A stretch of DNA of 64,000 nucleotides, taken from the NCBI GenBank assembly GCA_029863605.1, contig JAOTVB010000002.1, positions 248,001 through 312,000 of the forward strand, written 5' to 3'. The translations under genes were made by a program, and so were the position numbers. Positions 1-64,000 of the stretch are shown one piece after another (the first letter of the stretch is position 1; each line of letters opens with the position of its first letter). The notes under the pieces are model-generated. The model had not been told where the DNA came from. It worked only from the letters and a program-made list of their open reading frames with translations, and made no database searches. The DNA is from Myxococcales bacterium. Its GTDB lineage: Bacteria; Myxococcota_A; Polyangia; Polyangiales; Houyiibacteriaceae.

Positions 1-977
1 TAGAGCTCGACCGCCCGATCATCGGTTCGTGGGACGAGCAACGCCAGAACATCACCGCGGGTGACCTGCTCCCCGCCTAGCCGTCCGATGACGCGGAGGA
101 TGGTCCCATCGATTGGGGCCAAGATCACCTGGGCTTCCTGACGGGCGATATCGACTTCGAGCCGCGCAAGACTCACATTGGTGGACGCCACCTCGGTCTC
201 GGCGCTCCTAAGACCCGCTTCCGCGTTTTCGAGCTCAGCTTCGGTCGAGGCAACGACTCGGCGAAGTGCCGCTCGGCTCTGCGCGAGCTTGTTCTCGGCA
301 GCTTTCAACTTGGCTCGGGCCGATGCCACCTTGGCTCGGCTCTGGCGCGCTGCGAGCTCCGCGAGCTCGAGCTCGCGCTGTGATGCGAGACCGTCACGGC
401 GAAGGTCTTCCTGGCGGCCGAGATTGACCTCGTTGGTCTCGAGCTCGGCGAGCGCAGCCGTCAGCTCTTGTTGGGCCGCTGCGACGTCCTGCCTCGCGAT
501 CGCGACCGAAGCTTCAGCGCCATTGATCTCGGCACTCTGGGAGCGCCGCAGCGATTCGATTCGAGCGCCCAGAGTCTCGAGACGCTGCGACTGCGCGGTG
601 CGCTGAAGCTCGACCGCGGTACGCTGGGAGCCAAGCCGGTCGAGGATTCGCGGGTCGTTGTCCTCGAGCTGAACGATGGGATCGCCCTTGGACACGCTCG
701 AGCCCTCTTGGACGAACCACCGCGAGACGCGGCCCGAGATCGTCGCTTCGATCGGTTGTTGGCGTTGGTCCGGGGAATACGCCACGACGCGCCCGCTGCC
801 TCGGATGTTTTGGGTCCATGGCGCGAACATGGCGGCCGCCGCGAAAAGGAAGAACACGGTCACGAGCAGCCTTGCGACCGTGCCCGCACGCTGCGGTGAT
901 GGCACCTCCAAGCCCTTCGGGAGCCTGGCTTGCTCGAAGCCGTTCCATGGCTGCACGTTTCCTCGGGTGTCACTCAT
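1..977 (-). CDS. HlyD-family membrane fusion protein (periplasmic adaptor), 3' end outside window
   Basis: The minus frame starting at 977 is open to base 1. Its product has a short cytoplasmic N-terminus, one membrane helix (about residues 35-52), a lipoyl-like half (motif QPIEATISGRVSRWFVQEG), a long Ala/Glu/Arg-rich coiled-coil hairpin, and the returning half (APIDGTILRV). This is the layout of HlyD/EmrA adaptors that bridge an inner-membrane pump and an outer-membrane channel. The ATG at 977 overlaps the stop of the upstream ABC transporter gene (ATGA), so the two are probably translationally coupled and act as one export system. The C-terminus lies beyond the window edge. The cargo is unknown. 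Confidence 0.9.
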   Translation of the reverse strand, partial: MSDTRGNVQPWNGFEQARLPKGLEVPSPQRAGTVARLLVTVFFLFAAAAMFAPWTQNIRGSGRVVAYSPDQRQQPIEATISGRVSRWFVQEGSSVSKGDPIVQLEDNDPRILDRLGSQRTAVELQRTAQSQRLETLGARIESLRRSQSAEINGAEASVAIARQDVAAAQQELTAALAELETNEVNLGRQEDLRRDGLASQRELELAELAARQSRAKVASARAKLKAAENKLAQSRAALRRVVASTEAELENAEAGLRSAETEVASTNVSLARLEVDIARQEAQVILAPIDGTILRVIGRLGGEQVTRGDVLALLVPRTDDRAVEL

Positions 978-2659
978 GCGTCCTCCTCGTGTGCGGTCTT
1001 GAGGGTCGAAAGGTCGAAGTGGTGGTCGGCCCGCGCGAGCAGCTCGGGATCGTCGGAGATCAAGAGCACCGTGACGTCTCGCCGCGAGGCCAGCGCATCG
1101 AAGAGCCGGAGCCGCTCCGAAGGCCCGACCTGATCGAGCGTGCGATCCAAGATCAACACCGACGGTTTGCCGGCCAAACCACGTGCAATGGTGAGCTCCA
1201 AAGACTGTGTGCGCGAAAGCGGCGAGCCGTCTGCTAACAGATCGGTGCGCAGCCCTTCTGGCGTGCCCCTCACCCACTCGGCGAGACCCACTCGGCTGAG
1301 GACGTCCCAGGACTCCTCCGCCGTGAGATCGGGATTGGCGGCCCTGAGGTTGTCCGCAACGCAACCAGGGAGAATTTCCGTTTCACGCACGATGGCGATG
1401 CGCTTTCGTAGCTCCCGAAGAGACAAGTCGCGGGAGTCGTGACCGTCGATCTCGATGGTGCCCGCCCGCGGCGGCACGAGACCGAAAATCGCGTCGACGA
1501 GGTCGGAGGTCACGCGCTCCGACGCGCCGCTCACCACGGTCCACTGCCCTGGCTGCAGCCGAAGGTCGATGGCATCGAGCGTTTCTTGGTCATGAAGATC
1601 GAGCTCCACCCCCTCGAGAGTCAGCTCGCCGCGGTCACGCTCGCCTCGCGGCGGGCTCTCCCCTCCCGACCGCTCCAGAGGAAGGTCGAAGATCTCTCCG
1701 AGCTTGTCGACGGCCGCGACGAGATCGTAGAAGATCTCGACCTTGCCCCCGAGCTTGGCGATCGATGCGACGACGGCGGTTACGATGAGCTCCGCGGCGA
1801 CGAGTTGCCCGATGGAAAGCTGCCGCTCGATGACCAGGAGACCGCCCACGGCGAGGAGCGCGACACTAGCGACCACTTCGATCGTCAGCGCACCCATGAG
1901 CTGGCGGAAGACGACACGGAAGTGCTTGTCCCGTTTCACCAAGTAGGCCTTCGCGAGCGATTCCGCCCGTGCTCGCGCGAACTGCTCGCCCCCGGCGAGC
2001 TTAAACCACAAGGGATGCCGCGCCATCTCCTCGAGCCATCCGGCGACGGCGTACTTCGCCTTCGATTCGACGAGACTCGTACCCGTGCCACCTCTTCCGA
2101 GCGGAACGAGCACGATGACCGCTCCAACGATCAAGACGATGTCGAACGCTAGAAGCGCCGGATGATAGAAGGCCAGGACGACGAGACCGACGAGCGCGAT
2201 TAGTAGCGCGTCGATCCCTCCGAGGAGCAGCGATGCGATGCTCTTCTGCGTCGTGAAAACGTCGAAGAAACGGTTCAGGAGCTCGGGGCCGTTGGCCGCT
2301 TGAAGCGCCCGCGCGCTCACACGAGGAAGTCGCCCGCTGATCTCCGCCACGATGCGAACGAAAAGACGGCGCTGCAGCATTTCGACGATGCGCACCTGGA
2401 GCGCACGGAGGACGGCAGAGCCGATCAGCGCGACCGCCAGCAGCACGGTCAGAACGATCAGCGGTTGAATCAGGGAACCGAACGCGACCGTGTTGACCAG
2501 CGACTGCACGGCGATCGGCACGGCCAGCGACAAGAGGCCAAGCGCCACCCCGTAGATCACGATGACGACGATGTCCTCGCGGTCGAGCTCCAACAGCTGC
2601 CGTGTCCGTTGGAGGGGACTCGGGCGCGCAGGCGGGGCGCCAGGGAACTCCAAATTCAT
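974..2659 (-). CDS. ABC transporter, fused membrane and nucleotide-binding domains, with degenerate ATPase motifs
   Basis: 561 aa. Residues about 25-310 are an ABC type-1 exporter membrane domain with several hydrophobic helices; residues about 345-550 follow the fold order of an ABC ATPase. The catalytic motifs are broken. The Walker A site reads GASERVTS (378-385), with Thr384 where the Lys should be. The signature is LSRTQ (481-485). Walker B is VLILD (501-505) followed by Arg506 instead of Glu. The switch His is Asp536 (LLISDD). The reading frame is intact and the surrounding domain is well kept, so this looks like an inherited loss rather than a sequencing frameshift. It overlaps the HlyD-type gene by four bases and is divergent from a winged-helix regulator. 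It may be an export pump working with another ATPase, or a non-hydrolysing channel. Confidence 0.85.
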   Translation of the reverse strand: MNLEFPGAPPARPSPLQRTRQLLELDREDIVVIVIYGVALGLLSLAVPIAVQSLVNTVAFGSLIQPLIVLTVLLAVALIGSAVLRALQVRIVEMLQRRLFVRIVAEISGRLPRVSARALQAANGPELLNRFFDVFTTQKSIASLLLGGIDALLIALVGLVVLAFYHPALLAFDIVLIVGAVIVLVPLGRGGTGTSLVESKAKYAVAGWLEEMARHPLWFKLAGGEQFARARAESLAKAYLVKRDKHFRVVFRQLMGALTIEVVASVALLAVGGLLVIERQLSIGQLVAAELIVTAVVASIAKLGGKVEIFYDLVAAVDKLGEIFDLPLERSGGESPPRGERDRGELTLEGVELDLHDQETLDAIDLRLQPGQWTVVSGASERVTSDLVDAIFGLVPPRAGTIEIDGHDSRDLSLRELRKRIAIVRETEILPGCVADNLRAANPDLTAEESWDVLSRVGLAEWVRGTPEGLRTDLLADGSPLSRTQSLELTIARGLAGKPSVLILDRTLDQVGPSERLRLFDALASRRDVTVLLISDDPELLARADHHFDLSTLKTAHEEDA

Positions 2660-2702
2660 GATATCTGAAACATGAGATTATTTTCATGCTTGTCAATACA
2701 TG
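2657..2702. repeat. Four CATG boxes at exact 14-bp spacing in the divergent promoter region
   Basis: CATG occurs at 2657, 2671, 2685 and 2699, each 14 bp after the previous one, inside an A/T-rich stretch that differs sharply from the GC-rich surroundings. The flanks are similar (A/T before, AT after). The array fills nearly the whole gap between the ABC transporter start (2659) and the regulator start (2742), which suggests tandem operator sites for the adjacent winged-helix protein. The first box contains the transporter start codon on the minus strand. Confidence 0.55.
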
Positions 2703-2741
2703 ATTTGTGTTTTATATAAAAGTAGACGCGAGTGAGCGACA

Positions 2742-3041
2742 ATGGCGATCGATCCGAATACCCCACCGTGGACTTTCCTCAGTAATCACGGGCATGTACT
2801 CCTCTGCGTGGCCCGGGATCCCAACATCCGGGTGCGGGAAATCGCTCAGGCCGTGGGGATTACCGAGCGTGCGGTGCAGCGGATTCTCGGCGAGCTCGAA
2901 GAGGCTGGGGTCATCGCCCGGCGGCGGCAGGGGCGGCGCACCCGCTACGAAGTCGACCGGAAGCTACCCCTCCGGCATCCGGTCGAGGCCGACCACTCCG
3001 TCGGCGAGCTCCTGCGCCTCGCCGGTTCGAAACGCGGCTGA
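2742..3041 (+). CDS. Small winged-helix DNA-binding regulator
   Basis: 99 aa, essentially one winged helix-turn-helix domain. The helix-turn-helix is IRVREIAQAVGITERAVQRI (about 29-48), followed by LGELEEAGVIARRRQGRRTRYEV, which forms the last helix and the beta wing typical of MarR/ArsR-like proteins. There is no ligand or metal domain and no extra cysteine. It is divergent from the ABC/HlyD pair with 82 bp between start codons, and the 14-bp-spaced CATG array lies in that gap, so it probably controls the transporter and possibly itself. The ATG at 2742 has only a weak ribosome-binding site. The inducing signal cannot be told from sequence. Confidence 0.8.
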   Translation: MAIDPNTPPWTFLSNHGHVLLCVARDPNIRVREIAQAVGITERAVQRILGELEEAGVIARRRQGRRTRYEVDRKLPLRHPVEADHSVGELLRLAGSKRG

Positions 3042-3042
3042 G

Positions 3043-3080
3043 GCTCAGCCGAGCTCGAGCTCGCCGGTGCTCGACTGAGC
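3043..3080 (+). terminator. Possible terminator hairpin after the winged-helix gene
   Basis: Two bases after the regulator stop, GCTCAG (3043-3048) pairs with CTGAGC (3075-3080), and CGAGC (3056-3060) inside can pair with GCTCG (3069-3073). There is no T run after it, so intrinsic termination is uncertain. Confidence 0.3.
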
Positions 3081-3231
3081 AGCACGGTCGATGCGCAAGC
3101 GCTCACCGAGAGGCGCCGACAAGCGACCTCGAGCAGTCGGTCTCCGCGAATTGAGTAGGTCGGTGGTCATTTGGATCCGGCCTAGGATTCTGTTGGTTTT
3201 CGAATAGAATGGCGGTCTTGCCGGAGGCCAT

Positions 3232-4893
3232 ATGCGGTGCGCGATCGATCCAGTCAGGCAGCTGTTCGTCGGCATGAGCGCCTTGGTGCTCGTGGCGGCC
3301 GTCCCTGAGGTCGCGGCCGCGCAAAGCGCCCAAGGCTTGCTCACCAAGATGCTCGAGGCGGAAAGCAGGCGCGCCGAAGGCGTCGACAACTACGCGATGG
3401 ACGTGACGGTCATGGGGCACGAGCAGACGCTCTACTACGAGCGCGTGTCGATGCGCGGGCCCAATGGGAAGCCGATGGAGATGTTTCGGCTCGTGTCGTT
3501 TTCGGATATGCAGAGTCGGCAGCAGGCGGGCCAAGGCATGTCGCCCGAAGCATGGGAAGCGTACTCGAAGGACATGCGAGAAACCGGCTCCGCGGTTGGC
3601 GGCGAGATGGACAAGGGTATGAACGAAGCCGGCCTCCCGCCGGCGATGCGCGACGCCATGGGGTCGGGCGCGGAGGCCGAGCCCTGGGCTTCGCCGAATC
3701 CGAGCACGATGATGGGGAGCATGGCGGACTTCGCCGATGCTGCGGGCAGGGCGTCCGCGGAGGCGAAAGCCGATGCGCGGAACAACGACATGGCGAAAAG
3801 CATGGCGCTCTTCAAGAAGCGGGCGAGGATCGTCGGCAAGGAATCGGTTGGGAAGCGGCGGGCGGTCCATGCGCGCGCGGACAAGCTGAACATCGTCGAG
3901 AAGTCCGACGGCGAAGAGCTCGAGATTCAGGCGATCAGCCTTTGGATCGATGCCGAGAAGCACGTGCCTCTCAAGATGCGGATGGAGGGGGTCGCCAAAC
4001 AAGGGAAAAACTCGCGCGAGATCGTCATCGAGCGGCTCGATCAGGACTACCGAACCGTGCCGGGCAGCAAGCTCTACATGCCGTACCGAAACATCGTTCG
4101 CATGCAGGGGGTGCTGAGCCCCGAGCAGCAGAAGCAAATGGAAGACGCGCGAAGACAGCTCGCCGATTTCGACAAGCAGCTCGCCGGGATGCCGCCCGAA
4201 CAGCGCGCGCAGGTCGAGCGGATGGCCGGCTCGCAGATGGCGATGCTCCGAAAGATGGTCGACCGCGGAGAGCTCGACGTGGTGACGGAGGTGCGCGCGA
4301 TTCGGGTCAATGAGGGCCTCGAGGGGGTGGTTGCCGCGGGCGCGGGCGTCGGCGCGGGGAAGCCGGGTGCATCGGCGTCGGCCGCTTCGGGAAGTTTGGC
4401 GGCAGGCGGGGATCCGCTCGTGCAATCGATTCAGCGCGACCTGATTGCGCTTGGGTACGACCCCGGTAGCGCCAACGGGAAAATGAGCACGCCGACCATC
4501 GTGGCGATCTCGAAGTTCCAAGCGGAGAATGGGCTCGGGGTCACGGGTGAAGCGACGCCGCAGCTCGCCGGTATTCTTGCCGCGAAGCGTGACGCTGCGG
4601 GTGGGTCGGGTGCCGGGTCAGGCGCGCAGGGGCAGTCGCTGGAAGAAGCGCAGAAAGTTTGCCTGCAGCGGAAGATCGACGCGGCGAAGAAGAAGAAGCG
4701 CGCGTTTGGGAGAGTGATGAAGGCGGCGGCGAACACCGCCTCGCGCTACGGCGGCAGCCAAGTCAGCAGCGAGGTCGAAAATGCGTCGCAAGAAGCGTAC
4801 AAAGTGGACGCCACCGCCAAAGATCTCGAAGAGGCGGCCGACGCGCTTGGGTTGTCGAAGGAGGACGTCGAGGCGTGTCGGAATCCCAGCTAG
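3232..4893 (+). CDS. Exported protein with C-terminal peptidoglycan-binding domain
   Basis: 553 aa. The N-terminus has a Sec signal peptide (hydrophobic core LFVGMSALVLVAAV, likely cut after AAAQ). Residues about 30-370 match no family I can name; they are rich in Met, Lys and Glu and hold a beta-rich stretch that may be a lipoprotein-carrier-like fold. A Gly/Ala/Ser linker leads to a PG_binding_1-type domain at about 394-453 (IQRDLIALGYDPG, then ISKFQAENGL, then VTGEATPQ). The tail is a Lys-rich helical segment bracketed by two cysteines (KVCLQRK and VEACRNP) that could form a disulphide. GGAGG sits 4-8 bases before the ATG. It stands alone; a periplasmic, wall-associated role is inferred from the domain only. 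Confidence 0.8.
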   Translation: MRCAIDPVRQLFVGMSALVLVAAVPEVAAAQSAQGLLTKMLEAESRRAEGVDNYAMDVTVMGHEQTLYYERVSMRGPNGKPMEMFRLVSFSDMQSRQQAGQGMSPEAWEAYSKDMRETGSAVGGEMDKGMNEAGLPPAMRDAMGSGAEAEPWASPNPSTMMGSMADFADAAGRASAEAKADARNNDMAKSMALFKKRARIVGKESVGKRRAVHARADKLNIVEKSDGEELEIQAISLWIDAEKHVPLKMRMEGVAKQGKNSREIVIERLDQDYRTVPGSKLYMPYRNIVRMQGVLSPEQQKQMEDARRQLADFDKQLAGMPPEQRAQVERMAGSQMAMLRKMVDRGELDVVTEVRAIRVNEGLEGVVAAGAGVGAGKPGASASAASGSLAAGGDPLVQSIQRDLIALGYDPGSANGKMSTPTIVAISKFQAENGLGVTGEATPQLAGILAAKRDAAGGSGAGSGAQGQSLEEAQKVCLQRKIDAAKKKKRAFGRVMKAAANTASRYGGSQVSSEVENASQEAYKVDATAKDLEEAADALGLSKEDVEACRNPS

Positions 4894-4966
4894 CCCGGTG
4901 CGGTGAAGCTGGTATCAACTTTGGTGAGGCCGGCAGATAGGCAACACAAAGCCCGTGTCCGAGCGC

Positions 4967-5092
4967 TTACCCACCGGACATGACATCTAGTACCGCGCAG
5001 TTGGGCTCTCTATGTGAGCCCGAAGGGCTAATGGAGATGACGAGGATGCTGGCAAGAAGCCAGCCGATAAACGCATGCCGGTTCATGGACAT
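4967..5092 (-). CDS. Possible 41-residue small membrane or secreted protein
   Basis: An open frame from ATG at 5092 (second ATG at 5086) to TAA at 4967. The peptide starts MSMNRHAFIGWLLASILVIS, which resembles a signal anchor (basic residues then a hydrophobic helix), and ends in a short polar tail with one Cys. It is downstream of, and on the same strand as, the di-haem peroxidase gene. No convincing ribosome-binding site is visible and I know no family for it, so it may be chance. Confidence 0.25.
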   Translation of the reverse strand: MSMNRHAFIGWLLASILVISISPSGSHREPNCAVLDVMSGG

Positions 5093-5142
5093 CAGTTGCA
5101 CAATGTCGGTTTCGGTCGTGGTTTCGTCCCTTCCGTGAGACC

Positions 5143-5159
5143 CTGACCGGAGCGGTCAG
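5143..5159. terminator. Perfect 7-bp inverted repeat (CTGACCG, GAG, CGGTCAG)
   Basis: CTGACCG at 5143-5149 and CGGTCAG at 5153-5159 around a 3-base loop, 66 bp past the peroxidase stop on the minus strand. No T run follows on either strand. It could be a terminator stem, or a small operator. Confidence 0.3.
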
Positions 5160-5224
5160 CGGTCCAGGCATGTTCCGTCAGTCTGCGCCCAGCTTCAAGC
5201 AGCGGCAGCCCTCCCTGTACAGCT

Positions 5225-6880
5225 CTATTCGCCGAGCACGCGAAGGAACGCCTCGAGCCTGTCGAGATCGCTGTCCGTCAGGTGCGGCAACGGCACGAGC
5301 TCATGCGGCATGACGTTCGACCGCACAGGAGGCGTTCGGTAGAACTCCAGCACTTCGCGCAGGTTTGAAAAGCGCCCGTCGTGCATATACGGGGGCGTTT
5401 TCGCTGCACCCCGAATGCTCGGCACCTTGAACGCGCCTGCCAGATGCGCTTCCGGCGCGAGGTGTTCAAGCTCGCTACAACGTTCGCGATCGTCGGAGTA
5501 ACGGCCGCGGCAATTGAACTCATCCAGGATTGCAGCTTGCACACCTGCAATCCGACCCACATCCAGGCTTGCCGGATCCGACGAACCAGTTCCGATGTTG
5601 TGAAAACCACCGTTGGTGAACATCGGGCCATTGTGACACTTTATGCATTGATTTTTCGGATCGATGAAAAGCCGGAGTCCGGCGATCTCGGAGTCGCTCA
5701 GAAGCCCACCCGCTTCGGGCGCATCGGCGTAGCGATCAAAACGCGTCTGCCCGAACTCGAGCGTCGACTCGAACGCTGCAATCGCCTTTCCAACGTTTGC
5801 AAACGCCACGTTGATCGACCGTTTTGTCCGAATGGGCACGTTCCGCCACGCGACGCGGTGTGCCTCCGGACCGATGGGACCTGCCTGCAACACCGACACC
5901 CCCTCCAGGGAGGGCAGTTTGCCGAACAGAGCTTCGTAGGCGCGCTTGTACTCCGCGTCGTCCCGGATTGCACGCACGACTGCCAGCCGGCTGGAACCCA
6001 TTTCGCGAGCAGACTCGAGCGGCACGAGTGCCTGCGCCCACAAGCTGTCACGCCGACCATCCCAATAAAACCATCGTTGCCACGCGGCGCCGACCACACT
6101 CGGCGTATTGCGGTCGAGAACCGCGAGCCCCTTGCCCGTTCTGCGTCCGTCCGTGAACGCCAGAGACTCCTGATGACACGTCGCACATGACACCTCACCA
6201 GTCGCACTGAGCTTCTCGTCGAAGAAGAGTGCGCGACCAAGCTCAACGGCACGGGCGTCGTCTTGCACGCGATTGGTGCGATCGCGGGGTCGTGTGCCCG
6301 CCGCGGCCAACGACAGACTTCGCAGCAAACCAATCTCTGACGCGTTCCACGCAGAACTATGATGCGCGTGGTTTCCTGCTGATTGCAGTGTGATTGTGAA
6401 GACTGCGCGATGCCACCGATCCCCTTCGAGCACGCGAACGATCATCTGCCATTCGCCACCCATGTTGAAACGCATGCCATTCACGAGGAACATACCGTTG
6501 CCGAGATACCGCGAGACCGCAGGCTGGGTCGGTAGCCCGTGTCCATGCGAGGGCATGCCACCATTCACCACGAGCGCTTCCGGCATGAACGGCGTCGGAT
6601 TGTCCGACCCACGCAGCACCTGAATGCGCCACCGATGCATCACGTTGACGGGGATCGGCAGCGTATCGGTGTGAACGACCACAAGCACTCCACCCGTGTC
6701 GCTCTGAGCGTTCGCCACAAACACCCAAGCAGGTGTCTCGACCGGGTCTTTGGAATGCTCGACCTGCTGCGCTGCGCCCACACCCGCGTCAGCGCGCCTG
6801 ATGGGCTGTTTGGAGTTGCAACCGCTTGCCACCATGGCCGTCGCGAGGAGGACCCAGCACCATTTGGCTCGTCGACGCAT
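5225..6880 (-). CDS. Di-haem cytochrome c peroxidase/MauG-family lipoprotein with N-terminal YtkA-like domain
   Basis: 551 aa from the ATG at 6880; an earlier in-frame start at 6937 would overlap the upstream gene, while 6880 gives a classic lipoprotein signal (RRR, hydrophobic core, lipobox VASGC with Cys21). Residues about 50-165 resemble YtkA/FixH-type beta domains (PEALVVNGGMPSHGHG, GEWQMIVRV). The rest is a bacterial di-haem peroxidase/MauG domain with haem motifs CATCH (Cys232) and CIKCH (Cys412) and the family stretches LGRALFFDEKLS and NTPSVVGAAW. Such enzymes reduce hydrogen peroxide or oxidise partner proteins in the periplasm or at the outer membrane. It starts 28 bp after the oxidase-cytochrome fusion gene, so the two are probably co-transcribed. 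Confidence 0.88.
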   Translation of the reverse strand: MRRRAKWCWVLLATAMVASGCNSKQPIRRADAGVGAAQQVEHSKDPVETPAWVFVANAQSDTGGVLVVVHTDTLPIPVNVMHRWRIQVLRGSDNPTPFMPEALVVNGGMPSHGHGLPTQPAVSRYLGNGMFLVNGMRFNMGGEWQMIVRVLEGDRWHRAVFTITLQSAGNHAHHSSAWNASEIGLLRSLSLAAAGTRPRDRTNRVQDDARAVELGRALFFDEKLSATGEVSCATCHQESLAFTDGRRTGKGLAVLDRNTPSVVGAAWQRWFYWDGRRDSLWAQALVPLESAREMGSSRLAVVRAIRDDAEYKRAYEALFGKLPSLEGVSVLQAGPIGPEAHRVAWRNVPIRTKRSINVAFANVGKAIAAFESTLEFGQTRFDRYADAPEAGGLLSDSEIAGLRLFIDPKNQCIKCHNGPMFTNGGFHNIGTGSSDPASLDVGRIAGVQAAILDEFNCRGRYSDDRERCSELEHLAPEAHLAGAFKVPSIRGAAKTPPYMHDGRFSNLREVLEFYRTPPVRSNVMPHELVPLPHLTDSDLDRLEAFLRVLGE

Positions 6881-6908
6881 CAGCAACGCCCACCGTAGTC
6901 GCGAAGGC

Positions 6909-9900
6909 TCACGATTGCGCAGCGATATCTCGACCACGGTGTGAGCGGCGTCGCCAACGCACGCCCGCCAGCATCAACACCGCAAACACGGTGAACGGGG
7001 GCTCATCTGCACTTGGCGCGGTGACAGAGCAACCGGCATCGACGATCGGTTCATCCTCGATAGTGCGAAGGTATTCCGCTATCTCATCGATGGTCTCCGC
7101 GGGAAGCCCCGAAGCCGAGTCATGACTTTCAATCGCCTCCTCCAACGTCACGGCAGAACCATCATGCAGGTAGGGAGGAGTTGCCCACACGCTCTGTAAC
7201 GATGGCGTGTCGAGTCCATCGAGTGGTTCACCGAGGCGTTGGCCGGACGTCGCTGCCAGCGTTCCGACGTCATGTCGGGCACCCGTCTCGCTATCGGTCC
7301 TCGCCGCGCCACCATGACAGAGGTTACAGCCCGCATTCAAGAACTCGAACCTTCCGTTCATGACAGTCGGGTCATCAGGAGTCGTGCCAAAGGGGCTCTC
7401 CGGAACGGCCGTAAGCGAGTGCACATACGCTGCCAATGCATCGAGATCTGGGGAAATCCCTGCCTTCGGATCGCCGAGTGGATCCTGACGTGTTCCGAAG
7501 AAGAAATCCTCGTCGTCCATGAGGCCGGTGCCGCCGGCAAACGTACGGATCTGCGCTTCGAAATCCTGAATCTCGTCGAAGTTGCCACTCCAGTGAACCA
7601 GGCCGTGACCAGGTCCTCCGCGACCGACCAGCGTGATCGTGTTGCGCAACCCCTCTCCGACCGAGGCGAAATCCCACACACGGCCGTCTTCTTGGCCCTC
7701 CTTGTGGCACGACGCACAGCTCATGTAGTCGAACGCAGCAAGGCGATCGTCTGCTGCGTCGTAGAAGAGCTGCTTGCCGGCGAACACGGTGGGGTCGAGA
7801 GCCTCTGATTGACTCGTGCCAACCACCGAGAGCTCGGAAGCGCTCGTCACCGCATCACCCTGAATTATGGCGTCGACGTCGATGATGGTGACCGTCCGAT
7901 CCATGAAGTTGTGGATGTACAAACGGTTGTCAGAAGAACGCACGAGCCCCTGGGGTGCTCGCCCAACCTGCATGCGTCCGAGCTCCACACCCGACACAGC
8001 ATCGTTCACGACGACCTGGCGATTTCCCTCGAGCAATGTAAACAAGTGAACGCCAAGAGGCCCAAACACCGCATCGGTCGCGACAGAGGCGTCGTCATGC
8101 TCGACTCGGGCGTCACGAACCTCTCCGAGCGTCGTGAGATCGATGTGCGAACTCACGGCGCGTACCGCCTGGTCGAAGCGAAGCGCTTCGCCACTGCGCA
8201 TCGTGCCTCCTAGAATGTTGTCTTGCTTCGAAGGCACATACGCCATCAAACCGGTAGGCGCGATCACCGCCGGGCCCAGATAGTTCGGAATCCCGGGACC
8301 ACTGTGCTCGGTCGGCGCGACATTGCTGTGGCCCAATATGATCGGTGTGCCTACTTGCAATGTTTGTGCGTCGACCGGTGTGACCCAAGCGCCATACTCC
8401 TGGACGCCATCGTCAACCACTGGCGCCGTCCCCGCTTCGCCCGGAAGAGGTGGCGTCACGAAGTGCGACACCAAGAGGGTTGCAGACTGTGGGTCGATCG
8501 ACAGATGCCGTGGACGCGGACCCACATCTACAAACTGCACCTCGCTGCTCGTGATACGGGCGACCTGGCCGGTCGCCTCGAGTGCGACAAACACGTCGCT
8601 GCCAAAGAACACGATCCCGTGAGGCTGTGAGCCACGTGGAAGCAAGACCGTGTCGACGCGCGCGAACGTGCCCGTGTCGTGCACGGAGATGGTGGCGCTC
8701 CCCTTGTTCGCCACCCAGGCTTCCGGCGCCGCCGGATGCAAGGCTATCGCCCACGGCTTGTCATCCGTCGCAAGCTCACCGAGATAGGTCCCACCAGCGT
8801 CGATCACCGTCAGGGTGTCTTGATCAGGGTTTACGTTCCAAATGCGATCCCCACCTGCGTCAGCATCGAGTGCGATGGTCGACGAATGTCGCGGTGGCTC
8901 TGCCAAGAACGCGTCGGCATGAATCACCTGGACGAACTGCTGACTGATCTGTCGGCCCGCTTGATCCGAGGCAAGGACGATGACCGTATACCGACCGGGG
9001 TCCGTGTAAGTATGCATCACGGCTGAATTGGTCGTCGTGGTCCCGTTGCCATCGCCGAACGCCCAGTCGTAGTCTATCGTTCCAGCGCCTTGTGCTGGAG
9101 CGGACCACATCACGGTATCGCCCACCGGTCGTGGCTGGGTCTGGACGATTGACGTGAACTCCAACGGAACGCTGACTTCGCCCACATCTCGTCCATCGAA
9201 GGAGGTCTCCGAGAAAGCCGGGCCGCTCCAGCGAATTCCGAGTTGTGCGGGCCCACCGGCGTTGAACATCTGTACCTCAACGTCATGATATCCGGCTGTC
9301 AACGAAACCGAACCGTCCGCGCGGGCAAGCGAGTGCACGCCGTCGTTGTCGACCACCAATGCGCTGTCCACGAGAAGTTTCGAACCATCGTCCGATAGCG
9401 TTGCGAAATTGTAGGCACCGGTCGTATCGACGAAGAATTGTGCGCGGAACCGAAGGGCGTAGTCGTTATCGCGGAGCCGAACCTGCAACGTAAAGTCGTC
9501 CGTCGTGCCTGTCGTTTCTGGCGTCAACGCGTCCATGTCAGGCAGCGCCGACCAATTGCCGTGAAACACCTCGTAGCCGATGGGCATGTCGGGTTGCACG
9601 GTATCACGCACCACTTGGAGTGTGTGACCGATCGACGGCACACCCTGCGCATCGACCGCGAACAACCAGTAGTACCCCTGAACGAGCACGTTCGGGTTGT
9701 CATTGAGAAAGAGAGTGTACTGGCCCGGTGCGTCTTCAACGAAGTCGACCGGCACGAATCGCGCGTCGGTGTTGATGGAGTGCGTCACACCGGCAAGCCG
9801 GATCATGTTGAACGCCTGCACTCCGGGGCTCGCAGTGATGCTATGCGCATCGCCAGAGTGTGCGGTCGGTGCGCTCTGGGAGATCACGGGACGCACTGCT

Positions 9901-11144
9901 GGCACCCCGCCCGCTGCAAACAGATAGGGCGGTGAGAAAATTTCGGCGTCTTGATGGTTCTCCGGGCAATTCCCGCAAAGACCACCGCCCCCCGACAGGA
10001 CGCGTCCGTCCTTTAGTAGCAGCGCTACGGAGTGGTAGTTGCGCGGCACCGTGTGCGACGCCATCGGCGTCCACTGATCGGTTGCCGGATCCCAGATCTC
10101 CGGCTCCAGAATACTCGTTTGGTCATTGAAGAGCTTGGCGTTCTCGTTGCCCCCAACGACGATGAGCTGGCCTGTCGGCAGCAGGACCGCGTTGTGGTTG
10201 GTACGCTTGTGCGCCATATCACTGGCTTGTTGCACCACCGGGGCGGCGCCATTGATATCGATTTTGATCGCTTCGCGTGATGAGGCTTCGGGCGCTTTTC
10301 GGTCCTGCCCGCCAGTCACCAATACCTTGCCGACGTCATACATCGTCGCTGTTCCGAACGCGCGCGTTTGATCTCCGCCAAGTCGTGTGCCGGCAGCCTC
10401 GATGTCGCCGGAGCCCACCGCATCGTACCAATGCATGCTGGGCCATGGCCCGGAGTGGAAGACGCGCCCGTCCGGTGCGACGTGCAAGAACGACCACCAC
10501 TGCGAGGTCGTGCCACCGTTGTTCGCGCTTCCGGCGTTTGTAGCTGCCTGCTCATCGGCCGCTGTCGTCATCTCCATGCCGGGCAAAGCCGTCCACCGAT
10601 CGACGGGTGCCGAATAGCGCTCCACAACCGGGCCCGCGCCCTGAGCGAACACCGCCGTCACCTCGTCGTTGGGCAGCGTTAGTTGCGTTCCGTACCAACG
10701 AGGGAAACCCATGTCCGCCCGTCTGGACCACGTGAGAGCCTGGGGATCAAACGCTGCCGTCCGTCGGTTGACTTGCCGGCCGCCCGTCACCATCACCGCA
10801 CCGTCCTCCATCAACGAAATGCCGGCGCAGAAGATGTCGTTATGAGGATTGTTCGTTGTCGTGAAGCTGATCGAAACGGGATCGAATACGGCCGAATGCG
10901 TGAAGAACTCCCCGTTGTTTGGAAACGCTGTCTCCCTGCTTGCGGACCAAGTCACAACACGACCATCCGGCAGATTCGCGGCGGAGACAGGAATGTGCGG
11001 CCACGCGATCACCGGACTCCACGCACCGACGACTTCCAGACCTTGTGCAGACGCACCGACCGTGGTGAAAAGCGCCGCGGAACACATACCGAAAAGAAAC
11101 GCCAGCGCGCCATGGCGGAGCGAATGGAGGGGTTTGGTTGTCAT
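6909..11144 (-). CDS. Secreted copper-radical oxidase (galactose/glyoxal oxidase-like) fused to PA14, PKD, beta-propeller and di-haem cytochrome domains
   Basis: 1411 aa from ATG 11144, chosen because a Sec signal peptide starts there (earlier in-frame codons to 11252 do not look like coding). Residues about 40-515 are a kelch-type galactose oxidase with its C-terminal domain; the copper and radical residues are all present: Cys106 (DIFCAG), Tyr151 (RWYGTQL), Tyr370-His371 (RNYHSVALLL) and His455 (GVTHSINTD). The stacking Trp of Fusarium galactose oxidase is not apparent, so the substrate may differ. Then come a PA14 domain (about 524-650), a PKD domain (660-744, YDWAFGDGNG), a YVTN-type propeller (754-1114), and a cytochrome/MauG-like part with CASCH (Cys1143) and CNLCH (Cys1273). 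The end is MYXO-CTERM-like: Gly-Cys1372, a hydrophobic helix, then RWRRR. Probably displayed on the cell surface. Confidence 0.88.
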   Translation of the reverse strand: MTTKPLHSLRHGALAFLFGMCSAALFTTVGASAQGLEVVGAWSPVIAWPHIPVSAANLPDGRVVTWSASRETAFPNNGEFFTHSAVFDPVSISFTTTNNPHNDIFCAGISLMEDGAVMVTGGRQVNRRTAAFDPQALTWSRRADMGFPRWYGTQLTLPNDEVTAVFAQGAGPVVERYSAPVDRWTALPGMEMTTAADEQAATNAGSANNGGTTSQWWSFLHVAPDGRVFHSGPWPSMHWYDAVGSGDIEAAGTRLGGDQTRAFGTATMYDVGKVLVTGGQDRKAPEASSREAIKIDINGAAPVVQQASDMAHKRTNHNAVLLPTGQLIVVGGNENAKLFNDQTSILEPEIWDPATDQWTPMASHTVPRNYHSVALLLKDGRVLSGGGGLCGNCPENHQDAEIFSPPYLFAAGGVPAVRPVISQSAPTAHSGDAHSITASPGVQAFNMIRLAGVTHSINTDARFVPVDFVEDAPGQYTLFLNDNPNVLVQGYYWLFAVDAQGVPSIGHTLQVVRDTVQPDMPIGYEVFHGNWSALPDMDALTPETTGTTDDFTLQVRLRDNDYALRFRAQFFVDTTGAYNFATLSDDGSKLLVDSALVVDNDGVHSLARADGSVSLTAGYHDVEVQMFNAGGPAQLGIRWSGPAFSETSFDGRDVGEVSVPLEFTSIVQTQPRPVGDTVMWSAPAQGAGTIDYDWAFGDGNGTTTTNSAVMHTYTDPGRYTVIVLASDQAGRQISQQFVQVIHADAFLAEPPRHSSTIALDADAGGDRIWNVNPDQDTLTVIDAGGTYLGELATDDKPWAIALHPAAPEAWVANKGSATISVHDTGTFARVDTVLLPRGSQPHGIVFFGSDVFVALEATGQVARITSSEVQFVDVGPRPRHLSIDPQSATLLVSHFVTPPLPGEAGTAPVVDDGVQEYGAWVTPVDAQTLQVGTPIILGHSNVAPTEHSGPGIPNYLGPAVIAPTGLMAYVPSKQDNILGGTMRSGEALRFDQAVRAVSSHIDLTTLGEVRDARVEHDDASVATDAVFGPLGVHLFTLLEGNRQVVVNDAVSGVELGRMQVGRAPQGLVRSSDNRLYIHNFMDRTVTIIDVDAIIQGDAVTSASELSVVGTSQSEALDPTVFAGKQLFYDAADDRLAAFDYMSCASCHKEGQEDGRVWDFASVGEGLRNTITLVGRGGPGHGLVHWSGNFDEIQDFEAQIRTFAGGTGLMDDEDFFFGTRQDPLGDPKAGISPDLDALAAYVHSLTAVPESPFGTTPDDPTVMNGRFEFLNAGCNLCHGGAARTDSETGARHDVGTLAATSGQRLGEPLDGLDTPSLQSVWATPPYLHDGSAVTLEEAIESHDSASGLPAETIDEIAEYLRTIEDEPIVDAGCSVTAPSADEPPFTVFAVLMLAGVRWRRRSHRGRDIAAQS

Positions 11145-11533
11145 GGAAGGAATGGGGTCGAGGGGATGGCCTCTAGAAAGATACCATCTGTAAAGTTGCG
11201 ATCCCAGCGGGTTCCCGAGGTATCTCTTTCGACAGGCGTATGCTTTGCGCAACTGGCCAAGCGCCTGCTACCGCAGTGCGGGCGGACCAGGACTTCTCGG
11301 GGGTCGTAAGCCTTCGTTGGTGGCCCGATGACCGCGCCCGACCTGCGCGTCGCCGACAGCCCGCTACCTCTTCGAGTGGCCCGACGAAGCGAAGCCTGCG
11401 ACGAGGGAGACGACAATGACGTCGGGGTTGCGATCGGCACACCGTGTGTCAAAAGGCCCCCCTTGGTGCCCTTTTCGCCTCTGATTCACTGGCTGGTCTC
11501 GAGCTCGAGCTACATACTTCGGTCCTGCGACCG
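11145..11533. other. 389-bp gap upstream of thrS, divergent from the oxidase gene
   Basis: This must hold the promoters of the leftward oxidase gene and the rightward thrS operon. I see no extra gene. A weak stem (AAAAGG with CCTTTT around 11450-11474) lies about 60 bp before thrS and could be part of its leader. No recognisable T-box or other riboswitch. Clear -35/-10 pairs could not be assigned. Confidence 0.5.
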
Positions 11534-13525
11534 ATGACCGACCAAGCAAAGCAGCGTACCGCGCGCGACCTGCTCGAGGCGCGCGGAAATCTGGGGAAAG
11601 ACACCATTGCCGCCCGGGTCGACGGGAAGATCTACGACCTTCACACGCCGCTCCCCGACGGGGCCACCGAGGCTTCCCCGATCGGCGCCTACGACGAAGA
11701 CGCGCTGCCGGTCATCCGCCATTCGAGCGCCCACGTGATGGCCGACGCGGTCCAGCGCCTCTTCCCGGGAACCAAGGTCGCATTTGGCCCGGCCACCGAC
11801 AATGGCTTCTACTACGACTACCACCGCCCAGATGGCACCTTCTCCGACGAAGACCTTCGCGCGATCGAAGAAAAGATGGCCGAGATCGTCGAAGCCGACA
11901 GCCCGTTTCGAAGAGAGGTCGTCACCCGCGATGAGGCGCGTCAAGTGTTGCAGTCGCTCGACGAAAGCTTCAAGCTCGAGCACCTCGAGCGGCTCGAAGA
12001 TCCGATCTCGCTCTATCGGCATGGCGAGTGGGTCGACCTTTGCGAAGGGCCGCACGTTCCCTCGACCGGCTTTCTCAAGGCGGTGAAGCTGACCAGCGTG
12101 GCCGGGGCGTACTGGCGCGGCGATGAGCGTAACCCGATGCTGCAGCGCATCTATGGGACGGCATTCGCGTCTCCAAAGGCGCTCCGCGCCCACCTCAAGC
12201 AACTCGAAGAAGCAAAGAAGCGCGATCACCGAAAGCTCGGCAAAGAGCTCGAGCTGTTCGCGTTCCACCCCTACGCGCCGGCGTCGCCGTTCTTCTTGCC
12301 GCGGGGTTCGATCATTTACAACTTGCTCCAGGACTACATTCGATGGCTTTACGCGCGCTATGGGTATGACGAAGTGATCACCCCGCAGATCTTCGACAAC
12401 GAGCTCTTTCACATCTCAGGCCATCTCCCGTCCTACGCCGAGAACATGTACATGGCTGCCACGGTGGAAAACCTCGAGAAGCTTCAAGCGAAGGCGCAAG
12501 ACAAGACGCCGAAAGACGCGCACGAGTGGGCGCTCGCGCTCGAGGAATCACTCCGCTTCGGGGTGAAGCCGATGAACTGCCCGAGTCACTGTCTGATCTT
12601 CGCCATGACACGCCGAAGCTATCGCGACCTCCCGATGCGGATGGCGGATTTCGGAAGGCTCCATCGGTTCGAGCGAAGTGGCGTCGTGCAAGGGCTGACC
12701 CGCGTTCGAACATTCGCTCAAGACGACGCCCACATCTTCTGCACGCTCAATCAAGTCCAGGACGAGATCAAGAACTTCCTAGACCTCGTGTACGACGCGT
12801 ACCGTGACTTCGGCTTTACCGACGTGCGCATCGTCATCGCGACGCGGCCGGAGAAAAGGCTCGGCGCCGACGAAATCTGGGATCAGTCCGAGCGAGCTCT
12901 CGAAGAGGCGGTGAAGTCCAAGGGCTTGCCTTACGAGATGGCCGAGGGGGAGGGCGCCTTCTACGGCCCGAAGATCGAGTTCCATCTCAAAGACGCCATC
13001 GGCCGACCATGGCAGCTCGGCACCATCCAAGCGGACTTCAACCTGCCCGAGCGGTTCGATCTCACCTACACCGGGGAGGACAACAAACCCCACCGGCCCG
13101 TGGTGCTTCACCGCGCGATTCTGGGCTCGGTGGAGCGGTTTTTCGGGGTCCTGACCGAGCATGTGGGCGGGGCGTTCCCAGTTTGGCTCGCTCCCGAGCA
13201 AATCACCTTGTTGACGGTGAGTGAGAACTTCAACGAGTATGCTGAGAACGTGCAGCAACAGCTCAGGAACCGAGGCTTTCGTGTCTCCGCCAACCTCAGC
13301 GGAGACAAGCTCGGTGCCAAGATTCGCCTGGCGCGCCTGATGCGGATTCCGTATCTGGGCGTGATCGGCGAAAAGGAAGTAGAAGGCAAGGGCTTGGCCC
13401 TCCGCTCAAGAGACGAAAACAAAGACCTCGGGCTCGTCCCGTTGTCCAACGTGTTCGACCGCCTCGAGCGGGAGAACCACCCGCTTTCGGCAAGGTATTC
13501 AACGACAGGAGATAGTCATCGCTAG
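11534..13525 (+). CDS. thrS: Threonyl-tRNA synthetase
   Basis: 663 aa from ATG 11534; a longer frame begins at GTG 11444, but its first 30 residues do not match the family. Order of domains: TGS domain, second additional domain (IRHSSAHVMADAVQRLFP), class II catalytic core and anticodon-binding domain. The catalytic zinc ligands are visible as the Cys of MNCPSHC, the His of QDDAHIFC and the His of VVLHRAILGS; motif 2 includes FGRLHRFERSG. It charges tRNA(Thr). It is the first gene of the translation operon, and its stop overlaps the start region of infC. The SD is weak for this start. Confidence 0.96.
   Translation: MTDQAKQRTARDLLEARGNLGKDTIAARVDGKIYDLHTPLPDGATEASPIGAYDEDALPVIRHSSAHVMADAVQRLFPGTKVAFGPATDNGFYYDYHRPDGTFSDEDLRAIEEKMAEIVEADSPFRREVVTRDEARQVLQSLDESFKLEHLERLEDPISLYRHGEWVDLCEGPHVPSTGFLKAVKLTSVAGAYWRGDERNPMLQRIYGTAFASPKALRAHLKQLEEAKKRDHRKLGKELELFAFHPYAPASPFFLPRGSIIYNLLQDYIRWLYARYGYDEVITPQIFDNELFHISGHLPSYAENMYMAATVENLEKLQAKAQDKTPKDAHEWALALEESLRFGVKPMNCPSHCLIFAMTRRSYRDLPMRMADFGRLHRFERSGVVQGLTRVRTFAQDDAHIFCTLNQVQDEIKNFLDLVYDAYRDFGFTDVRIVIATRPEKRLGADEIWDQSERALEEAVKSKGLPYEMAEGEGAFYGPKIEFHLKDAIGRPWQLGTIQADFNLPERFDLTYTGEDNKPHRPVVLHRAILGSVERFFGVLTEHVGGAFPVWLAPEQITLLTVSENFNEYAENVQQQLRNRGFRVSANLSGDKLGAKIRLARLMRIPYLGVIGEKEVEGKGLALRSRDENKDLGLVPLSNVFDRLERENHPLSARYSTTGDSHR
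13507..13520 (+). promoter_or_regulatory. SD plus ATC start of infC, inside the end of thrS
   Basis: AGGAG (13507-13511) lies six bases before ATC at 13518, which is in frame with infC and six codons longer than nothing else can explain by spacing. The thrS stop TAG is at 13523-13525. A non-canonical AUU/AUC start is the known self-control device of IF-3 genes, because IF-3 rejects such starts when abundant. Confidence 0.65.
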
Positions 13526-14090
13526 ACCACGTTTTGGACCACGCGATCGCCCCGGGAACTACGGACCCAGGGTGAACGATCGCATTCGAGTGCCCGAGAT
13601 CCGAGTGATCGGAGCCGACGGCGGTATGTTGGGCGTCTTGAACACCGACGAGGCTCGTCGGATGGCTCGGGATTTGGACCTCGACCTGGTCGAGGTGAAC
13701 CCCAAAGCCACCCCACCTGTCTGCAAGATCATGGACTTCGGCAAGTTCAAGTACGAAGAAAAGAAGAGACAAGCCGATGCCCGCAAGCGGCAGACTCAGA
13801 TCGCCCTGAAAGAGATCAAGCTCCGTCCGAAGACTGACGACCACGATCTCGACTTCAAGACGAAGCACGTTCGCCGTTTCCTCGAGGAGGGCAACAAAGT
13901 GAAGATCACCGTCCGCTTCCGCGGCCGTGAGATCACCCATCCCGAGACGGCACAACGCCAAATCGACGCCATCGTCGAGGCGGTAGAGGACATAGGCGCG
14001 ATCGAAACCTCCGCACGCCTGGAGGGGCGCACGATGACCGCCATCCTCGCGCCAAGAGTCAAAGTCCAGCAGACCCGAGAAGCGAAATAA
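13518..14090 (+). CDS. infC: Translation initiation factor IF-3
   Basis: 190 aa if started at ATC 13518, 172 aa from the in-frame GTG at 13572. The ATC is preferred because an AGGAG lies at ideal distance, the GTG has no good SD, and rare starts are typical of infC. The protein shows both IF-3 domains: N-terminal (VNDRIRVPEIRVIGADG, then MDFGKFKYEEKKR) and C-terminal (LKEIKLRPKTDDHD, VKITVRFRGREITHPE). It binds the 30S subunit, prevents premature 50S joining and proofreads start codons. It is normally followed directly by rpmI; here about 4.1 kb of unrelated genes intervene. Confidence 0.95.
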   Translation: MARPRFGPRDRPGNYGPRVNDRIRVPEIRVIGADGGMLGVLNTDEARRMARDLDLDLVEVNPKATPPVCKIMDFGKFKYEEKKRQADARKRQTQIALKEIKLRPKTDDHDLDFKTKHVRRFLEEGNKVKITVRFRGREITHPETAQRQIDAIVEAVEDIGAIETSARLEGRTMTAILAPRVKVQQTREAK

Positions 14091-14172
14091 CTGCGTCAAC
14101 CTAGGCGCTCGCGTGGGGCAGCGGGTGTGCACGCGGCTTGTGTAGCCTGTGCCCATTTGTTCATCGTAGACG

Positions 14173-15324
14173 TTACTTCACTGAGAACGCGATCGCGGGC
14201 TCGGTATCCGCGAAGCGCGTAGTGAGATACTGGTCGTAACCCACGTCATCGAGCATGTGTCGTCTGAAGAACGACACCACGTAGAGGTTCTGCAACCGGC
14301 TGGCTTCTGCGATCGGAAATACGTCCTCGCTACAGGTAGCGTTATAAGGCTCGATGAGGTCGTCCGCCATGAAAAGGGGCCAGCTCTCCTGTTCGATTCC
14401 CAGGTCGAGCAGCAGTTGACCGAAGGTACAGACCGCCGCGAAGTGGAAGTGGTTCGCACCGATGACGTCAACCTCGTAGACGCGGGGTGCGTTGACCATC
14501 TGCTCGAACGCGATCGCGTGATTGCCGATCGGCACGTTCACATCTTCCGTCCCGCCGATCAGCATGACCGGTACCACGACGCCAGCGAGCTGCTGTTGGC
14601 TGAAGCCGGCGAACGGCGATGGGCGATCATCGAGCTGCATCTCGCCGTCGATGACCACGGAAATCGGCGCTATGGCGGTCACTCGACGGTCTGCTGGGGC
14701 GCCTGCCCAGCCTGCGGCCATGCCGACCGCAGTCGACGCGCCGAACGAGTTACCCACGACGCCGAAGCTTTCCTCATCGATGCGCTGGTAGAAGGCGTCT
14801 TCCGGATCGCGGTTGCGCGCGACCATCCAATCGATGAGAAACGACACATCCGGCACGCGATTGGCTGCCGCTTCGTCAAAGGTGTCGGTGGGCGATGCTT
14901 GCGCGTTTCCAGTGTGTTCCGGCGACGCGACGATGAATCCATGGCTCGCGAGCGCCTCCATGAGCTCGATCGATTGGAGGTTGATTCCTTGATAACCGTG
15001 CGAGAACACGAGGAAGGTCTGATTCTCGCGGCCCGACACGGGCACATCGTCCATCGCGACCTTCGATTCGAGGCCAATGGTGGGCCCGGCCAACGGGTAG
15101 AACGTCAGCGGGCCGTCTTGCACCTGGTCGTCGTCTACCGGGTACCAGAGGTCCACGAGGATCGAGCGATCCTCCCGTGCCGCATCGACGGCGGTGAGTT
15201 GCTCGTGACCCACCGCAAACGGGCCGAGCTCGTCCGGAGCGTCGACCGACTGGTTGGAATCGTCGCAGGCGATAAGCCCTAGGATGAGAAAAGCAATCAA
15301 GGAAGCACGAGTCAATGAAATCAC
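14173..15324 (-). CDS. Alpha/beta-hydrolase lipoprotein, platelet-activating factor acetylhydrolase-like
   Basis: 383 aa from GTG 15324, chosen because it yields a lipoprotein signal (LTRASLIAFLILGLIAC, lipobox Cys20); a longer frame extends to 15456. The fold shows an oxyanion region (FSHGYQG), nucleophile elbow GNSFGAS with Ser193, an acid (GTEDVNVP, Asp261) and a His region (ANHFHF, about 292-294), the pattern of PAF-acetylhydrolase type II and related dienelactone-hydrolase-like esterases. It would cleave ester bonds of small lipids or similar compounds at the cell envelope. It is convergent with infC and divergent from a carotenoid oxygenase with a 152-bp gap, part of the block that interrupts the translation operon. 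Confidence 0.75.
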   Translation of the reverse strand: MISLTRASLIAFLILGLIACDDSNQSVDAPDELGPFAVGHEQLTAVDAAREDRSILVDLWYPVDDDQVQDGPLTFYPLAGPTIGLESKVAMDDVPVSGRENQTFLVFSHGYQGINLQSIELMEALASHGFIVASPEHTGNAQASPTDTFDEAAANRVPDVSFLIDWMVARNRDPEDAFYQRIDEESFGVVGNSFGASTAVGMAAGWAGAPADRRVTAIAPISVVIDGEMQLDDRPSPFAGFSQQQLAGVVVPVMLIGGTEDVNVPIGNHAIAFEQMVNAPRVYEVDVIGANHFHFAAVCTFGQLLLDLGIEQESWPLFMADDLIEPYNATCSEDVFPIAEASRLQNLYVVSFFRRHMLDDVGYDQYLTTRFADTEPAIAFSVK

Positions 15325-15476
15325 GTCGCGTACGAACTCCGTAACGCATGTTTCGACGGGAAAGAGGTAAACGCAAGGCTGAGATTTGGCGGCCAATGCG
15401 TCAAATCGCGTCTCCATGAGCCTGCGATTGACTCCTAACGGCCAGGCTTCTATCAAGCTAATTGCGGAGCATTCTC

Positions 15477-16946
15477 ATGAACCGTCGGAAATTCGCCGAG
15501 CTCCATCTGGGCCTCAATCGGCGCGCCTTTCTGAAGCAGACCAGCGCAGCAGCCTTGGGAGCGTCCGCATCCAGCTTGTGGCTGCCAGGATGTGGTAGCG
15601 ATGCGTCGGGCGGCGAAGAACCATTCGACCCATCGAAAGCCTGGTGGTTGCAGGGCAACTACGCGCCCGTCTTCGACGAGGTCGAAGCAAGTAATCTCCA
15701 GGTCCGAGGCTCGATCCCGGCTGCGCTCGACGGGCGCTATATCCGTAACGGCTCCAACCCGAGCAATGGTGAGTCCGCACACTGGTTCTTCGGCGACGGG
15801 ATGCTTCACAGCGTCCGGCTGAGTGGTGGGCGGGCGATGGCGTATCGCAACCGGTGGGTCCGCACGGGCCAGCTCGCGAACGGTGGAGTGCTGGGCGGAA
15901 TTCCCGGCGGTGCGAACAACGCATCCAACGTGAGCGCGATCTATCATGCGGGGCGGCTGCTCACTTCTGGTGAGGTCGGCCTGCCGTTCGAAATCGACCC
16001 AAGTGACTTGTCAACGATGGGCCTGTTCGACTTCGATGGTGGGCTCACGCAATCGTTTACGGCGCACCCCAAGATCGACCCGGCCACCGGTTACTTGCAC
16101 TTTTTCGGCTACTGGTTTCTCGGCGAGGATTTGCTGCTGTATCACGTGGCGGACGACAACGGAGAGCTGATTTCCACGGAGCGTGTGCCCGTCGGCCAGA
16201 CGACGATGATTCACTCGTTTGCCATCACCGAGCAAGACGCGGTGTTCTGGGAGGCGCCAGTCCTCTTCGATATCGACGCTGCGATCGGGGGCGAGGCCGT
16301 ACCGTTCAGGTGGGACCCGAGTTACGGGGCGCGTATCGGAGTCATGCCCCTTGGTGGTCCGGTCGGAGACATCCGATGGGTCGAGGTCGATCCGTTTTAC
16401 GTATTTCACGAGGTGAATGCCTATCGCTCGGGCGACGACGTGATCGTCGACGTGTGTTGGCACCCAGACATGTTCAACGGCGCGGATTTGGGCGACAGCT
16501 CGGGCGGCGCCGTCAAGCGCTGGAGGATCAACACGGCGGGCACGGAGCTGACCTACAGCGAGGAAGTAGTCGCCGACCGTCTGTTCGAGCTCGCGAGCCA
16601 CGACCGCCGGTTTACCGGCCGACAACATCGCCATGGTTGGTTCGCCGTTACGCGTGATCGGCCGGAGACTGTCGACTTTGCGGGCGTCGGCCACATCGAC
16701 TATCAAACCGGTGTCGCCTCCGAGTGGGACCCGGGAATCACACGTCACGCCGGAGAGGCGTTCTTCGTGCCGGGTGATTCGGGCGACGCGGAGGGCTGGC
16801 TCCTCAGCTTCGTCTACGACCACGTCGCTCAACAAAGCGTGCTTGCCATCTTGGATGCCCAGGACGTGGCCTCCGGCCCCGTTGCCGAGGTGGTCATGCC
16901 GCAACGGGTTCCGTACGGGTTTCACGGAGTCTGGATCCCCGAATGA
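15477..16946 (+). CDS. Carotenoid oxygenase (RPE65/CCD family), TAT-exported lipoprotein
   Basis: 489 aa from ATG 15477, with GGAG seven bases upstream. The N-terminus has a twin-arginine signal (NRRAFLKQTSAAALG) and a lipobox-like LPGC (Cys39), so it is exported folded and may be lipid-anchored. The rest is a carotenoid cleavage dioxygenase: RGSIPAALDGRYIRNGSNP early, and four iron-binding histidines, His197 (TAHPKI), His246 (MIHSFA), His311 (VFHEVNAY) and His483 (GFHGVW) near the C-terminus. Family members cleave carotenoids, stilbenes or lignin-derived compounds with O2; the substrate cannot be told here. Export is unusual for this family. Neighbours are a lipoprotein esterase (divergent) and a LuxR-type regulator (downstream). 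Confidence 0.88.
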   Translation: MNRRKFAELHLGLNRRAFLKQTSAAALGASASSLWLPGCGSDASGGEEPFDPSKAWWLQGNYAPVFDEVEASNLQVRGSIPAALDGRYIRNGSNPSNGESAHWFFGDGMLHSVRLSGGRAMAYRNRWVRTGQLANGGVLGGIPGGANNASNVSAIYHAGRLLTSGEVGLPFEIDPSDLSTMGLFDFDGGLTQSFTAHPKIDPATGYLHFFGYWFLGEDLLLYHVADDNGELISTERVPVGQTTMIHSFAITEQDAVFWEAPVLFDIDAAIGGEAVPFRWDPSYGARIGVMPLGGPVGDIRWVEVDPFYVFHEVNAYRSGDDVIVDVCWHPDMFNGADLGDSSGGAVKRWRINTAGTELTYSEEVVADRLFELASHDRRFTGRQHRHGWFAVTRDRPETVDFAGVGHIDYQTGVASEWDPGITRHAGEAFFVPGDSGDAEGWLLSFVYDHVAQQSVLAILDAQDVASGPVAEVVMPQRVPYGFHGVWIPE

Positions 16947-17019
16947 GCTACCCTCGCGCACTTCCCGAACGGAGGCGCTTGTCGCGGCGATCAGCTTCTG
17001 ACAGATTCCGCGGGGAATT

Positions 17020-18060
17020 GTGGACCCCGTCACATCAAAGGCGATTGACCTTGTCGAGGTCGCCTACGACGTGGAGAAGTCGGAGGCCGATTGGCTTCCG
17101 GACTTGCTCGACGCGGGGGTGCCGCTGCTCGATCATGGCCTCGGGATTGTCGCGACGAGGTTCGAACGTCCACCCCACGGCGCCGGGGCGGACCTCGTTC
17201 TGAGGGACGTCTGCGCCAAGTCGCTTCCAACGGGCATGTGGGCGCGACTTGAGGCTGCCCGGAGCGTCCTGTCCGCTGATGCCCTACGGGCACTCACTTC
17301 TGCGGGCCATGCGGGCACCTGGACCGACGTCGCCCAAGACTACCCTGAGGACTGCCAGCGCTTCCTCGACGAGCTTGGGTGTCCAGACATGCTCGGCTTG
17401 GTGGCCTCGGACCCCTGGGGCCTCGGCATTCACCTGAGCGCCCCGTTACCGGAGGCCATGCGGCTCACCACGAGGTCGCGGTTGCGCTGGCAGATGCTAG
17501 GCGCCCACATCGCCGCCGCCCACCGTCTTCGCGGTACGCTGGCTGACAGCTCCGAGCCTCGGCGCACCGCACCGACCGACCTTCCCCACGGAGCAGAAGC
17601 GGTGCTCGATGCCAAAGGCTTTCGCATCGTCGACTCCGTGGGGCAGGCCCAAAAGCCCAACGCTTCGGAACTCCTTCGCAGGGCTGCGCGGCGCGTAGAC
17701 AAAGCGCGCGGAAAGCTGCGCAAAGAAGATCCCCAGAAAGCCCTCGAAATGTGGAAGGCATTGGTACACGGTCGTTGGAGCATGATCGACTGGTTCGACA
17801 CCGATGGACGGCGCTTCGTGCTCGCGAGACCCAACCCGCCGAAGGTCTTCGACCCGCGCGGGCTGAGCGAGCAGGAGTGCCAGGTCGTCACCTATGTCCT
17901 CCTCGGAGAGTCCAATAAGCTCATCGCCTATCGTCTCGGCCTTTCGCAAGGGCGAGTTTCAGGATTGCTGAAGTCCGCGATGCACAAGCTGGGTGCGAAG
18001 AACAAGGCGCAGCTCGTTCGACAGCTCAGGCCGCTCGGTATTCCGACGGCAGCAGCTTAG
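17020..18060 (+). CDS. LuxR-type transcriptional regulator
   Basis: 346 aa from GTG 17020, after a GGGGA motif. The C-terminal 60 residues form a LuxR/NarL helix-turn-helix (LSEQECQVVTYVLLGESNKL, then YRLGLSQGRVSGLLKSAMHKL). The N-terminal 270 residues show no receiver or kinase motif; they may be a GAF-like or other sensory domain that I cannot name. It follows the carotenoid oxygenase by 73 bp on the same strand and probably regulates that block. It ends 177 bp before rpmI, so its transcript could read into the ribosomal genes unless it is terminated. Confidence 0.8.
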   Translation: MDPVTSKAIDLVEVAYDVEKSEADWLPDLLDAGVPLLDHGLGIVATRFERPPHGAGADLVLRDVCAKSLPTGMWARLEAARSVLSADALRALTSAGHAGTWTDVAQDYPEDCQRFLDELGCPDMLGLVASDPWGLGIHLSAPLPEAMRLTTRSRLRWQMLGAHIAAAHRLRGTLADSSEPRRTAPTDLPHGAEAVLDAKGFRIVDSVGQAQKPNASELLRRAARRVDKARGKLRKEDPQKALEMWKALVHGRWSMIDWFDTDGRRFVLARPNPPKVFDPRGLSEQECQVVTYVLLGESNKLIAYRLGLSQGRVSGLLKSAMHKLGAKNKAQLVRQLRPLGIPTAAA

Positions 18061-18145
18061 TCGTCGAGGGCTCCAAGCGCGTGCCGCTTCGCATCGCGCG
18101 GTTAACCGGTGATCCGGTGCCGCTGGCACTGTAAACTCCCCCTGC

Positions 18146-18173
18146 TTGACTCCCTCACCCCACGCGCTAAACC
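18146..18173 (+). promoter_or_regulatory. Candidate sigma-70 promoter for rpmI-rplT-pheST-ihfA
   Basis: TTGACT (18146-18151), a 16-bp spacer and TAAACC (18168-18173), about 60 bp before rpmI. Because rpmI is cut off from infC in this genome, a local promoter is expected here. Confidence 0.4.
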
Positions 18174-18237
18174 GCTCGCTCTCCGCTCCCCCGCCGCGGG
18201 TGCCGCTGGTTTGGGAGCTTCAAGCGAGGACAGTCAC

Positions 18238-18438
18238 ATGCCTAAAATGAAGACTAAGCGTGCTGCCGCCAAGCGGTTCAAAGCGACCGGGGGCGGGCGG
18301 ATCCGCCGTTCCTCGGCCGGGAAGCAGCACTTGATGCGTGGCAAGTCCGCGAACCGACTTCGGAAGCTCAAGAAGAACTCCATGGTCGACCCGAGCGACG
18401 AGCCTCGGATCCGGCGTTTGCTTCCTTACGAGCTTTGA
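18238..18438 (+). CDS. rpmI: 50S ribosomal protein L35
   Basis: 66 aa, starting MPKMKTKRAAAKRFKATGGG, the standard L35 N-terminus, very Lys/Arg rich, ending PYEL. GCGAGGA lies about seven bases before the ATG. A longer open frame upstream to 18109 is not coding-like. L35 is part of the large subunit and is normally co-transcribed with rplT, which starts 19 bp downstream here. Confidence 0.97.
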   Translation: MPKMKTKRAAAKRFKATGGGRIRRSSAGKQHLMRGKSANRLRKLKKNSMVDPSDEPRIRRLLPYEL

Positions 18439-18457
18439 GACTTCTTAGGAGGACGCC

Positions 18458-18802
18458 ATGCCTAGAGTGAGACGAGGGTTCAAAGCCCGCCGGCGCCGCA
18501 AGCGCTTACTCAAGCACGCCAAGGGTTACTACGGCGCACGCCGCAAGGCTTTCCACGTCGCGATCGAGCAGGTCCACAACGCGTGGGAAGACGCCTATCG
18601 GCATCGCCGCACCAAGAAGCGCGAGTATCGTCGTCTTTGGATCGCACGCATCAATGCAGCCGCACGCACCAACGGCCTGAACTACAGCAAGCTCATCGCC
18701 GGTCTGAAGCGCTCTGGGATCGAGCTCGATCGCAAGATCCTAGCGGAGATCGCCGTCGCCGATCCCGGCGGATTCAAAGCAGTCGTCGACGCCATCGAGT
18801 AG
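18458..18802 (+). CDS. rplT: 50S ribosomal protein L20
   Basis: 114 aa. The N-terminus [18 protein letters not shown] and the [19 protein letters not shown] stretch are diagnostic of L20, an early-assembly 23S rRNA-binding protein which in some bacteria represses its own operon. Strong SD AGGAGG before the ATG. It sits between rpmI and pheS. Confidence 0.97.
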
Positions 18803-18818
18803 ATCAATCTGGCACGCG

Positions 18819-19907
18819 ATGGCAGAGCCTGATGCGGTTCAGACATTCGAAGACGGACTCACCAAAATCCGTGGCGCCTACGAGCAGGCGCTTCGCGACG
18901 CGACCGACGAGCCCGAGCTTCGGCTAGTCAACGGCCGTTACGTAGGTCCGCAAGGCGAGCTCACCAAGCTGCTCAAGCTCATGCCTAAGCTCCCGGGCGA
19001 CCGACGACGCGAGCTCGGCCAGCGCGCGAACGCGCTCAAGCAAGAGATCCAAACGACTTTCGATGTCGTACTCGACGGCATCCACCGGCGCGCCCGCGAC
19101 GCCGAGCTCACGGGTCCCTCTTTGGACGTGACGTTGCCGGGGCGCTGGCCGATGCCAGGCCGGCTTCATCCGATCACACGCATTCGCAACGAGGTCCTCG
19201 AGATCTTGGTCTCGTTGGGTTTCGATGTCGCCGACGGGCCGGAGATCGAGCTCTACGAGAACTGCTTCGACAAGCTCGGCTTTCCGCCGGACCATCCTGC
19301 AACCGACGAGCATGACACCTTTTTCATCGAAGGAGGCAAACCGTCGGGGCCGCACAGCGTTCTCCTGAGAACCCAGACGTCGACGATTCAGGTGCGCGAG
19401 ATGAGTCGGCGCGAGCCCCCTCTGGCCATCGTGTCGCCGGGCGCTGTGTATCGGCGCGACGACGACGCCACTCACTCACCGATGTTTTTCCAGCTCGAGG
19501 GCTTCCTCGTCGACACCGACGTCACCTTCGCTGAGCTCAAGGGCGTGCTGACTCTCTTCCTGAGGCGTCTCTTCGACGAGCACGTGGCCGTTCGTTTTCG
19601 TGCGAGTTACTTTCCGTTCGTCGAACCGGGCGGCGAGGTGGACATGAGCTGCGTCTTCTGCCGCGCTTGGGAGGGCGACAAAGAGCGAACGACGGCGTGC
19701 CGTGTATGTAAGGGCAACGGTTGGATGGAAATACTCGGTTGCGGAATGATCCACCCCGTCGTGTTCGAGAACGTGGGATACGATCCTGAGAAGTACACCG
19801 GTTTCGCCTTCGGCATGGGGCTCGACCGTATTGCGATGCTCAAGTACGGCATTCCAAACATCAAGCTTCTCTACGACAACGACGTGCGCTTCTTGTCTCA
19901 GTTTTAG
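18819..19907 (+). CDS. pheS: Phenylalanyl-tRNA synthetase alpha subunit
   Basis: 362 aa. N-terminal coiled coil (about 1-90), then the class II core: motif 1 region HPITRIRNEVLEI, motif 2 VSPGAVYRRDDDATHSPMFFQLEG and motif 3 GFAFGMGLDRIAM. A Cys-rich insert between motifs 2 and 3 (CVFCRAWEGD, then CRVCKGNGW) could bind zinc; comparable inserts occur in some PheS lineages. Pairs with PheT as an alpha2-beta2 enzyme charging tRNA(Phe). The start is 17 bp after rplT and pheT follows 8 bp later. Confidence 0.96.
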   Translation: MAEPDAVQTFEDGLTKIRGAYEQALRDATDEPELRLVNGRYVGPQGELTKLLKLMPKLPGDRRRELGQRANALKQEIQTTFDVVLDGIHRRARDAELTGPSLDVTLPGRWPMPGRLHPITRIRNEVLEILVSLGFDVADGPEIELYENCFDKLGFPPDHPATDEHDTFFIEGGKPSGPHSVLLRTQTSTIQVREMSRREPPLAIVSPGAVYRRDDDATHSPMFFQLEGFLVDTDVTFAELKGVLTLFLRRLFDEHVAVRFRASYFPFVEPGGEVDMSCVFCRAWEGDKERTTACRVCKGNGWMEILGCGMIHPVVFENVGYDPEKYTGFAFGMGLDRIAMLKYGIPNIKLLYDNDVRFLSQF

Positions 19908-19915
19908 GAACCACG

Positions 19916-22396
19916 ATGCTGACTTCATTCCGCTGGTTGCAAGAGCTCTGCCCCATCGAGGCCGACGTGCGCGAAGTGGCTCATCGCATCACGCAAGCAG
20001 GCTTGGAGGTCGAAGCGATCGAAGAGAAGGGCGCGAACCTTTCAGGCCTAGTCGTTGCCGAGGTGCGTACTCGAGCCCCGCATCCCAAGCGCGACAAGCT
20101 CACGCTCGTCACCGTGTTCGATGGCGAAGCAGAGCATGAAGTGGTGTGCGGCGCTCCGAACGTCCCCGAGCCGGGGGGGCGCATCCTGTTTGCGCGTCCA
20201 GGCACGATTCTTCCAAACGGTCTTCGCATCGAGCCGCGCAAGATCGGAGGCGTCGAGTCGTCGGGCATGATCTGCAGCGAAGCCGAGCTCGAGGTCGGCG
20301 CGGATGCGGAAGGGATCTTCATCGTGGACGCGGAGAACGAGGCTCTGCCGGGCGATGAAGTCGCAGACGCCCTCGATCTCCACGACTTCATCCTCGACAT
20401 TGGTCTGACTCCGAACCGGCCAGATTGCCTCGGTCACGTCGGGATCGCCCGCGAGGTTGGCGTCCTCTTTGGTAAGCGGTGCGAGCCCCGCAGGGCCGCG
20501 GGTCCACGGCGAACCTTCGCCGCTGGAGCGTCCTTCCAGGCGGACCAACCGACGACCGATCTCGTCCCGTCGTGGGACGGGGAAAGTGAGCCGGTGGATG
20601 CACCCGCCCTTCCGAGTATCTCGATCGAGATCGCCGATGGGGATCGTTGTCCTCGGTACGGCGCGGCGCTCGTTTCCGGCGTCCGGGTAGGGCCGTCTCC
20701 GTTCTGGCTTCGATACCGCCTCCACAACCTTGGTCTTCGCACGCTCTCGAACGTGGTCGACGCGACAAACCTGATCTTGCTCGAGTGGGGACACCCGATT
20801 CACGGTTTCGACCTCAACCGACTTAGAGGCTCCAAAGTTGTCGTTCGACTCGCGAGAAAGGGCGAGACGATGGCGACGCTCGACGGGATACAACGCACCT
20901 TCACGGCCGACGATCTGTTGATCTGCGATGGGGAAGGGCCCGTCGCCGTTGCAGGCGTGATGGGCGGAGCCGATAGCGAGATTCGAGACGACACCAAGGA
21001 CATCCTGATCGAGTGCGCCTACTTCGCCCCGAGGTCAATTCGTCGAACGTCTCGTCGGCTGGGCCTCCAAACCGACTCGAGTCATCGCTTCGAACGGGGC
21101 GTCGATCCCGAAGCCGTACCTCGGGTGTTGGCCAGTGCGGCTTCACTCATCGCCGAGCTCGGCGAAGGGGCCTCCGCGACGACTGCCATCGACCGCGTCG
21201 CCATGGCCTATTCACCAAAGTCGATCTCGTTTCGCCCGGCGAGGGCCGCAGGGCTTCTCGGGACACCGATCGAAACGGAAGAGAGCCAACGGATCCTGGA
21301 GGCATTGGGCTGTCGTCTCATCGAAAAGACCGATAGCGCCTTCACGCTCGAGGCCCCGAGCTGGCGACCCGACCTCGGTCGCGAGGTCGATCTCATCGAG
21401 GAAGTGGCCCGCGTCCGAGGGTACGACGAGATCCCGACCGCCGTGCCACGGGTTCGTCCATCGGAATCGGGCACGCCCGAGGTGCTTCGTTTCATTTCGG
21501 CCCTGCGCACCGCTGCCGTCACCGCGGGCCTCTACGAAGCCGTGAATTACGCGTTTTTATCGGTCGAAGAGCTCCAAAAGGCGCGCGTCTCCACCGATGT
21601 GGTCGCCCTTGCCAACCCACTGTCCGAGGACCGCTCGGCGATGCGCACGTCGTTGATGCCCGGTCTGACCGGTGCGGCGACTCGAGCACAGCGTCACGGT
21701 GCTACCGAGGTTCGCCTCTTCGAGCTCGCGCGCACGTTCCATCCGAGCGACGACATCCTGCCACGCGAGGACACCACGCTGGCCATCGTCCTGGCGGGGG
21801 ACCGTTCGGGTTGGATCGGGGGCGATCGACCGTTCGACTTCTATGACGGCAGGGGCTTGGTGGAAGCGATCTTGGATCGGGTGATCGGACAGCGCTCCGA
21901 CTTCACGCCAGGCGAAGTCCCTGAATTCATGCACCCCAAGCGCTCGGCGATCGTTTCGCTCGCCGCAAGGGAGGTCGGGTTCGTCGGGGAAATCCACCCC
22001 GATGTCGGAGATGCTCTCGAGCTTCATGGCCGCGTGGTCTACGCCGAGATCGACGTCGCCGCGCTCCATGTCGTCACCGAAGAGCTCGGTACTCCGCAGG
22101 GGCACGCGCTCCCGAAGTTCCCTGCCGTCACCCGCGACATCGCCATGCTCGTGCGCGAAGAGTTCACCGCGGGCGAGATTGCAACGGCGTTGTCAGAGGC
22201 TTCTGGAGGCCTGGCGGAGTCGGTCCACCTGTTCGACCTCTACCGGGGTGACCAAATCCCCGAGGGCCAACGCAGTCTCGCCTTTCGAGTGACTTACCGA
22301 GACCCCGAAAGCACATTAACCGATAAGCGGGTGGACAAGGCCCATGCCAAGGTCGCGGAGGTCGCCCGCGATCGCTTTCAAGCCACCATCCGCTAA
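19916..22396 (+). CDS. pheT: Phenylalanyl-tRNA synthetase beta subunit
   Basis: 826 aa, usual length. N-terminal tRNA-binding OB domain (VVAEVRTRAPHPKRDKL), B3/B4 editing domain (GHPIHGFDLNRL), B5 domain, a catalytic-like core and a C-terminal ferredoxin-fold anticodon-binding domain (LPKFPAVTRDIAMLV, ending near TDKRVDKAHAKV). An insert of about 40 residues near residue 190-230 (Arg/Pro/Ser-rich) sits between the OB and B3 parts. The SD AGGA precedes the ATG. Works with PheS. Confidence 0.96.
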   Translation: MLTSFRWLQELCPIEADVREVAHRITQAGLEVEAIEEKGANLSGLVVAEVRTRAPHPKRDKLTLVTVFDGEAEHEVVCGAPNVPEPGGRILFARPGTILPNGLRIEPRKIGGVESSGMICSEAELEVGADAEGIFIVDAENEALPGDEVADALDLHDFILDIGLTPNRPDCLGHVGIAREVGVLFGKRCEPRRAAGPRRTFAAGASFQADQPTTDLVPSWDGESEPVDAPALPSISIEIADGDRCPRYGAALVSGVRVGPSPFWLRYRLHNLGLRTLSNVVDATNLILLEWGHPIHGFDLNRLRGSKVVVRLARKGETMATLDGIQRTFTADDLLICDGEGPVAVAGVMGGADSEIRDDTKDILIECAYFAPRSIRRTSRRLGLQTDSSHRFERGVDPEAVPRVLASAASLIAELGEGASATTAIDRVAMAYSPKSISFRPARAAGLLGTPIETEESQRILEALGCRLIEKTDSAFTLEAPSWRPDLGREVDLIEEVARVRGYDEIPTAVPRVRPSESGTPEVLRFISALRTAAVTAGLYEAVNYAFLSVEELQKARVSTDVVALANPLSEDRSAMRTSLMPGLTGAATRAQRHGATEVRLFELARTFHPSDDILPREDTTLAIVLAGDRSGWIGGDRPFDFYDGRGLVEAILDRVIGQRSDFTPGEVPEFMHPKRSAIVSLAAREVGFVGEIHPDVGDALELHGRVVYAEIDVAALHVVTEELGTPQGHALPKFPAVTRDIAMLVREEFTAGEIATALSEASGGLAESVHLFDLYRGDQIPEGQRSLAFRVTYRDPESTLTDKRVDKAHAKVAEVARDRFQATIR

Positions 22397-22519
22397 GGGG
22401 ATTACGGCATCGGTTAGGAAGCGTACTTTTCTTCGGTCGAAATCATCGCCAAACCCTTGAGATTCAAACCCATTTATGGTTCTCTGGCGCTGACCGGGGT
22501 GTTTGGAGGAAGAAACGGA

Positions 22520-22846
22520 ATGACCAAAGCCGAAATCATCGATGCCGTCTATGAGAAGGTCGGGGGCTTCTCGAAGAAAGAGGCAGCGGAGGTCGTCGAA
22601 GCCGTATTTGACACGATGAAAGACGTGCTTGCTGAAGGGGAGAAGATCAAGATTTCCGGCTTCGGAAATTTCGTGGTGCGCGCAAAAAAAGAGCGTATCG
22701 GCCGAAACCCACAGACGGGCGCTCCGATCCCGATCAGCGCGCGGCGAGTCTTGACCTTCAAGCCCAGCCAAGTCCTTAAAACTGTGCTCAATCCGCACCG
22801 CACCAGAGAAGAAGAGGAAGCGGATGCACGTGGTAGCTCATACTGA
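22520..22846 (+). CDS. ihfA: Integration host factor alpha subunit
   Basis: 108 aa from ATG 22520, preceded by GGAGGAAG; an upstream in-frame start at 22457 is not needed. The HU/IHF fold is clear: MTKAEIIDAVYEK at the N-terminus, GFGNF (46-51) and the arm motif GRNPQTG (61-67) with the intercalating Pro64. It bends DNA with its beta partner in recombination, replication and promoter control. The C-terminal tail (about 90-108) is longer and acidic. Position after pheT and before a MerR-type gene is the common alpha- and delta-proteobacterial order. Confidence 0.94.
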   Translation: MTKAEIIDAVYEKVGGFSKKEAAEVVEAVFDTMKDVLAEGEKIKISGFGNFVVRAKKERIGRNPQTGAPIPISARRVLTFKPSQVLKTVLNPHRTREEEEADARGSSY

Positions 22847-22855
22847 GTGGGTCTC

Positions 22856-23311
22856 ATGACACGGCGCACGCAACTGCCCGACAAGCTGTTCTTCAAGATC
22901 GGCGAGGTCGCAAACATCGTAGGGGTCAAGCCGCACGCACTGCGTTATTGGGAGACGGAGTTTCCGGCTCTGCGCCCCAAGAAGACGCGGGGCGCGCATC
23001 GACAATACAGCCGCAGAGACGTCGAGCTCGCAATGCTGATTCGCCAGCTGCTTCACGACGAAGGCTACACCATTCCCGGCGCCCGAAAGCGAATTCGAGA
23101 TCTCGGGCGGCACCAGCGAAGCAGTCCGCCCGAGCCACGGGCAGCACGCGAGGTGGCGCTTCGAGCCGAGCTTCTGGGCTTGCGCCAGCAGCTGTCCGAC
23201 CTGCTCGATCAGTGCCAGGCCCCGGAGCAGCAACCGGCCGGGTCGGAGCCTGTCCAGGTGACGGTTCACAAAGTCGTGCCGGTCACTGCACAACGCAGCC
23301 CAGAGCCCTGA
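22856..23311 (+). CDS. MerR-family transcriptional regulator
   Basis: 151 aa from ATG 22856 (a GTG at 22847, nearer ihfA, is also possible). The N-terminal winged helix is typical of MerR: FFKIGEVANIVGVKPHALRY, then WETEF and RQYSRRDVELAMLIRQLL. The C-terminal part (about 95-151) is a Leu/Gln-rich helix and a Pro-rich tail without effector-binding cysteines. It is conserved next to ihfA in many genomes, with no well established role. tRNA(Pro) follows 65 bp downstream. Confidence 0.88.
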   Translation: MTRRTQLPDKLFFKIGEVANIVGVKPHALRYWETEFPALRPKKTRGAHRQYSRRDVELAMLIRQLLHDEGYTIPGARKRIRDLGRHQRSSPPEPRAAREVALRAELLGLRQQLSDLLDQCQAPEQQPAGSEPVQVTVHKVVPVTAQRSPEP

Positions 23312-23321
23312 CAGGTTTTGG

Positions 23322-23350
23322 TTTGCTTCCGAAGCGTCCTGGGTTAGAGT
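23322..23350 (+). promoter_or_regulatory. Candidate promoter for tRNA(Pro)
   Basis: TTTGCT (23322-23327), a 17-bp spacer and TAGAGT (23345-23350), 26 bp before the mature tRNA end. Confidence 0.35.
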
Positions 23351-23376
23351 CGCCCGCCCTCGCGAACGAGGGTGGA

Positions 23377-23453
<77 letters not shown>

Positions 23454-23461
23454 TGGACGGA

Positions 23462-23483
23462 CCGGAGGGCGAAAGCCCGCCGG
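23462..23483 (+). terminator. Hairpin with GAAA tetraloop after tRNA(Pro)
   Basis: CCGG-A-GGGC, GAAA loop, GCCC-G-CCGG: eight pairs with one A/G mismatch, nine bases after the tRNA. No T run follows, so it may be a processing or termination structure. Confidence 0.4.
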
Positions 23484-23558
23484 CCTCCCCTCAATAACAC
23501 CCACCCCCCACCCCGCATGTTTGCTTGATGGGGGCTTCCGCGATAGTCCGAGGAAGGC

Positions 23559-24323
23559 ATGTCCGACCGGCCACTTTTGTTGGTGTCCAATGACGATGGG
23601 GTCGAGGCGCCGGGCAACATCGCGTTGCGCGAAGCTTTGGCAACGTTCGCGGACGTCTACACCGTGGCGCCGGAGACGGAGCAAAGCGCGAAGAGTCACT
23701 CGATTACCCTTCACCACCCACTTCGATTTCGCCAAGTCGACGAGCGCGTCTGGGCCGTCGACGGCACACCCGCCGACTGCGTCTACGTTGCGTTCTTTTT
23801 GAAAGACCTGCTTCCACGGCGGCCCGATTTGGTGGTCTCCGGGATCAACCACGGCCCGAACCTCGGCAACGACGTTCACTACTCCGGGACAGTAGCTGCA
23901 GCACGTGAGGGCGCGCTTCGGGGTGTGCCGTCCCTTGCTCTCTCCAACGTGTCGTCGGACATGGAAGGCGCGGCGCAGTACGCCAAGCGATTCTGCAAGC
24001 AGCTGCTCGAGCTCACGGCACCGGAGGGGCAAGCGGTCTTGCTGAACATCAACTTCCCCGCGCGGCCGCCGAAAGGCGTTTGGGCGACCAGACTCGGATT
24101 CCGTCTCTACTCGGACGATGTCGAAGTGCGCGACGATCCCCGCGGTCGGCACTATCTGTGGATCGGCGGCCCCGGCAAAGTGGCGAGCGAACCGGTTGAG
24201 GGCGCCGACACCGAGGCGCTCGACGAAGGATACATTTCGGTGACCCCATTGAGCATCGAAGCTACGCAGCCCGACCACTTCGGCGTAGCGGCGTACATCG
24301 CAGGCCCAACGCACGAACGGTGA
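23559..24323 (+). CDS. surE: 5'/3'-nucleotidase SurE
   Basis: 254 aa. The metal site is plain: [10 protein letters not shown] (Asp12, Asp13), the Ser in [10 protein letters not shown], and the Asn in [14 protein letters not shown]. SurE hydrolyses nucleoside monophosphates and short polyphosphates and is linked to stationary-phase survival and protein repair. Strong SD AGGAAGG before the ATG. The stop is followed four bases later by apt, so the two are co-transcribed, consistent with nucleotide salvage. Confidence 0.95.
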
Positions 24324-24327
24324 GAGG

Positions 24328-24861
24328 ATGAGTGATAACCGAATCGACTACCTACGCTCGCGTATTCGAGACGTCCCCGATTTCCCCAAGGAGGGCATCC
24401 TCTTCAAGGACATCACGCCGCTCCTCGCGGACGTTGAAGCCTTTCGAACAAGCATCGACCTGATTGCCGAGCGATTGGACGGAGAACACTTGGACGTGGT
24501 CATCGGGATCGAGTCACGCGGGTTCATGTTTGGCGCCGCGCTTGCGGACAAGCTTGGCGTTGGGTTCGTGCCTGTCCGCAAGCCCGGGAAGCTGCCTGCC
24601 GCGACCTATCGCGCCGAATACGAGCTCGAATACGGAACCGACGCTCTCGAAATTCACCAAGACGCCCTCCGTGCGGGTCAGCGGGTCGTCATCGTCGACG
24701 ATCTGATTGCGACAGGCGGCACCGCGAAAGCCACCGGCGATTTGGTCGAACGGTGCGGCGCCGAAGTGGCCTCTTTCGTCTTCTTGATCAACCTTCGCTT
24801 TCTCAAAGGCGAAGACAAGCTCGCCGGCTATCGAGTGATTTCCCTCCTCGACTACAAATAG
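24328..24861 (+). CDS. apt: Adenine phosphoribosyltransferase
   Basis: 177 aa. N-terminus [20 protein letters not shown] is diagnostic of Apt; the PRPP-binding loop is [16 protein letters not shown] (about 127-142). It converts adenine and PRPP to AMP. Its stop lies inside the left arm of a palindromic terminator shared with the convergent acyl-CoA dehydrogenase gene. Confidence 0.96.
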
Positions 24862-24880
24862 AAGGGACAGTCCCCCTTCT
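24860..24880. terminator. Bidirectional palindromic terminator between convergent stops (GGGACAGTCCC core)
   Basis: AGAAGGG (24860-24866) pairs with CCCTTCT (24874-24880). It begins within the apt stop codon and ends just before the stop of the convergent gene (24881), so it fills the whole gap. A near-identical element lies at 47497-47515 in the same setting. Confidence 0.6.
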
Positions 24881-26674
24881 CTAGAACCAGTCGGGTTGGG
24901 CTTTCAGGTAGGAGTCCTCGGCGGTGCGGCAGAGCTCAGCGAGAACCGCGATCCTCGGGACCTCGGTGCGAATCCAATACTGGGCGGCGGCCTCCATCCC
25001 GTGAAGGCGCGCTTGCTGGGTTGGTTCATCTTGGAAGCGTGTCCGCGCCACTGCGGCCATCCGAAGCCACTGCCACGCCACCACCAAGGTCGCCATCATG
25101 TCGAGGTAATCCCAGCTGTGACCGAGCATGCCATCGGTATCACCAGCCATTCCACGCTGCGCGAGCTCCATCGTGACCGACACCACCGTATCAGTCGCTT
25201 GCACCACTGCGTCGCAGAGCTCCGCATCACACCCCGCGGCTCTGGCCTCCTCTACCGCGAGTGCGATCTCTTCGCCAAGCGCGCGTAGAGGCGCGCCTCC
25301 CTTGGCGACGACCTTGCGTCCGAGGAGATCCATGCTTTGAATGCCAGACGTTCCCTCGTGCAGGGTGTTGAGCTTCTGGTCTCGCATGTACGCTTCGGGC
25401 AAGTATTCGCTCGTGTACCCGTAGCCCCCGTGGATCTGAATCGCCAGTGCGTTCGCTTCGAAGCCGCGTTCGGCCGGGAAGGTTTTGGCGATGGGCGTCA
25501 ACAGATCCAGCAGCAGATGTGCGCGCTCCCGCTCGGACTCAGGACCATGGTTTGCTATGTCGGCGTAGCGGGCGGCCGTCCCGAGCAGCGCGAAGCTTCC
25601 TTCGACGATTGCCTTTTGGCGCAAGAGCATTCGACGGACGTCGGCGTGCTCGACGATCGGGACTTGGTCGGCCCCGCGATCTCCGAGTCGACGCCCTTGT
25701 CTGCGCTCGAGCGCATAGCTGCGCGCCTCATGATAAGCCGCGGACGCAGTCGCAGCCCCATTGACCCCTATCATGATACGAGCCTCATTCATCATCTGAA
25801 ACATGTAGCGAAGCCCCTGATTCGGTTCTCCCACCAACCAACCGTGGCAGTCGCCGACATCGCCGAACTCGAGAGCCAAGCTCGGCAAACCTCTCCATCC
25901 AATCTTGTGAATGAGCCCCGCGACGGTGACGTCGTTCGGTACCAACTCGCCGTTCTTTGGCCGGAGCCGCGGGATCGCGAAGAGCGAAATCCCCTTAGTA
26001 CCCGACGGAGCGCCTTTGATGCGCGCTAGGGTGAGGTTGACGACGTTTTCCGTGACGCTGTGATCCGCGCCGGAGATGAAGATCTTGCTGCCCTTGATCA
26101 AGTAGTAATCGTCGTCGGTCGGGGTTGCGGTGGTGGTGAGGTCAGCCAGGCTGCTTCCCGCATGAGGCTCGGTCAGCGCCATCGTGCCCGTCCACTCGCC
26201 CTCGTACATCGGTTTCATAAACCGCGCCTTGACCTCGTCGCTTCCGAAGGCCTCGATCAGATGTGCAGCGCCGAGCGTCAAGCCAATGTACCCGTATGCG
26301 CTGAGATTCGCTGCCATCAGGTATGCGGTGGCCATCGTGTGCATCAACATGGGGATCTGTTGGCCACCCACGGCTTCAGGACGTGTCCCCGTCAGAACGC
26401 CGACCTCCACCATCTTCCGCCACAGATTCGGAAGCGCTGGGTGCGTGACGATCCGACCCTCGCGAAACTCCGGTAGTTCTTCGTCCATCGGCTTGTAGGT
26501 CGGTAGCAGGTCCTGTCGGGCGAGACGCCGAATGCTGTCGAGAAACAGGTCGAAGGTCTCTTTCGAGTGGTGTTCGTACGCCTCGAGCTCACACAGCGAC
26601 TCTGCATCCAACACATCGTACAGTAGAAAATCGATCAGACCGTCATCGATGAGCGGATTGGTCTGCGCTGACAT
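24881..26674 (-). CDS. Acyl-CoA dehydrogenase, large DmdC-like type
   Basis: 597 aa from ATG 26674; the open frame reaches 26947 but that part overlaps the CHAD gene. The layout fits the roughly 600-residue branch that includes 3-methylmercaptopropionyl-CoA dehydrogenase: helical N-domain, beta domain with MALTEPHAGSSLADL and GSKIFISGADH, then the C-terminal helical domain with IQIHGGYGYTSEYLPE and LHEGTSG, whose Glu is the likely catalytic base, and an extra C-terminal helical extension. It oxidises an acyl-CoA using FAD and passes electrons to ETF. It begins one base after the CHAD gene stop. True substrate unknown. Confidence 0.9.
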   Translation of the reverse strand: MSAQTNPLIDDGLIDFLLYDVLDAESLCELEAYEHHSKETFDLFLDSIRRLARQDLLPTYKPMDEELPEFREGRIVTHPALPNLWRKMVEVGVLTGTRPEAVGGQQIPMLMHTMATAYLMAANLSAYGYIGLTLGAAHLIEAFGSDEVKARFMKPMYEGEWTGTMALTEPHAGSSLADLTTTATPTDDDYYLIKGSKIFISGADHSVTENVVNLTLARIKGAPSGTKGISLFAIPRLRPKNGELVPNDVTVAGLIHKIGWRGLPSLALEFGDVGDCHGWLVGEPNQGLRYMFQMMNEARIMIGVNGAATASAAYHEARSYALERRQGRRLGDRGADQVPIVEHADVRRMLLRQKAIVEGSFALLGTAARYADIANHGPESERERAHLLLDLLTPIAKTFPAERGFEANALAIQIHGGYGYTSEYLPEAYMRDQKLNTLHEGTSGIQSMDLLGRKVVAKGGAPLRALGEEIALAVEEARAAGCDAELCDAVVQATDTVVSVTMELAQRGMAGDTDGMLGHSWDYLDMMATLVVAWQWLRMAAVARTRFQDEPTQQARLHGMEAAAQYWIRTEVPRIAVLAELCRTAEDSYLKAQPDWF

Positions 26675-26675
26675 C

Positions 26676-27770
26676 TCAGCCCAGTTGGTCCGTTGAACGC
26701 AGTTGTTGTGCGAGGTTACGCGCACGCGCCACCAACGCGTCCAGCTCGCCGGAGAGCCAACGGTCTCGAATTTTCGCAACCAAAAGTTGCCGCTTTTGGT
26801 CGAGTCGATGGTGGAGCTCGATGAAACCCGTCCACTCGGACATCGATGCCTCTCGTTTGGCTCGGTCGATGTCGCCGCTACGAAGCGACACTTGAACTCG
26901 CCCGCCCCGCTGTTCCATCGAGACTTCGAAGGCGTTTTCGATTTCACGCATCAGCACGTGGATGTCGTTGAGATCACCCAGCAGGTCTTGGAGTTGCTTG
27001 CTGTGCTTCACCACCTGTTGCGCCTCGTTCACATAGGGGCGCAAGGGCTCGAGCAGATAGCGCAAGCGCTTGGCCGATATGCGGCTTTCGTGGAGTCTTG
27101 TCGTGTCGCACATGCTGGCGACCTGTCCGAGAGTGACCAACAGGTCGGTGGCGTGCGCCTCCGTCAGGTTCGCGACGCAGCGCATGAAGCTCGCAGGCGG
27201 ATGTTCCGAGAGAAGGTTTGTTTCGCTCCGCATGATGGCCAGCCTGTCCTGGAGCTTGTCGGCAGTGCGTCGAAAAGAAGCTCGAATTTGAGCATCCAGA
27301 TCGTCGGAACATCGTCGGCGTCGTTCGAGGAGCACAGCTGACAGCCAATTGAGCCCCGCGAGATGCTCGGGGCGCAGGGTCGGCTGTTGTTTGGTGAGCC
27401 ATGCAAGCGCGACCTCGGCTTCACGGCCGGCCCCCGTGGCGCGCTGGATCTTCCTCAGGTTGCGTCGATGCTTGGGACCCACGGCGCCTTCGAGTTGTGG
27501 TCTGTAGGCTCGGAGCACGCTCCGCAGTCGTCGAATCGCGACTCGAAAATCATGAAGCGCTTCGCGATCGAGGTGATCGTCGAGCCTCCGCTCCGCGGCC
27601 ACTGCCGCGTTCAGGCCTTTGAGTGCGAGCCGGCGTGCCGCTTCCTCGTCGCTCCGCCACAAGAGGTCGTCGGGCAATCCGCTCCGCCGCCGGGGCTTCG
27701 GCTCGCGATCGGCCGACGGAAGCTTCGCGATCTTCGAAGTCGACTCAGCCTCCCGCGCTTGCGAACGCAT
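26676..27770 (-). CDS. CHAD-domain protein (polyphosphate-binding type)
   Basis: 364 aa. The conserved His/Arg-rich helices of CHAD are visible twice: LHDFRVAIRRLRSVLRAY (about 73-90) and LHESRISAKRLRYLLEPL (about 229-246), plus HSKQLQDLLGDLNDIHVL. CHAD domains bind inorganic polyphosphate and often occur near polyphosphate or triphosphate enzymes, but none is seen here and no CYTH domain is fused. One base separates it from the acyl-CoA dehydrogenase gene, indicating translational coupling with no obvious functional reason. Divergent from tRNA(Arg). Confidence 0.88.
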   Translation of the reverse strand: MRSQAREAESTSKIAKLPSADREPKPRRRSGLPDDLLWRSDEEAARRLALKGLNAAVAAERRLDDHLDREALHDFRVAIRRLRSVLRAYRPQLEGAVGPKHRRNLRKIQRATGAGREAEVALAWLTKQQPTLRPEHLAGLNWLSAVLLERRRRCSDDLDAQIRASFRRTADKLQDRLAIMRSETNLLSEHPPASFMRCVANLTEAHATDLLVTLGQVASMCDTTRLHESRISAKRLRYLLEPLRPYVNEAQQVVKHSKQLQDLLGDLNDIHVLMREIENAFEVSMEQRGGRVQVSLRSGDIDRAKREASMSEWTGFIELHHRLDQKRQLLVAKIRDRWLSGELDALVARARNLAQQLRSTDQLG

Positions 27771-27917
27771 GGAGACTGTGGTGACGGGGGTCGGATACAG
27801 TGGCTTGCCGGAGATGGGCGCCTCCCGGGGGTGAGTTGATACTCGTAGTACAGAACGGCGTCGCAGGTCAACCGGCCGTCGCCTTCCGTGCGCCGCGTGC
27901 TATACGCTGCCCCCTAA

Positions 27918-27991
27918 GCCCTCGTAGCTCAGTAGGATAGAGCAGTGGTTTCCTAAACCGAAGGTCGGTGGTTCGAATCCTCCCGGGGGCG
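27918..27991 (+). tRNA. tRNA-Arg (anticodon CCT), with two stem mismatches
   Basis: Acceptor GCCCTCG/CGGGGGC, D stem GCTC/GAGC, anticodon loop TTCCTAA giving CCT, T loop TTCGAAT, discriminator G, no encoded CCA. The anticodon stem GTGGT/ACCGA has a G-A mismatch at 27-43 and a T-G pair at 28-42, and the T stem GGTGG/CCTCC has a T-T mismatch. It reads the rare codon AGG. It is likely functional or recently decayed. Confidence 0.85.
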
Positions 27992-28097
27992 CCGCCGCGC
28001 ATTGAATCGCGCGCGATCCGCTCGGCAATCTTTGCTATTTTGAAACACGAACGCGGTTCACTTCTCGTGCCGATCGCGCTATATGAGGCTTCGACGG

Positions 28098-28628
28098 ATG
28101 CGGACGCTTGTCTTAGACCAAGGCTATCAACCTCACCGAGTCATCACGTGGCAGCGCGCTGTCTGCATGATTTTCGACGGCAAAGTCGAGGTGGTCGAAG
28201 AATACGACGAAGACGTCCGTTCGGTCAGCATCACCATCAAAATGCCCGCAGTCGTTCGACTGCTTCGCGCGCTCGTCGGCCGCAAGCGTGCCATCAAGTT
28301 CTCGCGCATCAATGTGGCCATGCGCGACGACTTTCGTTGTCAGTATTGCGGTGACCGTCACCGCCTCCGCGGTCTCACCTACGACCACGTGATTCCGAAG
28401 TCCCAGGGTGGCAAGACCAACTGGGAGAACATCGTCATGGCTTGCTACCGTTGCAACGAAAAGAAGGGTAGCCGGGTACCTGAGCAGATCGGCCTGCGGC
28501 TCCGCCGAACTCCCGTGAAGCCCAAGTGGCTGCCCGTCGTGGCCTTCCGCGTCGATCCCGCCAGCTCTATCCCCGAAGCGTGGGCAAACTGGGTGTACTG
28601 GCACGGCCGTCTCGACAGCGATCCTTAG
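28098..28628 (+). CDS. HNH endonuclease family protein
   Basis: 176 aa from ATG 28098, the start that matches the usual MRTLVLDQGYQP opening, with GAGG upstream; ATG 28083 is also in frame. C-terminal half is an HNH domain: zinc pairs CQYC (Cys81, Cys84) and CYRC (Cys116, Cys119), with YDHVIP (His97) and NWENIV (Asn111). The N-terminal 70 residues are typical of a widespread bacterial and plant-like HNH group of unknown substrate. It is likely a housekeeping nuclease rather than a restriction enzyme: no methylase is nearby. It follows tRNA(Arg). Confidence 0.85.
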   Translation: MRTLVLDQGYQPHRVITWQRAVCMIFDGKVEVVEEYDEDVRSVSITIKMPAVVRLLRALVGRKRAIKFSRINVAMRDDFRCQYCGDRHRLRGLTYDHVIPKSQGGKTNWENIVMACYRCNEKKGSRVPEQIGLRLRRTPVKPKWLPVVAFRVDPASSIPEAWANWVYWHGRLDSDP

Positions 28629-28642
28629 CAGCCCGCATCAAC

Positions 28643-29395
28643 TCAACTCGCCCGGAGCACGCGCCGCATCCGCTCGCCGATGAACTCGCGAACGATCGGA
28701 TCCTGGGAGTCGAGGAAGCTCTGAGGGGAGCCGGTCGCAACGACCTTGCCGTCGTGAATGAGGGCGAGCCTGTCGCTGATCGCGAAGGCAGCCTTGAGGT
28801 TGTGGGTCACCACCACCGAAGTCACATCGAGCCTCTTCTGCAGACCCAGCAGTAGTCGGTTCACCCGGGTCACGTTGATGGGATCCAAACCCTCCGCAGG
28901 CTCGTCGTAGAACACGATCTGGGGCCGCACTGCGACCGCGCGCGCCAACGCCACCCGTTTGCGCATGCCCCCGGAGAGGTCTGCGGGCCACATCGCTTCG
29001 ATCCCTGGAAGCCCCACCAGGGTCAAAGTCTCGTCCACGCACTTCCCGATCTCCCCCTCCGTCATGTCGGTCTGCTCTCTGAGCGCATACGCCACGTTTT
29101 CGTAGACATTGAGAGAATCGAACAACGCAGATTCCTGGAACAGCATGCCGATACGCCGCCGGATCCGCATCCATTCCTTTTCCGATGCGCCAGTCACGAC
29201 CTCGTCGTCGAACCGAATCGTGCCCGCATCCACCTCGATGAGCCCCATCAAGGCCTTCAACAAGATGCTCTTGCCGGACCCAGATTCGCCGATGATGGTG
29301 ACCACCTCTCTTTCGAAGATGTCGAAATCCAGTTCGTCGAGCACCACGTTGCGAGCGAAGGCTTTCCGTACGCCGCGTACTTCGAAGAGGGCCAT
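28643..29395 (-). CDS. ABC transporter ATP-binding protein, MlaF-like (phospholipid transport)
   Basis: 250 aa. Complete ATPase motifs: Walker A GESGSGKS (36-43), signature LSGGM (140-144), Walker B VFYDE (161-165), switch His198. The LSGGMRKRVALARA signature with Met is the hallmark of the MlaF/Ttg2A family that drives retrograde phospholipid transport. The usual permease (MlaE) and substrate-binding (MlaD) genes are not adjacent, so it must pair with subunits encoded elsewhere, or serve another pump. It follows the HiPIP gene by 12 bp on the same strand. Confidence 0.9.
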   Translation of the reverse strand: MALFEVRGVRKAFARNVVLDELDFDIFEREVVTIIGESGSGKSILLKALMGLIEVDAGTIRFDDEVVTGASEKEWMRIRRRIGMLFQESALFDSLNVYENVAYALREQTDMTEGEIGKCVDETLTLVGLPGIEAMWPADLSGGMRKRVALARAVAVRPQIVFYDEPAEGLDPINVTRVNRLLLGLQKRLDVTSVVVTHNLKAAFAISDRLALIHDGKVVATGSPQSFLDSQDPIVREFIGERMRRVLRAS

Positions 29396-29407
29396 GGCTC
29401 GGGCAGC

Positions 29408-29743
29408 TCAGCTTTCTCTCGGCGCCCAGGAGTTGCAGTACCCGGCGGGATTGATCGGACCTTGGACCAAGGTGCAGGCTCCACACTCGTTCTTGCTAGT
29501 AGCTCTGTAGAACTGACAATTCGCACAGCTCTTGGCCTCGCCGTGCGGCGAGCGGTCTTGATACTCGAGGGCGGTTCGCAGTTGCTCGGCTGCCGTGCTC
29601 AGTCCGCTCGTGTCCTTGCAGTGGAGCTCTTTTTTCGAGCAGCTCGAGAGCAGACCAGGTGCAGAGGCGATCAACGCGAGGTGCGCCCCCCCTCGAATCA
29701 GGTGGAGCAATTCGCGTCTCGACAGTGTCATCGTCTTCTTCAT
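29408..29743 (-). CDS. High-potential iron-sulfur protein, TAT-type lipoprotein
   Basis: 111 aa. The N-terminus has a twin-arginine motif (SRRELLHLIRGG) and a lipobox LLSSC (Cys35), so a folded cluster protein would be exported and lipid-anchored. The C-terminal half has the HiPIP cysteines: Cys73, Cys76, Cys90 and Cys103 (CANCQFYR, GACTLVQG, GYCNSW), with an extra Cys87. HiPIPs carry single electrons in the periplasm, for example to peroxidases, reaction centres or oxidases. It lies between dsbD (102 bp upstream) and the MlaF-like gene (12 bp downstream). Confidence 0.9.
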   Translation of the reverse strand: MKKTMTLSRRELLHLIRGGAHLALIASAPGLLSSCSKKELHCKDTSGLSTAAEQLRTALEYQDRSPHGEAKSCANCQFYRATSKNECGACTLVQGPINPAGYCNSWAPRES

Positions 29744-29845
29744 GATCGCTCCAATGCGGGACTTCAGCCGCCCTTATACTACAGGCTGCGCGGAACTCCA
29801 CGGAACCCCCGCAAAGCGACTTCATCACGGCGGGCTGGCGCTCGG

Positions 29846-31165
29846 TCAGCGCACGGCGCCCATCATTTCGAGGAACTCCTCGCTTTCTACCAGGCCGGTG
29901 ATCCGCGAAGCCTCGGAGCCGTCGCTGTTGTGTAGCACCACGAACGGAAGCCCGGGTTGCTCGTACGACTTGAGCAATGCCCATTTTTCATCGGTCGCTT
30001 TGTCGGCGCTCAGGTCGACCCGAACCGCCACGAATCTCTGCGCTTCGGCGACGACTCGCGGGTCGCTCAGCAGATCTTGTTCGATCTCGAGACACGCGCC
30101 GCACCAATCGGCACCGAAATCGACCAGCATCGGGCGTTGCTCGGAGAGCGCAGTTTCCTTGCCCGTCCCGTAGTCCTCCACCCATGCGATGTGACTACCC
30201 GCGGGCAGTGCTTCGGCCCATCCAACGATCCCCAGCAGACCGGCGACGCAGGCGGCAACCCCGAGGCCTTTCCGTATCCGGGTCCCCCAAGGGCCGCCTT
30301 GGAACGACAAGTGAATGGCTCCCGCAGCGATGCCCCCTGCGACTAAGCCGAGCGCAATCGCAAGCCACGTGCCGTCGCGCACCGCCGGGCGCGGGTATGG
30401 GAGAATGCTGCGCACGTAGTAAAGCGCAAGCGCGAGCATCGCGATCCCGAAAATACTCTTGGTCCATTCCACCCACCGGCCTGACTTTGGAAGGGTGATC
30501 GCGAAGGTGCCAACGAACCAAAAGAGAACGCCAATACCGATGGCGTATGTGAAGAGTGCGAGGGCGCCAAACCCCACGTGACCGGTCGTGGCGACCCACG
30601 TCAAAAGCACCGCCAGGACAGGACCTGTGCAAGGCGCAGCGATCAACCCGTTGACGAACCCGAGCACGAACGCTCCGCGGACCCCGAAGCCGCCCGCTTG
30701 CGCAAGACGGTTTTGCAGCCCCGCCGGCAGCGCCACATCGAAAAGACCGAACATGCTGAACGCCATCGAGGCGAAGAGCGCGGCTAGCGCACCGACCACC
30801 CAAGGACTTGCGAGCGCGCTCCCGAACGCGCCTCCAGTCAGAGCGGAGATGATGCCGAGGGGAGTGAACAGCGCTGCGATACCCAGCACGAAGGATGTAG
30901 ACAACACCGCGGCTCTCGGGCGGCTGTCCGCCTGCCTAGCCCCGAAGACGCTGACCGTGATCGCGATCATCGGGTACACGCACGGAGTCAGCGAGGTCGC
31001 CAGTCCTGCTACGAAGATCAGCCCTAAGGCCCCAGTGTAGCTCCCGCCTTGCAGGGCATCCGCGAAGGGCGCCATCAGGTCCGAGAGCGTATCGGCGGAC
31101 GCTTGCAGTCCCGGCATGAAACCCGCGACGAACGCCGCAGTACCAACCCAAGCAGTCCTACGCAT
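29846..31165 (-). CDS. Thiol:disulfide interchange protein, short DsbD type
   Basis: 439 aa from ATG 31165. A signal or first helix is followed by an eight-helix DsbD membrane domain with the redox cysteines Cys62 (LTPCVYP) and Cys179 (AAPCTGP), then a periplasmic thioredoxin domain with WCGAC (Cys355, Cys358). The periplasmic N-terminal domain of E. coli DsbD (about 565 aa) is absent. It moves electrons from cytoplasmic thioredoxin to periplasmic partners, including cytochrome c maturation, which fits the several haem-c proteins in this window. The next gene downstream encodes a HiPIP. Confidence 0.9.
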   Translation of the reverse strand: MRRTAWVGTAAFVAGFMPGLQASADTLSDLMAPFADALQGGSYTGALGLIFVAGLATSLTPCVYPMIAITVSVFGARQADSRPRAAVLSTSFVLGIAALFTPLGIISALTGGAFGSALASPWVVGALAALFASMAFSMFGLFDVALPAGLQNRLAQAGGFGVRGAFVLGFVNGLIAAPCTGPVLAVLLTWVATTGHVGFGALALFTYAIGIGVLFWFVGTFAITLPKSGRWVEWTKSIFGIAMLALALYYVRSILPYPRPAVRDGTWLAIALGLVAGGIAAGAIHLSFQGGPWGTRIRKGLGVAACVAGLLGIVGWAEALPAGSHIAWVEDYGTGKETALSEQRPMLVDFGADWCGACLEIEQDLLSDPRVVAEAQRFVAVRVDLSADKATDEKWALLKSYEQPGLPFVVLHNSDGSEASRITGLVESEEFLEMMGAVR

Positions 31166-31199
31166 GGCCCCAATATGGTGCTCGTTTGGTTGACCGTCC

Positions 31200-31790
31200 A
31201 TGAACCGGGGACGTAGCCTCTCGCTGGGAAGCACTTTGCCGCTACTTTTTTTGCTGTTCATCGCTTTCGCGACCGGGGCCCTCGCCGCCCATGCAGGTCG
31301 CGAGGAAGTCCGTCATAGCGCCGACCCGATGTGGCGGATGGAGGCGTTCTTGGCATACGCGCTCTTCGTGGGATTCCTTCTGATCCCGACGGCTTTCTAC
31401 TTCTACGTGTTTCATGGCGATTGGTTTCTCTTCTACGGAGTCGATACCGGTCGCGCCCCTTGGGCATGGGGCATTTTGGTACTGGTCGCTGTGGCCGGCG
31501 TAGCGGCGCTCGGATTCCGCCTCAGCGCTGCTTTGTGTCGCGTCGACCGCGAGGTAGCGGTTCGCCGCATTGCGGGCGCGGCACTCTTCGTTGCGCTCGG
31601 TGTTTGGCCGCTGGCTTGGGGGCGACTGTCGCTCGTCGGCTCGTACCGAGAGTTCACGCGGGACTACGGTTTGACCGGTTACTTCTCTAGTGCCGCCTTC
31701 TATTCAGGCCTAGTGATGCTGATTCTGCTGAGCGCCTCGTTCGTCTGGGTGGTCTATCGCATCGACGATCACACGCATGGCAAGACGTAG
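31200..31790 (+). CDS. Polytopic membrane protein of unknown function
   Basis: 196 aa with about five hydrophobic segments (near residues 12-30, 50-70, 88-108, 122-142 and 165-188). Aromatic-rich motifs between them (FYFYVFHGDWFLFYG and YREFTRDYG) and no enzyme motif that I recognise. It is divergent from dsbD with only 34 bp between start codons, so the two share a promoter region. An envelope or energy-related role is only a guess. Confidence 0.7.
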   Translation: MNRGRSLSLGSTLPLLFLLFIAFATGALAAHAGREEVRHSADPMWRMEAFLAYALFVGFLLIPTAFYFYVFHGDWFLFYGVDTGRAPWAWGILVLVAVAGVAALGFRLSAALCRVDREVAVRRIAGAALFVALGVWPLAWGRLSLVGSYREFTRDYGLTGYFSSAAFYSGLVMLILLSASFVWVVYRIDDHTHGKT

Positions 31791-31799
31791 CGGCGCCCG

Positions 31800-34700
31800 C
31801 TATGGTCGCGTGATCAACCCCATGTGCTCCCGCAGGTGCATCGCGGCAGCCGACGCCCAAAAGCTCAACGCCTCTCGATATGCAGGGTGATCGTGCAGCG
31901 CCGTTCCCTCTGCCCCACGTTCGGGCGCAATCCGGCTTTGGAGGTCTTGCACGAGCGGCTCGAGCTCGTCGCAAAGCAGTAGAGCCACTCTCGTCGCCGT
32001 TCGCCGCGCCGCCTTGACCCAGCGCTCGAACTTGACGCGCCGGGCTTCCGCGTACGCGAGCGCCGTTTCGCGTACGTGCCTGCGATCGCGTCTAGGGATC
32101 GCCCGCTGTAGGCGGCGGGTTTGCTCGTCGAGAAACTCCTCGCTCGTCAGACCTATCCCGAAGTCTGGTTTTACGGTGCGCGCAGCCGAAGCTAGAAGAA
32201 CGTCCAGCTCCCGCGGGGTGAGCTTCTCGATCGCGTGGTAGCCGCGGGCGATTTGTGTCAGAGGCTGCGCCAACAGGAATGTCTGGCTGCCCGGACTCTT
32301 CTCCATGATGGTGGCCGGCACCAGAAGTGCCGGTTGGGCGCCAAACTCGACGGTAATCCCGCGATTGCGGACGCGGTGGAGAAACAGATCGAAACCTCGA
32401 ACATCCAATGTGGCCGCAATCCGGTTGGCGATTTCGCGCAACGGGTGGTTGGCCTCGGTCGCAAGACGATCACGGGTAGCGAGACCGTAGCTTTCGAGCT
32501 CGGGAGGATAGAGCTTGGCGAGCGCCGGGCTCAGTGCGGCGAGCAAAGCGCCCGCCGCCTCGTCTTCGGCGCGCGGCGTGCCCAGCTGGTCCAAGACTTG
32601 CCCTCGTAGCGACTTCGGACGTGCGCGAGCTGGAGCTCCCGAAGCTGACGCAATGCGTTGTCGATCCTCTTCATCGTCGACCCCGAATAAGCGCAGCGGC
32701 AACGACGCGATCCGAGCCTCCTGCACGCGGCCTTGCGACTCGTATGTGAGCGCAAGCTCCCGCCATATGTCTTCGCGCAACGGATCTACGGTCAACACCT
32801 CTTGCAGATGGCCGACGGCCCCCGTGCTGTCGCCTCGCTTTCGAAGCCTCACCGCAAGCTCTCGTCGTAGGTCTGGGCTCGAGACGCCCTCCTCGAGCGC
32901 CGACGAGAGTGCCCTGATCGCGGCCGCCTCGTCCCCGCAATGGTCGGACAGGATGCGCGCAATCTCGAGCACCGTCGTCACGCGGTCGGGCTCGTCACTC
33001 GCCTCGTAACGACCAAGCGCATCCGCGTAGGCCCTCCAGTCGTCGATCGTGGTACAAAGCGGCTCGAGTTGAAACGCGGCTTTGCTGCGCGGACCGTCGA
33101 GCTCGACCGCACTCGCGAGCGCCTCGCGCGCTCGGGCCGCGTTGCCAGTCGCGTTTTCCAACTGGCCAAGGCGCACCAGCGTGTGCGCATGATCGGCCTG
33201 GCCTTCGTTGATCTCCAGTAGATGGCGCGTCACTTGAAGCGCCTCGGGGACTTGTCCGAGCTGCTCGTGCACTAGCGAAAGTTCCTGTAGAGCAGGGGCG
33301 TGAGCGGGATCGGAGGCCAGCACCGAGTCGACGTGTCGGAAGGCTTTTTCGGGCATGCCGAGGCGCTCACGATAGAGTTGAGCTAGCTCGAGTTGCACCC
33401 GCTGGAGCTGGTCGCTCTCAGGGGCTGCGGCCAGGAGTTGTTCCATCGTAGCGGCAGCCTCGTGCCAGGACTCGTTCGATCGAAAGAGAAGAGACAATCG
33501 TTCGAGCGCGTCCAAGTGGCGTGGCTCGACTTTGAGCACCCTCTGCAGCGTGCGGATCGCACCTGCGACTTCTCCGAGGTCTCGGCTTTGAATCCGCGAG
33601 ACCTCGAGCCAGAGCGCGCTTGCCCGATCGACCGAGCCGGCGCTCGAAGCGGCCTGCGACAAACGGTCGACCAACGCCGCCCAGTTCGCATCGACGGTGA
33701 GAACATCGATCAAACCCTCGGCCGCACGCTCCGAGTCGGGCCACAGCTCTAGCGCACGCTCGAAATCGCCGCGTGCACCATCGTGGTCGCCTGCTCGTTC
33801 GAGGCGAACGACTGCGCTTTGGACGTATAAGTCCGAAGCCGCCTTGCTGTCTCGTTCGGACGCAGCTTCACGCCGGAGCGCGTCGACCAGAGCGTTGGGA
33901 TCGTCGGTTTCCTGAGCGACTCGGGTCAGCCCCCGGGCAGCACCGATGTGGTGTGGGTCCGCCGTTGCTGCAGCGCGGAATTGCTCGATCGCCTCGCTAA
34001 CGGCCGAACCTTCCGCGCGCTCGCCGAGGCGCGCGCGATGAACCGCTAACACCGCCGGGTCTTGTGCAGACTTGGCAAAGAACGAATCGACTTCGGCGAG
34101 AAGCTCCAGGTTCTGGGAGTCGACGGCGAGCCTTTCGAGCTCCAAGAGCGCACCCAAGTCACATGGCGCCGCGTCGAGCACCCGGCGATAGGCGTCCACG
34201 ATGGCTTCACGCTCACCAAGCCCCTGATGCTCGAGTAGCCTTGCCAGCTCGTATAGCGCGGCCACGCGAGCCGACGGCTCCTGAAGAACCTCGGCTTGCG
34301 TCGAATGTATTTTGCAGAGCGATTCCCACGCTCCAACTTGCCGATAGAGCTGTTCGAGCGCGAGCAGCGCGCCGAGATGCCGATCGTCGATCGAGAGGAC
34401 CTCCTCCCATGCCTGAATCGCCTGCCGATGCTTGTCTTGGCGCTCGAGCACCTGTGCTTTGCGAGCGTGGAGCGCGATGCGTTGACCTGGGTCTTCCGTC
34501 AGCTTGGTCTCACGATCGATGTCCGAAAGGAGGCGCGTCCAGTCGTGTTCCTCGGCCCGAACGCGAGCCAATGCGTCCACGGCCGGTCGATAGCTCGAGT
34601 CGGCCGATACAGCGGCTTCGTAGGAGGTCACGGCCTTGGTGAGATTGTCGAGATGTTCTTCGTAGGCCTGCCCGAGAAGAAACGCCGAGCGCGCCCGGAC

Positions 34701-36875
34701 CCGCGATGTGCTCGAGTTGCGGAGCTGAAGCTCGAGGATGTCGACAAGCTCTTCCCACGCGCCTCGCTCTCGTAGCTGGCGCGCAAGCTCCTGCAGTGAA
34801 GGGGCATGCCCGGGATCCACCTTGACCGCCTCGCGGTGATACCGCAGTGCGTCTTCGTTACTTCCCAGTCGGTCACGTGAAATCTCGGCCATCTTTTCGA
34901 GGAGGGCGACGCGTCGATTCTTCGCAGAGGTCAATCGCAGCTCCTGCCCATACACGTCGAGTAGGTCGTTCCAGCGACCTGCCGCATAGTAGAGGCGCCC
35001 CAGGTTCGACAGCGTCGGAATGTGCCTTGGATCCTTCTCGAGCGCGCGTCTATAGCGAGCGATAGCCTCGTCGCGGTCATCGAGCTGCTCGTCCAGCACT
35101 TCACCGGTACGGTGCAACAGACCGACCAATCGGTCGCGTTCCACCGTCAGATTGATTTCGTAGTCGAGGGCTTCGAGGAGCTCACGGGGACGCTGCGCCC
35201 TCGCTGCGGAACGCTGCCAGGCGTGGACGGCCGCGAGGTGGCTCGAATCCTGTTGCAAAACGCGCTTGTAGGTTTGCGCGGCGAGCGCGTGCTCCGCGAG
35301 AACATCCTCGTAGATCTGCGCAATCTTCAACAGGTACGACACGGCGCGCGTGCCCGTCGCCCGATCGAGCGCATTCTCGTATAGCTGAACCAATTCTTTG
35401 GGACGATGAACGTCCGACAGTAGCCGCGCGAGCGCCTTGAAGGCGGTCGAATGGTCAGGCATCGCATTCAGCGCGCGGTGGTAGTGCTCGACCGCCTCAT
35501 CGATGCCGTTCAGCCTGGTCTCGAAGATCTCGGCCGCCCGTGCATGGGCATCGGCCCTGCGTTGAGCATCCCTCGTGTACCGCGCTTCGCGAAGACACAT
35601 TTCGATGAGCTTGGGCCAAGCACCTCGAACCCGATACAGCAAGCTCAACGCCTGTAGGCTCGATAGGGAGGTCGGGTGAAGCTCCACGGCTCGCTCGTGC
35701 CACGCGATCGCCTGGTCGACGTCTCGCAGCTCTTCTTCGTAGAGCCGGGCAATGCGTTGCGTGAAGGTCAGTCGCTCCGCGTCGTCATCCGTAGCCTCGG
35801 TGAGCACTTCGAGCGTCTCGACGAGCGCTTGGAGTCGCTGACTGGCTTCGTAGTGACGCGCTAGCTCCGCGAGAATGAGCGAGTCGTCCGGCCGCAACCG
35901 ACGCGCTTGCTCCAACGTTCGAATCGCTTCGTCACGGTTTCCGAGGCGCTCTGCATGAATACGCGCCGCGCGATACAGGGAAGACGCCTGATTCGCAGGG
36001 TCGAGCGCCAGTTTTGCTTCCGCCTCGAGCGTCCTGATCAAATCACGCCATCGCCGTTGGCCGTAGTAGAGACGTTTGAGCGCCTGAACCGCGATGGTTG
36101 CGTTGGGGTCGAGCTGAAGCGCGGTCTCATAGAGCTCCGCGGCCTGCTCGGGCCGCTGCTGGCGACTCTCGAGGAGCTGGGCACGACGAATGAGCAACGC
36201 TGCGCGATGGTTGTCGTCCGACGCAGCTGCATTGGCGAGCTCAGCAAGATTCCGATCGACGTCTTCCCAACTCTGGTTGGCGAACGCTCGCTGCTCGGTG
36301 GCGTGCAAGATGGCGGCGTGCGTGCGGTCGAGGGCACGGGCGGTTTGATAAGCGTCCTCGGCGTCCTCGCGATTGCCAAGCACGTCTTCGAGCAGGCGCC
36401 CCTTTAGCAAGAAGAGGGTCGCCTTGTCGCGGGGTTGACGCGTAACCCGTGCCTCCGCGTCGAACAACGCAAGGGCATCAGGGAACATCCTGGCGCCGAG
36501 CAGGAGTCGACGTGTGGCGCGAATCGCCGGGACATAGTCAGGCGCCCGCTCAAGCGCAGCCTGATAATATTGCAAGGCCCGTCGCGTGTCCTTGAGGGGG
36601 CTTTCGCACGTTCGCGCCATTTCGAAATAGAGCCGCGCTGCCCGCCGAACGTCGGGCTGGTCCCGAAGCTCTCGCTCGCACTCCTCGACCCACTCCCGTG
36701 CGCGACGCATGTGGTCACTCGGGGTCCGTGGCGGCGCGTCCGACCTTCCACCGTCGACGAGAGTTGGGGGGGTAGGCGGCCTTGCGCTGTCCGGTTCTTC
36801 GACGAGATCGTCTTGGCCGAGCTCCTGCGTCAATTCGTGACGCAGAGCCGTAATGTCCCCATCCTCCAGACCCAT
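31800..36875 (-). CDS. Giant tetratricopeptide-repeat protein
   Basis: 1691 aa. After an acidic N-terminal stretch (about 1-55), almost the whole protein to about residue 1400 is tandem TPR-like helix pairs, with repeats such as AALERAPDYVPAIRATRRLL, AIRTLEQARRLRPDDSLILA and AIARYRRALEKDPRHIPTL. The last 280 residues are a different helical domain (FDLFLHRVRNRGITVEFG; LTPRELDVLLASAART). No signal peptide or membrane helix is evident, so it is probably cytoplasmic. Such proteins are common in Myxococcota and likely act as scaffolds. It lies downstream of the rpoH-like gene with an 88-bp gap that contains a compound hairpin. Confidence 0.85.
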   Translation of the reverse strand: MGLEDGDITALRHELTQELGQDDLVEEPDSARPPTPPTLVDGGRSDAPPRTPSDHMRRAREWVEECERELRDQPDVRRAARLYFEMARTCESPLKDTRRALQYYQAALERAPDYVPAIRATRRLLLGARMFPDALALFDAEARVTRQPRDKATLFLLKGRLLEDVLGNREDAEDAYQTARALDRTHAAILHATEQRAFANQSWEDVDRNLAELANAAASDDNHRAALLIRRAQLLESRQQRPEQAAELYETALQLDPNATIAVQALKRLYYGQRRWRDLIRTLEAEAKLALDPANQASSLYRAARIHAERLGNRDEAIRTLEQARRLRPDDSLILAELARHYEASQRLQALVETLEVLTEATDDDAERLTFTQRIARLYEEELRDVDQAIAWHERAVELHPTSLSSLQALSLLYRVRGAWPKLIEMCLREARYTRDAQRRADAHARAAEIFETRLNGIDEAVEHYHRALNAMPDHSTAFKALARLLSDVHRPKELVQLYENALDRATGTRAVSYLLKIAQIYEDVLAEHALAAQTYKRVLQQDSSHLAAVHAWQRSAARAQRPRELLEALDYEINLTVERDRLVGLLHRTGEVLDEQLDDRDEAIARYRRALEKDPRHIPTLSNLGRLYYAAGRWNDLLDVYGQELRLTSAKNRRVALLEKMAEISRDRLGSNEDALRYHREAVKVDPGHAPSLQELARQLRERGAWEELVDILELQLRNSSTSRVRARSAFLLGQAYEEHLDNLTKAVTSYEAAVSADSSYRPAVDALARVRAEEHDWTRLLSDIDRETKLTEDPGQRIALHARKAQVLERQDKHRQAIQAWEEVLSIDDRHLGALLALEQLYRQVGAWESLCKIHSTQAEVLQEPSARVAALYELARLLEHQGLGEREAIVDAYRRVLDAAPCDLGALLELERLAVDSQNLELLAEVDSFFAKSAQDPAVLAVHRARLGERAEGSAVSEAIEQFRAAATADPHHIGAARGLTRVAQETDDPNALVDALRREAASERDSKAASDLYVQSAVVRLERAGDHDGARGDFERALELWPDSERAAEGLIDVLTVDANWAALVDRLSQAASSAGSVDRASALWLEVSRIQSRDLGEVAGAIRTLQRVLKVEPRHLDALERLSLLFRSNESWHEAAATMEQLLAAAPESDQLQRVQLELAQLYRERLGMPEKAFRHVDSVLASDPAHAPALQELSLVHEQLGQVPEALQVTRHLLEINEGQADHAHTLVRLGQLENATGNAARAREALASAVELDGPRSKAAFQLEPLCTTIDDWRAYADALGRYEASDEPDRVTTVLEIARILSDHCGDEAAAIRALSSALEEGVSSPDLRRELAVRLRKRGDSTGAVGHLQEVLTVDPLREDIWRELALTYESQGRVQEARIASLPLRLFGVDDEEDRQRIASASGAPARARPKSLRGQVLDQLGTPRAEDEAAGALLAALSPALAKLYPPELESYGLATRDRLATEANHPLREIANRIAATLDVRGFDLFLHRVRNRGITVEFGAQPALLVPATIMEKSPGSQTFLLAQPLTQIARGYHAIEKLTPRELDVLLASAARTVKPDFGIGLTSEEFLDEQTRRLQRAIPRRDRRHVRETALAYAEARRVKFERWVKAARRTATRVALLLCDELEPLVQDLQSRIAPERGAEGTALHDHPAYREALSFWASAAAMHLREHMGLITRP

Positions 36876-36917
36876 CGTGGCCTACATGCTACCCCGCCTC
36901 CCTCTGGAACGCACCGG

Positions 36918-36959
36918 CCGCAAAGAGGTAGGTTGATATCCTACATACTGGCTTTGCGG
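36918..36959 (-). terminator. Compound hairpin after the rpoH-like gene
   Basis: CCGCAAAG (36918-36925) pairs with CTTTGCGG (36952-36959), and inside it GTAGG (36928-36932) pairs with CCTAC (36940-36944). It starts five bases past the sigma-factor stop and precedes the TPR gene. No T run follows; it may terminate, attenuate or stabilise the message. Confidence 0.45.
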
Positions 36960-36963
36960 GGTG

Positions 36964-37800
36964 TCAGGCCGCCGGCGCAAGGTCTCGGAGCTCCTCGCGC
37001 AGCTTCTTCTTGGCTCGCGCCTCCAATTGGCGAGCTCGCTCCCGGCTCACGCCGAGCTCGCGCCCCAGCGATGCCAACGAGGCCGAGTCGTCACTCAGGA
37101 TGCGCTTTTCGACAATCAACCGTTCCCGGTCGTCCAGGACGGCGAGGGCGCCCTCGAGGCGAGTGCGGATCCCGCTCTGGCGCCTTTGCCTTTCGAGAAT
37201 CACGTCCTGGCGCTCTTCGGCCCCCGGCAGAATCTCGACAAGTGTGGAGTCGGAATCGTGATAGGCGGGCGCGTCGAGCGAAATCTCGCGCTGGTCGAGT
37301 CGCCGCAGGAGCTCGGACATCTTCTCAGGGGTCGTTTCGAACTCGGACGCCAGCTTCTCGATCAGCTCGTCTGGATCGGCGATCAGGTTCGAGAGGCGTG
37401 CCCTTTCGCGGCGGAGACGGAAAAAAAGCTTCGAGCGAAACGGGCCGGAGCCTGCGCCGATCATCGTGCTCGACCGAACGACCGCTTCGAGAACGAAAGC
37501 GCGAATCCAGTAGCCGGCGTAGGTGACGAATCGGGTACCGCGATGCGGATCGAATTTGCGCACGGCCGTGACGAGGCCGACACTTCCTTCAGCGATTAGG
37601 TCACCAAGCTTCACACCGTACCGACGGTATTGGAGTGCGATGGCGATCACGTACCGAAGGTTTGCTTCGACCAACTTGTCGGCAGCCGATTGATCCCCGT
37701 CGAGCGCGCGGAGCGCAAGCACGTGCTCATCCTCCCGAGACAGCTTGGGGATGGCCCGTACCTGTTGGATGTATCGATCGAGTGAAGCGGAGGATTGCAT
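36964..37800 (-). CDS. rpoH: Sigma-70 family factor, RpoH (sigma-32) type
   Basis: 278 aa from ATG 37800 (GTG 37809 is in frame and possible). Region 1.2 ASLDRYIQQVRAIPKLSREDE, region 2 LVEANLRYVIAIALQY through DLIAEGSVGLVTAVRKFDPHRG and TYAGYWIRAFVLEAVV, and region 4 LGRELGVSRERARQLEARA. An RpoH-box-like stretch (SKLFFRLRRER) and the absence of a long region 1.1 place it with heat-shock sigma factors. Myxobacteria hold several RpoH/SigB-SigC-like paralogues, so the symbol is approximate. The upstream region has a 14-bp palindrome and a candidate promoter. Confidence 0.85.
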   Translation of the reverse strand: MQSSASLDRYIQQVRAIPKLSREDEHVLALRALDGDQSAADKLVEANLRYVIAIALQYRRYGVKLGDLIAEGSVGLVTAVRKFDPHRGTRFVTYAGYWIRAFVLEAVVRSSTMIGAGSGPFRSKLFFRLRRERARLSNLIADPDELIEKLASEFETTPEKMSELLRRLDQREISLDAPAYHDSDSTLVEILPGAEERQDVILERQRRQSGIRTRLEGALAVLDDRERLIVEKRILSDDSASLASLGRELGVSRERARQLEARAKKKLREELRDLAPAA

Positions 37801-37825
37801 GGTTCTCACATATACGAAGGTGGTG

Positions 37826-37839
37826 ACGTAACGTTACGT
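37826..37839. promoter_or_regulatory. 14-bp perfect palindrome ACGTAACGTTACGT upstream of the sigma gene
   Basis: A perfect dyad 26 bp before the sigma-factor start and downstream of its candidate promoter, the place where a repressor dimer could block transcription. Confidence 0.4.
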
Positions 37840-37882
37840 GAATTGTCGAAACGCGACGCGTGTCTAGGTGTTGTCTAAGTTA

Positions 37883-37911
37883 GGTATAGGTTACTCTGGA
37901 CAAAGATGCAA
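37883..37911 (-). promoter_or_regulatory. Candidate sigma-70 promoter of the rpoH-like gene
   Basis: On the minus strand: TTGCAT (37911-37906), a 17-bp spacer and TATACC (37888-37883), leaving a leader of about 75 nt that contains the 14-bp palindrome. Confidence 0.4.
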
Positions 37912-37967
37912 CACCTCATCGGGCGCAATGCCAGAGAAAGTCGCATCAGTCCGAAATGGTTGGGGAT

Positions 37968-38291
37968 TTAGGTCGCGAAGCTCGATCCGCAACCACAGGT
38001 CTGCTTCGCCTGTGGGTTGACGAACTTAAACCCTGCACCCTGGAGGCCCTCGACGTAGTCGATTTCGGTGCCCTCGACGTACTGAGCGCTCATCATATCC
38101 ACGTAAATCGGGATGCCATGAGACATGAACGTCTGGTCCAAATCGCTCGTTTCGTCCTCAAAAAACAGGTCATACGAGAACCCGGCGCAGCCGCCCCCGA
38201 TCACCCGCACGCGAAGGCCTTGCTCTTCGAGGCCCTCGGCCGTTCGGATTTCTTTGACCTTATCGGCGGCTTTCGGTGTCAGATTCAGCAT
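37968..38291 (-). CDS. erpA: A-type iron-sulfur cluster carrier (ErpA/IscA)
   Basis: 107 aa. The three cluster cysteines are in the standard places: Cys35 (GGGCAGFSYD), Cys99 and Cys101 (TCGCGSSF). It delivers Fe-S clusters to apo-proteins. AAAGGAG lies five bases before the ATG. ErpA and IscA cannot be separated with certainty by eye; the lone setting away from iscSU favours ErpA. The next gene downstream on the same strand is 175 bp away, behind the sigma-factor promoter. Confidence 0.9.
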   Translation of the reverse strand: MLNLTPKAADKVKEIRTAEGLEEQGLRVRVIGGGCAGFSYDLFFEDETSDLDQTFMSHGIPIYVDMMSAQYVEGTEIDYVEGLQGAGFKFVNPQAKQTCGCGSSFAT

Positions 38292-38356
38292 GACGCTCCT
38301 TTAGCTTCAACTATAAGGTCGTGCCAGCGATCTCGCTACTATGCGGTTCCGTAAGG

Positions 38357-39283
38357 TCACGTGGCGGCTTTCCTGACCCCTGGGCTTTCCGCGACAGGTC
38401 CGGTGGGCACCGCGTCGCGCCCTCCGATGGTGCAGCGGGTCGAATCCGCAGGTTCGTGGCCGCGTTTGAGGTATCCGAGGCCGACGCTGTGGGCTCCATC
38501 ACGGACGGCCGAAGTCAGCTCACCGACCGTCGATTCTCCCAACATGATCGTGGTTCCAGCAGCCGGGGGCTCCGAGCCATCTATCTTCCACCGCCAAAGC
38601 ACCTTCGGCGCCTTCCCTCGGTTTTCGAGCATGACGACGGTTTCTTGTCCGATGTAGCAACCCTTCACGAAGGAAACCGCGATCGGGGTGAGCCCGCTTT
38701 CCTGCGGGTAGGTATGCACCCCGAAGTCGATGCCGAACCTGGGGCGCCCCCGTAGGACGTGTGCGCGACTCCACGCTTCATCGCTGACCTCGCCTCCACC
38801 GAGCGCGTTGGCCTGCGACAGGATTCGGGTGAGCTCGCCGGAAAGGTCATTCTTGACAACCACCCATTGTCGACCTCCGACCCCAAGCTTGTCAGAGGGC
38901 CAACCGTCGCCATCGATCGCATCGGCTCTTGGACCTTGCGCGGTGATGATGTGCAAGTCATCTCGGCGTTCGAGATCGACGTCCTCCATGATGATGTAGC
39001 GATTGAGCCGTTCGAGCAGGGCGTCGACTTGGAGTTTCGGGACGTCCAACCACACCTCAGCTTCGCGAAAGAGGACCCACACGTCGGCTAGGATTCTACC
39101 TTTGAGCGTGAGAACGAAACCGTAAATGGAGTCTCCGGGCTTGGCGCCTTCAAGTTGGTTGGTGATTTGTCCCTGGAGCCAATCTCGGGCGTCATCACCG
39201 CTGACCGCGATGACCGCGCGGTCGTCGAGCGCACGTATCCCAACGCTGTGCTCGAGCCACTGCAGTTCTTCTTCGATGCCCAT
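38357..39283 (-). CDS. ygfZ: YgfZ/GcvT-like folate-binding Fe-S repair protein
   Basis: 308 aa from ATG 39283; a longer frame to 39472 would overlap birA. The YgfZ signature KGCYIGQE is at 207-214, and the N-terminus (ISGDD-like, WLQGQITNQL) fits the GcvT fold. YgfZ is a tetrahydrofolate-dependent factor for maturing or repairing certain Fe-S enzymes, which agrees with erpA immediately downstream (65 bp). It follows birA by 28 bp. Confidence 0.9.
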   Translation of the reverse strand: MGIEEELQWLEHSVGIRALDDRAVIAVSGDDARDWLQGQITNQLEGAKPGDSIYGFVLTLKGRILADVWVLFREAEVWLDVPKLQVDALLERLNRYIIMEDVDLERRDDLHIITAQGPRADAIDGDGWPSDKLGVGGRQWVVVKNDLSGELTRILSQANALGGGEVSDEAWSRAHVLRGRPRFGIDFGVHTYPQESGLTPIAVSFVKGCYIGQETVVMLENRGKAPKVLWRWKIDGSEPPAAGTTIMLGESTVGELTSAVRDGAHSVGLGYLKRGHEPADSTRCTIGGRDAVPTGPVAESPGVRKAAT

Positions 39284-39311
39284 CCTGCGAGTTCTGGTGC
39301 GCCGGTCGCGT

Positions 39312-40115
39312 TCAGGCAAGCGCATCGGTGTCGTCATCGGCAGGTTCCAGGCGAGCCGCCTGTAATGACGTGGTCGTTCCGTCGGTCCTAACCCGCGCGG
39401 ATCCGTCGTGGTCGATTCCTTCGAATACGCCAGCGCCGTCTTCCCATCTGACGCGCTCTCCCACCAGGGCAAGATGGGGCTCGAGCGCCCGGACGATCAG
39501 CGGTGGGCCGCCATCCACGAAACGCTCTACCCATTGCTCCATCCGAGAGAGCACGTCGACGAAAACCTGCTCGCGGTCGAGCGGATCGTTTTCGGCACGT
39601 TCGGCGCGAAGAGATGTGGCGATGTGGGCGAGCTCGACCGGCCAATCCATCCGGTTGACGTTGACACCCACGCCAATGATCACCGAATCGACCGAAGTGC
39701 CGACTGTTCTGCTTTCGACGAGGACCCCGGCGCACTTTCGACGGTCGATCCAAATGTCGTTGGGCCACTTCACGGTGACCGGCCGCCCGGGTACCCAGGC
39801 CGCCACCGCGTCGCGCACCCCGAGCCCGGCAGCCAATGTCACCATTGCGCTAGAGGCTGGCTCCACGACGGGATGAGCGACCACCGAAAAATAGATGTCG
39901 GTACCGGGGGGCGAGACCCATTGCCGTCCGCGGGCTCCCCTTCCGTGCGTCTGTTCGTTGGCGAGCACCACGTAGCCGTCGGGTGCGCCTGCGGCGGCGG
40001 CCTCAGCCGCGTCGTCCATCGTGGAGCTCGTGGTTGCGCGGACGTCGAGCGACTGTCCCCATCGCCCTCCCGATAAGAGCTGTCGCAGTCGGTCCGGGTC
40101 GAAGTCGTTAGCCAT
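39312..40115 (-). CDS. birA: Biotin--[acetyl-CoA-carboxylase] ligase
   Basis: 267 aa, a short BirA without the N-terminal repressor helix-turn-helix, so probably a ligase only. Catalytic core motifs: biotinyl-AMP loop GRGARGRQW (58-66), KWPND (116-120), GVLVESR, and a C-terminal SH3-like domain (GERVRWEDGAGVFEGID). It attaches biotin to carboxylases. nadC ends 10 bp upstream, and ygfZ follows downstream, a cofactor-themed cluster. Confidence 0.93.
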   Translation of the reverse strand: MANDFDPDRLRQLLSGGRWGQSLDVRATTSSTMDDAAEAAAAGAPDGYVVLANEQTHGRGARGRQWVSPPGTDIYFSVVAHPVVEPASSAMVTLAAGLGVRDAVAAWVPGRPVTVKWPNDIWIDRRKCAGVLVESRTVGTSVDSVIIGVGVNVNRMDWPVELAHIATSLRAERAENDPLDREQVFVDVLSRMEQWVERFVDGGPPLIVRALEPHLALVGERVRWEDGAGVFEGIDHDGSARVRTDGTTTSLQAARLEPADDDTDALA

Positions 40116-40125
40116 GCGCTCGTTC

Positions 40126-40974
40126 CTAGCCCCAGTCGAGGCCGATGTCGCTCGCTGGAGGAGAATGGGTCAGCGCTCCCACGCTGATCACATCGACCCC
40201 CAAAGAGCCGAGTGTCGCAACACGCTCGAGTGTGATACCGCCGGACACTTCGACGATCGCTCGACTCGCGATGAGTGCGAGCGCGTCACGAACCTGACTG
40301 TCGTCGAAATTGTCCAGCATGATGATATCGGCATCTGCGGCGAGCGCCTCTTCGAGCTGAGCCCACGAGTCGACCTCACATTCGATTCGGCAGGTATGTG
40401 GTGCATGGGCGCGAGCCCTTTGAATCGCCTCTGCGCATCCGCCCGCCGCAGCGATGTGGTTGTCCTTGATGAGAACGGCGGCGCCGAGGTCTTCGCGGTG
40501 GTTGTAACCGCCTCCACACCGCACGGCGTACCGCTCGAAGGCGCGAAGGCCAGGCGTGGTCTTGCGAGTGTCGGTGATCCGCGTGGAGCACCCCTCGGGC
40601 AAGGCGTCAACGAAGCGGCTGGTCATCGTCGCCACACCGGCGAGGCGTTGCATGAAGTTGAGCGCCACCCGCTCGCCGAGCAAGATAGAGGACGCCGGGC
40701 CCGAGAGAGTGGCGAGCGCGGCGCCCTTGTCGACTTTGTCTCCATCGGTGACGTGCGCCTCCACATCGACCAACAGGTCGACTTGAGCATAGACTTCTTC
40801 GAGGATCGGGAGCCCGCAGCACACCATCGCCTCGCGGGCGTGGACGATGGCCGTTCCGATCGCCGTGGGAGACACGCAGGCCTCGGTCGTGATGTCACCT
40901 CGGTCGATGTCCTCGGAGAGCGCGCGCCGCACGGTTTCGGAAAGGATCGTAGGGGCGGGCGGTGTCGCGAACAT
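40126..40974 (-). CDS. nadC: Quinolinate phosphoribosyltransferase (decarboxylating)
   Basis: 282 aa. Family motifs: ALSEDIDRGDITTEAC at the N-terminus, RITDTRKTTPGLRAFERYAVRCGGG (around 132-156, shown here in part: DTRKTTPGLR), KDNHI, IECEVD, IMLDNF and EVSGGI. It makes nicotinate mononucleotide in NAD synthesis. It lies between a CPBP-type membrane protein (7-bp gap) and birA (10-bp gap), on one strand, likely one operon. Confidence 0.95.
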   Translation of the reverse strand: MFATPPAPTILSETVRRALSEDIDRGDITTEACVSPTAIGTAIVHAREAMVCCGLPILEEVYAQVDLLVDVEAHVTDGDKVDKGAALATLSGPASSILLGERVALNFMQRLAGVATMTSRFVDALPEGCSTRITDTRKTTPGLRAFERYAVRCGGGYNHREDLGAAVLIKDNHIAAAGGCAEAIQRARAHAPHTCRIECEVDSWAQLEEALAADADIIMLDNFDDSQVRDALALIASRAIVEVSGGITLERVATLGSLGVDVISVGALTHSPPASDIGLDWG

Positions 40975-40981
40975 GGCTGAG

Positions 40982-41722
40982 TTATAGCCAACTCCGCGAC
41001 AAAATCTCGGAATAAAGATTGCTCACCGCGTGCAGTGCCATCGCGGCGCCGATTCCACCCCGCCACGCGCGAAGCCAGCCGAAAAGAAGCGCAGGAAAGA
41101 AGACCGCCAGTCGCGCCGGGTGCGGCTCGACGATCAGATGAACGATGGCGAAGAGCGCCGCTTGGGCCACCCATGCGGCGGGGGCGAGCTCCACAGCGAG
41201 CACCCGAATGCGTTTCTGCTCCGTGTCGCTCAGCGCGGTTTGGATGTAACCGCGAAAGAACGCTTCCTCGGGAAGCGCAACGACGACGAGTTGTGCAAGC
41301 CCGAGGCTTGCGAGCTCCGGCGGGAGTGCAAGAGAGAACGGTTGGGCGGGTTCGTTCCACCAGTAGAAACCGATCGCGTACAAAGGGAAAACGACAGTGG
41401 CAACTCCTGCGGCGACCCCGAACTCCACGATTGCGGAGGGGAGGGCGGCACGCAATGCTCGTGCGAGGTCCCACAAGCCTAGGGGACCCCGCGGGCGGCC
41501 GTCGGTCGGCGGTTCGAGCAGACCGCCGAGCGCCAAGCCGAAGTGCCTGATCTCTTCCCGTCCAAGTCGAATCGAAGTGAGCAAGAAAATCGCCGCTACG
41601 ACCAGATGCGCGTACTGGCCGATTGCGGGCACGTCTTCGAGTCGCGTCACACCGAACACCGCGGCTGACACCAGCACGTACACCCATAGGATTCGTCTCA
41701 CCGGCCCTTGCGCGTGGCCCAT
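40982..41722 (-). CDS. CPBP-family intramembrane metalloprotease
   Basis: 246 aa from ATG 41722 (an in-frame TTG at 41758 is possible). Several membrane helices and the CPBP/Abi motifs: PEEAFFRG (the EExxFRG site), a second His in FAIVHL, and HAVSN near the C-terminus. Bacterial members cleave or bind CAAX-like or leader substrates; some protect against bacteriocins. No substrate is obvious. It is divergent from dnaG, so the promoter region is shared. Confidence 0.85.
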   Translation of the reverse strand: MGHAQGPVRRILWVYVLVSAAVFGVTRLEDVPAIGQYAHLVVAAIFLLTSIRLGREEIRHFGLALGGLLEPPTDGRPRGPLGLWDLARALRAALPSAIVEFGVAAGVATVVFPLYAIGFYWWNEPAQPFSLALPPELASLGLAQLVVVALPEEAFFRGYIQTALSDTEQKRIRVLAVELAPAAWVAQAALFAIVHLIVEPHPARLAVFFPALLFGWLRAWRGGIGAAMALHAVSNLYSEILSRSWL

Positions 41723-41751
41723 CGCGCCACAACTACAGCGGGAGCCAGCGC

Positions 41752-41779
41752 TTGCCAAGAACCCGGTGAAGCCTACACT
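41752..41779 (+). promoter_or_regulatory. Candidate promoter of dnaG-rpoD
   Basis: TTGCCA (41752-41757), a 16-bp spacer and TACACT (41774-41779), 44 bp before the dnaG start. Confidence 0.4.
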
Positions 41780-41823
41780 CCTCCGACTTTCCCGAGTACG
41801 GCGAGCAGGCGCGAGGCGGTGCG

Positions 41824-43659
41824 TTGATTTCCGAAGACAAGATTGCTGAGATCCGCGACCGCGCTCCCATCGCAGACGTCATCGGCAACTATGTGGTCCT
41901 CAAGAAGTCTGGGAACAGTCTCAAGGGTCTCTGCCCGTTCCACAATGAAAAGACTCCATCGTTCTACGTGCATCCCAACCGCGGCTTCTATCACTGTTTT
42001 GGGTGCAAGGCTTCAGGCGACGTGTTTTCCTTCTTGATGCACGTGGAGGGCAAAACGTTCCCCGAAGTGGCGCGGGACTTGGCGGAGCAAACCGGGGTCC
42101 AGCTTCCGGTGTACGACCCCCAACGAGAGGCCGAACACCAGCGATACAAAAAAGAGTCTGAACGCTTGGCGTCGTTGATGGAAGCCGCGACCGAGTTCTA
42201 TTGCGACCAGCTCCGCGAGCATCCGGACGCCGGCATTGCGCGAGCGGAGCTTGCAAGGCGAGGCATCTCGGACGAGTCGGTTCAGAACTTTCGCTTGGGG
42301 TACGCCCCACACGGATGGGACTCCTTGGTGCGCTTTTTCGAGCGCGCAGGCTCCTCGCCCGCCGATGCCGAAGCTGTCGGTCTCATCGTGTCGCGGCGCT
42401 CCGGTCGGGGGCACTACGACCGTTTTCGTCACCGCTTGATGTTTCCAATTGCCGATGTGCACGGGAAAGTCGTCGCGTTCAGCGGTCGGGCGCTCGAGCG
42501 GGCACCTTCCATGGAGGCACAGAAGGATCCCCCCGCAAAGTATCTCAACAGCCCGGAGAATCCGCTCTACCACAAAGGCGAGGTGCTCTATGGCTTGCAC
42601 GAGGGCCGCGTCGAGATTCGCCGTGAGGATGCAGCGATCCTTTGTGAAGGGAACTTCGACTTGGTGGCCCTCCACCAAGCAGGCTTCGCCCACGCGGTGG
42701 CGCCGATGGGCACAGCCTTCACCGAGGCGCATGCCAGGCTCATCAAGCGTTTTGCGACGAAGCTCTTCTTGCTATTCGATGGGGATCAGGCCGGTCGTAA
42801 GGCCGTGCGCGAAGCCTACGGCGTCTTGACCAAGACCGGTCTATCTGCACACGCGGTGACGCTCCCCCAAAGTTCGGACCCCGACAGCTTCTTGCGGGAG
42901 CAAGGCACAGATGCGCTGAGGGCTCGCGTGACCAACGCGCCGACGATCATCGAGTATCTCATCGACGACGCGGCCGGGCGCGTCGAGCCAAATCCGCGCG
43001 CCAAGGCAGAGGCGATTGGGAAACTTGGTCCGATTCTTGCTGGTGTCGAAAGCCCGATCGAGCGCGGTCTTTATGTCGAACGCGTCGCACGGAAGTTTGG
43101 CATTACCGATCTTGCACTGGTGCGGCGTGAGCTACGTCGCGGTTTGGGTCGCGGCAACGAGCGTCGCCGCACAGCTCGTGACGCGGTGCAGCAGGATATT
43201 GCACCCCGGGTGTCAGAGTTACAGTCGAAGTTAATCTCGGCGCTGATCGATCAGCCGACTCTGATTCAAGAAGAAGAAGCGCAGAAGTTACCGAGCCTTT
43301 TGACGAACAAAGATCTTCGCGCCATCTTTGATTCTATCTTGCGGATGGTGGACAGCCAGGGATCGCTCGAAGTGACGGCCCTACTCGAAGAGCTTCAAAG
43401 CAATCAGCTTCGGCCGTGGCTAGAGGAACAGCTCGCCGTGCAACGTCATAGCCTGGAAGAAGCACGTCGAATCGTTTGCGACGGCCTTCCTCTTCTGAAA
43501 CAACAAAATATAGAACGTGAGCTTCCCCTCTTACAGCAGCGCATCGTCGAGGCACGACGCGTGGGCGATGATGCACTCGCTGCGGGGTTGACTCAAGAGT
43601 TTGTCGAGCTTTCACGAAGCGCACACAGACTCAAACAAACAAACGCGAAGCAGAGGTGA
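41824..43659 (+). CDS. dnaG: DNA primase
   Basis: 611 aa from TTG 41824, with GAGG seven bases before it; the protein opens [20 protein letters not shown], as is usual. N-terminal CHC2 zinc finger (Cys37, His40, Cys58, Cys61), TOPRIM/RNA-polymerase core ([28 protein letters not shown]) and C-terminal helicase-binding region. It makes RNA primers for replication. Its stop overlaps the region of the rpoD start (GTGAAAATG), keeping the classic dnaG-rpoD pair, while the rpsU gene that often leads this operon is absent here. Confidence 0.96.
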
Positions 43660-43661
43660 AA

Positions 43662-45512
43662 ATGGCGAGCAAGAGCTCAGCACGCGACGAAGCGTCGAAC
43701 GAATCCAGGTTCAACTCTGAACCGGCCTCTCGCATAATCCCGAAGATCAAGGGCCGCGAACGAAAAGAGGTGCAGCTGCTTCTCGAACGCGGCCGCATGC
43801 AGGGGCACCTCACCTACGACGAGCTCAACGACGCGTTGCCTCCCGACATGGTGACCTCGGACCAAATCGACGACTTGATGGTGTGGCTGAAGAGCGAAGA
43901 CATCGACGTCGTCGATGGCGCGCCAGAAGGACAGAGCCGTACCAGTGAGGCACCCGTCGCCGCTACCCGCGGTGCCTCGCGTCGACCCTCCACGATTCCG
44001 CCTCCGGTCGAGGACAACTATGCGCAGAAGTCGAACGACCCCGTCCGGATGTATCTCCGCAAGATGGGCTCGGTCTCGCTCCTGACGCGTGAGGGCGAAG
44101 TCGAGATCGCAAAACGTATCGAAGACGGCGAGGGCAAGATTTTCGAGGTGATTCTCAACTCCCGGGTCGGCGTTTCGGAGATCCTCGACATCGGCGAGAA
44201 CCTCCGAAAGGGCAAGCTTCGCGTCAAAGACGTGGTCCGCGACCTCGACAAAGAAGAGGAAGTGGATTTCGAGGCGGCCAAAACCCGCGCGCTCAAGCTC
44301 TTCGACAAGGTCAAGCGCATCGAGTCATCGATGACCAAGGTGCGGGGCGAGCTCGACAGCAAGCGCCGCGTCTCTGACCGGAGCAAGAAGCAATACACCG
44401 CTCAGATCGACAAGCATCTCGATGAGCGGGTAGCGTTGCTTCGCGAGCTGAACCTCACCAAGAAGCAGATCGACCGAGTCGTTGCTCGCATCAAGAACTA
44501 CATCCGGCGCGTCGAGCGTGCCGAGCGAGAGATGAACGAAGCCGAACAGCGCGTCGGTGGCCTCAAGTTCAAAGACATGAAGCGGGTGGTTCGCGACATG
44601 CAAGAGAGCAAGGCAACCGAGAAGCGAGTTCATCGTCGATACGGCTCCGAAGAACAGATCCTGCTTTCCGAAGAGAACATCCGCGACGCGCAAAAGGCCA
44701 TCGCGGAGGTCGAAGAGGACATGGGTCAGGGGGTCGCGCACCTTCAAGACACTTACAGGGCACTCGCGGAAGGCGAGCGTCAGACCGAACGCGCCAAGGC
44801 GGAGCTGGTCGAGGCCAACCTTCGTCTCGTGGTTTCAATCGCCAAGAAGTACACCAACCGAGGCCTGCAGTTCCTCGATTTGATTCAAGAAGGCAACATC
44901 GGTTTGATGAAGGCGGTGGACAAGTTCGAGTACCGCCGTGGATACAAGTTTTCGACTTATGCGACCTGGTGGATCCGCCAGGCCATCACTCGCGCAATTG
45001 CCGACCAGGCCCGGACGATTCGAATTCCGGTCCACATGATCGAGACGATCAACAAGCTCATCCGGACCTCCCGCTACCTGGTGCAAGAGCTCGGTCGCGA
45101 GCCGGATCCAGAAGAGATCGCCGAGCGGATGGAGATGCCGCTCGAGAAGGTGCGCAAAGTCCTCAAGATCGCCAAAGAGCCGATCAGTCTCGAGACCCCG
45201 ATCGGCGAAGAGGAAGATAGCCATCTTGGCGACTTCATCGAGGACAAGAACGCCGTGTCTCCCGTCGAGGCGGTCATCGGTGGCAATCTCGAAGACCAGA
45301 CGCGCCGCGTCCTCAAGACCCTCACGCCCCGAGAAGAGAAAGTCCTCCGGATGCGCTTTGGCATAGGCGAAAAGAGCGACCACACCCTCGAGGAGGTCGG
45401 GCAAGACTTCGAGGTCACCCGAGAACGCATCCGCCAAATCGAAGCCAAAGCCCTCCGAAAGCTCCGCCACCCCAGCCGCTCGAAGCAGCTGCGGTCGTTC
45501 ATGGACAATTAA
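43662..45512 (+). CDS. rpoD: Primary sigma factor RpoD (sigma-70)
   Basis: 616 aa from ATG 43662, with AGAGG five bases before it; GTG 43656, overlapping the dnaG stop, is a weaker choice. Region 1.1 near residues 25-85, region 1.2 [21 protein letters not shown], a long non-conserved helical region, region 2 [14 protein letters not shown] through [18 protein letters not shown], region 3 and region 4 ([20 protein letters not shown]). It directs housekeeping transcription. A very long hairpin begins two bases after its stop. Confidence 0.97.
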
Positions 45513-45513
45513 C

Positions 45514-45632
45514 CGGAGGATGGCGCGGGACGGGCGTGCTCGCGCTGGGGCCCCGGTCGCGTTAGCGTCTCATACGGATCTATACGCACGCTCTTCCCCA
45601 GCGCTGTGCTGCCCATCCCGCGCCATCCTCCG
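45514..45632. repeat. 119-nt long hairpin (17-bp perfect arms plus inner stems) after rpoD
   Basis: GGAGGATGGCGCGGGA at 45515-45530 is the exact reverse complement of 45616-45631, and the flanking C45514/G45632 adds a pair. Inside, GGGC (45532-45535) pairs with GCCC (45611-45614), GCGCTGGGG (45542-45550) with CCCCAGCGC (45596-45604), and AGCGT (45564-45568) with ACGCT (45588-45592). It could be the rpoD terminator, a structured RNA, or a mobile palindromic element. Confidence 0.6.
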
Positions 45633-45679
45633 ATCGATCATTCGCGTTCAGTTCCCGTTCACGCTAGAACCGCTGACAA

Positions 45680-45753
45680 GGGCCCATAGCTCAATTGGTT
45701 AGAGCCCCCGGCTCATAACCGGGTTGTTCCTGGTTCGAGTCCAGGTGGGCCTA
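45680..45753 (+). tRNA. tRNA with CAU anticodon, probably tRNA-Ile2 (lysidine type), otherwise elongator tRNA-Met
   Basis: Acceptor GGGCCCA/TGGGCCT (first pair G-U), D stem GCTC/GAGC, anticodon arm CCCGG-CTCATAA-CCGGG, T arm CTGG-TTCGAGT-CCAG, discriminator A, CCA not encoded. C4-G69 and C5-G68 acceptor pairs favour the TilS-modified isoleucine tRNA reading AUA; tilS is in this window (55182). The initiator form is excluded by the acceptor pairing. Confidence 0.85.
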
Positions 45754-45919
45754 CTACGTGACGTTGTTTTCGAGGAGTAGGTGTCGGCGCGGCCCGGGTC
45801 ACCGGGCGACGCGAGTGAATGCACGGGCGCTAACGCTGGCGCTGATTCTGCTTGCGCTTGCGCCTTAGGGAGAGGCACGCTACAGGCCCGCCAGCTTCGG
45901 GATAGACGGGAGGCAGTCC

Positions 45920-46633
45920 TTGCGCGAAGAGCTGGTAGCCCTGGCCAAACTTGCAGAGATGGACGATTCGGCTCGAGACATCGAGAACGAGCTCAAGCAA
46001 ATCCCCGAACACCTCGAAGAGCTCCGCACTGGGGTGCAGACGCTCGAGAGCATGCTCGCCCAAGAGCGCGAACAGCTCAATGTCGCGAGGCAACTCAAGA
46101 TTGAGCAGAGCGGCGAGTTGAAGGAACGCACCGAGGGCCTGCAGCGAGCCCGCAAGAAGGCCGCGCAGGCCACCAGCGCTCGCGAAGCGGATGCAGGCGA
46201 GCGCGAAATCGAGGCCAATCGCCGCGCGATCAAGGAGCGCGAAGACGAACTCGCGCGCATCGGTCAGGCGATTGAAGCCAAAGAAGCATCGCTCGCAGAG
46301 CGCGAGAAAGACTTCGAAGAAGCCAAAGGAGTGCTCCAGTCCGAGGAGGAGTCCTCGAAGACACGCATTGCCGAGCTAGAGGTAGAACGGGGCAAGTTGT
46401 TGAACGGCCGCGACGAGCTGGTCGTGAAGATTCCGAAGACCGTGGTCAAGCGATACGACCGTCTCCGCACCGGCATTCCGAACGCGGTCATCATCATCAA
46501 GGACGGTACCTGCAGCGCGTGTCGGATGGCACTTCCGCCGCAGCTCGGCATCGAGCTTCAGCGGGCCGACGCTCTCCATCAGTGCCCCCACTGCCGCCGG
46601 ATCATCATCCATAAGAAGGTCATCGAAGACTGA
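45920..46633 (+). CDS. Coiled-coil protein with C4 zinc ribbon (zf-RING_7 type)
   Basis: 237 aa from TTG 45920, six bases after a strong SD (GGGAGG). Residues about 10-165 are a continuous Glu/Arg/Leu coiled coil; residues 198-225 are a zinc ribbon with Cys198, Cys201, Cys222 and Cys225 (CSAC and CPHC). The family is found widely in bacteria, sits near primase/sigma and tRNA genes in many genomes, and has no settled role; nucleic-acid binding is plausible. It ends five bases before the BKACE-type gene. Confidence 0.85.
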   Translation: MREELVALAKLAEMDDSARDIENELKQIPEHLEELRTGVQTLESMLAQEREQLNVARQLKIEQSGELKERTEGLQRARKKAAQATSAREADAGEREIEANRRAIKEREDELARIGQAIEAKEASLAEREKDFEEAKGVLQSEEESSKTRIAELEVERGKLLNGRDELVVKIPKTVVKRYDRLRTGIPNAVIIIKDGTCSACRMALPPQLGIELQRADALHQCPHCRRIIIHKKVIED

Positions 46634-46638
46634 ACACC

Positions 46639-47496
46639 ATGGAAAAGGCCATTCTCACGTGTGCGGTGAACGGGGTGCTCACCAATCCGAAGCAGCATCC
46701 TGTTCCAGTCACGCCCGACGAAATGGCGGCGTCCGCCAAGGAGGCGTACGACGCTGGAGCCTCGATCTTCCACATTCACTTCCGACGCCAGGAGCCGAAC
46801 CTGGGACACCTGCCTTCCTGGGACCCCGAGGTCGCGTTGGCAGCGAGTGATGCGATCCGAGAATTGTGTCCGGGTGCGATCATCAATCAGACCACAGGCG
46901 TGATGGACGATGACGTCTCCGGTCCTGTCGCGTGCCTTCTCAGGATCAAGCCAGAGATCGCAGCCTGTAACGCGGGCAGCCTGAACTACCTCAAGCTCAA
47001 GAAGGACGGCAGCTGGGCCTGGCCGCCGATGCTCTTCCCGAACACCGTCGAGAAGGTCCAAAAGATGATCGATGCGATGGACGAGGTTGGTGCGATTCCG
47101 GAGATGGAGTGCTTCGATGTCGGCATTGCGCGCTCGGTGGACCTCTATGTACGAGCCGGGATGACGGACAACCCGCACTACAACTTCGTCATGGGAGTCG
47201 CTTCCGGCATGCCCGCCGATTCCGACCTCCTCGAGCTACTGCTCCGCTACAAGCGCGAAGGCGCGCACTGGCAGGCTACGTTGATCGGCCGCGAAGAGAT
47301 TTGGCCTGTGCACCAGAAAGCGGCAGACCTCGGGGGCATGCTTCGTACGGGCGTGGAGGACACTTTCTATCTTCCAAACGGGGACAAGACCACCGGCAAT
47401 GGCCAATTGATCGAGGCGCTCGCGAAGTGCGCCCAGAACGCCGGCCGCTCGGTGGCCTCGCCACAAGAGGCCCGCGAAATGCTTGGCCTCAACTGA
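46639..47496 (+). CDS. BKACE-family beta-keto acid cleavage enzyme (DUF849)
   Basis: 285 aa. TIM-barrel enzyme with the metal-binding HxH motif at His45-His47 (IFHIHFRR) and strand motifs NQTTGVM, CNAGSLNY and EMECFDVG. The prototype, 3-keto-5-aminohexanoate cleavage enzyme, transfers acetyl-CoA onto a beta-keto acid; the family acts on many substrates, so the true one is unknown. It follows the zinc-ribbon gene by five bases. Its stop is separated from the convergent ilvE stop only by a palindromic terminator. Confidence 0.88.
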   Translation: MEKAILTCAVNGVLTNPKQHPVPVTPDEMAASAKEAYDAGASIFHIHFRRQEPNLGHLPSWDPEVALAASDAIRELCPGAIINQTTGVMDDDVSGPVACLLRIKPEIAACNAGSLNYLKLKKDGSWAWPPMLFPNTVEKVQKMIDAMDEVGAIPEMECFDVGIARSVDLYVRAGMTDNPHYNFVMGVASGMPADSDLLELLLRYKREGAHWQATLIGREEIWPVHQKAADLGGMLRTGVEDTFYLPNGDKTTGNGQLIEALAKCAQNAGRSVASPQEAREMLGLN

Positions 47497-47515
47497 AAAG
47501 GGGACAGTCCCCTTT
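47497..47515. terminator. Bidirectional palindromic terminator (AAAGGGGA-CAG-TCCCCTTT)
   Basis: Eight perfect pairs around a CAG loop, filling the gap between the BKACE stop (47496) and the ilvE stop (47516). Core GGGACAGTCCC is shared with the element at 24860-24880. Confidence 0.65.
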
Positions 47516-48433
47516 CTACACGATGCTGAGCCAACGGTCGTCGGGGACGTTCACGCCCTTGACCGCGTCGAAGTACGCCTTCTGAACGTTTTCCGTAATG
47601 GGGCCACGGCTGCCGGCGCCGATCGCGCGGTGGTCTAGCTCGCGAACGGGGGTGACTTCGGCCGCGGTACCCACCATGAACATCTCGTCGGCGATGTAGA
47701 GCTCGTCGCGGGAGACGAGCCGCTCTTCAACTTGGATGCCCATGTTGCGCATCAGGGTGATGACCGTGTCTCGAGTAATGCCGATCAGCAGTGAGCCCCC
47801 TTGCGCGGGCGTGCTCACCTTGCCGTCGCGGACGATGAAGATGTTCTCGCCCGACGCCTCTGAAACGTAGCCCTGTGGGTCGAGCATGATCGCTTCGTCG
47901 TACCCGGCGGCTACGACCTCGCGCTTGGCGAGGATCGAGTTAACGTAGTGGCCCGTGATCTTGCCCTTGGCCATCAGGGAGTCGATCCCCGCGCGCTTGA
48001 ACGAGCTGACCTTTGCGTGGATGCCTTTGGTCAACCCCTCGTCGCCGAGGTACGCCCCCCAGCGCCACGCGATGATGGCGACGCGGGTGGGGTTCTCGGC
48101 ACCAAGCCCCATGGCGCCATCACCCATGAAGGCGATCGGCCGGATGTAGCACTCGTCGAGCCCGTTAGTCCGGACCGTCTCGACGCACGCTTCGACGATC
48201 TCTCTTGCCGTATAAGGTATCGGGAGCGTACAGATGTGGGCGGACTCGAACAGACGCCGGATGTGATCTTCGAGGCGAAAGACCGCGCTTCGGCCGTCAG
48301 CCAGCTGGTAACAGCGGATGCCCTCGAAGACGCCCAACCCGTAGTGAAGGGTGTGCGTCAGTACGTGGACGTTGGCCTGTTCCCACGGAATCAGCTTCCC
48401 GTCGAACCAGATCTTGTCCACTTTATCGACCAT
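47516..48433 (-). CDS. ilvE: Branched-chain amino acid aminotransferase
   Basis: 305 aa, class IV PLP enzyme. The catalytic lysine is Lys158 (AKGKITGHYVNS); other motifs are HTLHYGLGVFEGIR, YIRPIAFMGDGAMGL and SEASGENIF. It catalyses the last step of Ile, Leu and Val synthesis and the first of their breakdown. AGGAG lies five bases before the ATG. A GC-rich stem (CGCCC 48448-48452 with GGGCG 48461-48465) sits in its leader. Divergent from yajC-secDF. Confidence 0.95.
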   Translation of the reverse strand: MVDKVDKIWFDGKLIPWEQANVHVLTHTLHYGLGVFEGIRCYQLADGRSAVFRLEDHIRRLFESAHICTLPIPYTAREIVEACVETVRTNGLDECYIRPIAFMGDGAMGLGAENPTRVAIIAWRWGAYLGDEGLTKGIHAKVSSFKRAGIDSLMAKGKITGHYVNSILAKREVVAAGYDEAIMLDPQGYVSEASGENIFIVRDGKVSTPAQGGSLLIGITRDTVITLMRNMGIQVEERLVSRDELYIADEMFMVGTAAEVTPVRELDHRAIGAGSRGPITENVQKAYFDAVKGVNVPDDRWLSIV

Positions 48434-48545
48434 TGGCGCTCCTGACGCGCCCGTTTGCCTGGGCGTCGCGCGTATGTAGCATATTTCCGCAATTCCGCTG
48501 AGTTGACGTGCTTCGGGGCATGGAGTAGACCAGCGCCCGCTTGAG

Positions 48546-48575
48546 GAGCCCGGATAGCGGCATGCATCCGGGCTC
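48546..48575 (+). promoter_or_regulatory. 10-bp perfect stem in the yajC leader
   Basis: GAGCCCGGAT (48546-48555) pairs with ATCCGGGCTC (48566-48575) around a 10-base loop, ending 21 bp before the yajC start and just before its SD. No T run. It could be an attenuator, a processing site, or an upstream terminator. Confidence 0.4.
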
Positions 48576-48596
48576 TACGCACTTCGAGGTCGCACC

Positions 48597-48977
48597 TTGC
48601 TGTATTCGTTATTCCATATACTGCTTCAGCCGGAGGTGAGTGGTGGTCCGGCGGCTCCTCCCGCGGGCGGCGGTGGCGCGCCGTCTCCGATTCCGGGCTG
48701 CGGTGGTGGTCCGATGGACCTCGGCCTCATCCTCTTGATGTTCGCGGTCCTTTACTTCTTGATGATCCGCCCGCAACAGAAGCGTGCCAAGGAGCACGAC
48801 ACCTTGATGGGCGCGCTCAAGAAGGGTGACATCGTGCGAACCAACGGCGGAATCCGCGGTGAGGTCACGGCTGTCGACGAGCGCGACGTCACGATCGAGA
48901 TCGCTGACCGCATGCGCATCAAGGTCTTAAAGAGCCACATCGCGGGGTTGGACCAGCCCCCAGCAGAGAAGAGCTGA
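48597..48977 (+). CDS. yajC: Preprotein translocase subunit YajC
   Basis: 126 aa from TTG 48597, six bases after GAGGT. A Gly/Pro-rich N-terminal stretch is followed by one membrane helix (LGLILLMFAVLYFLMI) and the conserved RPQQKRAKEHD and GDIVRTNGGIRGEV motifs. Part of the SecDF-YajC complex that aids Sec export. The N-terminal extension before the helix (about 40 residues) is longer than in E. coli. secD follows 17 bp downstream. Confidence 0.93.
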   Translation: MLYSLFHILLQPEVSGGPAAPPAGGGGAPSPIPGCGGGPMDLGLILLMFAVLYFLMIRPQQKRAKEHDTLMGALKKGDIVRTNGGIRGEVTAVDERDVTIEIADRMRIKVLKSHIAGLDQPPAEKS

Positions 48978-48994
48978 AGGCACGGGCGAGAATC

Positions 48995-50797
48995 ATGGAT
49001 CGAGGCTGGTACTTTCGTTTGGCAATCGTCGTCGGCTCCACAATCTTGGGCCTTCTGGCGCTGTGGCCGAGCGTCGACCGCTGGCTGCCCACGCCCGACA
49101 TCGTCAAAGAATACTTCGACAATCAGATCAACCCCGGGCTCGACATCAAGGGCGGTCTGCGGTTGATGTACGAGGTCGAGGTCGACGAATACATTCGCGA
49201 CCGCCGTGACCGCATTGCCGAGCAGGTGCAGCGCCAGTGCGGAGTGCTCATCGGCGCGGTGTCGGAGGAAGACGTCGACGACGTCGACAGAGAGACGATG
49301 TCGAAGATCCAAGAGCGCTGCAAAATCGAGCGTGTCGATAAAGACGGCGGTGCCGTCCGTGCGATTCGGGTCACGTTCTCCAATCAGGCAGACGCAGACA
49401 AGCTCTCGAAGACCTGGGTGCGCGATTATTTCAGAGATTTGCGGGTTGCCAGCGGTGTGGGCGGCCTCGTCGTCGACCTTCACATGCGCGAAGAGCAGCT
49501 CAGCAACATGCGCGAGACGGCCGTTCGACAGTCCGAGCGCACCATCACCAATCGCATCGACAGTCTCGGCGTTCTCGAGCCGACCGTGATCGCTCGACCG
49601 AACGACGGCGACATCATCATCGAGGTGCCAGGCGCGCAGGAGAGCTCCTTCGAGCGCATCAAGTCGATCATCAGCCGCACCGCGCAACTCCAGTTCAAAA
49701 TCGTCGATGACGAGGCCACGGACGTGGGGGCGCTGCTTTCCAATCCGCCGCCCGGAATCTACCTCGACGCCGACTCGCAACCCTACCTCGAGGCGTTCGG
49801 CGAAGACGCTCGCGAGCTTCTGCGGGACCACATCGCGACCATTCCCGTGCCGGACGACCACGAGCTCGCGATCGGGCGGCAGGATCCAGACCCCGATCGC
49901 GGAGGCGAGGGTTGGCGCACCTACTACATGTACCGTGTCGCCGACGTGACCGGTGAAGACTTGGACGACGCTGCCGTCGGCTTCGACCCGCAGAGCGGCA
50001 GCCCCGAGGTCGACTTCACGATGAACACACGCGGCGCCTCGCGCATGGCGGACCTCACGGGCTCCAGCATCGGCAAGCGCATGGCGATCGTCTTGGACGA
50101 CCGCGTCGAGTCGGCGCCCGTGATCCAGGGCCAGATCGGTGCCCGCGGCCGCATTACGCTCGGCGCTTATCTTGACCGCAACGAGCTCCTCCAAGAGGCC
50201 AAAGACCTCGTCGTCGTGCTTCAAGCAGGCGCTCTTCCCGCGCCGCTCCGCCCGGCCAACGAACAGCTCATCGGGCCTACCCTCGGTCAGGACTCGGTGA
50301 CCAAGGGCGCCCGCGCCGCCTTGATCGGAGTCCTTCTCGTCTTGCTCTTCATGGCCGTCTACTACCAAGTGGCCGGCTTGGTGGCCGACACGATGGTCGT
50401 CCTCAACCTCTTGCTGCTCCTCGGCATCATGTCGGGGATTGGCGCAACCCTCACCTTGCCAGGAGTGGCGGCGATCGCGCTCACCGTCGGTATGGCAGTC
50501 GATGCAAACGTGCTGATCACCGAACGCATTCGTGAGGAGCTGAGGCTTGGCAAATCCCCGCGCTCCGCCGTCGAGCAGGGCTTCGCGCGCGCTTATTCTT
50601 CCGTCTTTGATAGTCAGCTGACGACCGCCATCGCGGGCGTGGTGCTCTGGCAATTCGGCACCGGGCCGATCAAAGGCTTCGCGACGATGCTGTTGATCGG
50701 CATCGCGACTTCGCTTTTCACCGGCACGTTCTGCTCCAAGGTAGTCTTCGATTGGATCGTTCGCGGCTTACGTGTCCAGAGACTCCGGGTGGGTTGA
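48995..50797 (+). CDS. secD: Protein translocase subunit SecD
   Basis: 600 aa. N-terminal helix (about 8-25), DIKGGLRLMYEVEVDE motif, a large periplasmic P1 domain, the SGGV-like and NTRGASRMADLTG regions, and the six-helix C-terminal part (GALPAPLRPANEQLIGPTLGQ; GIMSGIGATLTLPGVAAI; MAVDANVLITERIREE). It uses the proton gradient to pull proteins across the membrane. secF follows after one base. Confidence 0.95.
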   Translation: MDRGWYFRLAIVVGSTILGLLALWPSVDRWLPTPDIVKEYFDNQINPGLDIKGGLRLMYEVEVDEYIRDRRDRIAEQVQRQCGVLIGAVSEEDVDDVDRETMSKIQERCKIERVDKDGGAVRAIRVTFSNQADADKLSKTWVRDYFRDLRVASGVGGLVVDLHMREEQLSNMRETAVRQSERTITNRIDSLGVLEPTVIARPNDGDIIIEVPGAQESSFERIKSIISRTAQLQFKIVDDEATDVGALLSNPPPGIYLDADSQPYLEAFGEDARELLRDHIATIPVPDDHELAIGRQDPDPDRGGEGWRTYYMYRVADVTGEDLDDAAVGFDPQSGSPEVDFTMNTRGASRMADLTGSSIGKRMAIVLDDRVESAPVIQGQIGARGRITLGAYLDRNELLQEAKDLVVVLQAGALPAPLRPANEQLIGPTLGQDSVTKGARAALIGVLLVLLFMAVYYQVAGLVADTMVVLNLLLLLGIMSGIGATLTLPGVAAIALTVGMAVDANVLITERIREELRLGKSPRSAVEQGFARAYSSVFDSQLTTAIAGVVLWQFGTGPIKGFATMLLIGIATSLFTGTFCSKVVFDWIVRGLRVQRLRVG

Positions 50798-50798
50798 G

Positions 50799-51935
50799 AT
50801 GGAGTTCGTCAAGCCGGGCACCTACATCGACTTCATGAAGTACCGCGCGCCCGTGGTGACCTTCCTCGGGCTTCTTGCGACTTTGAGCCTGGTCTCGCTC
50901 TTCTACCCCGGCCCCAACTACGGGATCGACTTCGCTGGCGGCACTGAAATTCAGCTTCAGTTCAGCGCTGATACTTCTCCAGGGGAAGTCCGCGCTGCAC
51001 TGGGAGAGGCGGGGTACTCACGACCCGATGTGATCAGCGTCGAAGGGGCCGACAACGAGTACATCATTCGCGTGCGCGAGGTCTCGTCGCTTCCAGAGGA
51101 GCAGGTTGGCCAGATCCGCGAGTCCGTGAACTCCATACTCGGCGAAGACGTCATTCGCGAGATGAAGGTTTCGCCAGGCGGTGACAAGATCACGCTTCGC
51201 GTGTCCGTTGAGGTTAACGAGCAACAGCTTCAAGAGGCGCTCGAGGCCGGAGGCGCGCGCGTACGCTCCGTGAGCTCCCTCGCTGGAAGCCGTGATCCTC
51301 GGTACGAAGCCCAACTAGTCGGCGTCGCAGACGAGCTTCTCACTTCGCTTCAAAAGGCGTTTGCCGATCGCGCCCCCGAGACACCGCTTCGGGTCGAGTG
51401 GGTGGGCCCAAAAGCCGGCGAGCAACTTAGAGACGCGGCGATCCAGTCACTCCTCTATGCGATCGCGTTCATCATGCTCTACGTGGCGTTCCGGTTCGAC
51501 ATGCGGTTTGCACCGGGAGGCGTCATCGCGATGTTCCACGATGCGCTGATCACACTCGGTGTCTACGTGCTCCTTCAAAAAGAGGTGAACCTGACCACGG
51601 TCGCAGCGCTTTTGACGATCATGGGTTATTCGATCAACGACACAATCGTCGTGTACGATCGAATCCGTGAGAACATGGTACGCGTGCGTGACAAGAGCCT
51701 CCGCGAGCTGATCAACATCAGCACCTCTCAGATGCTCTCACGAACCATCATCACCTCGGTCACGACGCTCCTTTCAGTCGCTGCGTTCTTCTTCCTCGGC
51801 ACCGGGGTCATCCAGGACATCGCTTTTGCTCTCGGGATCGGTATCATGATCGGCACACTTTCGTCGATCTTCATCGCGGCCCCGATCACCGAGCTCATGG
51901 ATCGACGACTGTTCAGCCGTTCGACCGGGAGTTAG
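50799..51935 (+). CDS. secF: Protein translocase subunit SecF
   Basis: 378 aa from ATG 50799, one base after the secD stop; an in-frame earlier start at 50772 would overlap secD. Motifs GIDFAGGTEIQLQF at the N-terminus and MGYSINDTIVVYDRIREN and SRTIITSVTTLL in the C-terminal helices are typical of SecF. Partner of SecD and YajC. A periplasmic segment of about 130 residues is normal to slightly long. recJ follows four bases after its stop. Confidence 0.95.
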   Translation: MEFVKPGTYIDFMKYRAPVVTFLGLLATLSLVSLFYPGPNYGIDFAGGTEIQLQFSADTSPGEVRAALGEAGYSRPDVISVEGADNEYIIRVREVSSLPEEQVGQIRESVNSILGEDVIREMKVSPGGDKITLRVSVEVNEQQLQEALEAGGARVRSVSSLAGSRDPRYEAQLVGVADELLTSLQKAFADRAPETPLRVEWVGPKAGEQLRDAAIQSLLYAIAFIMLYVAFRFDMRFAPGGVIAMFHDALITLGVYVLLQKEVNLTTVAALLTIMGYSINDTIVVYDRIRENMVRVRDKSLRELINISTSQMLSRTIITSVTTLLSVAAFFFLGTGVIQDIAFALGIGIMIGTLSSIFIAAPITELMDRRLFSRSTGS

Positions 51936-51939
51936 CCAC

Positions 51940-53658
51940 GTGGAGCCAACGGACTCCACTCTCCCAAATCCACTTCCGAAACGAGTCTCCGAGTACCACG
52001 TCCGGCCCGCGGACGAGCTGGCCTCTGAAACGCTTGCAAGCGCATGCGACCTCGGTGCGACGGCCGCGCAGGTCTTGCTCCATCGCGGCATCGTAGATGT
52101 CGATGAAGCTAAGACCTTCCTCGATGCCACGCTCCATGGGCTGAGCACGCCAGAGTCGATGGCGGACCGCGCGATCGCAGCCGACCGACTGTGCCGTGCC
52201 ATTCGCAAGGGCGAGCGCATCATCGTGTTCGGTGACTACGATGTCGATGGAACGACCTCGGCCCTGATTCTCACTGAAGTCATCCAAGCGCTGGGCGGCG
52301 ACGCCCAAACCCTAATCGCGGATCGATTCCGCGGTGGATACGGGCTGAGTGACCCTGCGCTCGATCGATGTCTGGCAGAGAGCCCGGCGTTGATCGTGAC
52401 CTGCGATTGCGGTTCGAGCGACCACGAGCGGATCGGCCGGGCCAACTCCCTCGGCGTCGACGTGATCGTCGTCGACCACCACCTCGTGCCGGAAGAGACG
52501 CTTCCCGCTTTCGCATTCCTCAATCCGCATCGGCCCCAATGCGGCTTCGCATACAAGGGTCTTTGCAGCGCCGGCCTTGCCTTCTCTCTCGGGGCTGCAC
52601 TTCGGACCGAGTTGAAAGCGAAGCTCGACCTACGCGCCTGGCTCGACTTGGTCGCCATCGGGACCATCGCTGATCTTGCGCCTCTCACTAGCGACAACAG
52701 GCGGTTGGTTCGTGCGGGGCTCAAAGCACTCGGGTCATCGCGCGCGAGGCCGGCGTTTCATGCGCTTCGCCAACTGACGAAGCTTCGCGAGTCTGCCATG
52801 CTCACCTCCCGAGATGTCGCGTTTCGCTTCGCGCCGCGGCTCAATGCGCCAGGCCGCCTGGGCGAGGCCGAGCTGACCCTGCGATTTCTGCAAGCCAAGA
52901 CATTGCGTGACGCATGGAACCTCGTCGAAGAGGTCGAACGCAAGAACGACGAACGAAAATCGTTGGCTCATCGGGCGACCGAGGAGGCATGCGACCAGGT
53001 TCGCGAATTGTACGGCGAAGTGCCAACGACCAGCATCGTCGTCGCGAGCGATGAGTGGCACCGTGGTGTCGTCGGTATCGTGGCGGCACGATTGGTCGAT
53101 GCCTTCGGTGTCCCGGCCGTCGTCGTCGGGTTCGATGGCGATCACGGTCACGGCAGTGTGCGGACGATCGGCGGATTCGATGCGTACGGCGCGCTCGCAC
53201 GCTGTGCCGAGGACCTCACCGCATGGGGGGGACACCGCGCGGCGGCAGGTCTCTCGGTTGCCAAAGGAAAGCTGGAGTCGTTTCGCGCCTCGTTTTCCGA
53301 AGTGAGTTTCGAGCCGGCGGTAGCGGGCGAGGGGGCTTCGATCGATGTGGAGCTCGGGGGCGTCTATCGGGTCCCCACCCTCAACGATCTCGTTCGGCTC
53401 GGTCCGTTTGGAGAGGGCAATCCCGCGCCGAAATTCCTGCTCAACGCGGGGGTCGTCGAGGCTACGGCGGTGGGCCAAGACGGCTCCCATGCCAAGCTTC
53501 GATTGCGGATCGGTGAAGACTCGGTGCGCGCGTTTGCGCCCGGCATGTTCTCACGCATCAAAGGGCAGGAGAACGTTCGAATCGTTGGGGAGTTTCAACC
53601 CGACCATTGGGTCGGTGGTCACGCGGTCGAGCTGCTCGTCACCGACATCTTGTCCTAG
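51940..53658 (+). CDS. recJ: Single-stranded-DNA exonuclease RecJ
   Basis: 572 aa from GTG 51940. DHH-family motifs: FGDYDVDGTTS (98-107), TCDCGSS (154-160) and VVDHH (177-181), then GTIADLAPL, RFAPRLNAPGRL and the DHHA1 motif GGHRAAAG, followed by an OB domain. A 5'-3' exonuclease used in repair and recombination. secD-secF-recJ is a common order. Its TAG stop overlaps the stop of the convergent enoyl-CoA hydratase gene in the palindrome CTAG. Confidence 0.95.
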   Translation: MEPTDSTLPNPLPKRVSEYHVRPADELASETLASACDLGATAAQVLLHRGIVDVDEAKTFLDATLHGLSTPESMADRAIAADRLCRAIRKGERIIVFGDYDVDGTTSALILTEVIQALGGDAQTLIADRFRGGYGLSDPALDRCLAESPALIVTCDCGSSDHERIGRANSLGVDVIVVDHHLVPEETLPAFAFLNPHRPQCGFAYKGLCSAGLAFSLGAALRTELKAKLDLRAWLDLVAIGTIADLAPLTSDNRRLVRAGLKALGSSRARPAFHALRQLTKLRESAMLTSRDVAFRFAPRLNAPGRLGEAELTLRFLQAKTLRDAWNLVEEVERKNDERKSLAHRATEEACDQVRELYGEVPTTSIVVASDEWHRGVVGIVAARLVDAFGVPAVVVGFDGDHGHGSVRTIGGFDAYGALARCAEDLTAWGGHRAAAGLSVAKGKLESFRASFSEVSFEPAVAGEGASIDVELGGVYRVPTLNDLVRLGPFGEGNPAPKFLLNAGVVEATAVGQDGSHAKLRLRIGEDSVRAFAPGMFSRIKGQENVRIVGEFQPDHWVGGHAVELLVTDILS

Positions 53659-54440
53659 CGCCCCTTCCACTCGGGCTCGCGTTTCTGGAAGAACGCGGCG
53701 AGGCCCTCTTTGGCGTCCTCGGTGTTCAGCAGCGCATAAAGCTGCTCGCGGAGATAGGGCAGCGCCTTTTCGGCCGGCATCCTGCGTTGCTGGTTGTAGG
53801 CATGGAGACCCATCCGCATCGCCAGTGGAGATCGCTTAGCGAGCTCGGTGGCGAGCTCGGCAACGCGTGCGTCGAGTTGGTCGTCGGGCACCACCTCGGT
53901 CACCAGTCCGATCTCTTTGGCCTTGGCTGCCGAGATCCTTTCGCCCAAGAGCATGAGATTGAGCAGGTCGCGGGGCTGAATCACCCGTCGGAGAACGGCC
54001 ATGATCATCATGGGAAAGAGCCCGCGCTTGATCTCCGGCGTCGCGAAGATCGCACTTTCGCAGGCCACCACGAAGTGACAGCAGGCGACGATGCCCATCG
54101 CGCCGCCCATCGCATAGCCGGGCACTCGCGCGATGATCGGCTTGTCGAGCCGATCGAACCGCAGGAGCAGGTCGTCGAACTCGCCCTTCTTCTCGAGCTT
54201 GCCTCGGTCGGAGCTCATACCCTTGAGGTCTGCCCCCGCGCTGAATGCATTGCCGGCGCCGGTGAGAACGATGACCCGCACGTCGTCCGCTTCTTCAGCG
54301 TCATCGAGCGCCCACAAAAGCTCGTTGACCAGCGCTTGGCTCAGAGGGTTCTTCTTTTCTGGCCGATTGAACGTGAGGGTCACGACATGGCCTTCCTGCC
54401 GTACGAGCAGGGCTTCGAATTCGCGATCGCCGATCGGCAT
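53655..54440 (-). CDS. Enoyl-CoA hydratase/isomerase family protein
   Basis: 261 aa from ATG 54440, the start that matches the family (an earlier frame reaches 54494). Crotonase fold motifs: LTFNRPEKKNPLSQ, GNAFSAGADLKGM (oxyanion hole) and YAMGGAMGIVACCHFVVA, then PEIKRGLFP, where the Glu may be catalytic. It could act in beta-oxidation or in leucine/carnitine-like pathways; the substrate is unknown. Convergent with recJ, stops overlapping by four bases. Confidence 0.9.
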   Translation of the reverse strand: MPIGDREFEALLVRQEGHVVTLTFNRPEKKNPLSQALVNELLWALDDAEEADDVRVIVLTGAGNAFSAGADLKGMSSDRGKLEKKGEFDDLLLRFDRLDKPIIARVPGYAMGGAMGIVACCHFVVACESAIFATPEIKRGLFPMMIMAVLRRVIQPRDLLNLMLLGERISAAKAKEIGLVTEVVPDDQLDARVAELATELAKRSPLAMRMGLHAYNQQRRMPAEKALPYLREQLYALLNTEDAKEGLAAFFQKREPEWKGR

Positions 54441-54560
54441 GGACCGATTCTCCGGTGCGACCGCAGTGAATTCAAGGCAAACCGCAGCACCCATAACTTC
54501 CGGGAGTTGCCGGCTTTTCGGTGGACGTGTAAGGTCCTAGGGAGTCGGGCCGGAGGGGAA

Positions 54561-55172
54561 TTGAGCTGGCAGCGCATCGGTTGTGGAGTCGCATTCGCAG
54601 TGATCTTGTCGCTGTCGGCGTCCTCGCGCGTGGCCCACGCCCAGGCGCTCCCGTCCGATACCATCCGTGCGACGCCTAAGGCTACGATCGGCCTGGGGCT
54701 GGTGGGCGCGGAGCTCGGTCTCATCATTCCGGCGGCTGCGGGTCTCACCGACCCATGGGCGCTGACGGTGTTCCCCGTCGTCGGGGCTGCGGGTGGCGCG
54801 CTCGCCGGATACTTCGCCCTCGACAAGCCCGGTCGTGAAAAGGGCTCCGTAGCTGCGCTCGTGGTTGGGCTCGCAGGGGTTATCCCTGCGATCCTCGTGA
54901 CCGTGAAGGGCGTGCGTAAAGAACGACAGGAGGCCTACGAGCCGCCGACGATCGAGGTCCGGAGCGACAAAGACCAGCGGGCCCTCGAGCTCGTCGAAGC
55001 TGGCCCGGGATTGCTTCGCCGGTCTCGCTCGGGGCTTCGTATCTCCATGCCAGGGGTGTCGTTCAGTCGAGGTGCGATACTCGATGCCGAAACCGCCCAG
55101 CTCGGAGGCCGTCTCGGCGGCTTGAAGGGCCGCACGGAGATGCGGCTTTCCCTCGCGTCGGGTGTGTTCTAG
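54561..55172 (+). CDS. Exported membrane protein of unknown function
   Basis: 203 aa from TTG 54561, four bases after GGAGG. A signal peptide (FAVILSLSASSRVAHAQ) is followed by two hydrophobic, Gly-rich helices (ATIGLGLVGAELGLIIPAAAG and VAALVVGLAGVIPAILVT) and a charged C-terminal 90 residues. I recognise no domain. It is divergent from the enoyl-CoA hydratase gene and nine bases upstream of tilS, so the two may be co-transcribed. A long open frame runs on leftward but is only the mirror of the hydratase gene. Confidence 0.7.
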   Translation: MSWQRIGCGVAFAVILSLSASSRVAHAQALPSDTIRATPKATIGLGLVGAELGLIIPAAAGLTDPWALTVFPVVGAAGGALAGYFALDKPGREKGSVAALVVGLAGVIPAILVTVKGVRKERQEAYEPPTIEVRSDKDQRALELVEAGPGLLRRSRSGLRISMPGVSFSRGAILDAETAQLGGRLGGLKGRTEMRLSLASGVF

Positions 55173-55181
55173 CGTCCGTTG

Positions 55182-56144
55182 ATGCTCACCTCCACGGTGC
55201 GACGTACCCTCCGCGAGCGCGCGCTCGTCGAGGCGGGAGACCACGTGCTGGTCGCGTGCTCCGGAGGGCCTGATTCGACCGCGCTGCTGCACGTGCTCCA
55301 TCGGCTCCGAGCCGACTCGGGGGTCACGCTGTGTGCCGCGTCGATCGACCATGCCCTCCGAGCAGAGTCCGGGTCGGAGGTGGCGCAGGTCGGTAACTTC
55401 GCCGGGGCCTTGGGAATTCCGTTTCGGTCGGCTCGCATCCAAGTGGCCAAAGAGGAGGCATCGATTCAAGCACGCGCCCGGGAGCTTCGCTACCAGGCGC
55501 TTCACGACATCGCGCGTGAGATGAAAGCAACGCGCATCGCCGTTGGACATACCCAAGACGACCAGGCCGAAACCGTGCTCTCACGGATGCTTCGGGGTGC
55601 TGGCCTTCGAGGCCTCAGCGGGATCGAGGCACGCAGAGCCGACGGGGTGATCCGCCCGCTTTTCGATTGTCGCCGCGCCGACGTCCTCGCTTATGCCGAA
55701 GAACGAAGCCTTCCCTTCATCGAAGACCCCTCGAACCACCAACGCGCGTATGAACGGGTTCGGATCCGGCACGAGGTCATGCCAACGCTTTTCGAGGAAG
55801 ATGCCCGCGTCGTCGAGCATCTATGCGCGATCGCAGACGAGGCCGCCGAGCTCAACGCTGCGCTCGATGCCGAAGTGCCCGAGCTCCCAGCCTCCGGAGA
55901 CCGATCGTTCGTGGCCGATCGAGTGGCGCGCCTTGCGCCGCCGCTGCGGGTGCGGTGGCTTCGGCTCTGGTTGGCTCGAGAAACGGGATTAACCCCTACC
56001 CGGAGCCACTTAACGGAAGTGGGGCGACTTCTTACGGCTCCCGGTGAGGTCCTGCTAGGATCTGGCTGGTCCATTCGCCGCGACGGTGATGGGCTTTTGT
56101 TGGAATATCGTGAGCATCGACGGACGCGCAGCACGCCCCTCTGA
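55182..56144 (+). CDS. tilS: tRNA(Ile)-lysidine synthetase
   Basis: 320 aa from ATG 55182, short compared with E. coli TilS (432 aa); the C-terminal domain is reduced, as in several other lineages. N-type ATP pyrophosphatase P-loop SGGPDS (27-32), IDHALRAES, GHTQDDQAETVLSR and RIRHEVMP. It changes C34 of the CAU isoleucine tRNA to lysidine so that it reads AUA; a candidate substrate tRNA is at 45680. ftsH follows after a hairpin-containing gap of 110 bp. Confidence 0.93.
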   Translation: MLTSTVRRTLRERALVEAGDHVLVACSGGPDSTALLHVLHRLRADSGVTLCAASIDHALRAESGSEVAQVGNFAGALGIPFRSARIQVAKEEASIQARARELRYQALHDIAREMKATRIAVGHTQDDQAETVLSRMLRGAGLRGLSGIEARRADGVIRPLFDCRRADVLAYAEERSLPFIEDPSNHQRAYERVRIRHEVMPTLFEEDARVVEHLCAIADEAAELNAALDAEVPELPASGDRSFVADRVARLAPPLRVRWLRLWLARETGLTPTRSHLTEVGRLLTAPGEVLLGSGWSIRRDGDGLLLEYREHRRTRSTPL

Positions 56145-56199
56145 CCTGAGGATCGACCCACGGTTGCCAAATCGTGTCCGGAGCCTCACAAAGAGTGAA

Positions 56200-56213
56200 G
56201 GGGCAAGTGCCCC
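56200..56213 (+). terminator. Small hairpin GGGGC-AAGT-GCCCC between tilS and ftsH
   Basis: Five pairs and a four-base loop, 42 bp before ftsH, no T run after it. Weak terminator or leader element. Confidence 0.3.
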
Positions 56214-56254
56214 ATGCTAGCCCGGAGTAAGTTCCAAGCGTCCTGCTTAAGCCT

Positions 56255-58204
56255 ATGAAACAAAGCCAAAAAACACTGCTCTTCTGGGTCCTCGTGATCC
56301 TGATGTGCATCGTGATATTCAATTTCGTCGCTCGCGAGGAACAGCCGCGGAGCGTGCCGTTCAACGAGTTCATCAGTCAAGTGACTGACGGCAACGTCAA
56401 GAAGGTCAAGATCCGACCGCAAGACAAGCTCGGTGAATACACCTATTGGCTGAAGACCGACGACGAGAGCGCGCCCGCCAGCGGCAACCGTGCGGCCCGC
56501 TCCGAAAAGGTCACCGTCGGGATCATGGGGGAGGAGACCAACCAAAAGCTTCTCGATGGCAAGGTGAGCGTCGAGTACCTGCCCGAGGATGAAAACAGCT
56601 TTTGGAAGAGCTTCGCCGTGGCCTGGCTTCCGATGATCTTTCTCGTCGGCATCCTGTTGTTCTTCATGCGCCAACTGCAGGCGTCGGGCGGCAAAGCGAT
56701 GAGCTTTGGCAAGTCGCGCGCCCGCTTGCTGAACGAATCTCAAAACAAAGTTACATTCACCGACGTCGCCGGCATCGACGAGGCCAAGGACGACTGCGAA
56801 GAGATCATCGCATTCCTAAAAGACCCGAAGAAATTCCAACGCCTGGGGGGTCGTATTCCCAAGGGCGTACTCCTGATGGGGGCCCCAGGCACGGGTAAGA
56901 CGTTGCTGGCGCGCGCGATCGCCGGGGAAGCGGGGGTGCCGTTCTTCAGCATTTCTGGTTCGGACTTCGTCGAGATGTTCGTCGGGGTCGGTGCCTCACG
57001 CGTTCGTGATCTGTTCGAGCAGGGCAAGAAGCACGCTCCATGCATCATCTTCATCGACGAGATCGATGCCGTCGGCCGGCACCGTGGCTCGGGTCTCGGC
57101 GGCGGACACGATGAGCGCGAGCAGACGCTGAACCAGCTTCTCGTCGAGATGGACGGGTTCGAGTCGAGCGAGGGTGTCATCATCATCGCCGCCACCAATC
57201 GCCCCGACGTTCTCGACCCGGCGATCTTGCGTCCCGGTCGTTTCGACCGACGCATCATCGTTCCGCGGCCCGACCTCAACGGCCGTCAGGGCATCCTCGC
57301 GGTTCACACCCGCCGGGTTCCACTGGGCGACGACGTTCAGCTAGGCATCATTGCACGCGGGACCCCTGGTTTCTCCGGGGCCGACCTCGAGAACCTAGTC
57401 AACGAGGCGGCGCTTCTGGCGGCACGCCAAGACAAGGATTTGGTGTCGATGGCCGACTTTGAGATGGCCAAGGACAAGGTCATGATGGGCTCCGAGCGGC
57501 GCTCGATGGTCATCAGCGAGCACGAGCGCAAGACGACCGCGTATCACGAGGCAGGCCACACCCTGGTCGCCTGGATGCTCCCGAACCACGACCCGATCCA
57601 CAAGGTTACGATCATACCGCGTGGGCCTGCGCTAGGTCTCACCATGGCGCTTCCCGAGGAAGACCGTCAGAGCTATAGCGCCGAGTGGATTCGGGACCGG
57701 ATCGCAATGGCCCTGGGTGGAAGGCTCGCCGAAGAGGTCGTCTTCGGGCAGCTCACGACCGGCGCCGCCGACGACTTCAAAAAGGCCACCCAGCTCGCCC
57801 GCTCGATGGTGACCGAGTGGGGGATGAGCACCCGCCTCGGCCCACTGTCTTACGTCGAGAAAGAGGAGACCGGATTCCTCGGTCAGAGCTACCACAAGGA
57901 TTACTCCGAGGAGACCGCGAAGGAGATCGACGACGAGGTGCGCCGCATCATCAACGCGCAATACGACCGTGCCAAGATTGTCCTCGAGGGCCATCGCGAG
58001 AAGCTCGATGCCATCGCCGAGGCATTGCTCGAGCGTGAGACCCTGGGCCGCGACGAAATCGAAGCGATCATGGCCGGGGAGGAGCTCCCGCCACCGGTCA
58101 TCGTGAGCGTTCCCACCTACGCGGAGAAGCGCCGCGAAAGCGAAGAAAAGCGAAAGGGCGCGATTTTTCAGCCGCGTCCGCGCGAGGTCCCCAGCGCTGG
58201 GTAA
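56255..58204 (+). CDS. ftsH: ATP-dependent zinc metalloprotease FtsH
   Basis: 649 aa. Two membrane helices (about 7-25 and 122-140) around a periplasmic loop, AAA domain with Walker A GAPGTGKT (209-216), Walker B IFIDE (265-269) and arginine-finger region RPGRFDR, then the peptidase site HEAGH (431-435). It degrades misfolded membrane proteins and short-lived regulators such as sigma-32; an RpoH-type sigma factor is in this window. The folP ATG overlaps its TAA stop (TAATG). Confidence 0.97.
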
Positions 58205-59061
58205 TGACGGAGGTTCTGATGCCGGAGCTGTGGGGTGTCATCAATGTGACGCCAGATTCATTCAGCGACGGTGGCAGGTTCCTCGACACCCAGGCCGCGA
58301 TTGCTCACGGCAAAAGGCTCCTCGAAGAGGGAGCGGATGTGCTCGATGTGGGTGGCGAGTCGTCGAGGCCCGCCGGGAACACGTATGGCGCCGGTTTTAC
58401 GACCGTTTCGGCCACGGAGGAGATCGCCCGAGTCGTCCCCGTGATCGAGCAGCTCGCCGGAGAGCTTCGAGCCCGGGTCTCGATCGACACGGTCAAGCCC
58501 GAGGTCGCAGAAGCGGCCCTCGGGGCTGGTGCCTCGATCGTGAATGACGTGCGCTGCGCACAAAACCCGGCGCTGGCCGAGGTGGCCGCCGCTGCCGGGG
58601 CCGAATACGTCGTGATGCACAACCGCGGCCACGGTGAGGTCCGACCCCCTCACACCAGCTACGAAGACGTCGTTTCGGAGGTGCTCGAGGAGCTTCTCGA
58701 GGCTGCTCGACGGGTCGAGGCGGCGGGCGTTCCCCGAGCTTCGATCTGGCTGGACCCGGGCCTCGGCTTCGCCAAGACGACTTGGCAGACCGTCGCGCTT
58801 CTAAGATCTCTTGGGCGTTTTCCAAAGAGCGGATACCGTGTACTTGTGGGGCCTTCTCGGAAATCCTTCATCAGCGAGCTTGCGCCCAACCCGAGCGGCG
58901 GGGCACCTTCGGCCGATGACCGCCTCGGGGGGACCGCGGCGGCCGTCGCGCATTGCGTCGCAGCTCGGGTAGACGCCGTGCGAGCCCACGATGTCCGCGT
59001 GATGCGTCAGCTCATCGACGTGATGAACGCGCTCACCAAACCCGCCGAGGGGGCACCATGA
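58204..59061 (+). CDS. folP: Dihydropteroate synthase
   Basis: 285 aa. Motifs LWGVINVTPDSFSDGGRF, GADVLDVGGESSRPAG, SIDTVKPEVA, VNDVR and RVLVGPSRKSFI mark DHPS, which joins pABA to the pterin in folate synthesis and is the sulfonamide target. ATG 58204 overlaps the ftsH stop; ATG 58219 is an alternative. The end overlaps cdaA (ATGA), so ftsH-folP-cdaA-cdaR is one operon. Confidence 0.95.
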   Translation: MTEVLMPELWGVINVTPDSFSDGGRFLDTQAAIAHGKRLLEEGADVLDVGGESSRPAGNTYGAGFTTVSATEEIARVVPVIEQLAGELRARVSIDTVKPEVAEAALGAGASIVNDVRCAQNPALAEVAAAAGAEYVVMHNRGHGEVRPPHTSYEDVVSEVLEELLEAARRVEAAGVPRASIWLDPGLGFAKTTWQTVALLRSLGRFPKSGYRVLVGPSRKSFISELAPNPSGGAPSADDRLGGTAAAVAHCVAARVDAVRAHDVRVMRQLIDVMNALTKPAEGAP

Positions 59062-59984
59062 TCGAAGTGCTCACCGGTGCGTTGAGTCAGCTCGTCAACG
59101 GCTTCGTTGGTTTCTTTCAGCGTGGGGCCTGGGACGTGCTCCACGACTGCCTCGACATCGGCTTGGTTGCCGTTCTGATCTACTGGGCTTTGGTGATCCT
59201 ACGCGGCACGCGCGCCATGCAAGTCGCCATCGGGCTTTGCCTCGTCTTCGTGGGTTACCTCTTCGCGCGACGCGTGGGATTGGTGACGGTGACCACGATC
59301 TTGGACTCGGTCTTGGCTTATCTCGCCGTGATCGTCGTGATCATCTTTCAGTCCGACATTCGTCGCGCACTGGCACGAATGGGTCGGCGGCCGCTGCTTC
59401 GTGGGCAACGCACCGCCAAGGAAACGCAAACCATCGAGGAAGTGATCAAGGCAGCTGGCACGCTCGCCCAAAAACGCATCGGTGCCCTCGTTGCTTTCGA
59501 GCGAAGTGCCGCTCTCGACGAGTTCATCGAACGCGGATCCGAGGTCGATGCCCGAGTGAGCAAAGAGCTGCTGCACAGCATCTTCGTGCCTAGCTTCGAA
59601 AACCCGATGCACGATGGCGCCGTCGTCATTCGCGAAGGACGCGTCTGGCAAGCTGGGGTGTTCTTGCCGATGGCTGGCACCGCCGGCGGGGACCGAACGC
59701 TCGGCGCACGCCACCGGGCCGGGCTCGGCATCACCGAGGAGACCGACGCCGTCGTCATCGTCGTGAGTGAAGAGCGGGGCGCGATTTCGCTGTGCTTCGA
59801 CGGCAATATCGTCCGCAATCTCGATGTGACTTCCCTTCGAGATGCTCTTTACGGCCTGTTTTACGCGCCAAAACCCGCTCGCAGGAAGTCCGACCGACGG
59901 AGCACGGCCGTACCCCCGGAGCCCGCTCGCGCCCCGAGTCAAGATGCTGTGCTCTCGGTCGGCAAGGCTGAGGAGACCTCGTGA
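59058..59984 (+). CDS. cdaA: Diadenylate cyclase (cyclic-di-AMP synthase, CdaA type)
   Basis: 308 aa from ATG 59058 (ATGA overlap with folP). Three membrane helices in the first 95 residues, then the DAC domain: DGA motif Asp186 in MHDGAVVI, RHR motif 218-220 in GARHRAGLG, and SEERGAISL. It makes c-di-AMP from two ATP. The C-terminal 40 residues are a basic, probably disordered tail. The cdaR-like gene overlaps its stop (GTGA), and glmM is nearby, as in the widespread cdaA-cdaR-glmM cluster. Confidence 0.95.
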   Translation: MIEVLTGALSQLVNGFVGFFQRGAWDVLHDCLDIGLVAVLIYWALVILRGTRAMQVAIGLCLVFVGYLFARRVGLVTVTTILDSVLAYLAVIVVIIFQSDIRRALARMGRRPLLRGQRTAKETQTIEEVIKAAGTLAQKRIGALVAFERSAALDEFIERGSEVDARVSKELLHSIFVPSFENPMHDGAVVIREGRVWQAGVFLPMAGTAGGDRTLGARHRAGLGITEETDAVVIVVSEERGAISLCFDGNIVRNLDVTSLRDALYGLFYAPKPARRKSDRRSTAVPPEPARAPSQDAVLSVGKAEETS

Positions 59985-60940
59985 GCGCTTGGCTTGACGG
60001 GCTTCAAGCGGTCCGCTTCTTTTTCACCGAGAACCTCGGCCTCAAGGCAGGCGCGCTCGGAGTCGCCATCTTGATGTTCTCCCTCGTCCATGGGGCGGAG
60101 GACATGGAAAGAAATGTCTATATCGACGTAGTGGTTCAGCCGCCCCCGGATGCCGAGGACATGATCCTGGTGACCGACATTCCCGATCGGGTTCGCGTGC
60201 GACTCAGGGGTAGCCGTGCCCGGCTAAACGCAATCCGCCAGGAGAATTTGCCCCCGGCCGATGTAGAGCTCAAGACGGTCGAAGAGCCACGGTACTACTT
60301 CGAGAAAGAGGCTTTTGATCTGCCCGCCGGTGTCACCGTAGTGGGTGTGGTGCCGCCGTCGCTCGCGTTCAAATGGGTCCCGCAAGCGACTCGCGAGCTT
60401 CCCGTGGAATTGCTCTTCGATGGAGAGCTCTCCGACGACCTCGAGTGGGGCGCGGAGGCCGAGGTGTTTCCGCCAAAGGTTGGTGTGAAAGGCCCGCGCG
60501 ACGTCGTGAACTCGATGAGGACGGTGAGAGCCATGGAGATCGATGTATCCGCGCTCGGAGCCGGCGTGATCCAACGGGACATCCCCCTGGTTGGGGCGCC
60601 CGCGAACACCACATTCGAGACGCTGTCCGTCCTCGTAACGCTGCGCGTACAGGCCAAAATGTCCGAACGCGTTCTGTCACCACTTCGCGTCGACGCGGAA
60701 GGTGCCATACCTCAATCCCTGCGACCCAGGGCGGTTACCGCTCGCATCCGTGGTCCGCAGAGCATCGTCGACCAGCTCAACCCCGCTTCGGTGCTCGCTG
60801 TCGTCAATCTGGGCGCGCTCGAGCCTCAAAAAGGTAACTTCCGTGTTCCCGTCGAGCTTCGGGGTCTTCCGGACGGCGTCGAGGCCATCGAGATTACGCC
60901 GAACGAGGTCACGGTCGCGCTCGAGGAGGGCGGCAACTAG
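59981..60940 (+). CDS. cdaR: YbbR-domain protein, CdaR-like regulator of CdaA
   Basis: 319 aa from GTG 59981, overlapping the cdaA stop by four bases. One N-terminal membrane helix (KAGALGVAILMFSLVHG) and then three or so YbbR repeats of about 80 residues (FKWVPQATRELPVEL; PPKVGVKGPRDVV; RPRAVTARIRGPQSI). YbbR/CdaR proteins sit outside the membrane and modulate the partner diadenylate cyclase. Convergent with glmM, 16 bp between stops. Confidence 0.9.
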   Translation: MSAWLDGLQAVRFFFTENLGLKAGALGVAILMFSLVHGAEDMERNVYIDVVVQPPPDAEDMILVTDIPDRVRVRLRGSRARLNAIRQENLPPADVELKTVEEPRYYFEKEAFDLPAGVTVVGVVPPSLAFKWVPQATRELPVELLFDGELSDDLEWGAEAEVFPPKVGVKGPRDVVNSMRTVRAMEIDVSALGAGVIQRDIPLVGAPANTTFETLSVLVTLRVQAKMSERVLSPLRVDAEGAIPQSLRPRAVTARIRGPQSIVDQLNPASVLAVVNLGALEPQKGNFRVPVELRGLPDGVEAIEITPNEVTVALEEGGN

Positions 60941-60956
60941 AGCCACAATCTCGTGA

Positions 60957-62330
60957 CTAAGGCGCGGGGGTCGCTTCGAGCTCGCGCTCTGCTTGGGATG
61001 CGATGTCTTGGGCCATGGCCTGGATGCGGTCCTCCTTGGGGCCCTCGATCATGACTCGCAGCTTAGGCTCGGTTCCGCTCCAGCGGACGAGCACACGGCC
61101 GCTCTTGCCGAGCGCCTTCTTCGCGAGCGCGATGGCGTGGGTCGTCTTGGGGAGCTCCTCGAGAGGGCGTCGGCCCGGCAACGTGACGTTGACCAGCACC
61201 TGGGGGACCCTTTCCATCACTTGCGATGCGAGCTCCGAGAGAGGGCGTCCTTCACGAAGTACGATGGCGAGCACCTGCATCGCCGCTACGAGCCCATCGC
61301 CCGTCGTTGCATGATCGAGAAAGATCAGATGTCCCGACTGCTCGCCGCCGAAGTTCAGACCACGCCTGCGCATGGTCTCGACGACATAGCGATCACCGAC
61401 GCTGCAACGGAGCAGCTTCCCGTTGTCGTCTTCGAGCGCGCGTTCGAGGCCGAGGTTGCTCATCACAGTGGCGACGAGTGTCCGTCTGCGTAGGCGGTTC
61501 GCGCGAAGCATGCGAGTTGCGCATAGGGCCATGATCACGTCGCCGTCGATCCGATTGCCTTTTTCATCGATCATGATGACGCGATCTGCATCGCCGTCGA
61601 GGGCGATGCCGAGGTCTGCATGGCGCCGCCGCACCTCTTTGGCGCACGTTTCGGGGTGTAAGGCTCCCACGCGATGGTTGATGTTCTTTCCGTCGGGCTT
61701 TACCCCGATCGCATGAGTCGTAGCGCCGAGCTCGGAGAACACGAGCGGCGCCGTGCGGTACGCAGCACCGTGAGCGGCATCGACCACGATTCGCACGCCC
61801 TCGAGCGTGAGCTCATTCGGAAACGAAGCCTTGACGAAAGCCACGTAGCGTCCCGGCGCATCATCGAGGCGCTCGGCACGACCCACCCTCGTTTTGGTGG
61901 GGCGGTTCTTGTCGAGCTCGGTTCCGAAGACGAGCTGCTCGACCTCGTGCTCGACTTCGTCGGCGAGCTTGAAGCCGTCTGAGCCGAAGATCTTGATCCC
62001 GTTGTCCTGGTAGGGGTTGTGCGAAGCGCTGATGACGACGCCGGCATCGGCGCGCATGCTGGTCGTGAGGTGCGCGATCGCAGGTGTCGGGAGCGGGCCT
62101 GAGAGCAGGACCTCGCCGCCTTGCGCGCAGATCCCCGAAGCAACTGCCGTCTCGAAGAGGTAGCCCGAAAGCCTCGTGTCTTTGCCGACAACGATTCGGG
62201 GGACGTGCTTCACCCGCTGGCGGGCCTGATAGGCTATTGCGGCGCCGATGCGAAAGGCGATCTCGGGAGACATATCGCCTCGGTTGGCAAGACCACGAAT
62301 GCCGTCGGTTCCAAAGAGTTTTCGGCTCAT
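60957..62330 (-). CDS. glmM: Phosphoglucosamine mutase
   Basis: 457 aa from ATG 62330 (the longer frame to 62384 overlaps the upstream gene). [10 protein letters not shown] at the N-terminus, active-site serine in SASHNP (Ser103), metal loop LDGDADR (about 243) and phosphate loop RWSGTEP near the end. It converts glucosamine-6-phosphate to glucosamine-1-phosphate for peptidoglycan and LPS. It is convergent with cdaA-cdaR rather than in line with them, and follows the TamB-like gene by seven bases. Confidence 0.96.
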
Positions 62331-62337
62331 CCTGACT

Positions 62338-64000
62338 TCAGGGCTCCCACGTAACGTCGATACTCCAGTTCGATGGGGGAGCAAACGTCCCCGTCGTCAC
62401 GAAGCTTAGCGGCCAAAGCGCCTCGATCAAAAATCCAGGGCGTTGCGCTTGGCCGGTCGAGTTTGGGCCGCCCTCGTTTCTGCGGGCCACGAACTGGCCT
62501 TCGACGTAGAGCCCGCGGATGGGCACGTTGTCGGGCAGAATCGAGTCCACGTTGAACCCGACCTGCACGGTGGTGTCGGAGTCGAACTCGCTGACACCCG
62601 ACCCTCCCTGCACCCCGAACGTTGGCGCAAGCCCACCGAACTGAGACTGCAGTGACGCGGAAAACAAGCCGGCGGCGACCCCGGAAAGAAAGCTCGTCGT
62701 TTCGGCATTGGCGCCTTCGGTAGTCGCGGCGAGACCTCTTTCCTGCCGGGTGGTCCCCGTGACGAGGAGCGCAATCACCTGAGCCTCGCTCGTCGTTGGG
62801 GCTGTCGAGGTGAACTCGATCGTCGGATTGCTGAGGCGCCCGGACACCGTGACCGTGACCGAATCCGTGCTGCCGCGCAGAAGATGTCGGGCGACGAGGT
62901 CGACCTTCGCGTCCATGTCGGGGTCGCCGTCGAAGACCATGCTGCCGGAACGGAGCTCGAAGCGCTTGCCGAAGACATGGAAGTTACCCCGCTTGAAGTT
63001 CACGTTGCCCTTGACGATGAACTCCTCGTCGATCGTCGTATCCAATCGCGTGCTGGCTTCCACGTAAAACCCCTGATCCCTGCTGCGGATTACGATCGCT
63101 TCGTCGGATCGGATCTCGAGGTGTATTCGGTAGGGGACAGTTGGGCTCGGTGGAGTGTATTCTTCGCCCGCGAAGAACACCTCGGGGTGGGGTGCCAGGT
63201 CCTGGGGCGTCGCCGAGCTTTCGGGGATATCGAGATCGAGCTTGCGCAGCCGAATCTCTCCGTCGAGGCCGTCGTCTTCGAAGGTGGCAAGCAATCGCGC
63301 GTTTCCGTCGACGCGAGCCATGATCGAACCCTCCTGCCGAAGGGGGAACGAATTGGTTCGTACTTCGATGTCGAGCTTGTGTGCACTCAGCCCCTTCAGC
63401 ACCAAGCGACCGTCTGCTTGCGCCGAGCCCTTGGCATCGGTCGCCGTCAAACCGGCAATCGCGATTCCATCCTCGTCGAAGATCGCTCTGCCGGCCACTT
63501 TGTCCAGTGTTTGACCGACGTTTCGTAGGTCGATGCGGCCGTCTGAAAGGTCCACGCTCCCTACGAAGTTCGGATCATCGATCGTCCCCTGGGCGCTCAC
63601 GCTTCCGAGCAGCGTCCCCTGAACGTTCACGAGACCAGCCATCCAGGCCAACACCGCCTGGAGGGGCATGCGATCGAAGTCGGCCTGGCCCTTGAGCTTA
63701 CCGCGCTCCGCGAGGACGGGCACCATGTGCTCTCGATCCCACAGGAGCGGAATTTCCCCGGCGATCTTGGTGGAGCCCGCGTTCCACCAACTCATCGTTG
63801 CATCGAGCTTACCGATCCCCTTTTTGTATTCCGCGTTGATCTCGCCCTCGGCCGGCGGCGTTTCGACGATGGTGTTCACCATCACGCCCCGACGCCCTGG
63901 CTGAATACGTCGCGCACGAAGCTCGTCAGTGTTGAGCGAAAGCGACAGGGTCGGGTCGTTGCCGAACAAATTCGCAACCCTCAAACGTGCCTTGACCAGC
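62338..64000 (-). CDS. tamB: TamB/DUF490-family outer-membrane biogenesis protein, 5' end outside window
   Basis: At least 553 aa of C-terminal sequence; the frame is open through base 64000. The protein is beta-rich with repeated AsmA/TamB-like strands ([36 protein letters not shown]) and ends in the TamB C-terminal domain (LALLVTGTT-like [37 protein letters not shown]; ending SIDVTWEP). TamB is an envelope-spanning bridge, anchored in the inner membrane, that moves phospholipids or helps outer-membrane assembly. glmM follows seven bases downstream on the same strand. Confidence 0.9.

Follow-up and report, generated by a model that had tools for sequence, protein, structure and literature searches.

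A copper-radical oxidase joined to a hydrazine synthase-like di-haem module in Myxococcota, its recurrence in other phyla and its linkage to copper genes

The fusion gene and its neighbour

The DNA analysed here is a 64,000-nucleotide stretch of a Myxococcales genome (the window), which carries on its minus strand a large gene encoding a copper-radical oxidase (CRO) and a di-haem cytochrome in one polypeptide. The reading frame is intact, with an ATG at 11144 and a stop at 6909, and many stops occur in the corresponding frame of the plus strand across 6909-11144. The original prediction had placed the gene at exactly these coordinates, to which the minus strand can now be added, and a domain search of the protein confirmed the order that it had proposed, namely CRO, PA14, PKD, propeller and two CxxCH sites. 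The gene and its domains are as follows.

6909..11144, minus strand: fusion gene, 1411 residues; CRO, PA14, PKD, YVTN propeller, di-haem cytochrome c and MYXO-CTERM-like tail
11043..11144, minus strand: predicted signal peptide (about residues 1-34), a hydrophobic stretch ending ASAQG, called by eye from the sequence
9609..11039, minus strand: AA5/galactose-oxidase-like catalytic domain, kelch propeller plus E-set, residues ~36-512 (sequence and profile matches)
9219..9470, minus strand: PA14 domain, residues 559-642 (profile match)
8925..9128, minus strand: PKD domain, residues 673-740 (profile match)
7809..8912, minus strand: YVTN-type propeller, about residues 745-1112 (AlphaFold2 model and fold comparison)
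7035..7808, minus strand: di-haem cytochrome domain, residues 1113-1370 (profiles; best PDB sequence match hydrazine synthase gamma)
6945..7034, minus strand: MYXO-CTERM-like C-terminal sorting signal (TIGR03901, 19.5 bits against a cut-off of 20)

As read from the sequence this multidomain layout is near certain, and the protein is probably secreted and surface-anchored. A one-off gene fusion or an assembly artefact is ruled out by an intact orthologue of 89% identity in another metagenome-assembled genome and by many relatives.

The 3' end of the fusion gene is overlapped by 29 bp by a second gene, which the original prediction did not mention and whose two haem sites are the only other CxxCH motifs in plausible genes of the window.

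5225..6937, minus strand: partner gene, 570 residues; N-terminal beta-sandwich (YtkA-like, below cut-off) and MbnH/MauG-like di-haem domain (profiles, alignment)
6173..6187, minus strand: first haem site of the partner, CATCH (motif)
5633..5647, minus strand: second haem site of the partner, CIKCH (motif)

The partner is a di-haem enzyme of the group that holds MauG and the MbnH of the MbnP/MbnH pair (TIGR04052/TIGR04039), and it likewise has a Tyr at the axial-ligand position. This residue, Tyr533, is invariant in 12 of 12 partners and is a predicted haem ligand on alignment with 6e1c. However, the partner scores 143.2 against TIGR04039, the MbnH equivalog, whose cut-off is 362.85, and so falls outside that equivalog. 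Its structure model is poor (pLDDT 59.5), and the N-terminal beta-sandwich is at most suggestive. In Verrucomicrobiota the partner adjoining the fusion bears the same di-haem domain with an MbnP domain (PF20243; all three partners scanned exceed the Pfam cut-off) in place of the YtkA-like one. In a Myxococcota genome (L042) an unfused CRO also adjoins a protein that combines an MbnH-like domain with three stretches of MbnP.

Comparison with close relatives delimits the pair as a block.

5202..11424, no strand assigned: two-gene block inserted relative to sister genome G013, in which the flanks lie about 70 bp apart

Among 19 genomes of the genus the fusion and its partner occur together in two and are both absent from 17. 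Homology between the window and the related locus L003 spans just 5214-11145, which is both genes, at 88% identity, and the sister genome G013 has the pair at another site while its equivalent of the window site is empty. Thus the pair behaves as one transferable unit. No tRNA was found at the insertion site in the window, which leaves tRNA-directed insertion unsupported.

The oxidase half and the propeller-di-haem half

The CRO core (residues 28-511) matches 9g8h, a solved galactose oxidase, with a phmmer E of 4e-93, and entries for the classical galactose oxidase (1gof, for example) with an E of about 1e-72. A galactose oxidase-like E-set occupies residues 418-511, and the protein has the kelch propeller and E-set by which AA5 is recognised. 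The residues expected at the active site were located by alignment.

10827..10829, minus strand: Cys106, partner in the Tyr-Cys cofactor (galactose oxidase Cys228)
10692..10694, minus strand: Tyr151, radical tyrosine (galactose oxidase Tyr272)
10032..10037, minus strand: Tyr370-His371, copper ligands (galactose oxidase Tyr495-His496)
9780..9782, minus strand: His455, copper ligand (galactose oxidase His581)

The original prediction that all copper and radical residues of galactose/glyoxal oxidase are present holds, and the alignment extends it, since the five residues (C106, Y151, Y370, H371, H455) are kept in all 17 fusions whose sequence spans them. By sequence the AA5-type copper and Tyr-Cys site is complete, and oxidase activity is predicted. 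The kelch propeller with E-set, the Cys-Tyr radical site, the Tyr and both His ligands are common to this protein and to the AA5 oxidases, which include galactose oxidase, fungal alcohol oxidase and the more distant bacterial subfamily of GlxA. In contrast, no AA5 member that we found described has a fused cytochrome, and the window protein has no Trp near the position aligned with Trp290, a second-shell residue of galactose oxidase; the Comamonadaceae plasmid fusion is the only one with a Trp there. Galactose is therefore not necessarily the substrate.

The second half of the protein carries the haem sites.

7704..7718, minus strand: first haem site, CASCH, residues 1143-1147 (motif)
7314..7328, minus strand: second haem site, CNLCH, residues 1273-1277 (motif)
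7122..7124, minus strand: His1341, predicted sixth ligand of the electron-transfer haem (from alignment)

Chance occurrence of these motifs is ruled out, as none of 20,000 shuffles of the fusion protein gave two CxxCH motifs. The two motifs and a match to CCP_MauG (PF03150; 25.7 against a cut-off of 25.6) place the domain in the bCCP/MauG superfamily; RoxA-like_Cyt-c also matches (27.4 against 26.7), and hhalign relates the domain to the partner family at 99.7%. An AlphaFold2 model of the second half, built from 53 sequences with one row from a plasmid collection left out, has a mean pLDDT of 91.2 and a pTM of 0.92. By Z score the best solved fold for the propeller is hydrazine synthase beta (Z 36.0, next 34.5; 299 residues aligned, rmsd 2.0). 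Propellers took up the Foldseek and VIA-align lists, and for the di-haem fold we relied on sequence and profile instead; its best PDB sequence match is hydrazine synthase gamma, a weak one (E=2e-8) that narrowly precedes the di-haem enzyme 6e1c. Where the original prediction had listed a propeller followed by two haem sites, the two are to be read as one module akin to hydrazine synthase beta-gamma (PDB 5c2v; PMC12758564), which likewise has a propeller, then a two-haem CCP-like domain with a bis-His second haem. Published work reports distant homologues of the fused beta-gamma subunit very widely among environmental bacteria (PMC12758564), and the second half is thus a known kind of module.

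The ligand residues set this module apart from its better-known relatives. The position of His1341 holds a His in the window protein and in 17 of 18 fusions, and most other members aligned have a His in the same loop, so that the electron-transfer haem is predicted to be bis-His. The sixth ligand of that haem is Met in bCCP and Tyr in MauG, and identity with either classical enzyme was rejected accordingly. Hydrazine synthase proper was also rejected on ligand residues: its Cys165, which cross-links haem gamma-I, aligns with Ala1204, and the window module differs further in being fused to a CRO. The conserved Trp1185 lines up with the Trp in the WDGR motif found in the partner family.

Recurrence of the fusion and linkage to copper genes

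CRO-di-haem fusions were found in three phyla, represented by Myxococcota, Verrucomicrobiota and a Comamonadaceae plasmid.

G013/L003: fusion within the genus, 89% identical
L035-L038, L095-L098: fusions in other Myxococcota
L004 (Roseibacillus), L089-L094: fusions in Verrucomicrobiota
L005: fusion on the Comamonadaceae plasmid

Their CRO domains fall into lineage A, which includes the window protein, lineage B, lineage C (L005) and lineage D (L038), with lineage C placed among oxidases of Burkholderiales, Streptomyces and fungi. Constraining fused CROs to a single clade was rejected by the AU test (A+B+C, p=7e-5; A+C, 3e-5; A+B, 1.3e-3; all, 3e-5), in which some groups were named after the tree had been seen and lineage B has a long branch. 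At least three lineages contributed the fused CRO domains, and one origin is rejected (AU p<=0.002), with at least four changes of state on the CRO tree. On the module tree 18 modules, those of lineages A, B and C, form one clade, and the module of L038 lies elsewhere. As the CROs belong to several lineages and the modules mostly to one clade, the joining, or a swap of the CRO, happened more than once. The fusion is no singleton and traces to more than one such event. Two open reading frames that neighbour relatives (L095:7052-7807 and L038:4778-5554) look like spurious frames.

The module also has a wide existence of its own. Of 379 Myxococcota genomes, 154 match the fusion protein somewhere, mostly in its second half, and many carry the module without a CRO. 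In a set of 20 CRO-free module proteins the longer members have LVIVD repeats (seven of the 20) as well as Big_5 and PKD domains. The presence of the module in so many CRO-free proteins indicates a function that is not bound to copper chemistry.

Gene neighbourhoods differ between the CRO lineages. An MbnH/MauG gene is adjacent in 12 of 13 lineage A loci, none of which has a SCO motif, whereas lineage B and C loci together with unfused relatives have SCO in 11 of 12 and an MbnH gene in none (Fisher about 1e-5, with loci counted as independent despite their kinship). No adjacent MauG-type gene was seen for 20 non-CRO module proteins. The reciprocal pattern is a correlation between loci that are themselves related; it suggests for the partner gene in lineage A the role that SCO has in the other lineages.

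Carbohydrate-related genes were noted at some loci. One lineage B relative bears AbfB, CBM60 and CBM2 modules (xylan-, arabinan- and cellulose-binding), and GH67 genes adjoin two relatives. These features point to a plant or algal polysaccharide setting.

A possible role for the haem module

CROs rest in an inactive, non-radical form. Our leading reading, a tentative one that falls somewhat short of probable, is that the window protein is a secreted CRO whose tethered haem partner activates the tyrosyl radical, with the neighbouring gene acting in maturation of the copper site or cofactor. The CRO domain would oxidise an alcohol or aldehyde to the aldehyde or acid and O2 would yield H2O2; the substrate is likely a polysaccharide or other extracellular alcohol. 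The module would oxidise the inactive Cu(II)-tyrosine form by one electron to the active Cu(II)-tyrosyl radical, with H2O2, the product of the CRO itself, or a high-potential haem as the oxidant and the bis-His haem as an electron relay. Copper loading or cofactor maturation would fall to the adjacent YtkA-MbnH/MauG gene (in Verrucomicrobiota, MbnP-MbnH), a role that SCO appears to fill beside other CRO lineages.

Two known systems resemble this arrangement. In fungi a paired haem peroxidase activates a CRO by one-electron oxidation (PMC9770985), and the di-haem domain may act on the copper centre in the same way. The fungal tandem of alcohol oxidase and peroxidase, described from Colletotrichum and Magnaporthe, likewise combines a CRO with a radical-activating haem enzyme but, unlike the window fusion, consists of separate genes with a class II haem peroxidase and no c-type haem. 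In Streptomyces, GlxA depends for its maturation under copper limitation on the haem peroxidase DtpA and the copper chaperone Sco (PMC4736821); this CRO belongs to the GlxA subfamily and its DyP peroxidase is unfused, again unlike the window fusion. Activation in cis is consistent with the intact residues in all 17 fusions, the recurrent joining of CRO and di-haem module and the linked copper and haem genes. Against it, the di-haem domain is closer to hydrazine synthase gamma than to true peroxidases and its use of peroxide is putative, lineages B and C have no adjacent MbnH, and copper and haem could be held far apart by the intervening PA14, PKD and, in relatives, other linkers. The label of "peroxide or electron acceptor" that the original prediction gave to the haem module remains a fair reading of a putative role.

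A broader proposal, possible though rather doubtful, is that the protein is a self-contained extracellular enzyme with a hydrazine synthase-like di-haem module connected electrically to its Cu-tyrosyl site, that the haem redox state toggles the oxidase or turns it into a cytochrome-linked dehydrogenase, and that an MbnH-type enzyme replaces SCO as the dedicated maturase of its copper or cofactor. As a dehydrogenase the protein would pass electrons from the alcohol through reduced copper and the bis-His haem to an acceptor outside the protein; O2 would be spared and no peroxide released. The predicted bis-His relay matches the electron-transfer haem of hydrazine synthase gamma, and unfused Burkholderiales CROs share an operon-like arrangement with SCO and a short open reading frame bearing one CxxCH and no peroxidase motif, which is a plausible acceptor. 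However, CROs are two-electron O2 oxidases and we know of no natural cytochrome acceptor for them, and the reading presumes a copper-haem distance short enough for transfer, so we regard it as fairly unlikely. It is unlikely, too, that the haem module disposes of H2O2, or uses it on a second substrate, while leaving the copper site untouched; the bis-His second haem (rather than Met or Tyr), a catalytic acid that is only putative and relatives that bear the same module without an oxidase weigh against the superfamily membership and conserved Trp1185 that would speak for such a peroxidase. Mere co-occurrence of two separate functions on one large surface protein is quite improbable, for although these phyla freely shuffle domains in such proteins and the module is also met with LVIVD propellers, with Ig-like domains or alone, the CRO is repeatedly paired with this module and with copper and haem genes.

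The recurrence in three phyla suggests a real extracellular oxidation system in which the haem switches on, or drains electrons from, the copper enzyme. In the literature searched, which lies outside most subscription journals, we found no published description of the CRO-di-haem combination, its recurrence or its copper-gene link, and the original statement that no enzyme with this domain order had been described stands within that same scope. Each part is of a known kind; on that literature, the new elements are the combination, its recurrence and the link to copper genes. With an oxidase, its haem partner and a likely maturation gene in two adjacent genes, CRO activation in nature becomes directly testable, as does the role of MbnH-type di-haem enzymes for copper proteins outside methanotrophs. 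The propeller-di-haem architecture of hydrazine synthase is seen here combined with copper-radical chemistry, and self-activating oxidases for biocatalysis could follow.

A 55-bp repeat near thrS

The sister genome has two copies of a 55-bp sequence upstream of its thrS gene, at L133:8443-8497 and 9231-9285, and the window carries one copy of this sequence at 11425-11479.

Other genes of the window

Two genes lie between 14 and 17 kb:
14173-15456, minus strand: alpha/beta hydrolase, with profile matches to PAF acetylhydrolase and PETase-like proteins
15462-16946, plus strand: carotenoid-oxygenase (RPE65 family) protein (E=3e-107)

Two further genes are found in the window, the first of which is possibly relevant to haem attachment:
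29846-31261, minus strand: DsbD-like cytochrome c biogenesis protein with a thioredoxin domain
31800-36875, minus strand: TPR-repeat protein of 1691 aa

Fused and unfused oxidases in relatives

Among copper-radical oxidase (CRO) fusions of lineage B, those in L095 and L096 adjoin a GH67 alpha-glucuronidase gene, and the L095 fusion itself contains AbfB, CBM60 and CBM2 domains.

Unfused CRO genes occur as well. At L042 such a gene converges on an MbnP/MbnH-like gene, and at L099 a CxxCH-rich ORF is close to a standalone CRO and a gene for the copper chaperone SCO:
L042:2432-5950, plus strand: unfused CRO
L042:6001-8490, minus strand: protein in which three MbnP stretches are joined to an MbnH-like domain
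L099:3-1598, minus strand: eight-CxxCH ORF

On Burkholderiales plasmids (L121-L124, L126) a standalone CRO adjoins an SCO gene and, on most of them, also a small one-CxxCH ORF; this combination is an unfused CRO-cytochrome arrangement.
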